From: Synechocystis sp. PCC 6714
GTDB taxonomy: Bacteria > Cyanobacteriota > Cyanobacteriia > Cyanobacteriales > Microcystaceae
NCBI RefSeq assembly: GCF_000478825.2
Contig: NZ_CP007542.1
Location: 2,418,001 to 2,482,000, forward strand
Reading direction: 5' to 3'
Length of the DNA stretch: 64,000 nt
Shown: piece by piece, positions 1-64,000 of the stretch
Layout of the letters: every line of letters begins with the position of its first letter
Numbering within the stretch: position 1 is the stretch's first letter
Notes under the pieces: model-generated
Database searches by the model: none
The model's input: only the letters and a program-made list of their open reading frames with translations
What the model was told of the DNA's origin: nothing
Position numbers and translations under genes: made by a program

Positions 1-1695
1 CGATTAATCGCCCAGGGAAGTTTATTAAAAGAAGAGGCCTACGCGCATAAATATCCCTACGATTGGCGCACCAAAAAGCCGACTATTTTCCGAGCCACGG
101 AACAATGGTTTGCATCGGTGGAGGGTTTTCGAGACCAAGCTTTAAAAGCCATTAAAGAAGTGCGCTGGATCCCTGCCCAGGGGGAAAATCGCATTACTCC
201 CATGGTGGGCGATCGCAGTGATTGGTGTATTTCCCGGCAACGGGCTTGGGGGGTACCAATTCCAGTGTTTTACGATGAAGAAACCAATGAGCCTTTGTTA
301 ACGGAAGAAACCATTAACCATGTGCAACAAATCATTGCCGAAAAAGGTTCCGATGCTTGGTGGGAGCTAACCGTGGAGGAGTTATTACCGGAAAGCTACC
401 GTAACAACGGGCGTACTTACCGTAAAGGGGAAGACACCATGGACGTATGGTTTGATTCTGGCTCTTCCTGGGCGGCGGTCGCAAAAGCAAAAAATCGACC
501 ATTAAAATACCCTGTGGATATGTATTTAGAAGGTTCCGACCAGCATCGGGGTTGGTTCCAATCTAGTTTACTCACCAGTGTGGCGGTGAATGGCATTGCC
601 CCCTATAAAACGGTGTTGACCCATGGTTTTGTCCTGGATGAGAAGGGCCATAAAATGAGTAAGTCCCTGGGCAATGTGGTGGACCCTTACCAGATTATTA
701 ATGGCGGTAAAAATCAAAAACAGGAACCCGCCTATGGAGCTGATGTGTTGCGCCTTTGGGTCGCTTCGGTGGATTACGCCAACGATGTGCCTATTAGTCA
801 AGGTATTCTCAAACAGTTGGTCGATGTACGCAATAAAATTCGCAATACCGCTCGATTTTTACTCGGTAATTTGCATGATTTTAATCGTGAAACCGATGCG
901 GTGGCCTATGAAGATTTGCCAGAATTAGACCGCTATATGCTGCACCGAATGACGGAAGTATTTACGGAAGTGACGGAGGCTTATGAAAGTTTCCAATTCT
1001 TCAAGTTTTTCCAAACGGTGCAAAACTTTTGTGTAGTCGATCTATCTAACTTTTATTTGGACATTGCTAAAGACCGTCTATATATTTCTGCTGCCAATGC
1101 TCCCCGCCGCCGTAGTTGCCAAACTATTCTCCAGTTAGCGTTGGAAAATTTGGTCAAGGCGATCGCCCCGGTACTGTGCCATTTAGCGGAGGACATTTGG
1201 CAATTTTTACCCTACGAAAACCCAACGGAATCAGTGTTCCAAGCTGGTTGGGTGAAATTAGAGCCCCATTGGCGTCAGCCGGAACTAGCCGAAACCTGGG
1301 TTAAACTACGTCAACTCCGCACAGAAGTCAACAAAGTAATGGAATCAGCCCGTACAGCCAAGGCGATCGGTGCTTCTTTGGAGGCCAAAGTCTTAATCCA
1401 TACAGGGGATGACCATTGGTATCGATTACTCCAAAAGTACAATGGGGCAGAGTCCAACCAGGTGGATACCCTGCGTTATTTGTTGTTAGCCTCCCAAGTA
1501 GAATTACTGGAGGAAGATGGGGTCATTAAAGCCCTGCAATTTAAGGCTGAAACAGATAGTTTAACCCTAGGTATTACCAATGCAGATGGCCATAAATGCG
1601 AGCGTTGTTGGAATTATTCCACCCAGGTGGGTAGTTTTAGCGATGACCCCACAATTTGTGAACGTTGCGTTGGTGCGTTACAAAGTAAGTTTTAA
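1..1695 (+). CDS. ileS: Isoleucyl-tRNA synthetase, C-terminal part (5' end outside window)
   Basis: Class I aminoacyl-tRNA synthetase that charges tRNA-Ile in the cytoplasm. The reading frame is open from base 1, so the gene starts upstream of the window. The first bases encode the YPYDWRTKKP segment typical of IleRS and should not be discarded as non-coding. The KMSKS catalytic loop lies at 652-666, followed by the anticodon-binding helical domain. The C-terminus is a zinc-binding knuckle of two CxxC pairs between 1597 and 1668. The last 33 codons have a diverged second copy downstream at 3507-3605, so this gene's 3' end may have been replaced when the DUF262-HEPN module entered. TAA stop at 1693-1695. 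Product is certain; only the history of its tail is in question. Confidence 0.97.
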   Translation, partial: RLIAQGSLLKEEAYAHKYPYDWRTKKPTIFRATEQWFASVEGFRDQALKAIKEVRWIPAQGENRITPMVGDRSDWCISRQRAWGVPIPVFYDEETNEPLLTEETINHVQQIIAEKGSDAWWELTVEELLPESYRNNGRTYRKGEDTMDVWFDSGSSWAAVAKAKNRPLKYPVDMYLEGSDQHRGWFQSSLLTSVAVNGIAPYKTVLTHGFVLDEKGHKMSKSLGNVVDPYQIINGGKNQKQEPAYGADVLRLWVASVDYANDVPISQGILKQLVDVRNKIRNTARFLLGNLHDFNRETDAVAYEDLPELDRYMLHRMTEVFTEVTEAYESFQFFKFFQTVQNFCVVDLSNFYLDIAKDRLYISAANAPRRRSCQTILQLALENLVKAIAPVLCHLAEDIWQFLPYENPTESVFQAGWVKLEPHWRQPELAETWVKLRQLRTEVNKVMESARTAKAIGASLEAKVLIHTGDDHWYRLLQKYNGAESNQVDTLRYLLLASQVELLEEDGVIKALQFKAETDSLTLGITNADGHKCERCWNYSTQVGSFSDDPTICERCVGALQSKF

Positions 1696-1704
1696 ATTTA
1701 TAAA

Positions 1705-1748
1705 CTTATTTAATATAGTTCTAGCTTATTTAATATAGTTCTAGCTTA
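1705..1748. repeat. 20-bp tandem repeat, 2.2 copies, just after ileS
   Basis: The 20-mer CTTATTTAATATAGTTCTAG occurs at 1705-1724, again without change at 1725-1744, and begins a third time at 1745-1748. It fills the gap between the ileS stop and the DUF262 start, at the left edge of the AT-rich module. It could be a replication-slippage product, an operator for the module, or a scar of the insertion. Confidence 0.85.
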
Positions 1749-1758
1749 GGTGTGCCTT

Positions 1759-2913
1759 ATGTCATATTACGGGTCATCACTCATTTCTTCCGAAGAAGAA
1801 ATACTACAAGAAGTGGAAAATGAATATGAAGAAACATTTGAAAATGATGATTTTTTTCAACTTCCACCAGATGATGTAATTGCTTTCAATGAGCTTAGAT
1901 CTTGTGCTGATATTTATCGTTTATTTACCAAAAAACAACTAAAAATAGAACCTGAATTTCAACGACAAATTATCTGGCCTGACTCTGCAAAAACTCGCTT
2001 TATTGATAGTTTAATGAAACAACTACCAATACCTAGTATGTGTATTAGTCTAGATTATAAGACTGATCAACGTCTAGTGGTCGATGGTTTACAACGCATT
2101 TTTACGATAGTTCAGTTTTTAGGACAAGGACAAAATATCTTAGACTCTAAGTTTGAAAATTGGCGCTTATCTTCTTTGGCAGACATTGATCAACGAATCA
2201 AAGGAAAAACTGTCAACGAAATAAAAAATGAAAATCCACTTTTATTTGAAAGAGTTGAAAACTTAACTCTCCCTATTACAGTAATCCGTTTTGATTCTAG
2301 TAAAGAGTCCCATATGAATTATTTGTACACTATTTTTCATCGTTTAAATACAGGAGGAACTAAGTTAAGCAATCAAGAAATCAGGAACTGTATTTACCAA
2401 GGATTGCTAAATAATTTACTCAAAGAATGTGTTAATTATCAAAATTGGATGAAGTTAAAACTTTTTAAAGAAAAAAATATTAAGCGTCTTGAAGATCAAG
2501 AATTTATTTTGAGATTCTTTGCATTTTTGGATGATCGAGATAGTTATGGGGGAACATTATCTCGCTTTTTAAATAATTATATGGAAAATCATAGGAATCT
2601 TACTTCAGATTTATACTCTGATAAATATAAAACATTTCAAAGGGCAGTTGATATCTTATGCAAAATTCTTGAACAAGATAAACCTTTCGATATTAGTAAG
2701 GTTGTCATAGAAGGTTTACTAATTGGTATTGCTGTTAACTTACCTCTCCTTGAAAAACTAGAAATAAATAAGCTACGCAGTGCCTATGAGAAGCTTAGAC
2801 AATCAGAGGTTTATTTAGCCAAAAATTTACAAGGTGGTTTGCTTAAAACTAATAAAGTTAAAGAACGTTTTGAGAAATCTATCCAAATTTTTGGTGGTTT
2901 ATCAGTTAACTAG
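1759..2913 (+). CDS. Stand-alone DUF262 (GmrSD N-terminal / ParB-like) protein
   Basis: 384 residues from the ATG at 1759. A GTG at 1750 is also in frame, but TAGG at 1747-1750 is better placed as a ribosome site for the ATG. Residues about 67-73 (FQRQIIW) and 108-113 (VDGLQR) match the two signature blocks of DUF262, where the second is usually DGQQR; here the first Q is L. In GmrSD and SspE this domain is the NTP-using sensor half of a modified-DNA restriction enzyme. The DUF1524/HNH nuclease half is absent, so it probably acts with the HEPN protein that begins 1 base after its stop. Codon use is very AT-rich compared with ileS (one 60-base line, 2461-2520, has 13 G/C). Family is well supported; a defence role is inference. 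Confidence 0.85.
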   Translation: MSYYGSSLISSEEEILQEVENEYEETFENDDFFQLPPDDVIAFNELRSCADIYRLFTKKQLKIEPEFQRQIIWPDSAKTRFIDSLMKQLPIPSMCISLDYKTDQRLVVDGLQRIFTIVQFLGQGQNILDSKFENWRLSSLADIDQRIKGKTVNEIKNENPLLFERVENLTLPITVIRFDSSKESHMNYLYTIFHRLNTGGTKLSNQEIRNCIYQGLLNNLLKECVNYQNWMKLKLFKEKNIKRLEDQEFILRFFAFLDDRDSYGGTLSRFLNNYMENHRNLTSDLYSDKYKTFQRAVDILCKILEQDKPFDISKVVIEGLLIGIAVNLPLLEKLEINKLRSAYEKLRQSEVYLAKNLQGGLLKTNKVKERFEKSIQIFGGLSVN

Positions 2914-2914
2914 A

Positions 2915-3457
2915 ATGATAGATACTAGCAATATACAGATAACCTTAAATAATCTTGAGGAATTATACGAAGAGGCAAACGAAAAACGGGAACTTCGTAA
3001 ACTTCAATTTTTTTCGAAATTAGCTATCATTGAAGTCTGTACCTGGATTGAAGAAATACAAGATACTATGCTTATGCAATTAATGCAAAATGAAATAAAC
3101 GATGCAAATAGAAAATATATTGAAAAAATAATTAAAAGGAATTATGGATTTAGATACGATGAAAATTTTAGAAAACTTTTATTAAATATTATTGGAATTA
3201 TTGAATTAGAAAAAATAGAGAGGAAACTAGAAGATGATAAAGGCGCTTTACAGAGATTAAGAACTGAACTTGGAAATTTCAAAAAAAAGCGAGATCAAGC
3301 TGCTCATACTCATATAAAAGAAGTGACGGAACAATATGATGCTGTATCACTAACAAAAAGTCGTTTTGACAACCTTGTGTTTTTATTGAATTTGTTAAGT
3401 CGAGAGTTAATTTTATGGAAAGAAAATACACACATTCGTTACCCCATGCTTAAATAA
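2915..3457 (+). CDS. HEPN-fold protein of the MAE_28990/MAE_18760 type, likely RNase effector
   Basis: 180 residues, all helical in character. The ATG at 2915 lies 1 base after the stop of the DUF262 gene, so the two are translationally linked; a longer frame upstream only overlaps that gene. Residues 126-131 read RDQAAH, an Rx4H motif that is the catalytic signature of HEPN ribonucleases, placed before a final helix as expected. The overall pattern (an early WIEEIQ helix, charged middle, Rx4H, then a hydrophobic helix) resembles the MAE_28990-type HEPN proteins of cyanobacteria, which are known to sit beside DUF262 genes. Very AT-rich. Whether it is a toxin held by its partner or a defence effector cannot be told from sequence alone. 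Confidence 0.7.
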   Translation: MIDTSNIQITLNNLEELYEEANEKRELRKLQFFSKLAIIEVCTWIEEIQDTMLMQLMQNEINDANRKYIEKIIKRNYGFRYDENFRKLLLNIIGIIELEKIERKLEDDKGALQRLRTELGNFKKKRDQAAHTHIKEVTEQYDAVSLTKSRFDNLVFLLNLLSRELILWKENTHIRYPMLK

Positions 3458-3506
3458 AGCTAAGACTTGTCTTTTAAGCCTTTTAGATTTAGATTTAAAG
3501 ACGATA

Positions 3507-3605
3507 TGCCATCGCTGTTGGAGTTATTTTCTTCAAGTTGGAACCTTTAGCGATGACCCCACCATTTGTGAGGGGTGCAATGATGCCCTACAAGGAAGGT
3601 TTTAG
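3507..3605 (+). pseudogene. Orphan copy of the ileS 3' end (33 codons)
   Basis: This stretch reads CHRCWSYF, then SFSDDPTIC-like text (here TFSDDPTICEGC), then DALQGRF and TAG. It is the zinc-knuckle tail of IleRS without the rest of the gene. Aligned without gaps to 1597-1695 it agrees at 72 of 99 bases by hand count, including 17 consecutive bases TTTAGCGATGACCCCAC. Similarity stops at the first Cys codon; nothing like ileS precedes it. Third-position differences keep the protein meaning, so it is an allele from another lineage or an old duplicate, not a fresh copy. It marks the right edge of the DUF262-HEPN module. Confidence 0.9.
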
Positions 3606-3748
3606 GGCGGCGTTGGGAATCGGCTGATGTTGGTGCAGCGGGGGTCTTTTCCCTTGTGGTGGAGGTAGGAACCTCTTCAGGACCATTGTGTTAGCATTGG
3701 TCAGGAAAAATTGCTGATGCAATTAATTGTTGTTGAGGAAAGACATTA

Positions 3749-4144
3749 ATGGTTGCCATGCCCCTATCCACTCCATCCCTGGCCCAAGCCAGCTCCAGCC
3801 AATTCCCAACTGAGACCAGACCCTGGGGTTCCTTTACAACTCTGGAGGAGGGTAACGGCTACAAAATCAAACGCATTGAAGTCAATCCTGGCCACCGTCT
3901 GAGCCTACAAATGCACCATCATCGCAGTGAGCATTGGATTGTGGTCTCTGGTACGGCCCGAATTGTTTGTGGAGAAAAAGAAGAACTTTTGGAGCCCAAC
4001 CAATCTACCTATGTGCCCCAATGTACTGCCCACCGCTTGGAAAATCCTGGGGTAATCAAATTAGTTCTGATAGAGGTACAAAATGGAGAATACCTAGGGG
4101 AAGACGATATTATTCGTTTTCAGGATGATTATGCCCGTGGCTGA
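3749..4144 (+). CDS. Cupin protein, type II phosphomannose isomerase-like
   Basis: 131 residues, equivalent to the C-terminal isomerase domain of the bifunctional ManC/AlgA enzymes but encoded alone. The cupin core shows PGHRLSLQMHHHRSEHWIVVSG, with the metal-binding His cluster and the Glu, followed by the second strand pair with TAHRLENPG. The usual role is mannose-6-phosphate/fructose-6-phosphate interconversion for sugar nucleotides. GAGGAA at 3735-3740 lies 8 bases before the ATG and sets the start. Monocistronic by spacing. The exact sugar phosphate handled is not shown by the sequence. Confidence 0.85.
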   Translation: MVAMPLSTPSLAQASSSQFPTETRPWGSFTTLEEGNGYKIKRIEVNPGHRLSLQMHHHRSEHWIVVSGTARIVCGEKEELLEPNQSTYVPQCTAHRLENPGVIKLVLIEVQNGEYLGEDDIIRFQDDYARG

Positions 4145-4222
4145 CTGAGCAACAATTGAACAAAGGATCAATTTTTAATCGCATATAACTGCGATGATTT
4201 TTCCCGCCTCACCCTTGATTTT

Positions 4223-5431
4223 ATGCTTTATCGACGTTTTGGCCGTAGTGAGTTGTCCATGCCTGTTTTTTCCTGTGGAGGCATGCGTTATCAATTCCAA
4301 TGGCAAGATGCCCCCTTTGCTAATATTCCTAGGGATAACCAGGACAACTTGCAGGCCACCATTGAGCGTTCCCTGGAGCTGGGTATTAACCACATTGAAA
4401 CTGCTAGGGGTTACGGTACTTCGGAGATGCAATTGGGGAAAATCTTGCCCCGGTTGCCGAGAGAAAAGTTAATTGTGCAGACGAAGGTTAGTCCTAAGGA
4501 TGATCCGAAAGTCTTTCGTAGTGAATTCGACAAATCTTTGGCTTATTTAAACTTGGATTACGTTGATTTGCTAGGCATCCATGGCATTAATAATCAGGAA
4601 ACCCTAGAACAAAGTTTAGGACCCGGTGGTTGTTTGACAGTTTGTCGCCAGTTACAGAGGGAAGGTCGGGTGAGATTTGTTGGTTTTTCCACCCATGGTC
4701 CCACCTCTATCATTACCGAAGCGATTGAATCGGGGGAATTTGATTACGTCAATCTGCACTGGTACTACATTTTCCAAGACAATTGGCCGGCGATCGCCGC
4801 CGCGACGGCCCAGGATATGGGGGTATTTATCATTAGCCCGTCAGATAAGGGGGGACAACTTTATAATCCCCCGCAGAAATTGGTGGATTTATGTCAACCC
4901 CTCAGCCCCATGGTATTTAATAATCTTTTCTGTTTATCCCATCCCCAGGTTCATACCCTGAGTATCGGGGCATCCCGGCCAACGGATTTTGATGAACATT
5001 TAAAGACCTTGTCCTATTTGCAGTCAGAAGAAATTACGCAGAGGTTTTTGCAACCAATTTTAGCTAATCTTCATAGGGCCATGGTGGAAGCATTGGGAGA
5101 GAATTGGGTAAATAATTGGCGCATTGGTTTGCCTAGCCCAGAAAATACGCCGGGGGAAATTAATATTCCTAAAATTCTCTGGCTATACAATCTTTGCCGA
5201 AGCTTTGATTTGGTGGAATACAGCAAAATGCGCTACAACCTACTGGGTAATGGCGGCCATTGGTTTCCCGGTCAACCCGCCAGTGATTTTGATCGAGCCC
5301 AACTTAGGCAATGCTTGGCCCACAGTCCCCAGCGGGAAAAGGTATTAGATATTCTGCGGGAAACGGATCACATGCTCAAAGGGGAAACGGTGCAGAGGTT
5401 ATCTCGCCAGGAGACGGCCGAAATCACTTAA
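4223..5431 (+). CDS. Aldo/keto reductase family oxidoreductase
   Basis: 402 residues. The N-terminal 280 or so form the AKR barrel: LGINHIETARGYGTSE carries the Asp-like position and catalytic Tyr, QTKVSP the catalytic Lys, and DLLGIHGIN the His. The later segment SIGASRP fits the NADPH-binding end of the barrel. The remaining 100 residues are a helical extension found in a cyanobacterial/bacterial AKR subgroup; I see no CxxCxxC cluster of the ferredoxin-like type in it. Substrate unknown. The ATG at 4223 is kept because the AKR fold begins at once (LYRRFGRSELSMPVF). Confidence 0.85.
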   Translation: MLYRRFGRSELSMPVFSCGGMRYQFQWQDAPFANIPRDNQDNLQATIERSLELGINHIETARGYGTSEMQLGKILPRLPREKLIVQTKVSPKDDPKVFRSEFDKSLAYLNLDYVDLLGIHGINNQETLEQSLGPGGCLTVCRQLQREGRVRFVGFSTHGPTSIITEAIESGEFDYVNLHWYYIFQDNWPAIAAATAQDMGVFIISPSDKGGQLYNPPQKLVDLCQPLSPMVFNNLFCLSHPQVHTLSIGASRPTDFDEHLKTLSYLQSEEITQRFLQPILANLHRAMVEALGENWVNNWRIGLPSPENTPGEINIPKILWLYNLCRSFDLVEYSKMRYNLLGNGGHWFPGQPASDFDRAQLRQCLAHSPQREKVLDILRETDHMLKGETVQRLSRQETAEIT

Positions 5432-5550
5432 TTTATCGTAACTTCTCGGGCAAAAATATCAGTTTCCATAGTTTTTGAACTGATTAAAATGACGGCGATC
5501 GCCATTTTTTTCTAACTTTGAGTTAATTCCTGTCTTGAGAAAAATCCCCT

Positions 5551-6438
5551 ATGATCCCCCTTTCCCGTGAGTCATCCCAACGTTTGCCTAGTTGGCTAAA
5601 GCGTCCCATCGGCCGAGCTAGTGAATTGTCCAGTGTCCAGCAAATTATTAAACAGCGGCAAATTCACACCATTTGTGAAGAGGGTCGGTGTCCCAATCGG
5701 GGGGAATGCTATGGCAACCAAACGGCAACATTTTTGCTAATGGGTCAAATTTGTACTAGAGCCTGCGGTTTTTGCCAAGTGGAGAAAGGTCATGCCCCCA
5801 GGCAGTTAGACCAAGATGAACCGAGCAAAGTGGCGGAAGCGGTGCAATTGTTGGGGCTTAAATATGTGGTGCTAACTTCCGTTGCTAGGGACGATTTAGC
5901 CGACGGGGGAGCGGGCTGGTTTGTACAGGTGATGGAACGTATTCGTCAGGAAAATCCTTCCACCCAAATAGAAGTTTTAACACCGGATTTTTGGGGCGGC
6001 ATTGGTCGAGAAATTAGCCAAAAAGAACGGGTCTTAACAGTGGCCAACGCTCAACCGATTTGCTATAACCATAACTTGGAAACGGTGGCACGTTTACAGG
6101 GTAAGGTACGACGGGGGGCAAAATATCAACGTTCCCTCAATGTGTTGCACTGGGTGAAGCAAACCCATCCAGAGATTTTCACCAAATCTGGATTAATGTT
6201 GGGCCACGGGGAAACAAAAACAGAAATTGTCGAAACCCTGAAGGATTTACGTTCCATCGGTTGCGATCGCCTGACGTTGGGTCAATATATGCAACCATCC
6301 CTAGCCCACTTGCCGGTGCAAAAATATTGGACTCCGGAGGAATTTGAGCAGTTGGGGGAAATTGCTAAGGAATTGGGGTTTAGCCATGTGCGTTCCGGCC
6401 CCTTGGTGCGGAGTTCGTACCATGCCGGGGAAGATTAA
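5551..6438 (+). CDS. lipA: Lipoyl synthase
   Basis: Radical-SAM enzyme that inserts two sulphurs into protein-bound octanoate to make lipoyl groups for 2-oxoacid dehydrogenases and the glycine cleavage system. 295 residues, the usual length. Cys42, Cys47 and Cys53 form the auxiliary 4Fe-4S motif CX4CX5C; Cys68, Cys72 and Cys75 form the radical-SAM CX3CX2C cluster. The C-terminal RSSYHA holds the Ser that ligates the auxiliary cluster. gcvT, whose H-protein partner needs lipoate, lies further along the window. The NHN-ETV segment is present, preceded by an unusual PICY. Cyanobacteria often carry two LipA paralogues, so a second copy may exist elsewhere. Confidence 0.95.
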
Positions 6439-6499
6439 CCACGTTGAAGAAGAGTTATTCTCCTAGAAAAATGGCCAAGGAACCGAGAGGATATGAAGG

Positions 6500-7075
6500 G
6501 TGAAAATTGATGTGGATTATGCCATTGCCCAGTATGCCCAGGGCCTATTTCTAATGGCCGATGGGCGCCATGGTTTGGGCTGGTATTCCAGCGATCGCCA
6601 TGCCCTAATTCCCTTGGATGATCAATTTCGTTATCCCAAATCTTTGCAACGGATCCTCAATCAAAATCGTTTTCAAGTCAAAATCAACCAAGCCTTCACC
6701 GCTGTTTGCCAAGGATGTGCCGATCGTCCTGAAACTTGGATTTCTGAGGAATTAATCGAGGTTTACCATTGCTTCCACGCCGCCGGTTGGGCCCACAGCT
6801 TTGAAACTTGGCACGGCGATCGCCTAGCGGGGGGAATTTTAGGCATTGCCATCCGGGGAGCATTTATTGGGGAGTCAATGTTTTACGCCATTCCTGAAGG
6901 GTCCAAAGTGGCCATGGTTAAATTGGTGCAACATCTCCGGCAACGGGGCTATCAGTTATTCGATGCCCAGTTACAAAATCCCCACCTCAAGCGTTTCGGA
7001 GCCTACGAGATCGAAGAAAAAGCGTATAAAAAGCAACTGGAGAAGGCCCTGCATTACCCCTGCCGGTTTTGTTAA
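6500..7075 (+). CDS. aat: Leucyl/phenylalanyl-tRNA--protein transferase
   Basis: Transfers Leu or Phe from tRNA to N-terminal Arg/Lys of proteins, creating an N-degron for ClpS/ClpAP. 191 residues with the Aat signature blocks: YAQGLF, LGWYSSDRHALIPLDD, the central GAFIGESMF, and FDAQLQNPHLKRFGA. It is shorter than the E. coli enzyme because the N-terminal domain is trimmed, which is common in cyanobacteria. The start is GTG at 6500 with GAGAGG at 6485-6490 upstream; a hairpin-free 60-base gap separates it from lipA. Confidence 0.93.
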   Translation: MKIDVDYAIAQYAQGLFLMADGRHGLGWYSSDRHALIPLDDQFRYPKSLQRILNQNRFQVKINQAFTAVCQGCADRPETWISEELIEVYHCFHAAGWAHSFETWHGDRLAGGILGIAIRGAFIGESMFYAIPEGSKVAMVKLVQHLRQRGYQLFDAQLQNPHLKRFGAYEIEEKAYKKQLEKALHYPCRFC

Positions 7076-10093
<3,018 letters not shown>

Positions 10094-10144
10094 GTTGTGA
10101 TTGTTTAAGCTTAGCTATTCCTGATTGGTTGATTGATTGTTCTG

Positions 10145-10180
10145 AACCTAGCTGGTATTCAACGCTGGCTGGGTTTTTTG
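10145..10180 (+). terminator. Rho-independent terminator of apcE
   Basis: An 11-bp stem pairs 10145-10155 with 10165-10175 (AACCTAGCTGG with CTGGCTGGGTT, including G-U pairs), with a 9-base loop and a run of T to 10179. It begins 52 bases after the apcE stop, as expected for a very highly expressed gene. Confidence 0.85.
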
Positions 10181-10366
10181 TTGCGGAGGGGATAATGCTC
10201 GCCAAATTTGCTAGGCCTTTGACTCCAGTGGAAGATGAGGCAAGTGGACAAAGCCTGACAAAAATTCCCAGAAGTTAATTTTTAGGGCAATCCCATTGGC
10301 TATGCTGAGAGGGACGGCAATGCCCATCGATCGCCGGCCTGATTTTTCCCCATTGCCTTATTTTCT

Positions 10367-12556
10367 ATGGCCCACCCGTTGTATGTCGCTTTTCTTTGGC
10401 ATCAACATCAGCCTTGCTATCAGTCCTATGGCATGGTGGGCACCGGCCATGGACATTATCAACTGCCCTGGGTGCGGTTACATGGCACAAGGGATTACGG
10501 AGGGCTGATCAAATTATGGGCCCGTTATCCCTCCCTGCATCAGACCGTTAGCTTGACTCCCTGTTTACTAGCTCAATTGGAGGATTATGCCCAGGGTCTG
10601 GCCATTGATCGCCATTTAGCCCTCACTGTGAGCCCGGTGGAAAAGTTGAGCCTTGGGCAAAAGGCGGAAATTCTTAATACCTTTTTTGAGGCTAATCCCT
10701 ATACCCAAATTTTTCCTCAGCATCGTTACCAACAGTTGTATGAACAGCGCCAGAGGCAAGGGATAGACTGGTGTGTGGCCCATTGGCAACCCCAAGACTT
10801 TAGTGACCTGCTGGCTTGGCATAATCTGATTTGGTTTGATCCCCTCACTGTGGCCGAAGATAAGGAGGTGTGGAATTGGTATTTTCGGCAAAAATCCTTC
10901 ACCCTCGGCGATCGCCAAAGAATTATTAGTAAGCAACGGCAAATTATCCAAGGCATTATTCCCCTCCATCACCAGCTACAGGAATCTGGGCAACTGGAAA
11001 TTATCACTAGTCCCTACGGCCACCCAATTTTGCCCCTTCTAGCGGACACCAACATTGCCCGCACTGTCCAGGCCGCCCTCGCCCTACCAGACCCTCGTTT
11101 TTGTTGGTCAGAGGATGGAATAAGGCAATTACAACGGGGCAAACAATACTATCGAGAGATTTTTGGCCGGGAATCCCGAGGTCTATGGCCACCAGGGCTG
11201 GCGATTAGTCCTGCCATGTTACAAACGGTGGCCCAACTCCGCTTTGAATGGTTATGTGCCGATGAATCCGTCCTGGCCAAGAGTTTGAGCACCGGCGCTG
11301 AACGGTCTGCCTGGTTGAATTCGGTCTATCGAGTGCCTACGGAAGATGGGGAGTTGGCCATGGTGTTTCGGGACCAACAACTGTCGGATTTGATCAGTTT
11401 TCATTATGGGCGCTATTCCCCAGCCCAGGCGGCCCAGGATTTAATTGAAAGACTTTTGGCCCGCCGCCCCCACCCAGACAATGGCCAACCTAGATTGGTA
11501 ACTATTGCTTTGGAGGGAGATGGAACCTGGAATGGTTATGAAAATAGTGGCTTTGACTTTCTGCAACAATTTTATCAACAGTGTGAACAATTGGGTCGCC
11601 AAAGGTTACTGCAATTGGTGACAGTGTCAGAGTTTATGGACCAATTTCCCCCCACCCAAGTGTTGACCCAACATAATGGCATTCCCAGTCCCCTAGTGGG
11701 CTCCTGGAATCGCGGCAATTTCAGTCAATGGATTGGTCAACCCAGCCAAAATCAAGCTTGGGATTACTTAATTGATGCCCGGCAAACTTTAGCTAGTCAT
11801 CCTGAAGCGACGGAGGAAAATAATCCCGAGGCTTGGCAGGCTCTCTATGGGGCGGAAAGCTCAGACTGGTTTGAAGCTTTTGGCCAGGGCAATTCCGCCC
11901 AAACCCTTACTTCTGAAGCCCTATTCCGCCAACATTTGATCCGGCTCTACCATGCCCTCAACGAAATTCCGCCTGGTTACTTGCACCATCCTTTAATGGA
12001 TCAAAATGGCGATCGCCATTTAGAGGGCCATCTCTATCCCCACTGGGACAATTTAACTAACTTAATTCCCTGGCAGGTGGCCCACCCCGTACCCGTTCAT
12101 ACGGGACAGGCATTTGTCTCGCAGATTTACTATGGCCACGATCGCCAGCGACTGATCCTCCGGTTTGATTTCCATCGCCTTTTGCCGGAATTGATACCAG
12201 ATGAACTCCATCTAGCCTGGTATTATCCCTACGTTGCCCATGGCCATGCCCCTTTGGCGATCGCCTCTTTGCCGGATCAAGGGCCGTTAAATTACTATTT
12301 CCATCACCACTGCCGCATTAATCTGCATCATCTCCAAAGTCACCACGAAATTGCAGTGGGCCCCAACCGTTGGCAACCCCATCCCCAAAGGCCCCAATTA
12401 GTCCATCAAGGACAAACCCTAGTGGTGGTAATTCCCCTGACCGCTTTGCCCGAAACTAGGCCGGATAGCCTACACTTGTTACTTTTGCTGGGCCAACAGG
12501 GGGAATTTTGGGCCAATTTATCTGGCGACAATCTAGTGCAATGGCGTTTGCATTAG
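10367..12556 (+). CDS. Glycoside hydrolase family 57 protein
   Basis: 729 residues. The N-terminus FLWHQHQPCY is the first GH57 motif. The other recognisable blocks are WPPGLAISPAMLQ, FEWLCADES and IALEGDGTWNGYENSGFDFL, all in the first 400 residues; the last third is a beta-rich accessory domain. GH57 enzymes act on alpha-glucans (amylase, 4-alpha-glucanotransferase, branching enzyme). In related proteins the second block usually reads WPaEgavS and the last DGENxW; here they are WPPGLAIS and EGDGTW, so activity should not be assumed. Convergent with nurA, with only 26 bases between the stops. Start is the ATG at 10367, with a weak ribosome site. Confidence 0.85.
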   Translation: MAHPLYVAFLWHQHQPCYQSYGMVGTGHGHYQLPWVRLHGTRDYGGLIKLWARYPSLHQTVSLTPCLLAQLEDYAQGLAIDRHLALTVSPVEKLSLGQKAEILNTFFEANPYTQIFPQHRYQQLYEQRQRQGIDWCVAHWQPQDFSDLLAWHNLIWFDPLTVAEDKEVWNWYFRQKSFTLGDRQRIISKQRQIIQGIIPLHHQLQESGQLEIITSPYGHPILPLLADTNIARTVQAALALPDPRFCWSEDGIRQLQRGKQYYREIFGRESRGLWPPGLAISPAMLQTVAQLRFEWLCADESVLAKSLSTGAERSAWLNSVYRVPTEDGELAMVFRDQQLSDLISFHYGRYSPAQAAQDLIERLLARRPHPDNGQPRLVTIALEGDGTWNGYENSGFDFLQQFYQQCEQLGRQRLLQLVTVSEFMDQFPPTQVLTQHNGIPSPLVGSWNRGNFSQWIGQPSQNQAWDYLIDARQTLASHPEATEENNPEAWQALYGAESSDWFEAFGQGNSAQTLTSEALFRQHLIRLYHALNEIPPGYLHHPLMDQNGDRHLEGHLYPHWDNLTNLIPWQVAHPVPVHTGQAFVSQIYYGHDRQRLILRFDFHRLLPELIPDELHLAWYYPYVAHGHAPLAIASLPDQGPLNYYFHHHCRINLHHLQSHHEIAVGPNRWQPHPQRPQLVHQGQTLVVVIPLTALPETRPDSLHLLLLLGQQGEFWANLSGDNLVQWRLH

Positions 12557-12582
12557 CTGACCTTTGTTGACCGCCATCACCT

Positions 12583-13785
12583 CTAAACCACCGTATTCCT
12601 TTTCCTGGCTTCTTTATAGGAAGTGCCAATGCTCCTCAGCCCTGTCCTGACCAATTGTTGTTCCAAAAGAGCAAAAAAGCGACGGCGATCGCCGCCCCGT
12701 ACCACGGCTTGATTATGGGCTTCCGCAAGGGCCACCGGGTAACCAAAACCCTTTTCTATCTGACTGAGCACAATGGCCAAGGATTGATTGAGCAAGTCAG
12801 AATCCTCTGCTAGCCAAACGGGAAATTCCACCCTCGCCACCTCCGAGCTTCCCTGGACATAGCAAAAACAAACCCGCTGCTCTGGGGCATAGGCTTCCAA
12901 AATGCGGGCATTGCTACGCCAAATCGGCCCCCGTTGTCCCGGAGTGAGAAACTCTTGCCACAAACTGCTATCCCGTAGAGGATCAAAAATTTGACAAGGG
13001 GTTTTCCGTTCCTCCGCCTGACAACCTTCGCAATGGCTGACACAATTGGGGCTTTCGTGGGGGCAAGCCTGAAGCCGCAATAGATTGATGGACTCCACAC
13101 TCCTCGGGGCACTGATGTAACTCATTAGGGGAATGCGGGCCTGACGTAAAGTTTCCCAGGCGGCCAAAATCGGCTCCAGAATTTGGTTCCGTGCTTCCTG
13201 GGGTAAATTTTCCAAGAACCAATAAATTAGCGAACCATCCACCATGGCTAAATTGGGGTCGCTGTGGGGCCCTGGGGGGCTGACCCAACGGCAGGCCAGG
13301 GCAGCTAACCGTTCCGCTTCCAACACGGTGCGGCGATGACCTAACCATTCTTCGGTGCGAATGCCCCAACGGCGGGAAGCATACAAATCCTCGGGACGGT
13401 AATAAACCTCCGGCACACTGTCCAATAGAGGATGTAAATTTTGCCCATAGTGAAGCATTACCCGGCCAATGTTGAGCAGGTAACAGTAGGCAATTTCATG
13501 GTGAGAGGGGGCAATTTGGGAACCATCCGTGGCAAACACACTATGGTTAATAGGAGCTTCCCCAATGGTCACCCTTGTATCCAATGGCTCCAGAGGTGTG
13601 GCCACCGCAAAAAAGAGGCGATCGCCCCACTCTGTCAAGGTTTTGAGTAAATGGGTTTGGTGCTGTTGAGCTTGAAAAAATAATTCCTTAGCCCGTTCCA
13701 GGCGTTGATGGCCAGCGGTGGCTTCCTGACGAAAATGCTGCCCCAGGGCCGGCATTTGACCAGCTAACTTGGTGAGATCAAGCAT
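12583..13785 (-). CDS. nurA: NurA-domain nuclease
   Basis: 400 residues. The NurA fold is seen in FATDGSQIAPSHHE near residue 88 (Asp of the DGS motif binds metal) and in a second MVDGSLIYW near residue 183, with a late acidic helix. NurA proteins are Mn-dependent 5'-3' nucleases that work with the HerA translocase in DNA-end resection. A run of Cys residues (CPHESPNCVSHCEGC, and C in KTPCQIF) around residues 245-270 may form a metal site in this cyanobacterial subgroup. No herA is present beside it. Confidence 0.8.
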   Translation of the reverse strand: MLDLTKLAGQMPALGQHFRQEATAGHQRLERAKELFFQAQQHQTHLLKTLTEWGDRLFFAVATPLEPLDTRVTIGEAPINHSVFATDGSQIAPSHHEIAYCYLLNIGRVMLHYGQNLHPLLDSVPEVYYRPEDLYASRRWGIRTEEWLGHRRTVLEAERLAALACRWVSPPGPHSDPNLAMVDGSLIYWFLENLPQEARNQILEPILAAWETLRQARIPLMSYISAPRSVESINLLRLQACPHESPNCVSHCEGCQAEERKTPCQIFDPLRDSSLWQEFLTPGQRGPIWRSNARILEAYAPEQRVCFCYVQGSSEVARVEFPVWLAEDSDLLNQSLAIVLSQIEKGFGYPVALAEAHNQAVVRGGDRRRFFALLEQQLVRTGLRSIGTSYKEARKRNTVV

Positions 13786-13820
13786 AGGGAAGGCAAAATT
13801 GGGATCTATGGAATCTAGAC

Positions 13821-14333
13821 CTAGTAGAAGAAAATTGCCCCAGTGGGTTGCAAATTAATGGAGCGGTGGCCGTAAAAACGTTCTTCTATATTGACATCAC
13901 CTTTGGTTACAGTGATCACTGCCACATTATCAGCCCCGACCATTTGGGTCCGGGCATCGACGGGAACAGTAAATTTAAGCACAAAGGACTGTTCTGGAGT
14001 GCTGGGGGTGGCATTGTCGGGATAGACCATGATGTAGGCATTATTACCAAAGTTCTCGATCATGGCCGATTCCCCGGGGGCCACTACGTCCGGGGGCATG
14101 GACTCTAGGTTAGTAATATCAAAGTCTAGGGCCAGATCAGTATTGTTCACTAGCTTGACTTTGACCGGTTTTTTCGGATCAAATCTGCCAATGGGTTGCC
14201 AAAAGCCTGGCTGATAGGTGCTGGCAGGGGGATCCTGAGCCTCAACTCTGGGGACATAAACAGCGGGAGTCAGGCCAACAATCGCCACGGCCAGTAAAGA
14301 AAGGGACGCAGTCAGGGGGCGAATATTAGGCAT
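13821..14333 (-). CDS. Secreted protein of unknown function
   Basis: 170 residues beginning with a signal peptide: a basic start, the hydrophobic stretch LSLLAVAIVGLTPAVYV, then an AxA-like site near VEAQ. The mature part is about 140 residues and beta-rich (VKVKLVNNTDLALDFDITN, then a FVLKFTVPVD strand), which suggests a beta-sandwich. It has no Cys and no recognised motif. It stands alone between nurA (same strand, 35 bases away) and a divergent oxidoreductase. Function not recognised. Confidence 0.75.
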   Translation of the reverse strand: MPNIRPLTASLSLLAVAIVGLTPAVYVPRVEAQDPPASTYQPGFWQPIGRFDPKKPVKVKLVNNTDLALDFDITNLESMPPDVVAPGESAMIENFGNNAYIMVYPDNATPSTPEQSFVLKFTVPVDARTQMVGADNVAVITVTKGDVNIEERFYGHRSINLQPTGAIFFY

Positions 14334-14584
14334 AGATAAATTCCTCGATCAAGTTCGGTGAAGTTTTTTGATCAAATCACCAAAATTGGTTCCAGCACAA
14401 TTATCGGGGTCAGTTTTAACCCCGGTCTAGAAAATTGGCGATAATCTGCACTGGGCCGGTTTTTGGCCAGGGAAAGAAGAGAAACACGGCCTGTGCTAGT
14501 ATCTAAGGCATGAATTTTCGTGAAGTCAATTATAACAGTCAGTATTTTGCGGCTGACTAGGTGTTTAGGAGTAGCAACAGCATC

Positions 14585-15655
14585 ATGACGAGCCATCAGC
14601 TCAACGGGCAACGGAGTTACCTTCAGCCGATCCGCATCGGGGTGATTGGGGTGGGCAATATGGGACAGCACCATACCCGGGTCCTGAGCCTGATGAAGGA
14701 TGTGGAGTTTGTGGGCATTGCCGATGTCAATGTAGAACGGGGCCTAGACACCGCCAGCAAGTATCGGGTGCATTTTTTTGAAGATTACCAGGAGATGTTG
14801 CCCCATGTGGATGCGGTTTGTGTAGCTGTTCCCACCCGCCTGCACCATGACGTGGGTATGAATTGTTTGCAAAATAATATCCACACCCTAATCGAAAAAC
14901 CCATTGCCGCTAGCATTGCCGAAGCCGAATCCCTAGTCAATGCCGCCGCCGATGCCAATTGTATTCTCCAAGTTGGACACATTGAACGCTTTAACCCTGC
15001 TTTTTTGGAATTAACTAAAATTCTCAAAACGGAAGAGTTATTGGCGATCGAAGCCCATCGTATGAGTCCCTATTCCCAGCGGGCCAATGATGTTTCCGTG
15101 GTGCTGGATTTGATGATCCACGACATTGACTTGTTGTTGGAACTGGTGGGTTCCGAGGTGATCAAACTTTCCGCCAGCGGTAGTCGGGCTTCTGGGTCAG
15201 GCTATTTGGATTACGTCACCGCTACGTTGGGCTTTTCCTCCGGCATTGTGGCCACCCTCACCGCCAGTAAGGTAACCCACCGAAAAATTCGCTCCATCGC
15301 CGCCCATTGTAAAAATTCCCTCACCGAAGCGGATTTCCTCAATAACGAAATTCTTATTCATCGCCAAACCACCGCTGATTGGAGTGCCGACTATGGCCAG
15401 GTGCTATATCGCCAGGATGGCCTAATCGAAAAGGTTTACACCAGTAACATTGAACCCCTTCATGCCGAACTAGAACATTTCATCCATTGTGTGCGGGGGG
15501 GAGATCAGCCTTCCGTGGGGGGGGAACAGGCCCTCAAAGCTTTGAAACTGGCGAGTTTGATTGAGGAAATGGCGTTGGACTCCGCCGGCTGGAATGCCCT
15601 AGAAGCAGCTTCGGAATATCAAAATGTGACCCTGGCCCTGGGCGCAAGTATATAA
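14585..15655 (+). CDS. Gfo/Idh/MocA family NAD(P)-dependent oxidoreductase
   Basis: About 356 residues. The N-terminal Rossmann fold opens with IRIGVIGVGNMGQHH (GxGxxG-type), and EKPIA carries the catalytic-loop Lys. The C-terminal Gfo/Idh half includes GHIERFNPAF and HDIDLLLELVG, where the His/Asp pair would act on a sugar or inositol-like substrate. The start is uncertain: ATG at 14585 is chosen; an in-frame GTG at 14561 would add 8 residues. TAGGAG at 14566-14571 is rather far (13 bases) from the ATG. Substrate unknown. Confidence 0.85.
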   Translation: MTSHQLNGQRSYLQPIRIGVIGVGNMGQHHTRVLSLMKDVEFVGIADVNVERGLDTASKYRVHFFEDYQEMLPHVDAVCVAVPTRLHHDVGMNCLQNNIHTLIEKPIAASIAEAESLVNAAADANCILQVGHIERFNPAFLELTKILKTEELLAIEAHRMSPYSQRANDVSVVLDLMIHDIDLLLELVGSEVIKLSASGSRASGSGYLDYVTATLGFSSGIVATLTASKVTHRKIRSIAAHCKNSLTEADFLNNEILIHRQTTADWSADYGQVLYRQDGLIEKVYTSNIEPLHAELEHFIHCVRGGDQPSVGGEQALKALKLASLIEEMALDSAGWNALEAASEYQNVTLALGASI

Positions 15656-16122
15656 ATCAAATGTTTAAATTCCCTGTAAATCATTTCCGTCGGGGAGGGA
15701 AGGGTCATTCTGTCTAAAGAATCACTTTCTACTCCGAAAAGTGTTGGTCCCAGTCGAAATACATCTCTTCTTGAGCTAACCCTCTACGGAGTGAGGAGGA
15801 GTAGACTGCTTTCTTGTCATTGTTTGGAGTCGGCGGATTTATAGATTCCATAACGTCTATTTAATTATTCAATTTTGTTGTTTTCTCTAGTTTATTGATA
15901 GGGGAGATGGTGGATTTGGATTGACCTAATCCCTTGGCATTATCGGGGCAAGCCCGTATTCAGGTAAGATGGGGCGGTGTTTTTACGGGTTGATCCATTT
16001 GGCTCTGACCCCATCTCCTCGACTGACGGCTATAGTTTTTTCCGCTGCTGTTAATCATTTTGTTTGGAGGAGGGACTGCCCCCAGCGTCAGCCCGCCACC
16101 ATTGTTTTGCACTCCAATTGCC
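15656..16122. other. 467-bp intergenic region with possible RNA structure
   Basis: No credible coding frame. CTACTCC at 15729-15735 and GGAGTAG at 15798-15804 are inverted repeats that could close a large stem. Upstream of ccmP the strand is rich in GGAGGAGG (near 16066-16073), but that lies about 50 bases from the chosen start, so it is not its ribosome site. Nothing else recognised. Confidence 0.3.
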
Positions 16123-16764
16123 ATGGGCATCGAACTCCGTAGTTACGTTTACTTGGATAGTCTCCAGTCTCAGCATGCCGCCTATATTGGGACGGTGGCC
16201 TCTGGCTTTTTGCCCCTACCGGGGGATTGCTCCCTGTGGGTGGAAGTGTCCCCTGGTATTGAAATTAACCGTATTACGGATATTGCCCTCAAAGCGGCGG
16301 TGGTGCGACCAGGAGTACTATTTGTGGAGCGGCTCTATGGCTTACTGGAGATCCATGCCAGTAATCAGGGAGAGGTGCGGGCGGCGGGGCAGGCAATTTT
16401 GGAATATATCGGTGCCAAGGCCAGTGACTGCATCAAGCCCAAAGTGGTGTCTAGTCAAATCATTCGCAACATCGATGCCTACCAAACCCAGTTGATTAAC
16501 CGCAACCGTCGCGGCCATATGCTGTTGGCCGGACAAACCCTATTTGTGTTGGAAGTGCAACCGGCGGCCTATGCGTCCCTAGCAGCTAACGAAGCGGAAA
16601 AGTATGCCTCGATCAATATTCTCCAGGTGAGTTCCATTGGTAGTTTTGGTCGACTTTATCTGGGGGGAGAAGAACAGGACATTAAGGCGGGAGCCCGGGC
16701 GGCCATCGCGGCGATCGAAAATTCTCCCGGTAAGGTGCCCAGCCTTGGGGGCAAAAATGAATAA
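16123..16764 (+). CDS. ccmP: Carboxysome shell protein, tandem BMC domain (BMC-T)
   Basis: 213 residues from the ATG at 16123; an upstream TTG frame adds an unconvincing Pro-rich leader. Two bacterial-microcompartment domains lie in tandem, residues about 3-100 and 107-205, with [24 protein letters not shown] in the first and a matching [14 protein letters not shown]-type end in the second. CcmP trimers stack into double layers with a gated pore thought to pass 3-phosphoglycerate or RuBP through the beta-carboxysome shell. As in other cyanobacteria it sits away from the main ccm operon. Corresponds to slr0169 of PCC 6803 from memory. Confidence 0.93.
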
Positions 16765-17003
16765 TTAGGCTTGATTTGTGCCTATTTAAAGACTATTTGG
16801 CCCTATGTTTATCCTTTTCCCCCACCGATCGCCGGAGAAAGTCCATCAACTTAACCCGGAGCATTTTCCTCGTGAGATGGAAGCGTAACCACGTACAATG
16901 GGCTTTTGGGGCTGGCGATCGCCGAAAATCTTAGCCGGCAAGATCGGTCCATATTTTCTCGGCCTGTTAATTTTTTTACTGCAGTATTAAGTTTATTCTT
17001 GCC

Positions 17004-17531
17004 ATGACTGAGTCTCTACCCGTTGTTTATCTTTCCTTTTTGTTGATTATTTTGGGGGGATTAGGCGTATTTGTCTTCAGTCAAGTGTTAAAAGCCCGTC
17101 GCCTAGAAAATACCTTTGGTAAGCTACAAAAAAAACTACAAAATGGCAAAGGAACTGCCCAGGAATATTATCAGTTAGGAAGTATTTACCTGGACAAAAA
17201 ACTATATTCCCAATCGATTAACTTGTTTCAAAAAGCCCTCAAAATGGCGGAGGAAGTGGAACCGGAAAACCAAGCGCTAATTTACAATGCCATGGGTTAC
17301 GCTTGTTTTGCCCAGGAGCAATTTGATCTGGCTATTCGTCACTATAAAGATGCGTTGAAACTATATCCGGATTATGTTATTGCGTTGAATAATTTGGCCA
17401 ATGTTTATGAGAAAAAGCAAATGGTTAGCAAAGCCCTGGAAACCTACGAGCAAACCTTGGCAATAGAGCCCAATAATAAAGTAGCTCAACGGCGGGCCAA
17501 TTCCTTGAAAAAACGGCTTGTGGAGACGTAA
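17004..17531 (+). CDS. ycf37: Ycf37 TPR protein, photosystem I assembly factor
   Basis: 175 residues. An N-terminal membrane segment (residues about 6-27, VVYLSFLLIILGGLGVFVFSQ) is followed by a basic linker and three tetratricopeptide repeats (EYYQLGSIYL, IYNAMGYACF and ALNNLANVYE begin the three). Ycf37 anchors to the thylakoid membrane and helps assemble or stabilise PSI, with homologues in chloroplasts (Pyg7/CGL71). It precedes the CBS-pair gene by 58 bases in the same direction and may share a transcript. Confidence 0.92.
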   Translation: MTESLPVVYLSFLLIILGGLGVFVFSQVLKARRLENTFGKLQKKLQNGKGTAQEYYQLGSIYLDKKLYSQSINLFQKALKMAEEVEPENQALIYNAMGYACFAQEQFDLAIRHYKDALKLYPDYVIALNNLANVYEKKQMVSKALETYEQTLAIEPNNKVAQRRANSLKKRLVET

Positions 17532-17589
17532 AATGAATTGGGTGCAGCCAGAAAAAGTTAGCTCAAAGTCCCACATTTAGCATAGTTTT

Positions 17590-18057
17590 ATGAGCAGAAC
17601 GGTTGGGGAAGTGATGACCCCGAATCCCATCACAGTCAAACCCGATACTCCCCTGCAGGATGCCATTCGTCTGTTGGCGGAAAATCGCATCAGCGGCTTG
17701 CCGGTGCTAGATGACCAGGAAAAACTGGTGGGGGTGATTTCCGATACGGATTTGATGTGGCAGGAATCTGGGGTAGATACCCCCCCCTACGTTATGTTGC
17801 TAGACAGCATTATTTACCTACAGAATCCCGCCCGCCACGAAAGGGAATTGCATAAAGCCCTGGGGCAAACGGTGGGAGAAGTGATGAACGATGTGCCCAT
17901 CAGTATTTTGCCTACCCAAACCCTGCGGGAAGCGGCCCATTTGATGAATGAGAAAAAAATTCGCCGTCTACCGGTATTGAATGTGGAAAGTCGGCAGTTG
18001 ATCGGTATTTTGACCCAAGGAGATATTATTCGGGCCATGGCCCGGGGTGAAGCTTAG
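17590..18057 (+). CDS. CBS-domain pair protein
   Basis: 155 residues consisting almost entirely of two CBS motifs: VGEVMTPNPITVKPDTPLQDA at the start and VGEVMNDVPISILPTQTLREA in the second half, each ending with a GVI/GIL-TxxDI strand. Such Bateman modules bind adenosine nucleotides and act as energy sensors. No catalytic domain is attached. The longer loop between the motifs (DTPPYVMLLDSIIYLQNP) is typical of the cyanobacterial/plant CBSX type. Ends 12 bases from the convergent recombinase-like gene. Confidence 0.88.
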   Translation: MSRTVGEVMTPNPITVKPDTPLQDAIRLLAENRISGLPVLDDQEKLVGVISDTDLMWQESGVDTPPYVMLLDSIIYLQNPARHERELHKALGQTVGEVMNDVPISILPTQTLREAAHLMNEKKIRRLPVLNVESRQLIGILTQGDIIRAMARGEA

Positions 18058-18069
18058 GTTTTTCGATTT

Positions 18070-19383
18070 TTACTGTTCCCCGAAGACGAATTTTAGGGCC
18101 AAATGCCATTGCTGGGGTTGTCTTTCTATCTCGATTTTTTGAATAAACTCCCGAAAGTAAAAACGACGCTCTGTTTCCGACAGGTCTCGCCAAAATTGCG
18201 GCAGGGAAACGGCGGGAATAATTCGTTGCAATTCATCCGGGGGCAGTTGGTCTAAATGTTGTTGTAGCTCCGCTATGTCTTGTTTCAGTTGATAACGGCG
18301 TAGTTGATGGGTGTGGTTGTCCAATACGCCCTGCTCTTGCCACAGGGGCAATTGCCCAAGCAAAGTTTGTTTTTCGGCGATCGCCTTTTGTAGATGTTGA
18401 TACTTTTCCCCCAAAAAAGAAGGAGATAGTTTGGCCACGGCCAAGGGCAATTGCTGACAAATTTGCTCAATTACTTGCTCTAGGCATTGCCCATAGGTGA
18501 TCGCCTTACATTTGGGGCTTGCGGGGCAATGGCGGGGCCGTAGGTAAAGATAGGCATTAGTTTGACGACGGGAAGTGACATGGGCCACCAGCCAAGGAGT
18601 CTGGCAACGGATGCAGGAAATTAAACCGGCCAAGGAACGGGGGGCGCTGGCCGTGCGGGGTGGTAAGGGGGCATTGCGCCGCAGTAGGCGATCAATCTGG
18701 GCCGCTTCGGTGCGGCTCAACAAAGGAGCATGGGTGTTGGCAATGACGGTCTGATTTTGGTAGAGCAAATCCCCCCGATACACGGGATGGGTTAACCAAC
18801 GGCGCCCGGTGGCCACCGCAATTTTTTTGCCATAGTTCTGTTCCAAATAGCGGACGGAACTCCGCAGGCAACCGGAGAGAAGAAATCTTTCAAAAAAAGC
18901 TTTTACCACCGGGGCAGTGGCCCGATCAATCACATACTGGCTGGCACTGCGGCGATAACCATAGGGTGCTTTACCAGGGGGTGGTGTAAGGGCTAAACGG
19001 TTACGGGCGTGACCGCGGCGGAGATGATCTTGTCTTTGTTCCCTTTCCAGAGTCATCCACAGTTGCGACCATTGTTCCCTGGCGATCGCCATTTCTTTTT
19101 TGCCATGGCTATGGTAATCCTGCTCCAAGGCAATGACCGTAATACCCGAATTTTCTAATTGTCCTAGGGTTCGTTCCACAGCGGAAGCGGATGAACCTAA
19201 TTCCTTAAGATTTCTGACCAGACAATAATCGATGCCCTGACTTTGGCAATCCTCCATCAGTTGTCCTAGGGCCCACCTTTGCCCTAGGTCTACATAAACT
19301 TGATCTACCTCCACTCCCCAAATTTGAAGATCCGGTGGTGCATCCAACAGGCGATCGGAGTAAACGTAAGCAACAATACGCAT
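18070..19383 (-). CDS. Degenerate large serine recombinase-like protein
   Basis: 437 residues. Layout fits a large serine recombinase: an N-terminal resolvase-like domain (1-130), a recombinase domain (PPGKAPYGYRR, then VYRGDLLYQNQ near 160-260), a Cys-containing zinc-ribbon-like part (ISCIRCQTPW, then RPRHCPASPKC), and a C-terminal coiled coil. Ser9 in AYVYSDR occupies the nucleophile position, but the usual DRLxR segment is replaced by NLKELGSS, so catalytic Arg residues appear lost. No cargo, inverted repeats or attachment sites are visible nearby and base composition matches the host. It is probably a domesticated protein and not an active integrase. Confidence 0.7.
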   Translation of the reverse strand: MRIVAYVYSDRLLDAPPDLQIWGVEVDQVYVDLGQRWALGQLMEDCQSQGIDYCLVRNLKELGSSASAVERTLGQLENSGITVIALEQDYHSHGKKEMAIAREQWSQLWMTLEREQRQDHLRRGHARNRLALTPPPGKAPYGYRRSASQYVIDRATAPVVKAFFERFLLSGCLRSSVRYLEQNYGKKIAVATGRRWLTHPVYRGDLLYQNQTVIANTHAPLLSRTEAAQIDRLLRRNAPLPPRTASAPRSLAGLISCIRCQTPWLVAHVTSRRQTNAYLYLRPRHCPASPKCKAITYGQCLEQVIEQICQQLPLAVAKLSPSFLGEKYQHLQKAIAEKQTLLGQLPLWQEQGVLDNHTHQLRRYQLKQDIAELQQHLDQLPPDELQRIIPAVSLPQFWRDLSETERRFYFREFIQKIEIERQPQQWHLALKFVFGEQ

Positions 19384-19403
19384 AGCACCAGGTGATAAAA
19401 ACC

Positions 19404-19727
19404 CTATAAAAACCGGTCTAGGGCCTGTTTTAGTTCCGCCAACTCCTGCTCAATATTGCCCTCCGCCGCCGCTCTGGTGATGCATTCATTCATATGATCA
19501 TCCAAAATCAATCTAGCCACCCGGTCTAATGCTCCCCGAATGGCCGCCACCTGGATTAGTACCTCTGGGCAAGGACGATTTTCCTGCACCATGGTTTTAA
19601 CTCCCCGAATATGCCCCTCAATGCGGGAGAGGCGATTGACTAATTTTTGCAAGGATTCTTCGCTGTGGACGTGGGGATGGGAGTGGCTGTGGCGGGCGGA
19701 AGGATGGGGAACAGGTTGGGAAGTCAT
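19404..19727 (-). CDS. inrS: Nickel-responsive CsoR/RcnR-family repressor InrS
   Basis: 107 residues, a four-helix-bundle DNA-binding protein of the CsoR/FrmR/RcnR family. The planar Ni-binding ligands of InrS are present at exactly the published positions: His21, Cys53, His78 and Cys82. The His-rich N-terminus (HSHSHPHVH) is also characteristic. InrS represses the nickel exporter gene nrsD and releases it on binding Ni(II). nrsD is not in this window. The gene lies 20 bases downstream of the recombinase-like start region on the same strand, upstream in transcription order. In PCC 6803 it is sll0176 by memory. Confidence 0.95.
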   Translation of the reverse strand: MTSQPVPHPSARHSHSHPHVHSEESLQKLVNRLSRIEGHIRGVKTMVQENRPCPEVLIQVAAIRGALDRVARLILDDHMNECITRAAAEGNIEQELAELKQALDRFL

Positions 19728-19845
19728 ACGTTCAATCTTTGTCGATATTTGCCGATAAAACTATTGCCGGATTAGACAATTTTTCTTGATGTTAGCGGGG
19801 TTGGGAATTTTGCGCCGCCGATGGCTTAGTTTTAGGAAGACACCG

Positions 19846-20100
19846 TCAGCCCAATAGCTCATCGTAGTCTTCGTGTGTACCAATCCAAAACCACACATAG
19901 CCGTCATCAGTTTCCACCGACAATGCTCGATAATCCAAGGTGACTCGAACAGACCATAATTCTCCCACTTTCTTGAAGTGAAGTGAAGGATGGCGAGGAT
20001 TTTGAATTAATAATTGATAGGCTTTATCTGCCCGTCTCTGAATTTCCTCTGGCAAATGCCTGTAACAAAACCAGAAGTCAGAGTTAGTGTGATGCTTCAA
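19846..20100 (-). CDS. RelE/ParE-superfamily toxin
   Basis: 84 residues. The pattern matches RelE-like toxins: helix LPEEIQRRADKAYQLL, strand SLHFKKVG-LWSVRV, DYRALS, then VWFWIGTHEDYDELL with the conserved late His-x-x-Tyr. These toxins cut mRNA in the ribosome A site or poison gyrase. The ATG overlaps the stop of the upstream antitoxin gene by 4 bases, a classic coupled toxin-antitoxin arrangement with the antitoxin first. Confidence 0.85.
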   Translation of the reverse strand: MKHHTNSDFWFCYRHLPEEIQRRADKAYQLLIQNPRHPSLHFKKVGELWSVRVTLDYRALSVETDDGYVWFWIGTHEDYDELLG

Positions 20101-20297
20101 AGTGTTTTTGTCCGGCCAGCATGATGATCTGCCAATGCCTTTTCTGCTAAAGCTTTAAGCTTACCGGACTTAGAGTCTTGCTCAATTTGACGATCCCAGT
20201 TCTGCCAATCGTACTCATGGAACCATTCTCGAAATTTGGCGAAATCCGAGGGACTTAGCTGTTTAATTTGCGTTTCAATTTGCTCCAAGTTTCCCAT
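20097..20297 (-). CDS. Antitoxin of the RelE-type module
   Basis: 66 residues, first gene of the pair. The N-terminal segment LEQIETQIKQLSPSDFAKFREWFHEYDWQNWD is typical of small cyanobacterial antitoxins that partner with RelE/ParE proteins. The C-terminal half (SKSGKLKALAEKALADHHAGRTKTL) is polar and likely disordered until it wraps the toxin. Overlaps the toxin gene by 4 bases. It would normally repress its own promoter, located between 20298 and 20344. Confidence 0.82.
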   Translation of the reverse strand: MGNLEQIETQIKQLSPSDFAKFREWFHEYDWQNWDRQIEQDSKSGKLKALAEKALADHHAGRTKTL

Positions 20298-20344
20298 TAA
20301 CTTTGTTAATTCCCTATATAGTTGGCGTTAGAAGATTATTCTGC

Positions 20345-21967
20345 TCAGATGTCAACTTTAGCAAAAAAATTCAAGGCGATCGCCTCTGCTACCTTAATGC
20401 CGTCAATGCCAGCGGATAAAATGCCTCCAGCGTAACCAGCCCCTTCCCCCGCAGGGTAAAGACCAAGGGTATTGATACTTTGGAAATCATCCCCCCGTTT
20501 AATACGAATGGGAGAAGAGGTTCTGGTTTCCACCCCGGTTAAAACGGCATCCTCCATGGCAAAACCCCGGATTTTCTTGTCAAAGGCCGGAATGGCCTCC
20601 CGCAAAGCGGCGATCGCATAATCGGGCAAACTTTCCCCCAGGTTGACTAATTTTACCCCCGGTTTATAGGAAGGCAGAACAGAACCAAACCTAGTGGAAG
20701 ATTGATTGGCCAGAAAGTCCCCCACCAATTGCCCCGGTGCTTGATAATTTTCTCCCCCCAACTGGAAAGCCCGTTCTTCCCAAAATCTTTGCAAAGCAAT
20801 GCCCGCTAAGGGACTCGCTGGGTAATCCACTTCCGGAGTGATGCCCACCACAATGGCGCTGTTGGCGTTGGCTTCATCCCGGGCGTATTCGCTCATGCCA
20901 TTGGTCACTAATCGACCTGGTTCCGAGGCGGCCGCCACAACTTTCCCCCCAGGGCACATACAAAAGCTGTAAACCGATCGCCCATTTTGACAATGGTGGA
21001 CGAGTTTGTAATCAGCGGAACCAAGGCGGGCATGGCCGGCCTGGGCACCATAGCGACATTGATCAATTAAAGATTGGGGATGCTCAATGCGAAAACCAAG
21101 GGAAAAGGGTTTGGCTTCGATGTAAACCCCCCGTTCAAATAACATTTGAAAAGTGTCTCTGGCGCTGTGCCCCACCGCCAACACCACATGGTTAGTGGCA
21201 ATATAATCACCATTTTCTAGGGTTACTCCCTGCACTTGATTATCTTGGATATTAATATCACTAACATGGCTTTGAAAATGAATTTCCCCCCCCAACTCTT
21301 CTATGGTAGAGCGCAAATTTTGGACAATTTTCACTAGGCGATAGGTGCCAATGTGGGGGCGGTTAATGTAAAGAATTTCTGGATCGGCTCCGGCCTTAAC
21401 AAATTCTTCCAACACCTTACGGCCGTAATGGTTGGGATCCCGCACCTGGCTATAGAGTTTGCCATCGGAAAAAGTCCCCGCTCCCCCTTCACCAAATTGC
21501 ACATTAGATTCAACATTTAGCTTCCCCTTGACCCAGAAGCGGAATGTATCCACACTGCGGTCCCGTACTGATTTGCCCCGCTCCAAAATAATTGGTTTGA
21601 GTCCCATCTGGGCTAACAGTAAACCGGCAAACATGCCACAGGGCCCTGTGCCAATCACAACGGGCCGTTTTCCTTCAACTTTGTGACCCGGCTTAACCTG
21701 GGTAACAAGTTTATAGGTTGTATCAGGACTGGGGATTATTTGGCGATCGCCGGCAAATTTATTTAGTAACTTTTGCTCTAGGGGCGTTGCCACATCAACA
21801 ATATAGACCAGCAGAATATGGCCCCGTTTGCGGGCATCATAACTGCGTTTAAAAATGGTGTAACTAGTTAATTCTTCTCCGCTAATACCTAATTTTTTCA
21901 GAATGGCATGTTCCAAAGCTGTGTCGTTATGGTCGAGGGGAAGTTTGATTTCACTAATGCGTAACAT
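20345..21967 (-). CDS. FAD-dependent dehydrogenase-like protein (COG2509 type)
   Basis: 540 residues. After a 90-residue N-terminal domain with a ferredoxin-like fold, the dinucleotide-binding motif VIGTGPCGMFAGLLLAQMG appears near residue 105, followed by GLKPIILERG. Later blocks FGEGGAGTFSDGKL, HIGTYRLVKIV and the C-terminal YPAGEGAGYAGGILSAG bind FAD. These uncharacterised FAD proteins are widespread in bacteria; substrate not known. It may be the ancestral neighbour of inrS, with the toxin-antitoxin pair inserted between them. Confidence 0.88.
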   Translation of the reverse strand: MLRISEIKLPLDHNDTALEHAILKKLGISGEELTSYTIFKRSYDARKRGHILLVYIVDVATPLEQKLLNKFAGDRQIIPSPDTTYKLVTQVKPGHKVEGKRPVVIGTGPCGMFAGLLLAQMGLKPIILERGKSVRDRSVDTFRFWVKGKLNVESNVQFGEGGAGTFSDGKLYSQVRDPNHYGRKVLEEFVKAGADPEILYINRPHIGTYRLVKIVQNLRSTIEELGGEIHFQSHVSDINIQDNQVQGVTLENGDYIATNHVVLAVGHSARDTFQMLFERGVYIEAKPFSLGFRIEHPQSLIDQCRYGAQAGHARLGSADYKLVHHCQNGRSVYSFCMCPGGKVVAAASEPGRLVTNGMSEYARDEANANSAIVVGITPEVDYPASPLAGIALQRFWEERAFQLGGENYQAPGQLVGDFLANQSSTRFGSVLPSYKPGVKLVNLGESLPDYAIAALREAIPAFDKKIRGFAMEDAVLTGVETRTSSPIRIKRGDDFQSINTLGLYPAGEGAGYAGGILSAGIDGIKVAEAIALNFFAKVDI

Positions 21968-22012
21968 TGAAACAACTTACTAAATAATAAATCTTTGCCC
22001 AACTGCCGTTAT

Positions 22013-22867
22013 TTACTCAGGCACCACTGCATCATCAACCGCATATTTTTTGATTAACTCTTGGACGCAACCACTCTTTTTTAGTTCACTAACAAAAGAC
22101 TGGAGATAACTTAACCCTTGAGGGCGGTCTTTTCCTGTTGCCATAGCCTGGTGAATAATCATGAAGGGGGTTGATAAAATCCTTAATCCACCATAGCGTT
22201 TCATGTCTGCCTCCAACTGGTTCCGAATTCCTGCCCCCACCGGAAAGTTGTGGGCCAGCATAAAACCCGTCACTTCAGGAGATGTGGGAGCTTGGACGAG
22301 ATGGGCATTGTGGATATTCCGGTCCAGGAAAAGGTTATAAACACTGTTTTTGCCAACCACTATCTCAATGCCGGGGCGGTCCACATCACTCAGGGTTTGG
22401 ATCAGAGAGTTTTCCCTGACAATATAAGCCCCTTCAATTTGGACGTAGGGGCTAGTGTAATCTACACTTTTAGCCCGCCAAGGATCGATACCAAAGAAGC
22501 CAATATCAGATAAATTCTTACTTACCCGTTCAAAGGAAACTGCCGCAGCCTGGACTACGGTAAATTCACTGGCAACACCTAACTCTTTGGCCAGTAAATG
22601 GGCAATATCCACTGAGATACCAAAAGGGCCAAAGTCATCAGCTTCGGTGGCAAGGACATAATTTCCGGTGTTGATGGCAAACCGGATCGCCCCTGTGGGA
22701 GCCAGTTCTCGAATGGCAGCGGTGGACGGCGGAGGAAAATTGGCGGCTTGGCAGGTCGTGGGAGAAAGGGGAGGAACATTATCAGCGTAGGCAACGTTTT
22801 CCCCTAAACCATGGCAAAACGGACCAGCCAGGCCAAGAATTAGTAGATACTTCCGGAACAAGTTCAT
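22013..22867 (-). CDS. Periplasmic substrate-binding protein, family 3 (amino-acid type)
   Basis: 284 residues with a signal peptide (FRKYLLILGLAGPFCHG, then cleavage around VAYA-DN). The mature protein has the SBP_bac_3 pattern: GAIRFAINTGNYVLA, FGISVDIAHLLAKELGV, then IGFFGIDPWRAKSVDYTSPYV and a late CVQELIKKYAVDD. Such proteins bind polar amino acids or small acids for ABC transport. No permease or ATPase gene is adjacent, so it may serve an ABC system elsewhere or act as a sensor. First of three consecutive genes for exported proteins on this strand. Confidence 0.85.
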   Translation of the reverse strand: MNLFRKYLLILGLAGPFCHGLGENVAYADNVPPLSPTTCQAANFPPPSTAAIRELAPTGAIRFAINTGNYVLATEADDFGPFGISVDIAHLLAKELGVASEFTVVQAAAVSFERVSKNLSDIGFFGIDPWRAKSVDYTSPYVQIEGAYIVRENSLIQTLSDVDRPGIEIVVGKNSVYNLFLDRNIHNAHLVQAPTSPEVTGFMLAHNFPVGAGIRNQLEADMKRYGGLRILSTPFMIIHQAMATGKDRPQGLSYLQSFVSELKKSGCVQELIKKYAVDDAVVPE

Positions 22868-22908
22868 GGGCGATCGCCGAGGAATAAGTCGTGAATAGCG
22901 ATGGATGT

Positions 22909-23967
22909 TTAAGGGATACGTTCAAACAGGATGATCTGATCAACGCCTTGCTGTCCCCCCCAGATCCTATCCCCAGTCCCATTCATCTGTAGAGTCTGTA
23001 CATTCTGTTTATTGCCAGGAAAAACCGTAAATGACATCGTCTCTGGATTAAATTGATGGATCGAATTCGTGCCAAAATCAGAACTCCAGACCCGATCTTG
23101 GTTATCTACATAGGTTGAATATCCCCGGGGCCCCAACCCTGGTAGCTTATAAGAGTCCCAAATTTTAGTCTCTGGGTTAAAGCGCATCAAAGCCCCATTG
23201 CCCCAAGTTGTAATCCAAACATTGCCCTTAGAATCAGACCAAATGCGGCGGGAGCCATTGGCCTTATCATCCGGAATCGGGAACACCTCTGGGAGATAGG
23301 TTTTGGTGTTAATCCGAGCTATGTAATTCCCCGCCAAGCTAGTATACCAAACCTCCCCGTCAGGGGTTGCAGTCATGCCATAGGGGCCAAATCCCTGGGG
23401 AGCAGGGAAAATTTTGATATCTCCAGTACTCGGGTCTAAGCGCCCGTAATAGCCATTTTGAGCCGTAAACCAGAGAATTCCCTCACCATCAAATACGGGA
23501 GTATTTAAGTTGCCATAGCCCATACTGCCGGAGAACGGAGGAAGTTGAAAGGTCTTAACTTCGTGGGTTTCACGGTCAAACCGACGAATGGCATTGGACT
23601 CATCACAGATCCAAAGTCCCCCATCTGGGCCTAAAACCACACCATGGGGATGGGAACCGGTCCCTAATGGATAAAGCTTGACTTCGCCGGTTTTAGGATT
23701 GAGATGCCCAATTACACCAGACCATTGCCCATTAAACCAAACCGACCCATCAGGATCCGGAGCCACATCACGGGTGCCAATGCCTGGAACAGTGGGATAA
23801 ATTGTAACTTTATAGCGGCTGGCATCATTGCCGATCGCCTCCGGTGCTGGAATCCCGGATGTTTTGTAGGTTGAGGCCGGCACAGGGGCCGCTAGGGCAG
23901 CCTCAAAACTGGCAGGCAAACAAAGAACGAGGGCAATTAGTAGGGATTTAGCTGGAAAGGGAATCAT
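22909..23967 (-). CDS. Exported streptogramin-lyase-like beta-propeller protein
   Basis: 352 residues from the ATG at 23967, which begins a clear signal peptide (AKSLLIALVLCLPASFEAALA); a longer frame to 24042 overlaps the next gene and is less likely. The body is a series of blades of the type DGxVWFNGQWxGxIGxLNPxTG, as in virginiamycin B lyase (Vgb). The catalytic Glu of Vgb blades (WFTE/WFAE) is not evident: blades read WFNGQ, WICDE, WFTAQ, WYTSL and WITTW. Lyase activity is therefore doubtful; a periplasmic propeller of unknown ligand is the safer reading. Confidence 0.75.
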   Translation of the reverse strand: MIPFPAKSLLIALVLCLPASFEAALAAPVPASTYKTSGIPAPEAIGNDASRYKVTIYPTVPGIGTRDVAPDPDGSVWFNGQWSGVIGHLNPKTGEVKLYPLGTGSHPHGVVLGPDGGLWICDESNAIRRFDRETHEVKTFQLPPFSGSMGYGNLNTPVFDGEGILWFTAQNGYYGRLDPSTGDIKIFPAPQGFGPYGMTATPDGEVWYTSLAGNYIARINTKTYLPEVFPIPDDKANGSRRIWSDSKGNVWITTWGNGALMRFNPETKIWDSYKLPGLGPRGYSTYVDNQDRVWSSDFGTNSIHQFNPETMSFTVFPGNKQNVQTLQMNGTGDRIWGGQQGVDQIILFERIP

Positions 23968-24028
23968 GGCAGTTATTTCAGTTACTGTAATGGTTGTTAT
24001 GGAAGATTTGCGGGAAATAATGGATAGA

Positions 24029-24487
24029 CTAACCGCAGCCAATGGCTTCTAGGTCATAGGTAAACCCTTTGGACTGGGGATAAAGGCGATAATTTTCCAG
24101 AATCTTGACATTAAACACATCCAGAACTTTCCCAGACTGATTAACTTGCAACGGCCCCCAGACAATTGGATTGGTGGAATCTGGAACAAAAATTGGAGCA
24201 CCGGATTCAAAAATGGTGTCGTCTGAATATCGAGCAATTAACTGGGTTGGATAACTGGCGCCATCGGTCGTCACAGGGGTGAGTTTGATCGTAACGGTAG
24301 ATATTGGGCGAGTAATCAGAAAATAGGTGTTGCCATGGGAGCCAAAACCAAGCTCAGGGCCAATGGTCACTCGAACGGTGTTGCCATCGGTGGAAGATAC
24401 CTGGGGGGGCAGTGGTGCACAGGTTTCAGCGGTGGCTGTGCCAGCAAATAACACAGCGCAGATCATAAAAATTAGATTAATTTTCAT
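24029..24487 (-). CDS. Small exported protein of unknown function
   Basis: 152 residues with a standard signal peptide (LIFMICAVLFAGTATAE). The mature part has two Cys residues, one near its start (ETCAPLPP) and one near its end (EAIGCG), which could form a disulphide closing a beta-sandwich. Strand-like stretches VRVTIGPELGF and STVTIKLTPV support this. Ends 61 bases before the propeller gene on the same strand, so it is probably cotranscribed with the two other exported proteins. Family not recognised. Confidence 0.7.
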   Translation of the reverse strand: MKINLIFMICAVLFAGTATAETCAPLPPQVSSTDGNTVRVTIGPELGFGSHGNTYFLITRPISTVTIKLTPVTTDGASYPTQLIARYSDDTIFESGAPIFVPDSTNPIVWGPLQVNQSGKVLDVFNVKILENYRLYPQSKGFTYDLEAIGCG

Positions 24488-24730
24488 TGAAGGAGATAAT
24501 GTACCTTGAATTGACGTGAGTTCTGGATCAGGAATCGCTGAAGGCCTTGTTTTTAGTCAAGGTTTTCCTGTTGGGGTAACCAAAATAGGGCCAGCAAATT
24601 CCAACATTGTCAATTTTATTCGTACACGCTCTCACCATGGGTTCAAGGTGAACCAAATAGGTGCACAGATCAAATGAAATCTCTTATTTACCGCAGCCTT
24701 TCTAGCTTTTAGCACTACCCAAAACCCAGG

Positions 24731-25849
24731 TTAACGAGGTTTTTGCTCGGAACGGTAAAAGGGCTTTTTAACAACTTTTATTCCATAGGCTTTGCCCCGG
24801 ACTTCTACTTCTAATTCCTGACCCACTTTTGCCAGCTCCATTGGGACATAACCCAAGGCGATCGCCTTTTGCAGGGTAGGGGCAAGGGTACCACTGGTAA
24901 CAATACCGACGTTTTGACCGTTGTGGAGAATAGGGTAATCATGGCGGGCAATCTGTTTACTCAGCATTGCCAAACCCACTAACCTTTTTTTGACTCCGTC
25001 GGCTTTCTGTTTTTCCAACACTGCACGGCCAATAAAATCCCCTTTACTATCAAGATGTACCAACCAACCTAAACCTGCTTCCAGGGGCGTGGTGTGGTCA
25101 TCCATATCCTGGCCGTACAAACCCATGGCCGCTTCCAGCCGTAAAGTATCCCTCGCTCCCAAACCGCAGGGGGTCACACCTTGAGCTAAAAACGTTTGCC
25201 AAAGTTGTTTTCCCGTTTCCGGGGAAACCATAATCTCAAAACCATCTTCCCCGGTGTAACCTGTCCGGGCAATGAACCCTTTTTCCCCTAATAATTCCGC
25301 TTCTAAGTGACCAAAAGCCGGCAGATTTTCTAAATCTCTATTGAATAAAGGTTCCAAAATGGCGATCGCCTCTGGGCCTTGGAGGGCGATTAAAACCTTT
25401 TCCCTCGACAAATCTTGAAAATTAATTTCCGTAGGTAAATGGGCCAATAGCCACTGTTTATCTTTGTCTGTCGTGGCGGCATTGACAATTAAAGTTACCT
25501 GCTCTTGTCCATCTGGGTTTTTACCCTGGTTATAAACAATAATGTCGTCGATGATTCCCCCTTGGGCATTCAACAATACAGTGTACTGGGCCTTACCGGG
25601 GGTTAAACGGTCTAAATCTGAAGGAACCAACCCTTGTAACGCTGTTAAAATCCCCGCCCCGGTCATCACAAACTTACCCATGTGGGAAATATCAAACATG
25701 CCCACTTTGTCTCGCACCGCTTGGTGTTCCTGTTTTAGCCCAACAAATTGCACCGGCATTTCCCAACCCCCAAAGGTTGTCAGCTTGGCAGTTTGTTCCG
25801 TAATGAGATCGTAAAGGGGAGTACGCAGGACAGGGGAAGAATTGGCCAC
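24731..25849 (-). CDS. gcvT: Aminomethyltransferase, T-protein of the glycine cleavage system
   Basis: 372 residues. Transfers the methylene group of the lipoyl-bound aminomethyl intermediate to tetrahydrofolate, releasing ammonia. Signature blocks are FGGWEMPVQF, VGMFDISHMGK, the folate-site QYTVLLNAQGGIIDDI and GYTGEDGFEI, followed by GLGARDTLRLEAAMGLYGQDM. Start is GTG at 25849. It stands alone here, with gcvH and gcvP elsewhere, as is usual in cyanobacteria. In photorespiring cells the system handles glycine from 2-phosphoglycolate. Confidence 0.96.
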   Translation of the reverse strand: MANSSPVLRTPLYDLITEQTAKLTTFGGWEMPVQFVGLKQEHQAVRDKVGMFDISHMGKFVMTGAGILTALQGLVPSDLDRLTPGKAQYTVLLNAQGGIIDDIIVYNQGKNPDGQEQVTLIVNAATTDKDKQWLLAHLPTEINFQDLSREKVLIALQGPEAIAILEPLFNRDLENLPAFGHLEAELLGEKGFIARTGYTGEDGFEIMVSPETGKQLWQTFLAQGVTPCGLGARDTLRLEAAMGLYGQDMDDHTTPLEAGLGWLVHLDSKGDFIGRAVLEKQKADGVKKRLVGLAMLSKQIARHDYPILHNGQNVGIVTSGTLAPTLQKAIALGYVPMELAKVGQELEVEVRGKAYGIKVVKKPFYRSEQKPR

Positions 25850-25911
25850 AATGGTAAAAAATCGGTGAAGTCTCCCTTAAATGATAGATTTTTCCCCAAC
25901 AAATCACAAAA

Positions 25912-25975
25912 AATCCCCCTGGTTAAAGGAGGATTGTGGAATCTGATTTCCCCAGAATTGGGGCTAGGGGGCTTT
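25912..25975. repeat. Degenerate palindromic interspersed repeat, also a likely dnaK terminator
   Basis: Outer arms CCCCCT (25915-25920) and AGGGGG (25966-25971) enclose an inner hairpin CCCC (25950-25953)/GGGG (25960-25963). The layout of C-run, spacer with GGAGGATT, GATTTCCCC, then GCTAGGGGG resembles the short palindromic repeats scattered between genes in cyanobacterial genomes. Read on the minus strand the structure ends in ATTTTTTG, so it could terminate dnaK transcription ahead of gcvT. Confidence 0.6.
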
Positions 25976-25998
25976 CAATACAAGTTTTAAAGCCAGAC

Positions 25999-27912
25999 CT
26001 ATTTCTCTGGCTCAGAGAATTCTGCATCGATGACATCATCGCCACTGCCACTGCTGGCACCGGGTTCAGGGCCACCAGTTCCGGGAGCACCGACCCCAGC
26101 ATCCGCCCCAGCCTGTTGGTACATATTAGAACCAATGCTGTAGAGAACCTGTTGTAGTTCCGGCATCACCGTTTGGATTTTGGCATCATCTTCCTGGGCC
26201 ACAGCCTCTTTCAGGTCTTTGATTAAACCTTCAGCCTTGGTTTTGTCAGCGGCGGGCACTTTATCGCCCAACTCGGTGATCTGTTTTTCCGCTTGGTAAA
26301 CGAGGGAATCCGCTTGGTTTTTGCGGTCAATTTTTTCCCGGCGTTCCTTGTCAGCGGCGGCGTTGGATTCAGCTTCTTTGACCATCCGTTCCACCTCCGT
26401 ATCGGGTAGGGTGGACGCCCCGGTGATGCTGATGGATTGCTCTTTGCCCGTACCCCGATCCTTAGCGGTGACATTCAAAATACCGTTGGCATCAATGTCG
26501 AAGGTAACCTCAATTTGGGGCACACCCCGGGGAGCAGGGGGGATACCGTCGAGGCGGAAAGTTCCCAAGCTCTTATTGTCGTTGGACATTTCCCTTTCCC
26601 CTTGGAGCACATGGATTTCCACGTTGCTTTGACCGTCCACCGCCGTGGAGAAGGTTTCGGATTTTTTGGTGGGGATGGTGGTATTGCGGGGAATAATTTT
26701 GGTCATTACGCCGCCTAGGGTTTCCACACCCAGGGAGAGGGGACAAACATCCAGTAGGAGAATATCTTTGACTTCTCCGGAGAGAACCCCCCCTTGGATA
26801 GCGGCTCCCACGGCCACCACTTCATCGGGGTTAACCCCTTGGTTAGGTTCTTTGCCGAGGATCTTTTTCACCACCTCCTGCACAGCGGGAATCCGGGTAG
26901 AACCACCGACGAGAACAACTTCATCCAAGGCAGATTTGTCGATTTTGGCATCCCGAATGGCATTTTCCACGGGAATACCGCAACGGTCGATGAGGTCAGA
27001 GCAAATCTCTTCAAACTTAGCCCGGGACAAGGTGGTGTCTAGGTGTTTGGGCCCATCCTGGGTGGCAGTGATGAAGGGCAGGTTAATTTCCGTTTGGCTC
27101 ACGCCGGAAAGTTCAATTTTGGCTTTTTCCGCCGCTTCCGTTAACCGTTGCAGGGCTTGCTTATCTTTACGAAGATCAATGCCTTCGGCTTTTTGAAATT
27201 CTCCAGCCAGGAAATCAACGATTTTTTTGTCAAAGTCGTCCCCCCCTAGGTGGGTATCCCCGGAGGTGGCTAAGACTTCAAATACCCCTTCCCCCACTTC
27301 GAGGATGGATACGTCAAAGGTACCGCCACCCAAGTCAAACACAAGAATGGTTTCGTTATCTTTTTTATCTAAGCCGTAGGCTAAGGAAGCGGCGGTGGGT
27401 TCGTTGATAATCCGCAACACTTCAATGCCGGCAATTTTACCTGCGTCTTTGGTGGCCTGCCGTTGGGAATCGTTGAAATAGGCAGGAACGGTGATTACCG
27501 CTTGGGTAACGGTTTCCCCTAAATATTTACTGGCATCGTCCACCAGTTTCCGCAATACCTGGGCGGAAATTTCTTCCGGCGCAAACTGCTTGCCCTGGGC
27601 AGGACAATCTAATTTAACGTTGCCGTTGCCATCTTTGATCACGCTGTAGGCAACTTCTGTGGCTTCATTGGTGATTTCATCGTATTTACGACCAATGAAC
27701 CGTTTGACGGAATAAAAAGTATTGCCTGGATTCATTACCGCTTGACGCTTGGCAATTTGCCCCACTAGGCGATCGCCATTTTTGGCATAACCAACCACCG
27801 AGGGGGTAGTGCGAAAACCTTCAGCATTGGCAATAACAGTGGGTTTACCCCCTTCCATTACGGCCACACAGGAATTGGTAGTACCTAGGTCAATCCCAAC
27901 AACTTTTCCCAT
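25999..27912 (-). CDS. dnaK: Chaperone DnaK (Hsp70), DnaK2 type
   Basis: 637 residues. The N-terminal [17 protein letters not shown] and the phosphate-binding [13 protein letters not shown] define the Hsp70 ATPase. The substrate domain follows, then a Gly/Pro-rich tail ending FSEPEK. Refolds and stabilises proteins with DnaJ and GrpE. The start is the ATG at 27912. No CIRCE element (TTAGCACTC-N9-GAGTGCTAA) was seen in the 200 bases upstream. In PCC 6803 the essential DnaK2 lies in this same neighbourhood (sll0170 by memory). Confidence 0.97.
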
Positions 27913-28114
27913 AATTTTAATTAACTCCCGTTAACAAGTAAGAATATAAGACACAACGATGGGCCGAAAAGCCATGGTTCCAATCCATTGCCTGGGGGCC
28001 GACACGTTCACATTCTTATAGTGACGGTAGGGGCTTAGTTCTCGGAAGTGCAGGTTTCCGTACCTATGGGGGCATTAGCCGTATGGGGTGTCCTTGTAGT
28101 CTGCTAAAACTAAC

Positions 28115-30262
28115 TTAACTATGGTTGGTCACCACTTGAATTTGGGTAATTTTCCAAATGCCCTGGTGCCGTACTAATTGATAGCGCACAGTTAAATCAT
28201 CCCTGGTAGCGGAGCCATTGGCCTGTTGATTACTGAGGGAAAAAGGTTGACTTATTTCTTCCACCCTGGCAGTGACGGTGGCCTGATTAGGATTTTTAGG
28301 ATCAACTTGATAGGATAAAATTTCCAGCTTATGTTCGTACTGGCGATACCGTTGTTGGGCTTTGTCCTGTTGGGCTCGAACCCGTTGCTGGGCTAATAGA
28401 TTGGGGGCCAAAACGCCGTCCAAGGCGGCGAAATCATGATCCGGGCCAAAGGCTAGTTTTTTACCGTCGAGCCAATTTTGCACCACCAGTTGTCCCACCT
28501 GTTGACTGAAGATGGGTTGGCTGAGAATTAGGGTCCGGCCAGTGGCGTCATCGGGAATAAATTCCGAAGCTTGGTTTAGGGATACGTCCAGGGGATCTTC
28601 AGCTAACGTGGCCAGGGGAGAGCCGGTACGGCTAATGACTAACGCAGCAGTTCCCCCCACAATGGCTGCTAGGCAAAGGAGGAAAATGCCAAAGCGTACA
28701 GGTTTAATGGTGACCCGTTTTTTGCGGCGGCGTTGGGGTTTATGTTCTGGGACGGCTGACCCCAAGCTAGAATTAACGGTGAAACCATTGCTGGGCCTTT
28801 CTCCCCCCATACCATTGCTACTGAGGGAGTCACTGTCATAGGCGATCGCCGGGGCCAGGGTGGTGGTGGAAAAGCCAGGGGAGTTATCGCTATCGGAGGA
28901 AATGGTTTCTCGGGAACGTCTGGAACTGCGGCTCCGTCGTGGGGGAGCGGTGGGGGCCAAGGGGCGATCGGGGAAAGCGGCAGAACTGTGTACCATGGGA
29001 GTTTGCGATTCCGTTGCAGTGCTAGGGAGGGTGTCGGGGGCAAAAGAATGGTCAGTGGTGAGGGAGTCTGGCTCTAGTTGTTCTAGATATTCCTGAACGG
29101 AAGGATTGTTGAAATAGGCTTTAAGGGAAAGAACCGCCGGAGAAAGATCACTAAAGTAGGGAGTAATTTCTTCCTCTAGCCACTGCTCTGTAAAAGTATA
29201 AAAAGCAGTCAGGGGATCTTCCCCCGCCGCCAACTTCGATTCGAGGCTAGTCGCTATTTTCGGCTCTCCCTGATCGATCGCCGCCAGAACTGTTTCCGTT
29301 TGACCCAATAATAATTCACAAATCGCCTTTTCTAGGGCTAAATCTTGACAATTTTCCAACTGTGCAATTAAAGATTTTGCTTCGACAATGGCAATGGGTT
29401 GTTGCTCTTTGACCCCTTCGGCCATCAGACTGTGGACCACTAGATAGCTGGCCACCAAAGACGGCCGTTGACTTTCGGGCAAAAATAGGGCGTTTTGCTC
29501 TGCCACCGTGAGATAACACCGCAGTTGGTGGATGAATTTTAGAAAGTCATCATTCCCCAACCCGGAATAATCTTCCCCTTTCCCTTCAATGCCCCCCCGG
29601 TCTTCGATCATTGCCTGCAATAACGCCAATCCCTGCTGGCGCTGGGCCTCCCCCTGTCCTTGCCGGGCCAAAAGTTCTAGGATGCGATAGGGTCTAAGGC
29701 GATAGAGCTCTTGGCGGATTTCTTCTTCCAACTCAGGAAAAGAATTGTCCTGTTGTAGACGGGCCAGGGCTTTGAGACTGGCGGTGGCCGCAAACTCGTA
29801 CTGTTGCTGTTGCCAGCGTTCCCGGCTCAGTTCCCAATGGGCCAAAATCACCGAGAGCAGGTAATCCTGGGCTGTGCCCCCCCCCGGTGGTACGGGCTCG
29901 TGCAGGGTCGGCTCGCCATACTTTAGCACTAACTCATACTCCCCCAAGTCCAGCAGGATTAATAGGGCACCGATTTTTTGTTCTGGGCTGCATTCTAGCT
30001 GGGGCGTTGCCAGGGGTAGGGCTTCCCCCAGGGCCATATCTTCCACTCCCCACCATTCCCGGTCGTATGCCAAGCGTTTCTCTGGATCCCTTAGGGTCTC
30101 ATAGGCGATCGCCAGTAGTTGATTACGGACATTTACTGCGGCATCACTAAATTCCCGCCGGGGCAATTGTAGGAGGCGATCTTGGTGGGCCTGCTCAATG
30201 GTTTCCTCACCGCTCTGGGGGGGAATGCCTAAAATACGATAGAAGTCGAGGGGGATAAACAC
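28115..30262 (-). CDS. zipN: Cell-division protein ZipN/Ftn2 (ARC6 homologue)
   Basis: 715 residues from a GTG start. The first 70 residues are a degenerate J-domain (FYRILGIPPQSG, then YETLRDPEKRLAYD) without the HPD triad. A long helical part and a Ser/Pro-rich linker follow, then one membrane segment near residue 525 (FGIFLLCLAAIVGGTAALVI) and a C-terminal IMS/DUF4101 domain (WLDGKKLAFGPDHDFAALDGV). It tethers FtsZ to the membrane and organises the divisome. As in PCC 6803 it sits next to dnaK. Confidence 0.93.
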   Translation of the reverse strand: MFIPLDFYRILGIPPQSGEETIEQAHQDRLLQLPRREFSDAAVNVRNQLLAIAYETLRDPEKRLAYDREWWGVEDMALGEALPLATPQLECSPEQKIGALLILLDLGEYELVLKYGEPTLHEPVPPGGGTAQDYLLSVILAHWELSRERWQQQQYEFAATASLKALARLQQDNSFPELEEEIRQELYRLRPYRILELLARQGQGEAQRQQGLALLQAMIEDRGGIEGKGEDYSGLGNDDFLKFIHQLRCYLTVAEQNALFLPESQRPSLVASYLVVHSLMAEGVKEQQPIAIVEAKSLIAQLENCQDLALEKAICELLLGQTETVLAAIDQGEPKIATSLESKLAAGEDPLTAFYTFTEQWLEEEITPYFSDLSPAVLSLKAYFNNPSVQEYLEQLEPDSLTTDHSFAPDTLPSTATESQTPMVHSSAAFPDRPLAPTAPPRRSRSSRRSRETISSDSDNSPGFSTTTLAPAIAYDSDSLSSNGMGGERPSNGFTVNSSLGSAVPEHKPQRRRKKRVTIKPVRFGIFLLCLAAIVGGTAALVISRTGSPLATLAEDPLDVSLNQASEFIPDDATGRTLILSQPIFSQQVGQLVVQNWLDGKKLAFGPDHDFAALDGVLAPNLLAQQRVRAQQDKAQQRYRQYEHKLEILSYQVDPKNPNQATVTARVEEISQPFSLSNQQANGSATRDDLTVRYQLVRHQGIWKITQIQVVTNHS

Positions 30263-30461
30263 CGGAAAAAGCCTTGGCAGGACAGGGTCAGTTTAAAAGC
30301 TAAAAGCTTATGGGAAGGGGCCGGCGATGGCGCTGGCGGTCTCCAGGCACTTAGAAGACATGTTAAAGGCTAATACCATACTATACGACAGCTTTTTTGT
30401 GACTAATAATTCGAAAAAAAGCGAAAAACCCGCTCTCTCAGCCCAATTTAGCCGCAAAAAA

Positions 30462-30785
30462 TCATCCTTGATCCCCATGTTCCCTTGGTTCTTGCCAGGT
30501 GGCCACTGAAAGGAGGCTAGGGGGAATAGCTTGATCAGAGGGAAATTCCAGCAGGGTTTCCGACGTCATTAGGTAACCAGAATTGAGGAAAAACAGTAAC
30601 AGTCTCCCGAGGGCAACCCATACCGCCTCGTCAAATTCCCAATCTCTGCCCCGTCCACTATGGCAGGCGATCGCCTGTAAAGCCCAAAAGTAGTTATTGC
30701 GGACAATGGAACCGCCTTTTTTGTAAGCTGGTAAATCCCCAGCGGCAATGACCAGTAAATCCGCCGCCGCTAACCAACATTTCAT
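30462..30785 (-). CDS. Small conserved-looking protein of unknown function
   Basis: 107 residues from the ATG at 30785, chosen because GAGG stands 6 bases upstream; a longer frame to 30833 has no such site. Composition is that of a real globular protein: LAAADLLVIAAGDLPAYKKGG, NYFWALQAIACHSGRGRDWEFDEAVWVALGRLLLFFLNSGYL. The middle has amphipathic helices and an early Cys. Same strand as zipN and the gene upstream. No motif recognised. Confidence 0.6.
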   Translation of the reverse strand: MKCWLAAADLLVIAAGDLPAYKKGGSIVRNNYFWALQAIACHSGRGRDWEFDEAVWVALGRLLLFFLNSGYLMTSETLLEFPSDQAIPPSLLSVATWQEPREHGDQG

Positions 30786-30888
30786 CAACACCTCAACCAA
30801 GGAAACAGTGTAACTACGCAAGATCAGGGACAAAGCGCAAGGAATAAAGGAAATAAGTTTAAAAGTTCTCTAAGATTAACGGGGAAAA

Positions 30889-31383
30889 CTAGAAATCCAC
30901 CACCGCCTCCACCTCCATGGTGCTGTCAATGGTGGCCTGGCAAACCACCTGAGCTGGGGTGGCCCGACAGTTACCGGTGGCCTCCGTTAAAGTTTCATCT
31001 ACAATGCCATCTTCCGCAGTCCAGAGAAAAGTACCGATGACATTGTACTGATTGTTGTTGATTTTGCCATTGAGCAGTATGGGAGCGTCATTGTATTCCA
31101 GCACGAAGGAAAAACCCATGACATCGCCATTGTCATAGTGGAAATTAATGGTGCCGTCCCCCTCCGTGATGGAAAGCTGGTTACAGTCCATGGCCATTTC
31201 TTCACTGGGATCGGTCAGTTTGACAGAGCATTGCTGGGCCACAAAAGTGGTTTGGCTTTGGACACTTTCCTGAAAAATTGTCTCTTGGCTACGGACGATG
31301 GGGGCAAACAGTATCCCCCCCAGGGCGGCCATGGCCGTTATCAATGGCCATGGAGAGCTAAGGTCACGGATTTTGGTGAACAT
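30889..31383 (-). CDS. Small exported protein of unknown function
   Basis: 164 residues from the ATG at 31383, which lies 20 bases inside the 3' end of the cobA-hemD gene, suggesting translational coupling. A signal peptide (WPLITAMAALGGILFAPIVRSQ) leads a 130-residue beta-rich mature part with four Cys (QQCSVKL, MDCNQL, GNCRATP, VVCQAT), enough for two disulphides. Family not recognised. Confidence 0.7.
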   Translation of the reverse strand: MFTKIRDLSSPWPLITAMAALGGILFAPIVRSQETIFQESVQSQTTFVAQQCSVKLTDPSEEMAMDCNQLSITEGDGTINFHYDNGDVMGFSFVLEYNDAPILLNGKINNNQYNVIGTFLWTAEDGIVDETLTEATGNCRATPAQVVCQATIDSTMEVEAVVDF

Positions 31384-32911
31384 AATCAATAATGGCCCCG
31401 GTTAGGCCTTCTAGGGTGTACTCCGTTGCTTCAATGTCCACCCGCCCCAATTCCTTGAAACAACGTTCGGAAGTTTGGGGGCCAATGGAAGCGATTTGGC
31501 AATGGTCAATCAAGGGACGCCAATCCTGATAACCGTTAGCTTGGCTAGTCTGGGCTAATAGTTGTCGAAAATGGCTGACGGTTTTGGAACTGGCAAAGGT
31601 GATCACATTCACCGTTTGATTAACGATACTTTGCCATACTGCTGTGGGCATTTGGGCCGGACAGGCCGACTGATAGGCGGGCACTTCCGTCACCAATGCG
31701 TCTTTTTGCCTTAAGTCCTGGACTAATTGGGGGCGACCACCACTTTCCACCCGGGGAAAGAGGATGTTTAACCCGGCGGGGGATTGGGGAAAATGCTCCA
31801 CCAGGGCATCGGCAATGAAATCCGGGGGAATGAAATCGGGCCTGATGCCAAATTTTTCTAAGCTTTGGGCCGTTTTTTTCCCTACCACGGCCAACTTTAA
31901 CTTTGCCAAAGCCCGACTGTCCAAACCATGGTGTTGCAGTCTTTGAAAAAAGAACTCTACCCCATTGGCGGAAGTGAGGATTAACCAGTCAAAACTCCCC
32001 AACTTGGCGATCGCCTGGTCGAGGGGTTGCCAATGGCTAGGGGCAATGATTTCCAGGGCGGCCATGGCCAACACATTAGCCCCTTGCTGTTGTAAAAGTT
32101 CAGTGAACTGGCTAGCTTGGTCAGCGGCCCGGGTAACCAAAATAGTTTTGTGGGCCAAGGGCAGGGGAGTCAAAACGGGGGCAATCCTTTGATTAACAAC
32201 ATCGCCAATGACAATCACCGCCGGGGCCAGGGGCTGTCCTTGGGTTTTTTCCACAATATCAGTTAGGGTTCCCCCCCAGGTTTTCTGCCCAATGCGCCCG
32301 GCATTTTTAACTACCGCCACGGCGGTGTCCGCAGCCTTCCCAGCTTGGAGCAACTCCTGTACCAACAGGGGGAGATTTTTTGTGCCCATGAGAATAACCA
32401 AAGTGGGTAACTGGGCCAACAAAGGCCAGGACCATTGCTGGGGATCATGGCCGTCCATGACAAAAAAACCCGCCCCGCTATCCTTGGCTGTCAAAGGAAT
32501 TCCCTCTAGTCCCGCACTGGCGATCGCCGAAGAAATACCCGGTATTATTTCGTAGGCACAATGGTAGGCCACCAGAATTTCTAGTTCCGGCACAATGCGG
32601 CCAAAAATCCAGGGATCGCCGCTTTTGAGCCGTACCACCCGTTTGCCCCGGCGGTAATGGTCCACCAATAACTGATTAATCTTGTCCTGGGGAGTGCTGG
32701 GCTGTCCCCCCCGTTTACCGACGAAAATCCGTTCACAATCCGAGGGGAGTAAATCAAATACATCCGGTGCCACCAGAGCGTCATAAATTAATACCTCTGC
32801 CCCAGCTAAAACGGCGATCGCCCGTTGGGTTAGGTAGGCCACCGGTCCCAACCCCGCCCCCACTAGATAAACCTTGGCCGGGGGAGACAACGGCAGTGAA
32901 CACTTATCCAT
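31364..32911 (-). CDS. Fused uroporphyrinogen-III C-methyltransferase / uroporphyrinogen-III synthase
   Basis: 515 residues combining CobA (about 1-250) and HemD (about 255-510). The first half has the SUMT signatures VYLVGAGLGPVAYLT, VRLKSGDPWIFGR and EIIPGISSAIASAG; the second has TILVTRAADQASQFTELL and the late TFASSKTVSHF region of uroporphyrinogen synthase. HemD closes the tetrapyrrole ring; CobA then methylates it toward sirohaem, so the fusion sits at the branch between haem/chlorophyll and sirohaem. Possibly cotranscribed with the exported protein downstream. In PCC 6803 the same fusion is sll0166 by memory. Confidence 0.92.
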   Translation of the reverse strand: MDKCSLPLSPPAKVYLVGAGLGPVAYLTQRAIAVLAGAEVLIYDALVAPDVFDLLPSDCERIFVGKRGGQPSTPQDKINQLLVDHYRRGKRVVRLKSGDPWIFGRIVPELEILVAYHCAYEIIPGISSAIASAGLEGIPLTAKDSGAGFFVMDGHDPQQWSWPLLAQLPTLVILMGTKNLPLLVQELLQAGKAADTAVAVVKNAGRIGQKTWGGTLTDIVEKTQGQPLAPAVIVIGDVVNQRIAPVLTPLPLAHKTILVTRAADQASQFTELLQQQGANVLAMAALEIIAPSHWQPLDQAIAKLGSFDWLILTSANGVEFFFQRLQHHGLDSRALAKLKLAVVGKKTAQSLEKFGIRPDFIPPDFIADALVEHFPQSPAGLNILFPRVESGGRPQLVQDLRQKDALVTEVPAYQSACPAQMPTAVWQSIVNQTVNVITFASSKTVSHFRQLLAQTSQANGYQDWRPLIDHCQIASIGPQTSERCFKELGRVDIEATEYTLEGLTGAIIDYVHQNP

Positions 32912-32927
32912 AGCTAGTCACAAAAAG

Positions 32928-35900
32928 CTAAATCACATTGGGATTAGGGCGATCGGCCGTGGCCACCAAAGCATTATGGGTGAGGTAATCCTTCAACCAT
33001 TGTCGACCCTGGTCTAATAACTGGGGTAAAGTTTTCAGTGGCCAAAGACGGGCTGTACCATCGGCAGAAGCGGTCAACACCCAATTGCCATCGGGACTAA
33101 ATTCCGCCGAGCGGACCCAGTTGCCGTGGCCCTCCAGGGTCATTAATTCCCGCCCAGAACGATCCCACAGCCTAGCGGTGCCATCATTGGAAGCGGTGAC
33201 CACCATTTGACCATCGGGACTCCAGTTAACGGTGCTGACCAAACTTTGATGACCATATAGCACCGCCACCGTTTTACCGTTACGATCCCAGAGCCTGGCG
33301 GTATGATCGGCCGAGGCAGTGGCAATCAAATCCCCATCGGGACTAAATTGAGCTTGGTAAACAATGCTTTGGTGTCCTGCCAACGTCACCAGAGGACGGC
33401 CAAGGAAATCCCAAATCCTGGCGGTATTGTCCACCGAAGCGGTCAGGACATAGCGGCTATCCGGGCTAAATTGGGCAAAATAGACTGGACCTTCATGGCC
33501 CCGGCACAGACCCACTTCCCGGCCAACAATTTCCCAAATGCCCGCTGTATTATCATCTGCCGCTGTGACAATAAACTGGCCATCCGCGCTGAACTCCGCG
33601 GCAAAAATATTTTTTTCGTAGTGCCTCAACACAGCTAATTCTCGCCCAGTATTGTTCCAAACCCGGGCAGTGCCGTCCTTGCTAGCGGTGACAATGTATT
33701 GGCTATCGGGACTAAAGCGCACATTCAACACTGCATCCTGGTGCCCCCGCAGGGTGGTCAACTTTTTGCCAAAGACATTCCATAGTTGAGCCGTCTTATC
33801 CGCTGAGCCCGTTACCACCCATTGCCCATCGGGACTAAATTGCCCTTCCCGCACCCAGCCTTGGTGATCCGCCAATATTGCCAAGCATTCCCCGTCCATG
33901 GTCCACAAACGGGCTGTCTTATCCCGGGAAACCGTCAACAGGCGATCGCCTTTGGAACTGAAATGGGCATTGCGGACCCAATGGCGGTGGCCGGAGAGGA
34001 CAATGATATTTTTCGGGGCAATATCCCACTGCCGGGCCGTTTGATCGGCGGACACAGTGAAAATATAGCGACCATCGGCACTGAAATCAGCGTCATAAAT
34101 ATCCTTTTGGTGACCCCGGAGAATGGTGATTACACTGCCCCCATGGGTCCAAAGTCGGGCGGTGCCATCGGTGGAACAGGTGATTACCCTTTCGCCGTCG
34201 GAGCTGAAGCGAGCGGAGTGGATGCTATGGTCATGGCCTCGCAAAATAGCCAAACATTTACCCTGGGCGCTCCAAATCCTAGCAGTACCATCATTGGAAG
34301 CAGTGATAATATGCTGGCCGTCAGGACTCCAGAGGGCATTGGTGACCCAGTTTTGGTGTCCCCTCAAAACAGCAACACATTGGGCCCCCAGATCCCAAAT
34401 TCTGGCAGTGCCGTCGGCGGAGCCGGTGAGGATCCATTGTCCATCGGGACTGAATTGGGCATTGCGGACCCAACTGGTATGACCTTGACAAAGGCCAATT
34501 TCCCGACCTTCCAAATCCCACAACCGGGCAGTGCCATCCCTGGAAGCGGATAGCAAAATTTGGCCGTGGCAGTTAAATTCTGCATTACGGACCCAATTGG
34601 TGTGGCCCTGACAGAGGGTAAGTTGTTCCCCAGCAAAGTTCCAGAGCCTAACGGTGTTATCCCGACTGCCGGTGATTAAAAATTGATGATGGGGACTAAA
34701 ATGGACGCTCCTTACCCCATCTTCGTGGCCCTGGAGAGTGGCAATTTCTTGGCCGTGGCGTTGCCAAAGTTTAACGGTGCGGTCAACGGACGCAGTGGCA
34801 AAATACTGGCCATCGGCACTCCAATCCACAGCGGTAATAGCTCCCTGGTGGCCCCGCAAAACGGCAATCAATTCCCCATGGAAAGACCAAAGATAGGCCA
34901 GCCCGTTGTTGGTGGCGGTGAGCAATAGGGGGGGGGCATTGGCAATGGGAGGACTAATACGCAAGCCGGTGACGGGGGCTTCATGTTGGCAGCGATTATG
35001 TTCGTTGATCTGGCCAAGGATACTGTGGAGACAAAGCCAGGGGGCTAAACTAGGATATTCCACGAGGGAGGTTTCCGGTGTGATCAACTTTTGCAATTCC
35101 TGGCCAGTTTTAACCGCTGCTAATAGGGCTTCTAGGGGGTAACTAACAAATTGTTTGAAAATAAACTGGCATTTTTTCTCCAAGTTGATACCGGCCACTA
35201 GTTTTTGGTACTGCAACTGGGCCGCCTTGAGCTTTTGGGCTGTCACCTGTTCCTCCGCACTGGGGCCAGCTTCCAATGCCGCCACTAGGTCTTCATTTTC
35301 CTGTTGGCGATCGCCAGGGGAGGGGGGAAGGGCATTGGGGTTGGATTTACTACCCCGGCAGCCGGCACTAAGGAGCGCAGAGGAGGGAAGCACGATTGCT
35401 TTTCCCCGGAGGGCGTGGGCTAAATGGGGGGTACTGAGGCGGTAATAGGCCACGGTGCCTTGGTAAATTACACTGACCAACCGACCACGGCAGAGCAGTA
35501 CCAGCAGCAGTTGCAGTTCTTGGATGTCTCCCTGGGCGAATTGGGGGCTGGTTTCCCCTTCCGAACTATCTGGGACATAGAGGGCAATCAATAGTTGGTC
35601 GACGGTCTTAAGGCAGAGAGTTTGCTCGCCATCGGCCAAATTTTTTAGCAATTGCAGAGCCTTTTTGAGTAAATTGGGCGGCAGAAAGGCTAGATATGTT
35701 TGGATGGCTAGGGTGAGCCATTCGTCGGTTTTTTTACCCTGGTAATCCGCCGATTTAGTAATTTGTTGCTGTTCTAATACGGTTCCCAACAGTTGTAAAT
35801 CAATGGGGTGGAGCCAGGGTTCCTGCTCCCAGCCGGCATCTATGGCTAGGTCCCCCAAAAACTGAGACTGTAGGCTGGGGGGCCAAGGATGGCGGGATTG

Positions 35901-38009
35901 GGCCATGGCCTGGGCTAACCAGGCTTCCGCCTGCCCCAAAGTGAGAGGGGGGATGGTTTGATATTGCAGGGGCGGCAAAGATTGTTCTTCCCCCAATTGT
36001 CCCTTTAACTCCGTATAAAGATCGGCGATCGCCGTGGGGGGTAGAGAGATCAATAAACGTACTCCCTGGGATGGAGCCATCGTCAACAGCCATTGCCAGA
36101 GTGCCCGGGCCAGTTCCTGCCGACGGAGGGACAGATTTTGTTGCCAGGGCAGGGTACCGTTATCCCCATCCAAAATTAGGAGCAGATCCAGCGGGGGTAA
36201 GGCTTCTAGGGTAGAGAGCAATGCTGGAGCTGTGACTTGGCCCAGGGAAGGGAGACTGAAACGCTCCCCCAGATGAGCCCACAATTTTTCTGCCCAACTG
36301 GGGCTAAACTCCAGTCTTATTACCCGTTCCGGAGACATTTGTTGCATCACTTCTCCAGCCAGCCAAGAGGTTTTGCCCCCCCCCGGTTCCCCCGTCAGCA
36401 CCAAGACGGGCATTGGCTTCTGGGTCCAGACTTGTTGTAATCCATGCCAGGTAGAGGAAATATTTGTTTTTATTTCCGGAGCTTTAGGAGTGGGCACCGT
36501 TCCACCAAGGATTTTTTCCGGGGCGAGGGGATGGCGGCAAAGGCGTTGTTCTGGCCAACAGGGCAGAGGGGTGGGGCCAATAAACACCCGTTCTCCCAAA
36601 CGATATTCCCGGCCTTGATATTCCTGGTCAATGGCCAATGCCCCCAGCCAGTCCTGCAACTGTAGATAGCATTCCCGCAATTCCACCAGAATAGCTAGGG
36701 AAAGACGGGGGTCATCGTCAAAGGACACCAGGGTTTGGGCCTGGCGCAGGGTGATGAGAGCTTCTTTGATTTGGTCATTGGCCAATTGCACCCGACCACT
36801 GAGATAGTGCAAATTTGCTAAACAGGGGCGATAATCCTGGGTTTCGGCTTGTTTAGGGCGGGTTTCAAAGGCTCGCTTTAGGGCTTCCTTGGCTTCGTCA
36901 AATTTCCATTGTTCCACCAGCGCCTCACAGAGATAACCATAGGCCAGGGAAATTAACCCCTGTAATTCCAGCTCTGTCCAGGGTTTATCCTCATTCCGTT
37001 CTGGGGTGGTGTCCGTGGCGGCAAAGGGGGACAGTTGATAGAAAAAAATTAGACAGTTTTCTGCCATCTGCCGCATTTGTTCCCAATCTTCCAATCCCCG
37101 CAGCACTTCCCCTGCCACCTTTAAAATTTCCCCATTGGCAAAGCGCCATTGTTGATTTTCCAGAACGGCGATCGCCGTGGCGACATAGTGACGAGTTTGT
37201 TGCCAAAGTTGGTGACCACGGCTTTTTTCCCCATAGGCTTGGAGTAGGTAAAGGTAAGCTAACCGCAGGCTCAGCCAAATAATTGGTTCCCCATCTCCCA
37301 GAAGTTGCCACACATCTAAACTTTCTTGGTAGTGGCATCGGGCTTGTTTTCTACCCACTTCCCCTTGGCTTTCCCGGGCAAAACCCTGCAACAGGGATAA
37401 TTTGGCCTGGAGAATGCTGATGGGTTCTAGCTCCAGATTCTTTTTTTGGTCAACAATTTCCGCTAACCAAGGAGATAGATTCGCTCGCATTTGCTGACGT
37501 TGTTCCGGTGCAAAGGGGGAAGGTTCTCGCCAAATCCATTGCCACAGTTCATCGGTGCATTGTTCCAAATCCCCGGCCCCCAACCGTAGATCCAGCCAAT
37601 GGCTTTTGCCGTCCAAAAAAGTTTGCAGACCTCGAAAAGCTTCTTCAATGGCGGGGGGCACCAGCACCACCCAATGGAAATGTTTTTCCCCACAGCGTTG
37701 TTGTTTCACCGAGGCAAGCTGGGCCAAAAATGCCTGGGGATCCGGTTCCTCCGTCAGGCCAGTAATTAAAATCACTTGCCCCGTAAACTGTTCCCATTGC
37801 TGCAACACCCTTGATAGTTGTTGCTTTTCCCCCGCATCCAAAATGAGGATTTCCCCGGCGATCGCCGTCGAGTACCAATCTTCCACCCAGGTGAACTGCC
37901 CCGCTAGGCAAAAATAAAGATCGTCCTGGGTCGCCCGTTGCCCAACCCGGTCAGCGAGGGACCGCAAAAGTTCTTGTTGCTGGGTGAGGCAGGATAACAT
38001 GGCAGTCAT
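32928..38009 (-). CDS. Giant P-loop plus WD40-repeat protein (beta-transducin-like)
   Basis: 1693 residues. The N-terminal 500 are helical, with a TPR-like part (YGYLCEALVEQWKFDEAKEAL). A Walker A, GEPGGGKTSW, lies near residue 538 and a Walker B, LLLILDGDNG, about 80 residues later, the layout of a STAND/NACHT ATPase. From about residue 995 to 1655 there are 16 WD40 repeats of about 41 residues, each with the pattern GH-x-FSPDG-x-TASxDGTARLW, enough for two beta-propellers. Such proteins are signalling or scaffold switches; no catalytic effector domain is visible. Strand neighbours are ordinary metabolic genes. Known in PCC 6803 as sll0163 by memory. Confidence 0.9.
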   Translation of the reverse strand: MTAMLSCLTQQQELLRSLADRVGQRATQDDLYFCLAGQFTWVEDWYSTAIAGEILILDAGEKQQLSRVLQQWEQFTGQVILITGLTEEPDPQAFLAQLASVKQQRCGEKHFHWVVLVPPAIEEAFRGLQTFLDGKSHWLDLRLGAGDLEQCTDELWQWIWREPSPFAPEQRQQMRANLSPWLAEIVDQKKNLELEPISILQAKLSLLQGFARESQGEVGRKQARCHYQESLDVWQLLGDGEPIIWLSLRLAYLYLLQAYGEKSRGHQLWQQTRHYVATAIAVLENQQWRFANGEILKVAGEVLRGLEDWEQMRQMAENCLIFFYQLSPFAATDTTPERNEDKPWTELELQGLISLAYGYLCEALVEQWKFDEAKEALKRAFETRPKQAETQDYRPCLANLHYLSGRVQLANDQIKEALITLRQAQTLVSFDDDPRLSLAILVELRECYLQLQDWLGALAIDQEYQGREYRLGERVFIGPTPLPCWPEQRLCRHPLAPEKILGGTVPTPKAPEIKTNISSTWHGLQQVWTQKPMPVLVLTGEPGGGKTSWLAGEVMQQMSPERVIRLEFSPSWAEKLWAHLGERFSLPSLGQVTAPALLSTLEALPPLDLLLILDGDNGTLPWQQNLSLRRQELARALWQWLLTMAPSQGVRLLISLPPTAIADLYTELKGQLGEEQSLPPLQYQTIPPLTLGQAEAWLAQAMAQSRHPWPPSLQSQFLGDLAIDAGWEQEPWLHPIDLQLLGTVLEQQQITKSADYQGKKTDEWLTLAIQTYLAFLPPNLLKKALQLLKNLADGEQTLCLKTVDQLLIALYVPDSSEGETSPQFAQGDIQELQLLLVLLCRGRLVSVIYQGTVAYYRLSTPHLAHALRGKAIVLPSSALLSAGCRGSKSNPNALPPSPGDRQQENEDLVAALEAGPSAEEQVTAQKLKAAQLQYQKLVAGINLEKKCQFIFKQFVSYPLEALLAAVKTGQELQKLITPETSLVEYPSLAPWLCLHSILGQINEHNRCQHEAPVTGLRISPPIANAPPLLLTATNNGLAYLWSFHGELIAVLRGHQGAITAVDWSADGQYFATASVDRTVKLWQRHGQEIATLQGHEDGVRSVHFSPHHQFLITGSRDNTVRLWNFAGEQLTLCQGHTNWVRNAEFNCHGQILLSASRDGTARLWDLEGREIGLCQGHTSWVRNAQFSPDGQWILTGSADGTARIWDLGAQCVAVLRGHQNWVTNALWSPDGQHIITASNDGTARIWSAQGKCLAILRGHDHSIHSARFSSDGERVITCSTDGTARLWTHGGSVITILRGHQKDIYDADFSADGRYIFTVSADQTARQWDIAPKNIIVLSGHRHWVRNAHFSSKGDRLLTVSRDKTARLWTMDGECLAILADHQGWVREGQFSPDGQWVVTGSADKTAQLWNVFGKKLTTLRGHQDAVLNVRFSPDSQYIVTASKDGTARVWNNTGRELAVLRHYEKNIFAAEFSADGQFIVTAADDNTAGIWEIVGREVGLCRGHEGPVYFAQFSPDSRYVLTASVDNTARIWDFLGRPLVTLAGHQSIVYQAQFSPDGDLIATASADHTARLWDRNGKTVAVLYGHQSLVSTVNWSPDGQMVVTASNDGTARLWDRSGRELMTLEGHGNWVRSAEFSPDGNWVLTASADGTARLWPLKTLPQLLDQGRQWLKDYLTHNALVATADRPNPNVI

Positions 38010-38113
38010 CGGTATGAGTGTGGTGGTTGATGGGGAAGTTTGCCACTCAGCGCTAGCTGGTTAGGAATATTTTTTTGTCTAATGGGAAAATGGCACAGCA
38101 GAGATAGCCCGAT

Positions 38114-38698
38114 CTAGCGGCTTACGTTCCGCTTGAGCCGATCCAGTTCCGTTTCCACTTCCCATTTTTTAAACTCCGCTTCCAGGGGGTCTAGCTCTCG
38201 ATGGTAGGTTTCCCCTGTATTGCCCTGGTTCCAGCCCATGGTATCCGCCGCTCTCCTTTGGGCTTCAGAAGCTTTTTGCTGGGCGGCCACTTGCTTAGCT
38301 TTTTGCGCCACTTCCTTTTGCCGTTGCTGGATTTCCTTGAGCAAATTTTGGGCTTGGCTAATGCGTTGTTCGGTTCCGGCCCGTTGCCCCCAGACCTGAT
38401 TGCCCTGGCGCAGTAATGTTGCTTCCCTTTCCTGGGCTTTCTGGGCTAGATCTTCCCTCCCCGCAACCTGGGCCTGTTGAATGCGGCTGTGCCAGGCTTG
38501 AATATCTTGGGCGAGGTTCAAAATTTGATTTTCCTGATCCTGTTTTTTGCGCTCCAAGTCCACCAATAGGCGGCGGGCATCGGCTTCCTGTTCCTTCAAC
38601 TGCTCCAACAGGGCCTCCAATTCTAGATGGGGGTTGTTGTGTAAAAACTCTTCTAGACGGTCTTCCAAAAAACGGCCGACATCATCAAACACGCCCAT
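38114..38698 (-). CDS. Coiled-coil protein, TIGR04376 type
   Basis: 194 residues, nearly all long helix: FLEDRLEEFLHNNPHLELEALLEQLKEQEADARRLL, then heptad-like LRQG, QRISQAQNLLKEIQQRQKEVAQKAKQ, and a short tail with EAEFKKWEVETELDRLKR. It resembles PspA/Vipp1-like or small coiled-coil proteins found only in cyanobacteria. Soluble, no signal peptide. Function unknown; its last residues precede the WD40 gene by about 100 bases on the same strand. Confidence 0.75.
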   Translation of the reverse strand: MGVFDDVGRFLEDRLEEFLHNNPHLELEALLEQLKEQEADARRLLVDLERKKQDQENQILNLAQDIQAWHSRIQQAQVAGREDLAQKAQEREATLLRQGNQVWGQRAGTEQRISQAQNLLKEIQQRQKEVAQKAKQVAAQQKASEAQRRAADTMGWNQGNTGETYHRELDPLEAEFKKWEVETELDRLKRNVSR

Positions 38699-38936
38699 CG
38701 CTACAATCTTCCCAAAAAAATCAATGTAGGTGCGCCTAAAGGCTTTGCCCTACTTCAAGATACCCTGTTTTTCCTTCTCCTATCACTGCTCAGCAACCAA
38801 GATCTTGACTACTTTGAGGCGATCGCCAAACTTCACAAAAATTTATGTACCAAGGGTTTTTTTCTCTAAAATCTGCTTTACCCTAATGGACAAACTAGCT
38901 TAAATCTGAGCTTTCCGGCGTTGGAACAGGTACAAG

Positions 38937-41531
38937 ATGAATATTGAAGCAAAGCTAAGTCAAGCCCGTTCCTGGTTGGATGAGTTGGGCAATGCCATTT
39001 CTGATCTGGTGGGGGTTGCGCCAGAAGTGTTTGAGGATGAAAAGCTTAAGCAGGATTTGGCAGATTTTCGCAGGGCCTACGATCAGGCGGTGCATGATTT
39101 GGCTAATCCCAGTTTACGGATTGCGATGATCGGCACAACGTCTTCGGGCAAGTCAACGATTGTTAACGCCTTGATTGGCCGACGAATTGCGCCCATTGAG
39201 GCGGGGGAGATGAGCGGCGGAGTTTTACGTATTAAGCATGGTCAGGGTAGTCATTTAAAGATTGAGGAGACTGAAGGAGCGGCCTGGGAAACGGGGGAAT
39301 GGTCTGGTTTGAGCGATGAGGAAATTTATGACCGCATTCAACGCACAATGCATACTTACCATGAGGTGAGGAGAAAAGCAGACTATATTGCGCCCCAAAT
39401 TGAAGTAAGGCTACCGATTTTGCCTGCTTGTGATCGGGAATTATCAGGACTACCGGAAGGGTTAGCGATTGAGTTTGTGGATTTACCGGGTTTAAAGTCT
39501 ATCCAAGATCGGGGAAATCTTCAGGTGATTCAATCCCTTGTCGGTAAGGCTTTTTGTCTAGTTGCACTGGATTATGGACAGGTTGATGAAGTGCATCGTC
39601 AGAAATTGTTGGGAGAATTAAAACAGATTATTGATTATTTTGACGGCAAAACAGACTCAATGATTTTTATTTTAAATCGGGTTGATAATCGTAAATCAGA
39701 TGATATTCCCTTAGAAAGTCGAATTACTAAGCTAAGCCAAGAAATCAAAGAAAATCTAAAACTTTCAGAATATCCTGACATCATTCCCTTTAGTGCGAAC
39801 ATCTTGTATCAAGCTCAATGTGCTTGGGGGATTAATAACCTTAAAGGGTCATCTTTGGTTGCTCAGACTGAACGATTAAAACGATTAAGAGCAATGTTTT
39901 CTGATTGTTCTAGTTTGATAACAAAAGAAATTGAGAAAAGTAAAAAACCTTCAACACCTTTACCAGTAAAGGGCACTTTTAAAAAAATTCTCTTGCAAAA
40001 TCAGGATTTAAAATCGTGGTTTCGTTACATTGAAGATCGGGTTAGGGAAGAAAAAAAGATTACTGACGAAATGATGCAGACATTGGTGAAGTATGCTTTA
40101 CTTTGGAGTGGCGGGAATAGTTTATGGAGTTGTATTCGGTCAAGAATTAATAATTCTTTTGAGGAATTGGTAGTCAATCCGATATTAATGGATGTTTATG
40201 TCAGTAGTGATGCTGTGATTGAGAGATTAAATTTAAAGCTTGAAGCTACTAAAGGAAGCAATGAAGAAATTGAACTAAAAATTCAGCAAATAAAAGAAAA
40301 GCGTCCTACATTGAAAGAACAATTGCAAGAAAAAAAGATTTTTTTTATCAATGAAATTAATGATTTTATTGAAGATTTAATTAAGATTGGGCTTTCATAT
40401 AGTAATCCAGCTCTTGCATCTATCAACAATGACGATGACCTTAGTATATTTACTACTCTTAGAAATGAAAGTTCAAATGGCAAACTTTTAATGGAAATGA
40501 ATGTCGCAATTAAATATATTCAGTCAGAGCTAAATAAAGAATTGATAACGAAATTATTGGATGCTTTTGAATCTAACAAACCATCCTATGATTTAGAAGA
40601 TGAGCTTAATAATTTTCTTAGCCCACCTCTCGCCAAAAGCCTTGCTCGCTCTTACGATACTGTGAGCAGACTAATTGGTGATTATAAGCTAGAAGATGAT
40701 TTAATGATAAAATCTATCCCCATAACTGATCAGCAAGCCATAGAAAAGTTAAGAGAAGATGAACATACAATCTTGATGTTATATGAAAATATGGATCAAG
40801 CCATTAGGGAAAAAACAGAATTTTTAATTCAGGCTCAGGAACCCAAACTACTAGGTTTTGTTGAGAAGCTTTTTGATAACTACATCCAGGAACTATGTTC
40901 AATTTTTAATGAAATCGAACTTCCTATTAAACAGAGTATCTTAGCAGACTGGAAAAATAAAACTAAAAATAGTAGCCAATTTTCTTCATTGCCTGAAGAT
41001 ATATTTAATATTTCAGAACCAATATTTGTAGAATCTAAAGACAAGAAAAAAGAATTTGCTGGCACTGAATCATATTATGTTGATGTGCAGAAAACTCGCT
41101 ATGAGCAATATACAGAGACCTACAAGAAAAAATTCCTATTCTTTTTTAAGAAAGACGCTACCCGCACCAGCACTCGTCCAGTTAAATATACTGAAAAGGA
41201 AGAGAAAGAGCGTAAAATTTTTAAAGATGTAGAATACCGTAAATTTGCCTTCCCTAAACCTATTGTGATGGCCAGGCAATGGTCAGATGCTGTTGAGTCA
41301 GACAAAATGGCATTATTAGACGTTTTAAAAATTTGGATGTCTCAATATGCCGATCAATCTATTGAACAATTTGAAATCATTAGCAATGAAGTTTTAGATT
41401 TTGCTGAAATAAGCTTAGACGAAACACAAAATTCACTTAATTTGAATTTAGAACAACAACAAAAATTATTAGAAATTATTCAACCTAAATTTCATCAGTT
41501 ACTTGAATTAAGAAAGGAGATTTTACGATAA
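38937..41531 (+). CDS. Dynamin-like GTPase, first gene of a three-gene operon
   Basis: 864 residues. G1/P-loop GTTSSGKST at residues 67-74, a possible G2 Thr/Ser segment EMSGGVLR near 91, G3 DLPG at 182-185 and G4 NRVD at 247-250 define a dynamin-superfamily GTPase. The rest is long helical stalk with coiled coils and a late patch KKKFLFFFKKD that could touch membrane. The first 600 bases are host-like in base composition, the rest much more AT-rich (27 versus 16 G/C in two sampled 60-base lines). Bacterial relatives remodel membranes or act in anti-phage defence (for example LeoA of Eleos). Stop overlaps the next start by 1 base. Confidence 0.85.
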   Translation: MNIEAKLSQARSWLDELGNAISDLVGVAPEVFEDEKLKQDLADFRRAYDQAVHDLANPSLRIAMIGTTSSGKSTIVNALIGRRIAPIEAGEMSGGVLRIKHGQGSHLKIEETEGAAWETGEWSGLSDEEIYDRIQRTMHTYHEVRRKADYIAPQIEVRLPILPACDRELSGLPEGLAIEFVDLPGLKSIQDRGNLQVIQSLVGKAFCLVALDYGQVDEVHRQKLLGELKQIIDYFDGKTDSMIFILNRVDNRKSDDIPLESRITKLSQEIKENLKLSEYPDIIPFSANILYQAQCAWGINNLKGSSLVAQTERLKRLRAMFSDCSSLITKEIEKSKKPSTPLPVKGTFKKILLQNQDLKSWFRYIEDRVREEKKITDEMMQTLVKYALLWSGGNSLWSCIRSRINNSFEELVVNPILMDVYVSSDAVIERLNLKLEATKGSNEEIELKIQQIKEKRPTLKEQLQEKKIFFINEINDFIEDLIKIGLSYSNPALASINNDDDLSIFTTLRNESSNGKLLMEMNVAIKYIQSELNKELITKLLDAFESNKPSYDLEDELNNFLSPPLAKSLARSYDTVSRLIGDYKLEDDLMIKSIPITDQQAIEKLREDEHTILMLYENMDQAIREKTEFLIQAQEPKLLGFVEKLFDNYIQELCSIFNEIELPIKQSILADWKNKTKNSSQFSSLPEDIFNISEPIFVESKDKKKEFAGTESYYVDVQKTRYEQYTETYKKKFLFFFKKDATRTSTRPVKYTEKEEKERKIFKDVEYRKFAFPKPIVMARQWSDAVESDKMALLDVLKIWMSQYADQSIEQFEIISNEVLDFAEISLDETQNSLNLNLEQQQKLLEIIQPKFHQLLELRKEILR

Positions 41532-42103
41532 TGAAAATCACGCTTTTTGGATATGAAATAATATCAATAGAAAATCAACCAAAATCTGACAATAAAAATT
41601 ACGAATCCACCGATGACGACCAAGAAAAAATATTTAAAAACAGAAGAACTGATAATTTATTTAGAGAAAGTCAAGACAGTGAAATTCAAATTTCCTCTGT
41701 ATCACAGCCACAAAAAATAGTAAATCCCAAAACATTAATTCTCGCAATTTATCCAGACAAAAATCTAAATTTATTTCAGCAACTAACTGTTCCATTAGCT
41801 AGATCTGTATGTGAAAAACTCTATGAATCTACTCAATATCTCCGTATAGACAATAATTTGTTTTTCAAATCTAAGTCAAATAAAATTCAAGATTTTAAAG
41901 TTCAAAAAGGAGAAGAGTGTGATGACGATATTCACTTAATCAGGATATACCTCAACGACAATGATGAACGATTTAATCAACGAGTTAATCAGGTTGATCG
42001 AATTAGAGCTTTTCGTGAATTACCTAATTTAGTTGACGATATTCAGGTATCTCCTCGTCTAAGGATAGAAGCTGGAAATTTATTTAATCTTTACCATCGC
42101 TAA
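41531..42103 (+). CDS. Unknown protein, second gene of the dynamin-like operon
   Basis: 190 residues. Its ATG overlaps the GTPase stop (TAATG), with GGAGA 9 to 14 bases upstream, so translation is coupled. The first 65 residues are polar and probably disordered (many N, D, S, E). From residue 75 a compact domain begins (NPKTLILAIYPDKNLNLFQQLTVPLARSVCEKLY) that ends in a charged helix. One Cys pair region (EECDDDIHL) is notable but not a motif. It has no recognised family. Position suggests an adaptor for the GTPase or the third protein. Confidence 0.75.
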   Translation: MKITLFGYEIISIENQPKSDNKNYESTDDDQEKIFKNRRTDNLFRESQDSEIQISSVSQPQKIVNPKTLILAIYPDKNLNLFQQLTVPLARSVCEKLYESTQYLRIDNNLFFKSKSNKIQDFKVQKGEECDDDIHLIRIYLNDNDERFNQRVNQVDRIRAFRELPNLVDDIQVSPRLRIEAGNLFNLYHR

Positions 42104-42112
42104 GAAAGTATT

Positions 42113-43459
42113 ATGATTATCAACACTGATTTATTACTTAATAATCCAGAGATCATTAAAGGTTTAGTATCTGGAGAAATGACTCGCTATGGTAGTGTAA
42201 TTCGCTGGACTAAAGGCGTTGGCCCTCACGCTGGTAATATTGTTAAACATTTGGCAGAATCACCGTCTTTGACGAATAAAATGATGTTAGTCGGAGTTGA
42301 TCCTGCTTTAGGTAGTGGAGCGATTGCTGCCGATATTGTTGGGCATGGAATGAATTATCATAAATTGCTGGGAATTGACAAAAAAATTACGGGTATTAGT
42401 GACAATTTAGTCAAAGTAATGGGATTAAGTCAGCTTTCAGCAGGAGCTAGCATTTTAAATTTAGGAGTAAGTGCAATCGGTTTTGCTTACATGGGCTATA
42501 AATTACACCAAATGCAAAAGTCTATCAATGTTTTACAATCTACAATGACCGATGGATTTAATCGTGTTGAAGCTAATCTAAACAGTTTGAAGTATAAAAT
42601 TGATTCTGGCTTTAGCATTATGATTCAAGGACTAAAGCATCTTGATAATCGTCTCGATAACATTTCTGGCCAATTAGCTTACCTCTACTTAATCACCCAG
42701 GACAATCGTAAAAAGCAAGAGAAGTTAGCTGCCGCAGTTGCTCATCTTCACCAAACAAATTTAATTCGAGAGATTTCATTATTACAAGCAGAGCTAAATG
42801 ATAGAAGTCGCTTTCCTGATGAATCTCCAAGGCAAGCAATCAAAACCGCTTCCCACGTTAGATTATTTCTGAGCAGTGAAGCCCAAAAAATAACGCCAGA
42901 AGTAGAAGCAGAATTGCTTTTAAATAGTGATGTTGCCATTCAAGGTTGGGTTGTAGCCACAGCGACAGAAGCCAATTTATTGATGGAGATTGGGCAATTT
43001 CAGGAAGCAAAATCTCTTCTAAGTGATGAAGTTTCAAAATTCCGACAGATTGCCGAGCGTTGGGCATTCGCTTTGTTAAATAATGAAAGCCCAAAAATCA
43101 ATACCATTTATCGGTTTGACTCACCGTTATTTAGCGATTATGTGTCACAAGAAAGAGTACAAAGAGTTTTGTCAATTTACCCATCTGAGCAATTTTTAGA
43201 TCCTGCCAAGGTTCAATGGTTAAAAAGTAGTGTTAATGCAGAATATAAAACTTCCTATGCTTCCGAACGCTACAATCAAGCTTGGCAATATAAACAACTG
43301 GCGATCGCCGAATATTTGGATACCCTCAGCGAATTATTAGCTCGATTAGATACCTTGCAAGACTTTGCCCAACTGTGCCAAGACCGGGGCGTAAAAAGTA
43401 GTAAAGAGTTGCTTCCCGATAGAGATGCGGAACTAGGACTTTATCTATTACCAGGATAG
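42113..43459 (+). CDS. Coiled-coil protein with a hydrophobic segment, third gene of the dynamin-like operon
   Basis: 448 residues starting 9 bases after the previous stop. The stretch around residues 40-130 is rich in Gly, Ala, Ile and Val; LSAGASILNLGVSAIGFAYMGY (about 115-135) could insert in a membrane. A heptad coiled coil follows (MTDGFNRVEANLNSLKYKIDSGFSIMIQGLKHLDNRLDNI), then a helical C-terminal half. The layout resembles pore-forming or membrane-anchored effectors, but no family is recognised. The 3' end contains a HIP1 site, so the module has been resident for some time or recombined with host DNA. Confidence 0.75.
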   Translation: MIINTDLLLNNPEIIKGLVSGEMTRYGSVIRWTKGVGPHAGNIVKHLAESPSLTNKMMLVGVDPALGSGAIAADIVGHGMNYHKLLGIDKKITGISDNLVKVMGLSQLSAGASILNLGVSAIGFAYMGYKLHQMQKSINVLQSTMTDGFNRVEANLNSLKYKIDSGFSIMIQGLKHLDNRLDNISGQLAYLYLITQDNRKKQEKLAAAVAHLHQTNLIREISLLQAELNDRSRFPDESPRQAIKTASHVRLFLSSEAQKITPEVEAELLLNSDVAIQGWVVATATEANLLMEIGQFQEAKSLLSDEVSKFRQIAERWAFALLNNESPKINTIYRFDSPLFSDYVSQERVQRVLSIYPSEQFLDPAKVQWLKSSVNAEYKTSYASERYNQAWQYKQLAIAEYLDTLSELLARLDTLQDFAQLCQDRGVKSSKELLPDRDAELGLYLLPG

Positions 43460-43644
43460 TAAGGGATTATCATATCTATTCCCAAGATCATTTCCTTGCC
43501 AACAAAATTAGAAAAGTGATGGTATCAAAGTTGTTTACTGGAAGCCTAAAATATGTAAGATTTTGAAGAATTGCTTCAATTTTGTAATGGCAATCACTAA
43601 CAACTGCGTCGGCATTAATTTTTGATCTCGGTTTTTACGCATAG

Positions 43645-44067
43645 CTAACCCGCCTTAAACAACACCAAGCGGATTAGGATTCCAAGAATTAGGAGTAAGT
43701 AGGCCAGAAAAAATGTAATAAAAAAGAAGTTTTTTATCTGTAAATTAGCTGTCCATACACCACTGAGTCCACCTAAAATACCACTGACAATGGAGCCAAA
43801 GGGAACTAAAACTATCAGCGTTGGCAAAACAAAAACTCCGGCATAGGCACCCCCATTTACCAGCTCTGGTATGGAAAAAAGAGGTATAAAGGCAATGATT
43901 AATGTGCCTAAAAATGAGCCTAAAATGGCTGGCAGTAGTATGAATTTTATTCTTTTTTTAATAATCCCAATTATTAAACCTATGGCGCCTCCCACAATCA
44001 AACTGATGCTGAGGGACCAGATAGAGACCGACAACACTTCCAACAAAAGCTGTTCGCCAATGTCCAT
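43645..44067 (-). CDS. Small multi-pass membrane protein of unknown function
   Basis: 140 residues with four hydrophobic segments (VSIWSLSISLIVGGAIGLIIGII, ILLPAILGSFLGTLIIAFI, GVFVLPTLIVLVPFGSIVSGIL, and FFITFFLAYLLLILGILI). It is convergent with the dynamin-like operon, 185 bases away. Small polytopic proteins of this kind are common near horizontally acquired genes; no family recognised. Confidence 0.7.
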   Translation of the reverse strand: MDIGEQLLLEVLSVSIWSLSISLIVGGAIGLIIGIIKKRIKFILLPAILGSFLGTLIIAFIPLFSIPELVNGGAYAGVFVLPTLIVLVPFGSIVSGILGGLSGVWTANLQIKNFFFITFFLAYLLLILGILIRLVLFKAG

Positions 44068-44220
44068 AATACAAATCAGCTCACAAAAGAGACTTGGGAT
44101 TTGGGGCTAAGGATAAAAGACGATCGCCGTGATCAATACCGGGCTGTGGTGGGTAATTTGCTAGAATGAACTCGGCAACTGCCTTTGAGCACAGTTTTTA
44201 CTCTCAGCTTCTCAAGCATT

Positions 44221-44415
44221 ATGGGATATCTAGCTTCCTTTGTTCTGTTGGTGATTTATGTGGGCGGAGTCTGGCGTTTTCTTTCTGGCTATCGCCACAC
44301 CAACTTCAACCGTAGCTTGACAACCCGCATCTCCCTTGCTCTGCTGTGGCCCGGTTTGTTGTTGGTCAATCCTGCCTACCGTAAAAATTTCCAAAAGGCC
44401 CTCAAAGGTCGTTAA
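44221..44415 (+). CDS. Small membrane protein of unknown function
   Basis: 64 residues from the ATG at 44221; a TTG frame from 44185 would add 12 and is less likely. Two hydrophobic segments (YLASFVLLVIYVGGVWRFL and ISLALLWPGLLLVNP) flank a basic loop with RHTNFNR. The gene ends 66 bases before holA on the same strand. Such short two-helix proteins are conserved across Synechocystis-like genomes, but I cannot name the family. Confidence 0.65.
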   Translation: MGYLASFVLLVIYVGGVWRFLSGYRHTNFNRSLTTRISLALLWPGLLLVNPAYRKNFQKALKGR

Positions 44416-44481
44416 AAGGTCGTTTGCCAAGCCCCCTTTCCAAGCTTGGGGAAGTTTACTAGAAATCCCCCAATTGTTGCC

Positions 44482-45483
44482 ATGCCCATCTATTTTTATT
44501 GGGGCGAAGACCAATTTACCCTACAGCAGGCCGTTAAACAATTACAGAAACGCTGTTTAGATGCCCAGTGGGAAGCATTCAATTTTGAAAAAATTTCTGG
44601 GGAACAGGCCGATGCAACCCAACAGGCCCTGGAACAAGCCCTTACTCCCCCCTTCGGTGGTGGAGATCGCCTGGTGTGGGTGGTGGATTCCACCTTGGGA
44701 CAAAGTTGTGACGATGGTTTGCTGGCTAGGCTGCAGAAAAGTATTCCCGCTATTCCCCCCGACTGTCATTTACTATTCACTTCCAGCAAAAAACTTGATC
44801 GCCGGCTGAAATCAACTAAATATTTAGAAAATAACGCCACCATTAGGGAATTTGCCCTCATTTCTCCCTGGAACACCGAAGCTTTAATTCACCAAATCCA
44901 GTCGATCGCCCAGGATCTGCAATTACCCTTAACGCCGGAAACGGAAGGTTTTTTGGCAGAAGCGTTGGGTAATGATACGAGATTAATTTGGAATGAGTTG
45001 CGTAAGCTAAAACTCTACAGTCAGAGCCAATCCGGCCCTCTAACGGTGCCCCAGGCCGAAGAGTTGGTCAACACCAGCACCCAAAATAGTTTGCAGTTGG
45101 CCCAGGCCATCCGGGACGGGGAAACAGCCCAGGCGTTGCAGTTGGTGGCGGATTTATTACTGACCCATAACGAACCAGCCTTAAAAATTTTGGCTACCCT
45201 CACTGGCCAGTTCCGCACTTGGACTTTGATTAAACTTGCCTTGGAAGCTGGGGAAAAAGATGATAAGGCGATCGCCGCCCAGGCGGATCTGAGTAATCCC
45301 AAACGTTTATATTTTCTGCGGAAGGAACTACGGGGCATCACCGGGGGGCAATTGCTCAAAACTCTGCCCCTGTTGCTGGAATTGGAATATCAACTCAAAC
45401 GGGGCGCAGATCCCTGTTCCAGCCTACAAACTAAGGTGATTGAATTATCCTCATTGTTCCAACCTGTCCACCGTCGTCGTTAA
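44482..45483 (+). CDS. holA: DNA polymerase III subunit delta
   Basis: 333 residues from the ATG at 44482. It loads the beta sliding clamp by prising it open as part of the tau/gamma-delta-delta' complex. The N-terminus IYFYWGEDQFTLQQAV is the HolA start pattern; GDRLVWVVD, CHLLFTSSKKLDRR and the C-terminal LKRGADPCSSLQTKV fit the delta fold. A TTG frame upstream to 44446 is ignored. No paralogue beside it. Confidence 0.9.
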   Translation: MPIYFYWGEDQFTLQQAVKQLQKRCLDAQWEAFNFEKISGEQADATQQALEQALTPPFGGGDRLVWVVDSTLGQSCDDGLLARLQKSIPAIPPDCHLLFTSSKKLDRRLKSTKYLENNATIREFALISPWNTEALIHQIQSIAQDLQLPLTPETEGFLAEALGNDTRLIWNELRKLKLYSQSQSGPLTVPQAEELVNTSTQNSLQLAQAIRDGETAQALQLVADLLLTHNEPALKILATLTGQFRTWTLIKLALEAGEKDDKAIAAQADLSNPKRLYFLRKELRGITGGQLLKTLPLLLELEYQLKRGADPCSSLQTKVIELSSLFQPVHRRR

Positions 45484-45543
45484 TATCCCAGCGTTGACAA
45501 ATGGCCCTATGCTTAAAAATTGTCATTTCTCACACCTTGCCCA

Positions 45544-46215
45544 ATGAAGTCTTCGGCCAAATCTCCTTTGCCCCCCTGGTTGACCATTGTCGGTCGAGTT
45601 CCTTTCCTTGCCTGCTTGGCGATCGTGGGATTATTGATCGCCCTAGGCCACAATTTTAGGGAAGTAAGCGACCTGAAGGAAATTGCCTTTGACATTGCCT
45701 TTTTAGACTGGCTTCGTCAAGTGATTCCCGAAAAGATGGCCCCTTTTTGGATCAAGGTCTACAAAGGTACTGGGGTGGAACTAACCGCCACCATGATCGC
45801 CATCACCCTGGGCTTTCTGGCCTGGAAACGCTATTGGTCGGAGATTAAATATTTAGTGTTTGCCACCCTGGGCATCCTTTTGGTAATTGACCAAGTGTTA
45901 AAACCTTTTTTTAACCGTACCCGTCCTTTGCCCCGTCTGGTGGATGTGGATGGTCGGAGTTTCCCCAGTGGCCATGCGGCGGGAGGAGTAGTTTTTTACT
46001 TTTACCTTGCCTTTTTGTTAGCTTCCCACTTTCCCCAATATCGTTGGCAAATTTACCTTGGTGCTACCCTTTGGGTGGGTTTCATTGGCATTGCCAGTAT
46101 GTATTGTCGAGTTCATTGGTTAACGGACATTCTGGCCGGCTATGGAGTGGGCTTCATTTGGTTAACCATCAGTCTATTTTTGCTCAAGCGGGAAAAACCC
46201 GACGTCTATCTTTGA
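45544..46215 (+). CDS. PAP2-family membrane phosphatase
   Basis: 223 residues. The three PAP2 signatures are in order: KPFFNRTRP (KX6RP), FPSGHAAGG (PSGH) and CRVHWLTDILAG (SRX5HX3D-like; the first Ser position is part of ASMYCR). Five to six hydrophobic segments surround them. It dephosphorylates a membrane lipid phosphate such as phosphatidate or undecaprenyl diphosphate on the outer face. Start is the ATG at 45544; an upstream TTG extension is not convincing. Confidence 0.88.
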   Translation: MKSSAKSPLPPWLTIVGRVPFLACLAIVGLLIALGHNFREVSDLKEIAFDIAFLDWLRQVIPEKMAPFWIKVYKGTGVELTATMIAITLGFLAWKRYWSEIKYLVFATLGILLVIDQVLKPFFNRTRPLPRLVDVDGRSFPSGHAAGGVVFYFYLAFLLASHFPQYRWQIYLGATLWVGFIGIASMYCRVHWLTDILAGYGVGFIWLTISLFLLKREKPDVYL

Positions 46216-46334
46216 AGGTTTAAGGCTTAGTTAAGGATTGAGGACAATTTTAAGAATTCTCACAAAGGGGTTTGACTGGTTCAATTTGCTTCTACAAATA
46301 AGGCAGAACCATATCAGCATCAGCAAGGACAAGC

Positions 46335-47420
46335 ATGGGGGAAATTAAACGCATTGGCATTTTGACCAGTGGAGGAGACTGCGCCGGACTAAACGCTGTA
46401 ATTCGCTCTGTGGTACACCATGCCATTGGCACCTACGGTTGGGAAGTGATCGGCATTCAGGAAGCTACCCAGGGGTTAATGGAAAATCCCCCCAAGGCGA
46501 TCGCCCTGCACCGGGATAACATTGACCATTTATTAATGATGGGGGGCACTTTTTTGGGCACCACCAATAAGGGCAATCCCTTTGCTTTTCCCATGGCCGA
46601 CGGCACTGTACGGGACCGCACCGAAGATATTATTGCCGGTTATCGACAATTGAAACTAGATGCATTGATTGGCATTGGCGGGGATGGTAGTTTAGCCATT
46701 TTGCGCCGCATTGCCCAACAGGGGGGCATTAACTTGGTGGGTATTCCCAAAACCATTGACAACGATGTGGGGGCAACGGAAATTTCCATTGGTTTCGACA
46801 CCGCCACCAACATTGCCACCGAAGCCCTCGATCGCCTCCATTTCACCGCCGCTAGCCATAATCGAGTCATGGTACTAGAAGTTATGGGACGGGATGCAGG
46901 GCACATTGCCCTGGCGGCTGGCATTGGGGGAGGAGCGGATATTATTCTTATTCCCGAAATTCCCTATCGCATCGAAAGTGTGTGCAATAAAATTCGCCAA
47001 CGTCAGGCCCAGGGGAAAAACTTTTGCCTCGTGATGGTGTCGGAAGCAGTGCGGACGGAATTGGGCGATCAGGTCAAACAAATTCAACAGTTTGGCGAAG
47101 ATCGCTATGGGGGCATCGGTAAATACATTGCGGAACAGATTGCCCAGCGTACTGGGGCAGAAACTAGGGTCACTGTGCTGGGACATATCCAACGAGGTGG
47201 CATTCCTTCCCCCTTCGATCGCCTATTGGGCAGTGTGTTTGGGGTGGCGGCGGTGGATTTGATTGCGGAAGGTAAATTCGACCACATGGTGGCTTGGCGC
47301 AATCGTCAGACTATCAGTGTGCCCATTGAGGACGCCATCCAAACCTATCAAACGGTGGAGTTGGACGGCACCTTGGTAAAAACTGCCCGGGGATTGGGCA
47401 TTTGCCTCGGCAACGATTAA
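46335..47420 (+). CDS. pfkA: 6-phosphofructokinase, group III type
   Basis: 361 residues. Phosphorylates fructose 6-phosphate in glycolysis. The signatures GGDCAGLNAVIRSV, GIGGDGSLAILRR and PKTIDNDV are present, with GRDAGHIALAAG for the fructose site. Residue after GGD is Gly, as in ATP-dependent enzymes, while PKTIDND has Lys where E. coli has Gly; this pairing marks the mixed group III/clade X phosphofructokinases. A hairpin lacking a U-tract follows. Strong likelihood; physiological phosphoryl donor is not settled by sequence. Confidence 0.93.
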   Translation: MGEIKRIGILTSGGDCAGLNAVIRSVVHHAIGTYGWEVIGIQEATQGLMENPPKAIALHRDNIDHLLMMGGTFLGTTNKGNPFAFPMADGTVRDRTEDIIAGYRQLKLDALIGIGGDGSLAILRRIAQQGGINLVGIPKTIDNDVGATEISIGFDTATNIATEALDRLHFTAASHNRVMVLEVMGRDAGHIALAAGIGGGADIILIPEIPYRIESVCNKIRQRQAQGKNFCLVMVSEAVRTELGDQVKQIQQFGEDRYGGIGKYIAEQIAQRTGAETRVTVLGHIQRGGIPSPFDRLLGSVFGVAAVDLIAEGKFDHMVAWRNRQTISVPIEDAIQTYQTVELDGTLVKTARGLGICLGND

Positions 47421-47446
47421 GTTCCCATCAGTTTTTAGCTGACCCT

Positions 47447-47465
47447 CTGGGGGCTGTTCCCCCAG
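47447..47465 (+). terminator. Hairpin downstream of pfkA
   Basis: A perfect 7-bp stem pairs CTGGGGG (47447-47453) with CCCCCAG (47459-47465) around a 5-base loop, 27 bases after the pfkA stop. No T-run follows, so it may act as a transcript stabiliser or a weak terminator. Confidence 0.5.
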
Positions 47466-47629
47466 TAAACTAGGCCAATTGTAAAGAAATATGGCGGATG
47501 TTAAAGCTTAGTTGCAAAAACCGCCGTTTTCCCTCCTTCTTCGCCAGGGGGATGATACCTTGTAAGACGAAAATTTTTTGATAACTTTAGCAAATTTAAC
47601 CAATAACTAAGGGGTGGGGGTTAAAAATT

Positions 47630-47803
47630 ATGTTTGATCGTCCCAACAAAGATTTAGTCAGCGCAGGTTTGGTTTCCGCCCTGGGGGCAGGCATTGTCAC
47701 GTCCTTTGCCGTTAATCAGGGGCAAGACCCCTTTGTTGCTTTGATGATCACGGCGATCGCCAGTGTTTGTGGTATGGTGTGTCACCAGTTTGATCTAATT
47801 TGA
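47630..47803 (+). CDS. Small ORF upstream of trmD, likely membrane protein
   Basis: 57 residues, beginning MFDRPNKDLVSAGLVSA and ending MVCHQFDLI. It carries a Gly/Ala-rich hydrophobic stretch, SAGLVSALGAGIVTSFAV, and a second, FVALMITAIASVCGMV, so two membrane passes are possible. GGGG-rich purines (47611-47620) precede the ATG. The stop lies 10 bases ahead of the GTG of trmD, so the genes are probably cotranscribed. Too short for most ORF callers; family not recognised. Confidence 0.65.
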   Translation: MFDRPNKDLVSAGLVSALGAGIVTSFAVNQGQDPFVALMITAIASVCGMVCHQFDLI

Positions 47804-47813
47804 TTTTAACTTT

Positions 47814-48515
47814 GTGCAGTTTGACGTTCTGACCCTGTTCCCCGACTTTTTCACTTCTCCCCTGCAATCTGGTCTCCTCGGTAAAGCCCTAGAAAAGGCG
47901 ATCGCTAGTGTTAATTTGATTAACCCCAGGGATTTTACCACCGACAAACATCGCCGGGTGGATGACGAACCCTACGGAGGGGGCGTGGGCATGGTCATTA
48001 AGCCAGAGCCAATTTTTGCAGCGGTGGAGTCCTTACCAGTACTGCCCAAGCGGGAAGTGATTTTAATGACTCCCCAGGGACGGCCCATGGACCAGGCATT
48101 GTTCCGGGAATTAACGGACTACGATCAATTGGTTTTGATTTGTGGCCATTACGAAGGGGTAGACGAACGGGTTTGCCAACTGGTGACGAGGGAAATTTCC
48201 CTGGGGGATTTTGTGCTCACCTGTGGTGAAATTCCCGCTTTAACTTTAATTAATGGTGTCACCCGTTTACTCCCTGGCACCGTGGGCAAAGAAGCATCCT
48301 TAGTGGCAGAAAGTTTCAGCACCGACCTGTTGGATTATCCCCATTACACCCGCCCCCCAGTGTTTCGGGATTTGGCCGTGCCTCCAGTGTTATTATCCGG
48401 CAATCACCAGGCGATCGCCGAGTGGAGACTGGCTCAACAGGAGGAACGAACCCAACAGAGACGACCAGATTTGTGGCAAAAATGGCAAAGTCAACAGTCG
48501 GGGACCAATGGTTGA
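47814..48515 (+). CDS. trmD: tRNA (guanine37-N1)-methyltransferase
   Basis: 233 residues from a GTG start. It methylates G37 next to the anticodon to prevent frameshifting. SPOUT trefoil-knot signatures are present: FDVLTLFPDFF at the start, DDEPYGGGVGMVIKPEP, LICGHYEGVDERV and ISLGDFVLTCGEIPAL. The C-terminal helix region with TRPPVFRDL fits the family. No ribosomal genes (rpsP, rimM, rplS), often linked to trmD elsewhere, are adjacent. Confidence 0.95.
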   Translation: MQFDVLTLFPDFFTSPLQSGLLGKALEKAIASVNLINPRDFTTDKHRRVDDEPYGGGVGMVIKPEPIFAAVESLPVLPKREVILMTPQGRPMDQALFRELTDYDQLVLICGHYEGVDERVCQLVTREISLGDFVLTCGEIPALTLINGVTRLLPGTVGKEASLVAESFSTDLLDYPHYTRPPVFRDLAVPPVLLSGNHQAIAEWRLAQQEERTQQRRPDLWQKWQSQQSGTNG

Positions 48516-48520
48516 TATGC

Positions 48521-49030
48521 TCCTTTCCGTAAAGGAAAGGGATTCCTAAACCCCACGATTTAGGTCCCTGCTTCGTAGCAATTGCCCCTACTCTCAATTA
48601 GTTTTATGGTCTTACGTTTGCGACCCAGATTATCCCCCTAAGCCCTAGGGTTGTTGAGTGTCGATTTTCAACAGAAACACTGTTATAGTCATTTCAAATA
48701 ATTTCGAGACTGCTTAAGTCTTTACTGACAAGCTTTTCGGTGAATTTGAATGTCTCAGTCTTACTAGAAACGACCATATGGGTTGGTCCAAGGGCGGGAC
48801 TGCCCATTGCCCTATCCTCTTTTCCCGGTCTGCCGATTTGTCTGAGCCGCTAGTTGTACTGGACTTCGCCCGTTAGGCTGTCTGAATCCATCGTCTCGGG
48901 GGGGGTTAGTCACCACCTCCACTCCATCTTGTTAGGCCGTCCTAAAGCACAAGCTTTTAGACCCATTCTTTTGATAAATTTGCTCAAACTCTCCACAATT
49001 AAGGCGATCGCCACTTTCAAGCACAGTAAT
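48521..49030 (-). mobile_element. Probable remnant of an IS200/IS605-type element (tnpB 3' end plus right end)
   Basis: 551 non-coding bases between trmD and the TPM gene. On the minus strand a short frame ends LKACALGRPNKMEWRW then stop, similar to tnpB C-termini; beyond it come frame-broken pieces. Two perfect small hairpins, TCCTTT-CCGT-AAAGGA (48521-48536) and CCTAAA-CCCCACGA-TTTAGG (48545-48564), and the motif GCTACGAAGCAGGGACC on the minus strand resemble the subterminal hairpins of such elements. The first hairpin could instead be the trmD terminator. Attribution is tentative. Confidence 0.4.
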
Positions 49031-49066
49031 TGGTAGTTGTGGGGCAAACTTTGCTCCTAACCATAA

Positions 49067-49894
49067 TTAAGTTTGAGGATCATTGTTAATTTGACTAAAC
49101 ATGGGGGAAAGATAAGCCACCAACGCCCCCAGGCTAAAGCCCATTAAATTACGGAACAGGGGCAAAAAATCACTGGTGCGGGTAACAACGGGGCCAATGC
49201 CAAAGGCGATGACTAGAATTCCCCACAGGGGCGACATAATCAACACCCACTGCCACGCAAAGGTCTGGTTCGGCGATCGGGGAATGGCGGCGAAGCCAAA
49301 AATTAATCCCCCCACAATGGAGGTTACTAGGGTTAGAATCCATTGCTCCCTGGGTAATCCGGGCACTACGTTACAGCCGCCTTTGAGCAAACAACCTTTA
49401 ACTGTTTCGAGAGCCTCAGTGATGGCTAAATTCTCACCATTATCCCGAATATAGTACATATTGCCGAAGCGAGCCTGCATCTCAATCCAAAAGGTACGGG
49501 GCATCAACTCATATACCGCATCCCCAATGCTAAAGGCTAGTAAATTGCCCCCCCTAGCATCGGCCACCAATAAAATACTTTTATCGTCTAGGCCCCAAAA
49601 AGGAATCACTGCTCGCCCAGGACTACGGTCATATTGGGTTAACACCCGCAATTTCCAACCCGTCTCTACCTCAAAGCTATTCAAATCATCAATTAACTGG
49701 GCTTCTTGAATTTCCGGCAAAAAGTTGGCCAAGTCCACCACTGGGGTTTTTTCCGAGGGTAATAATTCAGGATTGTTCACCGCCTGGGCCGGTGCCAGCG
49801 GAACCCACCACAGCATTAGGGATAGACTAACCGCAAAAAACCAGACAAAATTTTTGCTGAGACGAGTGGCGGGGGACGGCAAAGGAACGGCCAT
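49067..49894 (-). CDS. TPM-domain protein (Psb32/TLP18.3-like)
   Basis: 275 residues. An N-terminal signal-like segment (FVWFFAVSLSLMLWWVPLAPAQA) is followed by the TPM domain (VVDLANFLPEIQEAQLIDDLNSFEVETGWKLRVL, then RAVIPFWGLDDKSILLVAD), and two C-terminal hydrophobic segments. TPM proteins of this kind assist photosystem II repair at the thylakoid in plants and cyanobacteria; a second homologue (Psb32) is usually encoded elsewhere. Convergent with the IS-like remnant and same strand as tkt. Confidence 0.82.
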   Translation of the reverse strand: MAVPLPSPATRLSKNFVWFFAVSLSLMLWWVPLAPAQAVNNPELLPSEKTPVVDLANFLPEIQEAQLIDDLNSFEVETGWKLRVLTQYDRSPGRAVIPFWGLDDKSILLVADARGGNLLAFSIGDAVYELMPRTFWIEMQARFGNMYYIRDNGENLAITEALETVKGCLLKGGCNVVPGLPREQWILTLVTSIVGGLIFGFAAIPRSPNQTFAWQWVLIMSPLWGILVIAFGIGPVVTRTSDFLPLFRNLMGFSLGALVAYLSPMFSQINNDPQT

Positions 49895-49984
49895 ATAGTT
49901 TTTCTTTAAGTTTCTTCACAGTTGTTTACCTTATTTTAAGGTATCGCCCCGGTTAAATTTTCATGCTAGCCGATCTTTTCTGGG

Positions 49985-50017
49985 CAAAAAAAAGCCCCCT
50001 AACAATGAGGCGAGGGG
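49985..50017 (-). terminator. Terminator of tkt
   Basis: Minus strand: stem CCCCT (50017-50013) with AGGGG (50000-49996) and a 12-base loop, followed by GGC and nine T (49993-49985). Just upstream in the transcript stands ACTCCTCAC, noted separately. Confidence 0.75.
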
Positions 50018-50050
50018 ACAGTGAGGAGTTTTAAGCTTGAGACAGATGGA

Positions 50051-52063
50051 TTACCCCAGAAGAGCTTTGGCTTTGGTCAGCACATTATCAACACTGAAGC
50101 CAAATTTCTCTAGGCAAACTCCACCGGGCGCCGAAGCACCAAATGTTTCAATACTAACTGTATCTCCTTCCGTGCCGACATACTTATGCCAACCGAAATT
50201 GGTGGCGGCTTCTACGGAAAGGCGTTTGGTGACAGCTTTAGGCAACACCGATTCTTTGTAGGCGGCGTCCTGGGCATCAAACAGTTCCCAAGAGGGCATA
50301 GAAACTACCCGGACTTTTTCGCCATCGGCGGCCAACTTTTCAGCGGCGGCTACACAAAGTTGCAATTCGGAACCTGTCCCTATCAAGATTAACTCAGGAG
50401 CGCCTTCGGAATCAACAATGGTGTAGGCACCTTTGGCCACAGCATCGATGGAAGTTCCAGGTAAATTGGGTACTGCCTGCCGGGTCAGGGACAACAGGGT
50501 GGGGGCATGGTCCTTGGCTTTGGCGATCGCCACTTTGTAGGCACCAGAAGTTTCATTGCCATCGGCAGGACGAATAACCGTCAAGTTGGGAATAGCCCGC
50601 AGGGAGGCCAACACCTCAATGGGTTGGTGGGTGGGTCCATCTTCCCCTTGGCCAATGGAATCGTGGGTCATGACCCAAATTACCCCTGCCTCAGAAAGGG
50701 CAGAAAGGCGGATGGCGGCCCGCATGTAATCGGTGAAGATTAGAAATGTAGCACCGAAGGGCAGTAACCCGGAACCGTGGAGGGCCATACCGTTACAGAT
50801 GGCTCCCATGGCATGTTCCCGTACCCCAAAGTGGACGTTTCGGTTTTGGTACTGGCCTTTTTGGAAATCCCCGGAGCAGTGAAGTTCGGTCAAGTTGGAG
50901 TGGGTCAAATCCGCTGAACCGCCAATTAATTCAGGCAATACGGGGGCCAACGCATTGAGACATTCCTCGGAATATTTTCGCGTGGCTAAACCTTTCTGGT
51001 CAGGGGTAAAGCTAGCCAGATTTTTGTCCCAACCTTCCGGTAAGGCCCCGCTCAGTTGCCGTTCAAAGGCCGCTGCTTCAGCAGGATATTTGGTTTTATA
51101 TTGGGCAAAGGCTTGGTTCCATTCCGCTTCGTAGCTGGCTCCCCGGTCAATGGCTTTGCGGGTATAATCCAACACTTCCTGGGGTACTTCAAAGGGCTCG
51201 TAGTCCCAACCCAGGTTTTTGCGGGTGGCGGCCACTTCGTCGGTGCCCAACGCGGCCCCGTGGATGCCGGCGGTATCAGATTTATTGGGCGCACCATAAC
51301 CAATGATTGTGGTGACTTTGATCATGGAAGGTTTATCGGTTACGGCCTTGGCTTCCTCAATGGCCTTGGCGATCGCTGCCAAATCTGTGTTGCCATCCTT
51401 AACATGAAGCACATGCCAACCGTAAGCTTCAAAGCGTTTGCTCACATCTTCGGTGAAGGCCACATCAGTGGAACCATCAATGGAAATATGGTTATCGTCA
51501 TAAAGGGCGATTAACTTACCCAAACCCCAATGACCAGCAATGGAAGCGGCTTCCCCAGAAATACCTTCCATATTGCAACCATCTCCCAGAATCACATAGG
51601 TGTAATGGTCCACAATCGTGGCATCAGGTTTGTTGTAGGTGGCGGCCAAATGAGCTTCTGCTAACGCCAAACCAACACCATTGGCAATGCCTTGACCCAG
51701 AGGTCCAGTGGTCACCTCTACCCCAGCGGTGAGGAAATTTTCCGGGTGTCCAGGGGTAGAAGATTCCCATTGACGGAACTGTTTAATGTCTTCGATGGTC
51801 ACACTGTCATAGCCCATTAAGTAGAGCAGGGCATACTGCAACATGGAGCCATGGCCAGCGGAAAGCACAAAGCGGTCCCGGTTGAACCACTTGGGGTTCT
51901 TTGGGTTAAACTTCATGAACTTGTTCCAGAGGGTAAAGGCCATGGGCGCCGCACCCATTGGTAAGCCAGGGTGGCCAGACTTGGCCTTTTCGATGGCATC
52001 GATGGCTAAAAAGCGAATGGCATTAATAGAAAGTTCGTCTAAGGACTGGGTAGCAACGACCAT
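50051..52063 (-). CDS. tkt: Transketolase
   Basis: 670 residues. Thiamine-diphosphate enzyme of the Calvin cycle and pentose phosphate pathway that moves two-carbon units between sugar phosphates. The thiamine motif [32 protein letters not shown], the early [17 protein letters not shown] and the late GSADLTHSN and [15 protein letters not shown] blocks are all present. ATG start at 52063. The terminator lies just beyond its stop. In PCC 6803 it neighbours fabF and acpP, as here. Confidence 0.97.
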
Positions 52064-52185
52064 AATGTTTGGAAAAATAAACTAACAATAATTGGGTCAA
52101 TATCCACCGAGGGGCGGCAATGGTAGGGGCCAAGGCAGGCCAAATTGCTACCATCTTCCCACGGTTCGGGAAATTTTTCGGTGGG

Positions 52186-53436
52186 CTACTGATATTTTTT
52201 AAAGGCTAAGGTGACGTTATGGCCACCAAAACCAAAGGAGTTGGATAGGGCCACATCCACCGTTAAAGCTCGACTTCGGCCCGGCACATAATCCAAATCA
52301 CACTCAGGGTCGGGGTTCTCCAAATTGATGGTGGGGGGAACTTTATCCTCGGCGATCGCCATCACCGTAGCTACTGCTTCAATGCCTCCAGAGCCGCCCA
52401 GCAGGTGACCAGTCATGGATTTGGTGGAGCTAACAGCAATGTTATAGGCATGGTTCCCCAACGCTTGTTTAATAGCCCTGGTCTCCGTCACATCGTTAGC
52501 AGGAGTACTGGTGCCATGGGCGTTGATATAACTGACCATTTCCGGCCTTAAATCCCCGTCTTTTAAAGCCCAGGCGATCGCCCTAGTGGCCCCCCGACCG
52601 TCCGGCACTGGGGCAGTAATGTGATAGGCATCACAGGTCATGGCATAGCCCACCATTTCCCCATAAATCCTTGCCCCCCGAGCTAGGGCAGATTCCAATT
52701 CTTCTAGGATCAGAATGCCAGACCCTTCCCCCATCACAAAACCATCCCGGTCCCTATCGAAGGGACGACTGGCATGGAGGGGATCATCATTGCGGAAAGA
52801 TAAAGCTCGGGCTGAAGCAAAACCCGCATAGCTCAGCGGGGTAATGGCAGCTTCAGTCCCCCCACAGATCATCGCTTTGGCGTAGCCATTTTGCACCAAA
52901 CGAAACGCATCGCCGATGGCATTAGAGCCCGCCGCACAGGCCGTCACCGTACAGTTATTGGGCCCCTTAGCTCCCAAATTAATGGCCGTTAACCCCGAAG
53001 CCATATTGGCGATCATCATCGGAATCATAAACGGACTGCAACGACTAGGACCCTTATCTAAGAGGATAGTCTGCTGGTCTTCCAGCACTTTCAAGCCACC
53101 GATGCCGGTGCCAATTAATACCCCCACCTCATCAGCGTTGAGTTCGTTAATCACCAATTTGGCATCATTAATAGCCTGTTGACTGGCACAAACGGCAAAA
53201 TGGCAAAATCTGTCCATGCGCTTAGCTTCTTTACGGTCAAGAAACTGGGTGGCGTCAAAATCTTTTACTTCCCCTCCAAAACGGCAGGCTTGGTCACTGG
53301 CATCGAAACGGGTAATGGGGCCAATGCCATTGCGACCCTCCATTAATCCCTGCCAATAATCTTGGAGAGTATTACCAATGGGGGTGATGGCTCCCAATCC
53401 CGTTACAACAACACGTTTCTTTTCCAAATTTGCCAT
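52186..53436 (-). CDS. fabF: 3-oxoacyl-[acyl-carrier-protein] synthase II
   Basis: 416 residues from the ATG at 53436; the frame runs further up but lacks the family start. Elongates acyl-ACP with malonyl-ACP, governing C16 to C18 unsaturated chains. The active-site Cys is in TVTACAAGSNA, with His in INAHGTSTPAND and in KSMTGHLLGGSGG. It follows acpP in transcription, 199 bases apart. The gap carries a leader with a GGGGT-TGTG-ACCCC hairpin near 53582-53597. Confidence 0.96.
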   Translation of the reverse strand: MANLEKKRVVVTGLGAITPIGNTLQDYWQGLMEGRNGIGPITRFDASDQACRFGGEVKDFDATQFLDRKEAKRMDRFCHFAVCASQQAINDAKLVINELNADEVGVLIGTGIGGLKVLEDQQTILLDKGPSRCSPFMIPMMIANMASGLTAINLGAKGPNNCTVTACAAGSNAIGDAFRLVQNGYAKAMICGGTEAAITPLSYAGFASARALSFRNDDPLHASRPFDRDRDGFVMGEGSGILILEELESALARGARIYGEMVGYAMTCDAYHITAPVPDGRGATRAIAWALKDGDLRPEMVSYINAHGTSTPANDVTETRAIKQALGNHAYNIAVSSTKSMTGHLLGGSGGIEAVATVMAIAEDKVPPTINLENPDPECDLDYVPGRSRALTVDVALSNSFGFGGHNVTLAFKKYQ

Positions 53437-53635
53437 GGTACTTAATAGATAAAATCGGGGAGGGGACTCCCCTGGAGTTCTCCGCAAAGTGACAATGAGG
53501 GGCCCAGAGCCATGCCTGTAGGGGCAACCTTGTTGGCTTCAACCCAAAATTAGGGCTAGGCCAAACAGTGGGATAAACCATCTGGGGTTGTGACCCCAAA
53601 GGCTTCTTCGGGGGAGTCAGGGCTATGGCCGAAAT

Positions 53636-53869
53636 CTATTTACTTTCGATGTGCTCAACAGCTTTACCCACGGTGTCAATGGTTTCCGCCACTTCATCGG
53701 GAATTTCAATATCAAATTCTTCTTCCAGGGCCATGACCAATTCCACTGTATCGAGGGAATCGGCCCCTAGGTCTTCGGCGAAGGTGGCATCGGGGGTTAC
53801 TTTATCAGGATCCACTTCCAACTGTTCAACGACAATTTTTTTTACTTTTTCAAAAATTTCTTGATTCAT
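53636..53869 (-). CDS. acpP: Acyl carrier protein
   Basis: 77 residues from the ATG at 53869, the canonical ACP start ([12 protein letters not shown]), with AAGG 7 bases upstream; a longer frame to 53917 is spurious. Ser38 in GADSLDT carries the phosphopantetheine arm. A strongly acidic helix II/III region ([20 protein letters not shown]) is typical. It is first of the acpP-fabF-tkt run on this strand. Confidence 0.97.
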
Positions 53870-54081
53870 TACAATACCTTTAACTATAAGAAGGGAAGAG
53901 TTTTGGGGCTGGGCCAAGGGCTAATCGCCAGCAAGACGGGGGACAGCCTAGAGCTGTCGCATAGCCGCTTGATCAGCAATGCGCTCAATTGTTCAGCGTT
54001 AACCATCTTAACGGAAAGGTATCCCTTGCACTAGATGCTTCCCTTGTCCATTGGCTAGAAATGTTTCCCAATCAGGGGTCT

Positions 54082-54501
54082 CTATTCTCCCCAATGGGGC
54101 ACAATTTTTTCTATGTAACTCAATCGAGCAAGGGCAAAAAGAATGGGGCGCCAATTTGGTTGGTGGGTTTCCCCCAAGCACAGTAATTGTCCTTTGACGC
54201 AAACGATACGACCAGGGCTAGGGGAGATTTGTAACGAAGGGTCGATCGCCAAAACTGCGCTTTTCTTCTGGGGAGGAATACAAAATTCATAGCTTTGGGA
54301 GCGTTTGCCATCCTCTGGCCCCACCATTCCGTTGACGTCGATGGCCCCCAGGGGAAATTGAATTTTATCCAAGGTATTGGCCACTTTTGCCATCGGTTCT
54401 GGGAAGTCAGCGGCGATCGCCAAATCCATGGAGCCATAACTGCCACTAAGGGCATAAGTCCAAAAAGTCAAAACGGCTGGATAAAAATACTTTATTAGCA
54501 T
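54082..54501 (-). CDS. Exported or anchored protein of unknown function
   Basis: 139 residues. A hydrophobic N-terminus (IKYFYPAVLTFWTYALSGSYG) looks like a signal peptide or anchor. The mature portion (FPEPMAKVANTLDKIQFPLGAIDVNG, then KRSQSYEFCIPPQKKSAVLAIDPSL, RIVCVKGQLLCLGE) has a plausible domain with three Cys residues. It is the next gene upstream of acpP on the same strand (about 165 bases between 53917 and 54082). Family not recognised. Confidence 0.6.
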   Translation of the reverse strand: MLIKYFYPAVLTFWTYALSGSYGSMDLAIAADFPEPMAKVANTLDKIQFPLGAIDVNGMVGPEDGKRSQSYEFCIPPQKKSAVLAIDPSLQISPSPGRIVCVKGQLLCLGETHQPNWRPILFALARLSYIEKIVPHWGE

Positions 54502-54537
54502 TAAGTTGAGCTTAATTTTGCCTTTGTTCTCAGTTTT

Positions 54538-54783
54538 TCACGTATAGCCCTCTGTTTTTTCATTTTCGGGCGTAATTACTTCCAAATACTGACTTTCCAA
54601 AAGGAAAATTCCCCGGTCAAATTTCACCCCCCAATAGCCGGCTGGTCTTCGATCCACCACCATTCCCTCAGCGGCGATCGCCAATAAATCCGGGGGACGG
54701 AGCATAGGCATAGGATCAGCGGTTTTCAGGTAGGGGGGGCGAGCAATTAAACGAACTAGGGCACCAACAAAGAGATCAGCCAT
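54538..54783 (-). CDS. sipA: SipA-type regulatory protein (DUF3148, SH3-like fold)
   Basis: 81 residues. The core, FVGALVRLIARPPYLKTADPMPMLRPPDLL, with GMVVDRRPAGYWGVKFDRGIFLLESQYLEVI, is the DUF3148 signature. SipA in Synechococcus/Synechocystis binds and stimulates the sensor kinase NblS (Hik33), which controls phycobilisome and stress genes. A different SH3-fold protein, NdhO, was considered, but its conserved residues do not match. Divergent from bfr across a 195-base gap. Assigned from memory of the family motif. Confidence 0.65.
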   Translation of the reverse strand: MADLFVGALVRLIARPPYLKTADPMPMLRPPDLLAIAAEGMVVDRRPAGYWGVKFDRGIFLLESQYLEVITPENEKTEGYT

Positions 54784-54978
54784 AATTGATTCGGTCTGGG
54801 GTCAGGGTCAAGTGGTGGAATAAGCCTGCAGGGAAGGGTATTTTCCCCCGGGAAAAACCAAAGTAATTTAATCAATATTATTTTGCCATTTAGGTAAATC
54901 CCCGGTCACCGGACCATGGATGGGTAACAATGGAAAAAATATCAACACAACCACAATTCCCCATTAGAGGACAAGAGT

Positions 54979-55449
54979 ATGGAAGGCAACCTAGAAGTTA
55001 GACAACATCTCAATCAAGCCCTGAAACTGCAACTCACCGCCATTAATCAATATTTTCTCCATGCCCGCATGTGCAAGAATTGGGGGCTAAATGACCTTAA
55101 TCAGTATGAGTACAAGGTGTCTATCAAGGCCATGAAACAGGCCGATAGCCTAATCGAGAGGGTGTTGTTTTTAGAAGGTTTACCCAACTTGCAAAACTTG
55201 GAAAAATTGCTCATTGGTGAAACCGTGCCGGAAATTTTGGCCAATGACCTGACCCTTAACCAGGGCATTAGGGGGGATTTAGTCAATAGCATTGCTTTCT
55301 TCGAAGCCGAACGGGACTATGTTAGCCGGGATGTGCTGTCGGAAATTCTTGAGGAAACAGAGGAACAAATTGACTGGCTAGAATCCCAGCAATGGCTAAT
55401 TGCTAATTCTGGACTGGAAAACTATCTCCAATCGATGATGGGAGAATAG
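54979..55449 (+). CDS. bfrB: Bacterioferritin subunit lacking the ferroxidase site (BfrB type)
   Basis: 156 residues, clearly bacterioferritin ([22 protein letters not shown], then [14 protein letters not shown]). Compared with E. coli Bfr, every di-iron ligand is replaced: Glu18 to Gln, Glu51 to Ala, His54 to Gln, Glu94 to Asn, Glu127 to Thr and His130 to Gln. Met52, the haem ligand, is kept. This fits the heteromeric system of Synechocystis, where one subunit supplies the iron-oxidation centre and the other the haem. The partner is not in this window. A strong terminator follows. Confidence 0.9.
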
Positions 55450-55473
55450 GCTCACATTGATCAAAAGACAAGT

Positions 55474-55525
55474 ACAGGCACCGAGAAAGTGAACAAATCA
55501 AATCCAGCCTCAGTGCCTGTTTTTT
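55474..55525 (+). terminator. Rho-independent terminator of bfrB
   Basis: 12-bp stem with one mismatch: ACAGGCACCGAG (55474-55485) with CTCAGTGCCTGT (55509-55520), then a run of T to 55525. Begins 24 bases after the bfrB stop. Confidence 0.9.
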
Positions 55526-55547
55526 AGTAAAAATATTTGGGGAAAGA

Positions 55548-55844
55548 TTATTTTTTGCCGGCGAAAAATGCCAAATGGTACAGATTGCGGCGCCAGGGAT
55601 GACACTGAATTTCCTGTACTACGGCTTCCCCTTCCCAGGCAAGATGGGGAATTTTAACTTCGATGGGGGTCTCCTTAACGGTGACACTCCGCAACATGGT
55701 GACGGCGGTTTTATGGTCCACCACGAGGGAAATGGATTCTGCACCATTATGGCCGTAGAGAGTAGCGGGGATTAAACCATCCCGACGCAAAGCTCTGGGG
55801 TTAACATTTTCGGGGCGTTGTTGACATTCAATGGAAAGGGCCAT
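55548..55844 (-). CDS. rplY: 50S ribosomal protein L25
   Basis: 98 residues from the ATG at 55844; the longer frame upstream adds a hydrophobic stretch without sense. The pattern IECQQRPENVNPRALRRDGLIPATLYG is the L25/TL5-type start (5S rRNA-binding), with HLAWEGEAVVQEIQCHPWRRNLYHLAFF at the end. Follows purA by 59 bases and is on the same strand; in PCC 6803 the same pair is adjacent. Confidence 0.92.
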   Translation of the reverse strand: MALSIECQQRPENVNPRALRRDGLIPATLYGHNGAESISLVVDHKTAVTMLRSVTVKETPIEVKIPHLAWEGEAVVQEIQCHPWRRNLYHLAFFAGKK

Positions 55845-55903
55845 GGTAATACTCGCAAAAATAATAATCAGGGTTAACAAGGGGAAAGCAATTCTAGGCC
55901 ACA

Positions 55904-57241
<1,338 letters not shown>

Positions 57242-57440
57242 TTATTATAAGAAAGTTCACACAAACTATCACTATTGCACTTTTCGGTTATGGTGTCAAC
57301 AATGACCAGGCACCTTGTTGCCAAATTGTGATTTTCTCTCCCAAGACGACCCAAAACTGGGCACAAATTCACAAAGTATTGTCTTTCTGGCGATCGCCGA
57401 ATTCGCTGCCATTGAGCTTCGAGGAACTGCCATTTCTTGG

Positions 57441-57620
57441 TCAACTCCAATAGTCCAGAAGACGATCCAACTCAGATGTGGTGATGAGGCCGTACCGCCA
57501 AAAAATAACTGGCAAATAGGATGGCATTGCTTCAGTTTGTTTCAGTCCCCAGGTGATTTGCTCCGATGACAGTGAAAATTCTCTTTTCAGTAGTCGAATA
57601 AGATTTTCGAGCTCCATCAT
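57441..57620 (-). CDS. Small protein of the DUF2949 type
   Basis: 59 residues, starting MMELENLIRLLKREFSLSS and ending LDRLLDYWS. GGGAG on the minus strand lies 7 bases ahead of the ATG at 57620. The pattern LKREFSLSSEQITWGLKQ, then LPVIFWRYGLITTSELDRLLDY matches the cyanobacterial DUF2949 layout. Absent from the usual ORF length cut-off. Transcribed toward purA; the gap to it is 205 bases. Function unknown. Confidence 0.7.
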   Translation of the reverse strand: MMELENLIRLLKREFSLSSEQITWGLKQTEAMPSYLPVIFWRYGLITTSELDRLLDYWS

Positions 57621-57662
57621 AGATTTCTCCCAGGGAAAGAATTAGTTTCTTCGCCGATAACT

Positions 57663-57782
57663 CTAGTGACGATGGTCGGTGGATTCAACTTTAATGGCGA
57701 TCGCCTCGTAGGCGGAGTCGGACTGGAATTGTTGAAACAAGACAAAACTCAACACCAGCAAAGCGCAAACAGCAATCAACAT
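57663..57782 (-). CDS. Tiny membrane-type ORF
   Basis: 39 residues: a hydrophobic N-terminus, MLIAVCALLVLSFVLF, then a short polar tail ending VESTDHRH. The ATG at 57782 has no obvious Shine-Dalgarno. It could be a single-pass membrane peptide of the kind found in photosynthetic complexes, but no known subunit (PsbX, Psb30, PetN, PsaM) matches. Presence of a HIP1 site within it keeps the reading frame open. Given at low confidence. Confidence 0.35.
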   Translation of the reverse strand: MLIAVCALLVLSFVLFQQFQSDSAYEAIAIKVESTDHRH

Positions 57783-57878
57783 AGGAGTCACTTTGTAAAC
57801 TTATGTTAATAATCTTACCGACTCTTCTCATAATCTGCAATGGGGAATTTACCGACGTAGCATCATCTTTGTCCAGAT

Positions 57879-57905
57879 AAAAAACCAGACCTGTGGAGGG
57901 CCTGG
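57879..57905 (-). terminator. Terminator at the end of the ribosomal cluster
   Basis: Minus strand: a stem with one mismatch pairs CCAGGCCC (57905-57898) with GGTCTGG (57891-57885), then TTTTTT (57884-57879). Lies 93 bases beyond the rpmE stop. Confidence 0.8.
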
Positions 57906-57997
57906 CTTAAAAAGATCTTCAGAAGTCATTTAGTCCGGTTTAATTCATTCAATAGCCGATGCCAACTGAAATTTAACGACAAAGAGCAACTGGTTTT

Positions 57998-58234
57998 TTA
58001 TTTCTTTTTCTTGTCCCCGGCATTTTTTTCTTTCATGCCATACTTACGCATAAAGCGGTCAACACGGCCTTCCGTGTCAATAATTTTCTGGGTACCGGTG
58101 TAGAAGGGATGGTTGCCAGACCAGATTTCCACATTGATTTCCGGTTTAGTGGAACCAACGGTCATAATCACTTCCCCGTTGCAGGTGATTTTGGCATCGG
58201 GGTACCAGGTGGGATGGATGTCAGCTTTGGGCAT
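57998..58234 (-). CDS. rpmE: 50S ribosomal protein L31, Zn-free form
   Basis: 78 residues ([42 protein letters not shown]). The usual C+ form has four Cys for zinc; here only one Cys remains and the CxxC near HPFYTG reads SGNHPF, so this is the zinc-independent type. The basic tail KNAGDKKKK is present. Last gene of the cluster before the terminator. Confidence 0.93.
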
Positions 58235-58280
58235 GGTCAGTCTTAGATAATTCTAAATAAGGTGGTAAATTCCAATCCAA

Positions 58281-58694
58281 TTAACGTTTGGAGTACTGGG
58301 GCGCTTTACGGGCTTTGTGAAGACCGTATTTCTTCCGTTCTTTTGCTCGGGGATCCCGGGTCAGATAGCCTTCCGCTTTTAGGGGCTGACGATTTTCGGG
58401 AGAAAGTTGACACAGGGCGCGGGCCACACCGAGTTTAACGGCATCGGCTTGGCCGGTTAGGCCACCACCGTGGGCATTGACCAAGATGTTATATTCCCCT
58501 TCTAAACCCAAGGTTTCCAAGGGAGCCTTAAGACTTTGAATATAGTTGGCAATGCGGTTGAAATAAATTTCTCCAGGCTTACCGTTTACCACTACTTCTC
58601 CCTGGCCGGGCACGAGGCGCACCCTGGCGATCGCCGCTTTACGACGGCCGGTGCCCCAATAGACGACTTTATTGCTGGAATCGTTGGCTTGCAT
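58281..58694 (-). CDS. rpsI: 30S ribosomal protein S9
   Basis: 137 residues with the S9 patterns [20 protein letters not shown] and the C-terminal [16 protein letters not shown], whose terminal Lys-Arg reaches the P-site tRNA. Its ATG (58694) overlaps the rplM stop by 1 base (TAATG), so the two are translationally coupled. Confidence 0.96.
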
Positions 58695-59149
58695 TAGTTA
58701 GCTCCTGCGGGAATGGTGTTGATAACAAGGGTTTCCGGTTGTTGGGCCGCGTGGGGATGGCTTGGTCCGGCATAGACTTTCAGCTTAGTGAACAGCTTGC
58801 GACCGAGGCTATTTTTGGGTAACATTCCCCGGATAGCACTTTCCACAATCCGCTCAGGTAAACGGCCCTGCAGTTTTTCAAAGGTTTCCTCCTTCATGCC
58901 ACCGGGACGACCAGAATGGCGGCGGTACAATTTTTGTTCCCGCTTTCTGCCCGTTACTTCCACCTTTTCGGCATTGATAATAACAACGAAATCGCCCGTG
59001 TCCATGTGGGGGGTAAAGGTGGGTTTATTTTTCCCCCGGAGGATGGTGGCAACCTCCGTGGCCAGACGGCCCAGCCGTTGGCCCTCCGCGTCAATCACAT
59101 ACCACTTATGGTCGAGGTTATCGATGGTTGGTAATACAGTTTTGTTCAT
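58694..59149 (-). CDS. rplM: 50S ribosomal protein L13
   Basis: 151 residues from the ATG at 59149 ([22 protein letters not shown]). [20 protein letters not shown] and [16 protein letters not shown] are L13 signatures; it is an early assembly protein of the 50S. An in-frame ATG at 59158 would add three residues. Coupled to rpsI. Confidence 0.95.
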
Positions 59150-59204
59150 AGTGTTCAAAAATACCGTCGCTTAATAACGAGGAATAATTATTTACCTTAG
59201 TGAT

Positions 59205-60041
59205 TCAATTTAATTGGTCTTTGAATTGCCACAGGGGCTGGCCATCAAACCAGAGGGAATCAGGTAAGGGAAAATTTTCATAACCGACCCGGAGCAGGCA
59301 CAGACCCTTGGCGGGAGCGGCATATTTGACTAGGTCGCGGCGCTGATTAACCCAAATATCATTGAAGTTAGTCAAACTCCGTTGCCCAGAGCCTACTTCC
59401 ACCAGCATGCCCACCAGCAGACGCACCATGCCATACAGAAAGCCATTGGCTTGGATTTCCAGATAAACCATGGGCCCCTGGCGATAGCACTCCACCTCCT
59501 GCACTTCCACCCAGGAATGCTTCCGGGCAGAACCCGCTCGGTGAAAAGCCGCTAGGTGATGCTTCCCTAACAAAGGTTCCATCGCCTTTTTGATGACTTC
59601 TTCCCGAAGGGGAAAATGGTAGTAGTGCCAACTGAAGGCATCAGCAAAGAGGTTGGGCCATTGGCCAGTGTAGATGCTATAGCGGTACCGTCGCCAAAGA
59701 GCAGAAAAGCGAGCATGCCATTGATTATCCACCGCCACTGAACCTCTGATCAGAATATCCCGGGGCAGATGGCAGTTTAGAACCTTACTCCAACGGGAGG
59801 CGGGAATTTGCCCCACAGGGTCATCAAAATGGGCTACCTGGGCCGCTGCATGGACCCCGGTATCAGTTCTACCGGCACCGTGGAGGTTGACAGACTGGCC
59901 CACCACCTTGGCGATCGCCAACTCAATCTCCCCTTGGATAGAGGCAAAATTAGGCTGACGCTGCCATCCATGAAAACGAGTGCCCAGATATTGAATCACC
60001 AGGGCAACCCTTCGTTTGGCAGTAGATGAAGGAGAAAGCAT
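59205..60041 (-). CDS. truA: tRNA pseudouridine synthase A
   Basis: About 278 residues from the ATG at 60041. Makes pseudouridine at positions 38-40 of tRNA anticodon arms. The catalytic Asp is in GAGRTDTGVHAAAQVAHFD; QYLGTRFHGWQRQP and FLYGMVRLLVGMLVEVGSG fit the family. Sits between rplQ and rplM, as in other cyanobacteria. Confidence 0.94.
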   Translation of the reverse strand: MLSPSSTAKRRVALVIQYLGTRFHGWQRQPNFASIQGEIELAIAKVVGQSVNLHGAGRTDTGVHAAAQVAHFDDPVGQIPASRWSKVLNCHLPRDILIRGSVAVDNQWHARFSALWRRYRYSIYTGQWPNLFADAFSWHYYHFPLREEVIKKAMEPLLGKHHLAAFHRAGSARKHSWVEVQEVECYRQGPMVYLEIQANGFLYGMVRLLVGMLVEVGSGQRSLTNFNDIWVNQRRDLVKYAAPAKGLCLLRVGYENFPLPDSLWFDGQPLWQFKDQLN

Positions 60042-60058
60042 CAAGACAAACCGTCCAG

Positions 60059-60409
60059 CTACACCAATTCGATCACAGCCATCTCTGCGTTGTCCCCCCG
60101 GCGGCGCAGGGTTCTGATGATGCGGGTATAGCCACCGTCACGGTCTTTATAGCGGGTGGGAGCATCAGCAAACAGAGCATGGACTGTGGGTTTATCGTAC
60201 ATATAGCCCAAAGCCCGGCGACGGGCCGCTAGAGAGCCATCTTTAGCCAAGGTGATCATCCGGTCAACCTCAGACCGCACCGCCTTAGCCCTAGCCTTAG
60301 TGGTCTTAATTTGTCCATGGCGGATCAACTCAGTGGTTAAAGCCCTTAGTAGAGCTTTTCTCTGGTCAGCGGGCTTCCCCAACTGAGGCACTCGACATCT
60401 GTGTCGCAT
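60059..60409 (-). CDS. rplQ: 50S ribosomal protein L17
   Basis: 116 residues: [37 protein letters not shown] at the start and [23 protein letters not shown] at the end, both L17 signatures. Follows rpoA by 67 bases and precedes truA by 17, on one transcript. Confidence 0.96.
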
Positions 60410-60476
60410 GGTGACTAAACTCCTAAAAAATAAACAACAGGGGTTATTCTAGGGCGAAAAACAGGAGCCAAACCCG

Positions 60477-61421
60477 TTAAGCCTTAGCCTTTTCGTGGGG
60501 TAGGGTAATACCCAAACGTTTTTGCAGTGCCTCAATGACCTCTTCCGCGGATTTCAGACCAAAATTCTTAATTTCCAGTAGATCCTCCTGGCTATACTCC
60601 AGCAGATCCGCCACAGAGTTGATCTGGGCCCGCTTCAAGCAGTTGTAGGCACGAACGGAAAGTTGTAACTCCTCAATGGGAATTTGGCTTTCCGGATTGA
60701 CCTCATCCTGGTAGTCACTGTGGGCGGTTTCCAGTTCGTTGAGGTCCTTGAGGGGGATAAAAAGATTGGCAATGATATCAGAAGCTTCCGACAGAGCTTC
60801 CCTAGGCTGGATGCTGCCATTGGTCCAAATGTCCAAAATTAGACGATCCTTTGGACTCATGCCATCGGCCCGAATATCTTCAACCGTGTAGTTAACCTTG
60901 GTCACCGGCATAAACACAGAGTCAATCTGGAGAAAATCCAGGGATGAGTTTTCGTCCTTGCCCCGCTCAATAATGCGGTAGCCAACGCCGCGTTCCACCC
61001 GGAACTCCATTTCCAGCTTTGCTCCTTCGGCTAAAGTGGCAATGTATTGATTGGGATCAATAATTTCTATTTCCGAAGGTACTTCAAACTGTCCCGCCGT
61101 CACAGTCCCCGGCCCAACCGCCGTTAGGCGTCCAATCTGGGGCTGGTCGGTATAGCTTTTCAGCACAAGTTCCTTCATGTTCAGCATAATTTCCAGTACA
61201 TCCTCTCGAACCCCTGGAATCGTGGCGAACTCATGGTTAACTCCAGCGATGCGGATAGCCGTTACAGCGGCCCCGGGCAGATTAGATAATAAAACCCGCC
61301 GCAAGGCATTCCCCACCGTTGTTCCCTGGCCCCGGTCTAAGGGTTCAAGGGAAAACTTACTGTACTGCTGTTGATTTTTTTTTGTGCTGGATTCCACGCA
61401 CTCAATTTGAAACTGCGCCAC
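60477..61421 (-). CDS. rpoA: RNA polymerase subunit alpha
   Basis: 314 residues from a GTG start. The N-terminal assembly domain (YSKFSLEPLDRGQGTTVGNALRRVLLSNLPGAAVTAIRI) and the C-terminal DNA/activator-binding domain (ELQLSVRAYNCLKRAQINSVADLLEYSQEDLLEIKNFGLKSAEEVIEAL) are both full. Lies within the S13-S11-alpha-L17 block. Confidence 0.97.
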   Translation of the reverse strand: MAQFQIECVESSTKKNQQQYSKFSLEPLDRGQGTTVGNALRRVLLSNLPGAAVTAIRIAGVNHEFATIPGVREDVLEIMLNMKELVLKSYTDQPQIGRLTAVGPGTVTAGQFEVPSEIEIIDPNQYIATLAEGAKLEMEFRVERGVGYRIIERGKDENSSLDFLQIDSVFMPVTKVNYTVEDIRADGMSPKDRLILDIWTNGSIQPREALSEASDIIANLFIPLKDLNELETAHSDYQDEVNPESQIPIEELQLSVRAYNCLKRAQINSVADLLEYSQEDLLEIKNFGLKSAEEVIEALQKRLGITLPHEKAKA

Positions 61422-61529
61422 TGACGCGACCTCCCTTATATCTCCGTGTAAATAGCTTGACCGACGCTATCTCAGTCAGAGGAAATTATGATTTGCTCAA
61501 AAAAACTGTTAGCAAAAAACCTAACTGTC

Positions 61530-61922
61530 CTAGACCCGACGGCGTTTGGGGGGACGACAACCATTGTGGGGGATAGGAGTAACATCCCTGATCAAGGTAA
61601 TTTCCAAACCAGCCCCCTGGAGAGCTCTGATGGCAGTTTCCCGACCAGCGCCGGGGCCGCTCACCATTACTTCCAGTTGTCTCATACCCTGTTCCATCGC
61701 CCGACGGGCGGCGGAGTCAGCGGCGGTTTGGGCTGCATAGGGAGTGCCTTTTTTAGCTCCCTTGAAACCGCTCGAACCAGCGGAAGCCCAGGAAATTACG
61801 TCACCGCGGATATCGGAAATGGTGACAATGGTGTTGTTGAAAGTGGATTGAATGTGGGCCACACCGCTAGGGACATTCTTTTTGGCCTTTTTGGGCCCAG
61901 TTTTTCTGGTAGGACGCGCCAT
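61530..61922 (-). CDS. rpsK: 30S ribosomal protein S11
   Basis: 130 residues: [45 protein letters not shown] and the C-terminal [20 protein letters not shown] are S11 signatures. It lines the platform near the decoding site. 48 bases from rpsM. Confidence 0.96.
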
Positions 61923-61970
61923 AGTGATTGCTTGAAAGCTTCAATAAACAGGACAGGGATAGGGAGAAGA

Positions 61971-62354
61971 TTATTTCTTCGCGGGGGTCTTCTTCTTACC
62001 GGCAACGGTTAAACGACGACCCCGACGGGTACGGGCATTAGTTCTAGTCCGTTGTCCCCGCACAGGCAAGCCCTGACGATGACGACGCCCACGATAGGTG
62101 CCGATATCCCCAAGGCGTTTAATATTCATGGCCTCCCAGCGACGGAGATCCCCTTCGATCTCATAATTTTCGTCGATGTAGGTTCTTAATTTGAGCGCAT
62201 CTTCATCACTGAGATCCTTAACTCTGACATCGGGATTAACCCCGGTGGCGTCCAGAATTTCATGGGAGCGCGACAGACCAATACCATACAGATAAGTGAG
62301 GGCGATTTCCACACGCTTATCCCGAGGCAGGTCAACACCAGCTATGCGTGCCAC
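61971..62354 (-). CDS. rpsM: 30S ribosomal protein S13
   Basis: 127 residues from a GTG start ([26 protein letters not shown]). The late segment [18 protein letters not shown] and the basic tail, which contacts the P-site tRNA, are clear. First of the S13-S11-RpoA-L17 run. Confidence 0.96.
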
Positions 62355-62436
62355 GTTGATTTTCCTCTAAATAAGTTCAATAAATTTATGGAGTAGGGTT
62401 TAAGACAAACCGGGATGGTAACCACTGGGAGAACTG

Positions 62437-62553
62437 CTAACCTTGACGCTGTTTATGCTTGGGGTTAGCGGAACAGATGACCATCACACGACCGCGCCGA
62501 CGAATAACGCGGCACTTATCACACATTTTCTTAACGGAAGCTCTAACTTTCAT
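62437..62553 (-). CDS. rpmJ: 50S ribosomal protein L36
   Basis: 38 residues, below ORF-caller limits: starts [20 protein letters not shown] and ends [11 protein letters not shown]. Cys11, Cys14, Cys27 and His33 form the zinc site of the C+ form, in contrast to the Zn-free L31 nearby. Typically located between infA and rpsM, as here. Confidence 0.97.
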
Positions 62554-62689
62554 GCCTGATTTTCTTTGGCAACACTGCAAGCTCTTAATTATAACAAGTT
62601 ATCGCGGCGATGTCATGGCAAACCTGAGATTAACTTTTCCCAAATCAAGAATTGTTAACCCTGGGTCAGCGCCACCGTCAAATTAATGA

Positions 62690-62917
62690 TTACTTTTTAT
62701 TTTTAAGGCGATAGGTAATGCGGCCTTTGGTGAGATCGTAGGGAGTTAATTCCACCTTGACCCGATCGCCGGGGAGAATTTTGATGTAATTGCGGCGAAT
62801 TTTGCCGGAGATGTGGGCTAGAACATTAAATCCATTGTCGAGATCTACCCTAAACATGGCATTGGGCAATGATTCCATCACCGTGCCCTCCATCTCAATT
62901 AAATCTTGTTTAGACAA
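62690..62917 (-). CDS. infA: Translation initiation factor IF-1
   Basis: 75 residues from a TTG start: [19 protein letters not shown] and [36 protein letters not shown] are the S1-like OB-fold of IF-1. It blocks the A site during initiation. Between adk and rpmJ on one transcript. Confidence 0.96.
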
Positions 62918-63033
62918 GCGGTTAATAACCTCCTAAAAATAAAACAGAACAGACAGGAAAAAAGTGCCGTTTTTCATCATAACAAATCTAGGTTGATCCA
63001 TTGTCCAACCTATGCTTATCTTGACATTTTTGC

Positions 63034-63597
63034 TCAGGGCTTGACTAGTTTTTGCAGAGTTGCGCTGATAACTTCCACCGCTTGGTCTCCATCGAGAGAA
63101 TAGAGTTTGCCCTGTTCTTGGAAGTAGGCGATTAATGGGGTAGTTTGTTCGGTGTATACCAAAAGCCGGTGGCGGATAGTGGCCTCATTGTCATCGGCCC
63201 GCCCCCGGGCCAATAGCCGCTCAACAATTACTTCATCGGGCACTTTTAAATTAATCACCCAATGGGTGCGGTGCCCAATATTTACCAATAATTCGTCCAA
63301 AAAAATCGCCTGGTTGACGTTGCGGGGAAAGCCGTCCAAAATCCAACCATTTTTCGTATCGCTGTAACCTAACCGTTCTTCAATTAGGCCCAGGATTAGT
63401 TGATCGGGCACCAATTCTCCCCTGTCCATATAGCCCTTGGCCTGATTCCCTAACTCCGTACCATCGGCGATCGCCTGACGGAGCATATCCCCGGTGGAAA
63501 TGTGGGGAATGGCCAGAGTCTCCGCCAAACCCACCGCCTGGGTACCTTTACCAGAGCCGGGGGCCCCCAGAAAAATTAAACCTTTAGCCATAGCCAT
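63034..63597 (-). CDS. adk: Adenylate kinase, short-LID form
   Basis: 187 residues from the ATG at 63597, with GGAG about 12 bases upstream; an ATG two codons later (63591) is equally possible, and a longer frame to 63615 is less so. The P-loop is LGAPGSGKGT; DGFPRNVNQA and ARGRADDNEATIRHRL fit the nucleotide-binding lid, which is the short type without zinc Cys residues. Interconverts AMP and ATP with ADP. Downstream of secY as in other cyanobacteria. Confidence 0.94.
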   Translation of the reverse strand: MAMAKGLIFLGAPGSGKGTQAVGLAETLAIPHISTGDMLRQAIADGTELGNQAKGYMDRGELVPDQLILGLIEERLGYSDTKNGWILDGFPRNVNQAIFLDELLVNIGHRTHWVINLKVPDEVIVERLLARGRADDNEATIRHRLLVYTEQTTPLIAYFQEQGKLYSLDGDQAVEVISATLQKLVKP

Positions 63598-63723
63598 AAT
63601 CCGTAAAAACTCCAAAAATTAATCAAAAAAAGACGGTCAAGGAAACAGCTTTGTAAGCTTTCCCTAACCGCAGTGTTTAATAAGACTGATTGATGCAACT
63701 CTGCCCGTAAAAAATAGGGGCCA

Positions 63724-64000
63724 TTAGGGTTGTTTAATCATTCCTTCATAGCGTTGGGAAATAACATAGGTTTGGATCTGCTTTGCCGTGTCAATGGCTA
63801 CCCCCACCAAAATCAGCAGGGATGTGGCCCCCAAACCTTGGAAAGTGGTCACCCCGGTGGCCTGTTCCACAAAGATAGGCAGAGTGGCCACAAAGCTGAG
63901 GAAAATTGCCCCCAGAAAAGTGAGACGATTGAGCACCCCTTCCAGATATTGCTCTGTTTTTTTGCCGGGACGAATGCCAGGAATACTAGAGCCCATCTTT
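63724..64000 (-). CDS. secY: SecY translocase subunit, C-terminal part (5' end outside window)
   Basis: The frame stays open to the end of the window, so only about the last 92 residues are seen. GIRPGKKTEQYLEGVLNRLTFLGAIFLSFVATLP and the two final membrane segments with YVISQRYEGMIKQ are the SecY C-terminus. Forms the protein-conducting channel in plasma and thylakoid membranes. Upstream of adk in the ribosomal cluster. Confidence 0.95.
   Translation of the reverse strand, partial: KMGSSIPGIRPGKKTEQYLEGVLNRLTFLGAIFLSFVATLPIFVEQATGVTTFQGLGATSLLILVGVAIDTAKQIQTYVISQRYEGMIKQP

Follow-up and report, generated by a model that had tools for sequence, protein, structure and literature searches.

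The gene under study lies on the minus strand of the window, which is the whole stretch of 64,000 nucleotides that was analysed, on a 3,485,441-base contig of Synechocystis sp. PCC 6714. The features assigned within the gene and immediately upstream of it were as follows.

18070 to 19383, minus strand: large serine recombinase homologue with its catalytic residues replaced (437 residues; whole coding sequence including the stop codon)
19099 to 19383, minus strand: resolvase-fold N-terminal domain, residues 1 to 95 (AF2 model, match to the Tn3 resolvase 5cy2_A, residue counts)
19354 to 19362, minus strand: codons 8 to 10 (Tyr-Ser-Asp), aligned to Arg8-Val9-Ser10 (orthologue alignment, named loci)
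19192 to 19206, minus strand: codons 60 to 64 (Lys-Glu-Leu-Gly-Ser), aligned to Asp67-Arg68-x-x-Arg71 (alignments)
18994 to 19098, minus strand: linker and long helix, residues 96 to 130, the helix spanning 98 to 130 in the model (AF2 model)
18664 to 18993, minus strand: recombinase (DNA-binding) domain, residues 131 to 240, the best conserved part (Pfam, AF2 model, structure match, column identity)
18496 to 18663, minus strand: zinc ribbon, residues 241 to 296, with Cys257, Cys260, Cys286 and Cys292 (cysteines kept in orthologues)
18238 to 18495, minus strand: coiled coil, residues 297 to 382 (AF2 model, structure matches)
18073 to 18237, minus strand: C-terminal segment, residues 383 to 437 (AF2 model, hhalign)
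19404 to 19727, minus strand: CsoR/RcnR-family metal sensor gene (PF02583, E value of 3.3e-28), 20 bp upstream on the same strand

The preliminary description of this DNA had recognised a serine-recombinase-like open reading frame with its domain order retained, and both points were borne out. The protein matched the Pfam Recombinase domain (PF07508, E value of 2.8e-8) and scored slightly under the cut-off for Resolvase (PF00239, 22.9 bits versus 23.3), the zinc ribbon also falling under its own cut-off. An AF2 model built from 60 orthologues (mean pLDDT 89.3) comprised a resolvase-fold domain, a long helix, the recombinase domain, the zinc ribbon, the coiled coil and the C-terminal segment, which is the domain order of large serine recombinases as judged by Pfam, AF2, Foldseek and VIA-align. 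Residues 119 to 435 of the model matched the A118 integrase on DNA (4kis_B; Z 15.5, 278 residues, 4.8 Å), and the large serine integrases of SP-beta, Bxb1 and phiC31 were also matched by Foldseek and VIA-align. The structure prediction that had been proposed for the catalytic domain gave a resolvase fold, the first 95 residues matching the Tn3 and gamma-delta resolvases (5cy2_A, Z 13.7, 92 residues, 1.9 Å). Against the NCBIfam model for XisF (NF041201) the protein scored 113.6 bits versus a curated cut-off of 375, and it is therefore not an XisF equivalog.

The catalytic site was examined in a MAFFT alignment of 97 orthologues (one per genome; the N-terminal domain is missing in two) together with 10 XisF-family proteins (eight over the NCBIfam cut-off and two under it). 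In the XisF-family rows, Arg8, Ser10 and Arg68 were present in 10/10 and Arg71 in 9/10. Among the 97 orthologues, the Arg8 column held Tyr in 91 and Arg in none, while the Ser10 column held Asp in 66, Asn in 15 and Glu in 7 (88 for the three) and Ser in only 2. At Arg68 the residue was Glu in 76 and Asp in 14 (90 together), with Arg in 1, and at Arg71 it was Asp in 64, Glu in 14 and Asn in 9 (87 together), with Arg in none. The Ser39-Gly40 loop was lost, with gaps at Ser39 in 91/97 and at Gly40 in 89/97, and two residues of the old site were still present, Asp36 in 95/97 and Arg45 in 91/97. The pattern was sharper in the named loci, which are the best 80 of 475 relatives and hence skewed to close ones: Tyr8 and an Asp, Asn or Glu at position 10 were found in 80/80, Glu at Arg68 in 79/80, and Asp, Asn or Glu at Arg71 in 78/80. 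The window protein carries Tyr8, Ser9, Asp10, Lys60, Glu61 and Ser64, and so lacks the catalytic Ser10 and Arg8, Arg68 and Arg71 of an active large serine recombinase.

The preliminary description had noted that the DRLxR block reads NLKELGSS, with loss of the catalytic Arg. This was confirmed, and as judged from the alignment the predicted catalytic loss is wider than that block, taking in Arg8, Ser10, Arg68, Arg71 and the Ser39-Gly40 loop across the orthologues. Its statement that Ser9 is retained did not hold for the catalytic position, since Ser9 falls in the non-catalytic Val9 column (Ser in 32 and Thr in 40 of the 97 orthologues, other letters in the rest) and Asp10 occupies the Ser10 column. 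This register rests on MAFFT and on structure alignments that start at residue 1 on both sides, VIA-align and Foldseek having supplied no residue pairs; the hhalign alignment to XisF begins at residue 24, which places the upstream register outside its range. A one-residue gap could shift Ser9 onto the catalytic column, but this would leave Arg8 missing and a column in which Ser is not conserved. The uniformity of the replacements, mostly to acidic residues, looks like selection rather than decay, and with mostly acidic residues now at the Ser10, Arg68 and Arg71 positions and Tyr at that of Arg8 the protein should neither cut nor rejoin DNA.

Matches at an E value of 1e-10 or lower were found in 118 of the 386 genomes of the phylum sample, 98 of these being among the 105 genomes of the window's order and 20 in other members of its class (order and class as assigned by the kinship column). 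A single match was present in 114 of the 118, including one copy in each of the five Synechocystis genomes searched; the sole other Resolvase-domain match in the window's own genome was a short resolvase on a different contig. The exceptions were G041, G115 and G197, in which one copy was in pieces (across two contigs in G197), and G113, in which a second N-terminal piece of 86 residues (G113:C1:3060018-3060275) lay some 16 kb away from the complete gene. In the close genomes the gene was matched in 50/58, one of the 50 (G023) being a relic with 10 stops, and the 8 genomes without a match ranged from 1.4 to 4.8 Mb. The genome with the relic (locus L165) is 2.8 Mb, and in a larger genome of the same genus, G016, the gene is full length. 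A first scan of the named collection with the single protein as query gave no match; a second with the alignment as query gave 475 stretches encoding a relative at an E value of 1e-3 or lower, orthology not being implied for all. The nearest named relative among the best 80 of these was that of Synechocystis salina LEGE 00031 (82%).

In f36, a family of small genomes, neither the phylum survey nor a profile search revealed an orthologue. That search, made for diverged orthologues in 43 f36 genomes and one each of f39 and f34, matched 8/45 at an E value of 0.001 or lower (best 3.6e-10), all in f36, and these partial matches were taken as other recombinases. Small genomes with the code g83 in f36 (1.6 to 1.7 Mb) repeatedly showed one weak XisF-family match (E values of about 1e-8 to 1e-11), and the profile of the window's family matched none of them at 0.001 or lower. 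The absence of the gene from 7 of the 105 order genomes and from f36 suggests that it is dispensable to some cyanobacteria.

In a quick tree of the 97 orthologues and XisF-type proteins, for which the program warned of long branches meeting, all orthologue rows lay on one side of the branch from the XisF-type proteins (SH-aLRT 100). The 13 family labels required 15 changes, against a minimum of 12 and a shuffled mean of 47.5, with f1, f9, f35 and f37 each split. The survey of orthologues and dN/dS that had been proposed as a check also favoured a host gene, the ratio being 0.070 to 0.252 over 19 pairs in which every sequence was used only once. The gene was thus found to have the single copy, vertical descent and purifying selection of a domesticated host gene, the tree part of this carrying the long-branch warnings. 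As judged from these genome comparisons, it is an old, mostly single-copy cyanobacterial gene.

Selection was unevenly spread along the protein. The dN/dS ratio was lower after the N-terminal domain in 17/19 pairs, and mean pairwise column identity was 0.44 for residues 1 to 95, 0.36 for 96 to 130, 0.67 for 131 to 240, 0.55 for 241 to 296, 0.45 for 297 to 382 and 0.55 for 383 to 437. The zinc-ribbon residues Cys257, Cys260, Cys286 and Cys292 were kept in 60, 60, 60 and 59 of 60 aligned orthologues, respectively. In G002, G005 and G006 the match (52 to 55% identity) started only at about residue 116 to 122, and no N-terminal match was found by tblastn (E value of 0.01 or lower) or by eye in the 700 bases upstream. 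These three genomes did not form one clade in a tree of the C-terminal part, where their label changed 3 times, 2 of the changes being forced by starred branches, and two of the three had long branches. Together, the conservation pattern, the dN/dS ratios and the domain loss point to the DNA-binding half as the part kept by selection. With Asp36 and Arg45 retained, the N-terminal domain may still have some use.

The preliminary description had also reported that no mobile-element edges were visible and that the composition was host-like. Consistent with this, no repeat pair resembling element ends was seen around the gene, and its G+C content resembled that of the surroundings. The stretch was collinear in two further genomes of the genus (G003 and G004; loci L076 and L077) and had other neighbours in G001 and G002. 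Genomic location varied between genera, so the suggested check of a conserved position had a negative outcome; this is one half of what had been said to speak for active mobility, and it was seen without element edges and without the other half, close relatives with an intact catalytic Arg. The plasmid collection gave one match (22% identity) and the phage collection ten (20 to 32%), all distant recombinases. Current mobility was rejected, since only distant recombinases were found in those collections, no element-like repeats were seen, and the stretch is collinear in three genomes.

The neighbouring nickel sensor gene named in the preliminary description was found as the CsoR/RcnR-family gene at 19404 to 19727, for which we take InrS to be the name. 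The adjacency proved lineage specific, being present in 3/5 genomes of the genus (G003, G004 and that of the window); among 60 loci, CsoR genes did not form a cluster of at least four. A link to nickel sensing was set aside on these grounds. Adjoining the sensor gene on the minus strand, at 19846 to 20297, are a gene for a ParE-like toxin (PF24732, E value of 4.6e-11), also present in L076 and L077, and a short upstream open reading frame, likely forming a toxin-antitoxin pair. Elsewhere in the window, a low-G+C pair at 1750 to 3457 (plus strand) matched the PADLOC models PD-T4-2_A (E value of 1.4e-149) and PD-T4-2_B (7.2e-54), an anti-phage defence pair. A low-G+C run of three genes at 38937 to 43459 (plus strand) encodes a dynamin-like GTPase (PF00350, E value of 3.5e-15; weak LeoA and LeoBC matches), an unmatched 190-residue protein and a third product weakly matching JukB (1.7e-7), and is a possible defence island.

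Upstream of the gene, a motif search over the 60 loci found no operator or other DNA site. Several 12-mers were common to 4 to 5 loci, compared with a maximum of 2 to 3 in 30 shuffled sets; the commonest were read as the coding starts of two genes because 20 coding bases had been included, and the remaining 12-mers occurred in 3 to 4 loci. A promoter and terminator scan did no better than shuffles. Downstream, on the opposite strand, 10 of the 60 loci (L065, L071, L084, L089, L097, L102 to L104, L106 and L107) carry a gene for a protein of 330 to 640 residues with a conserved membrane-like start (LPFILDVALGLIFIYLILSLLASEIQEL).

The commonest cluster of neighbours among the 60 loci was a VOC-fold (glyoxalase-fold) protein at 25 loci (at four of them the gene encodes a glyoxalase I and not the short VOC protein), and next came a membrane protein and a glycosyltransferase-like protein at 10 loci each. 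The glyoxalase-I gene adjoining in L061 and L091 to L093 was taken as chance. The VOC protein matched Glyoxalase (PF00903, E value of 1.4e-10), with His8 and His51 in 62/62 and Glu115 in all 60 that align there, residues which we presume to resemble the metal triad of FosA and glyoxalase proteins. Of the 98 genomes carrying both genes, 54 had the VOC gene on the same strand and no more than 5 kb upstream (51 of them within 700 bp), and this adjacency spanned 13 family codes, two of them outside the order. Among the named loci (best 80 of 475 relatives) it was upstream in 62/80, and at four loci the two genes overlapped by 4 bases. By raw counts that ignore kinship, 20 genomes had the recombinase homologue alone and 5 the VOC gene alone; the five genomes of the window's genus had no VOC match at an E value of 1e-12 or lower. 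The adjacency suggests that the gene was probably cotranscribed with the small VOC protein ancestrally.

We consider it likely that the protein is a domesticated, non-cutting integrase that serves its host as a DNA-binding protein, whether regulatory or DNA bridging, much as the preliminary description had proposed. The single copy, the tree that broadly follows families, purifying selection, the replaced residues and the domain loss all agree with this; that the protein binds a specific DNA site, dimerises or bridges through its coiled coil, and regulates is what we infer from them. Weighing against it are the upstream motif search that gave no site, the genomes that lack the gene, the retained Asp36 and Arg45, the split labels and long-branch warnings of the tree and, for the VOC link, the 44 of the 98 genomes in which the VOC gene lies outside the 5 kb upstream. 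A large serine recombinase, of the integrase or XisF type, would have been captured by a cyanobacterial ancestor and would then have lost its chemistry. The N-terminal domain would keep the resolvase fold around a scissile-phosphate pocket now mostly of acidic residues and Tyr, which would prevent cutting and rejoining. With the recombinase domain, zinc ribbon and coiled coil under selection, a fixed DNA sequence is most likely still recognised, and the coiled coil may dimerise the protein or bridge two sites, as would suit a transcriptional or architectural role. The small VOC protein would be the probable ancestral cotranscription partner, the gene following the CsoR-family sensor gene instead in three genomes of the window's genus. 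More tentatively, a fuller version may be proposed, in which the chemistry was stripped in the ancestor of the order and its class-level relatives to give a dedicated bridging or regulatory protein that reads one conserved site through its recombinase domain and zinc ribbon, pairs or loops host DNA with its coiled coil, and has the VOC protein as its operon partner.

Of the other roles considered, one ties the protein chiefly to the VOC protein, as regulator of its gene or partner of the enzyme, rather than to general DNA binding. The adjacency, the overlaps and the co-occurrence (98 genomes with both genes) speak for it. However, the co-occurrence counts ignore phylogeny, and 20 of the 118 genomes with the gene, including all five of the window's genus, have no VOC match at an E value of 1e-12 or lower; we regard such a role as unlikely. 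It is likewise improbable that the protein acts on active integrases as a decoy or partner that does not itself cut, occupying attachment-like sites or mixing with XisF-type recombinases to control or block excision or integration. Its homology to XisF extends over most of its length (hhalign probability 100, E value of 1.5e-43, besides the NCBIfam score), and of the 15 genomes in which XisF scored over the cut-off, 13 have the gene as well. On the other side, 105 of the 118 gene-bearing genomes had no XisF scoring that high; with at most about four candidates scored per genome, some XisF proteins may have been missed. A recombinase domain this conserved would also be unexpected if mobile elements, which change, set the target.

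A protein that is still a recombinase, through a rebuilt active site or under special conditions, would account for the resolvase fold and the conserved Asp36 and Arg45. It is hard to reconcile with the acidic or Asn residues at the nucleophile position, with the missing Arg8 and Arg71, with the absence of the whole catalytic domain from three genomes or with the lack of visible element ends, and we consider it very improbable. Less probable still is a decaying relic without function. Although the copy in G023 is a relic and those in G115 and G197 are split over frames, dN/dS was well below 1 in 19/19 pairs and the gene is widely retained, which refutes decay for the genomes tested.

The known activity of large serine recombinases is the cutting and joining of DNA by which elements move. 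If the preferred reading of a domesticated, non-cutting DNA-binding protein is correct, the half of these enzymes that reads DNA is open to recruitment by a host as a protein for DNA binding, and cyanobacteria would gain an overlooked candidate regulator that is old, order-wide and apparently non-cutting. A literature search, in which subscription journals were thinly covered, gave no report of large serine recombinase relatives with replaced catalytic residues, a silence that hints weakly at the novelty of such members. In the part seen of a review of host genes recruited from mobile elements (PMC8987985), the serine-recombinase examples, such as Hin, act as recombinases; the window's family resembles its cases in being an element protein in host use, and a non-catalytic serine recombinase did not appear in that part. 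Among individual systems, the small serine resolvases (Tn3, gamma-delta) have a similar N-terminal fold, whereas the window protein differs from them in its catalytic residues and DNA-binding part. The large serine integrases A118, SP-beta YokA, Bxb1 and phiC31 share with it the recombinase domain, zinc ribbon and coiled-coil fold, but in the window's family the catalytic Ser and Arg are replaced, no element is seen, and there is mostly one copy per genome across the order. XisF, which excises the fdxN element in heterocyst formers, has the same domain order and a similar length, the profile comparison covering 383 columns. The ten aligned XisF-family proteins keep the catalytic residues that are replaced in the window's family, apart from Arg71 in one, and, with at most about four candidates scored per genome, XisF was over its cut-off in at least 15 of the 386 genomes compared with 118 for the window's family.
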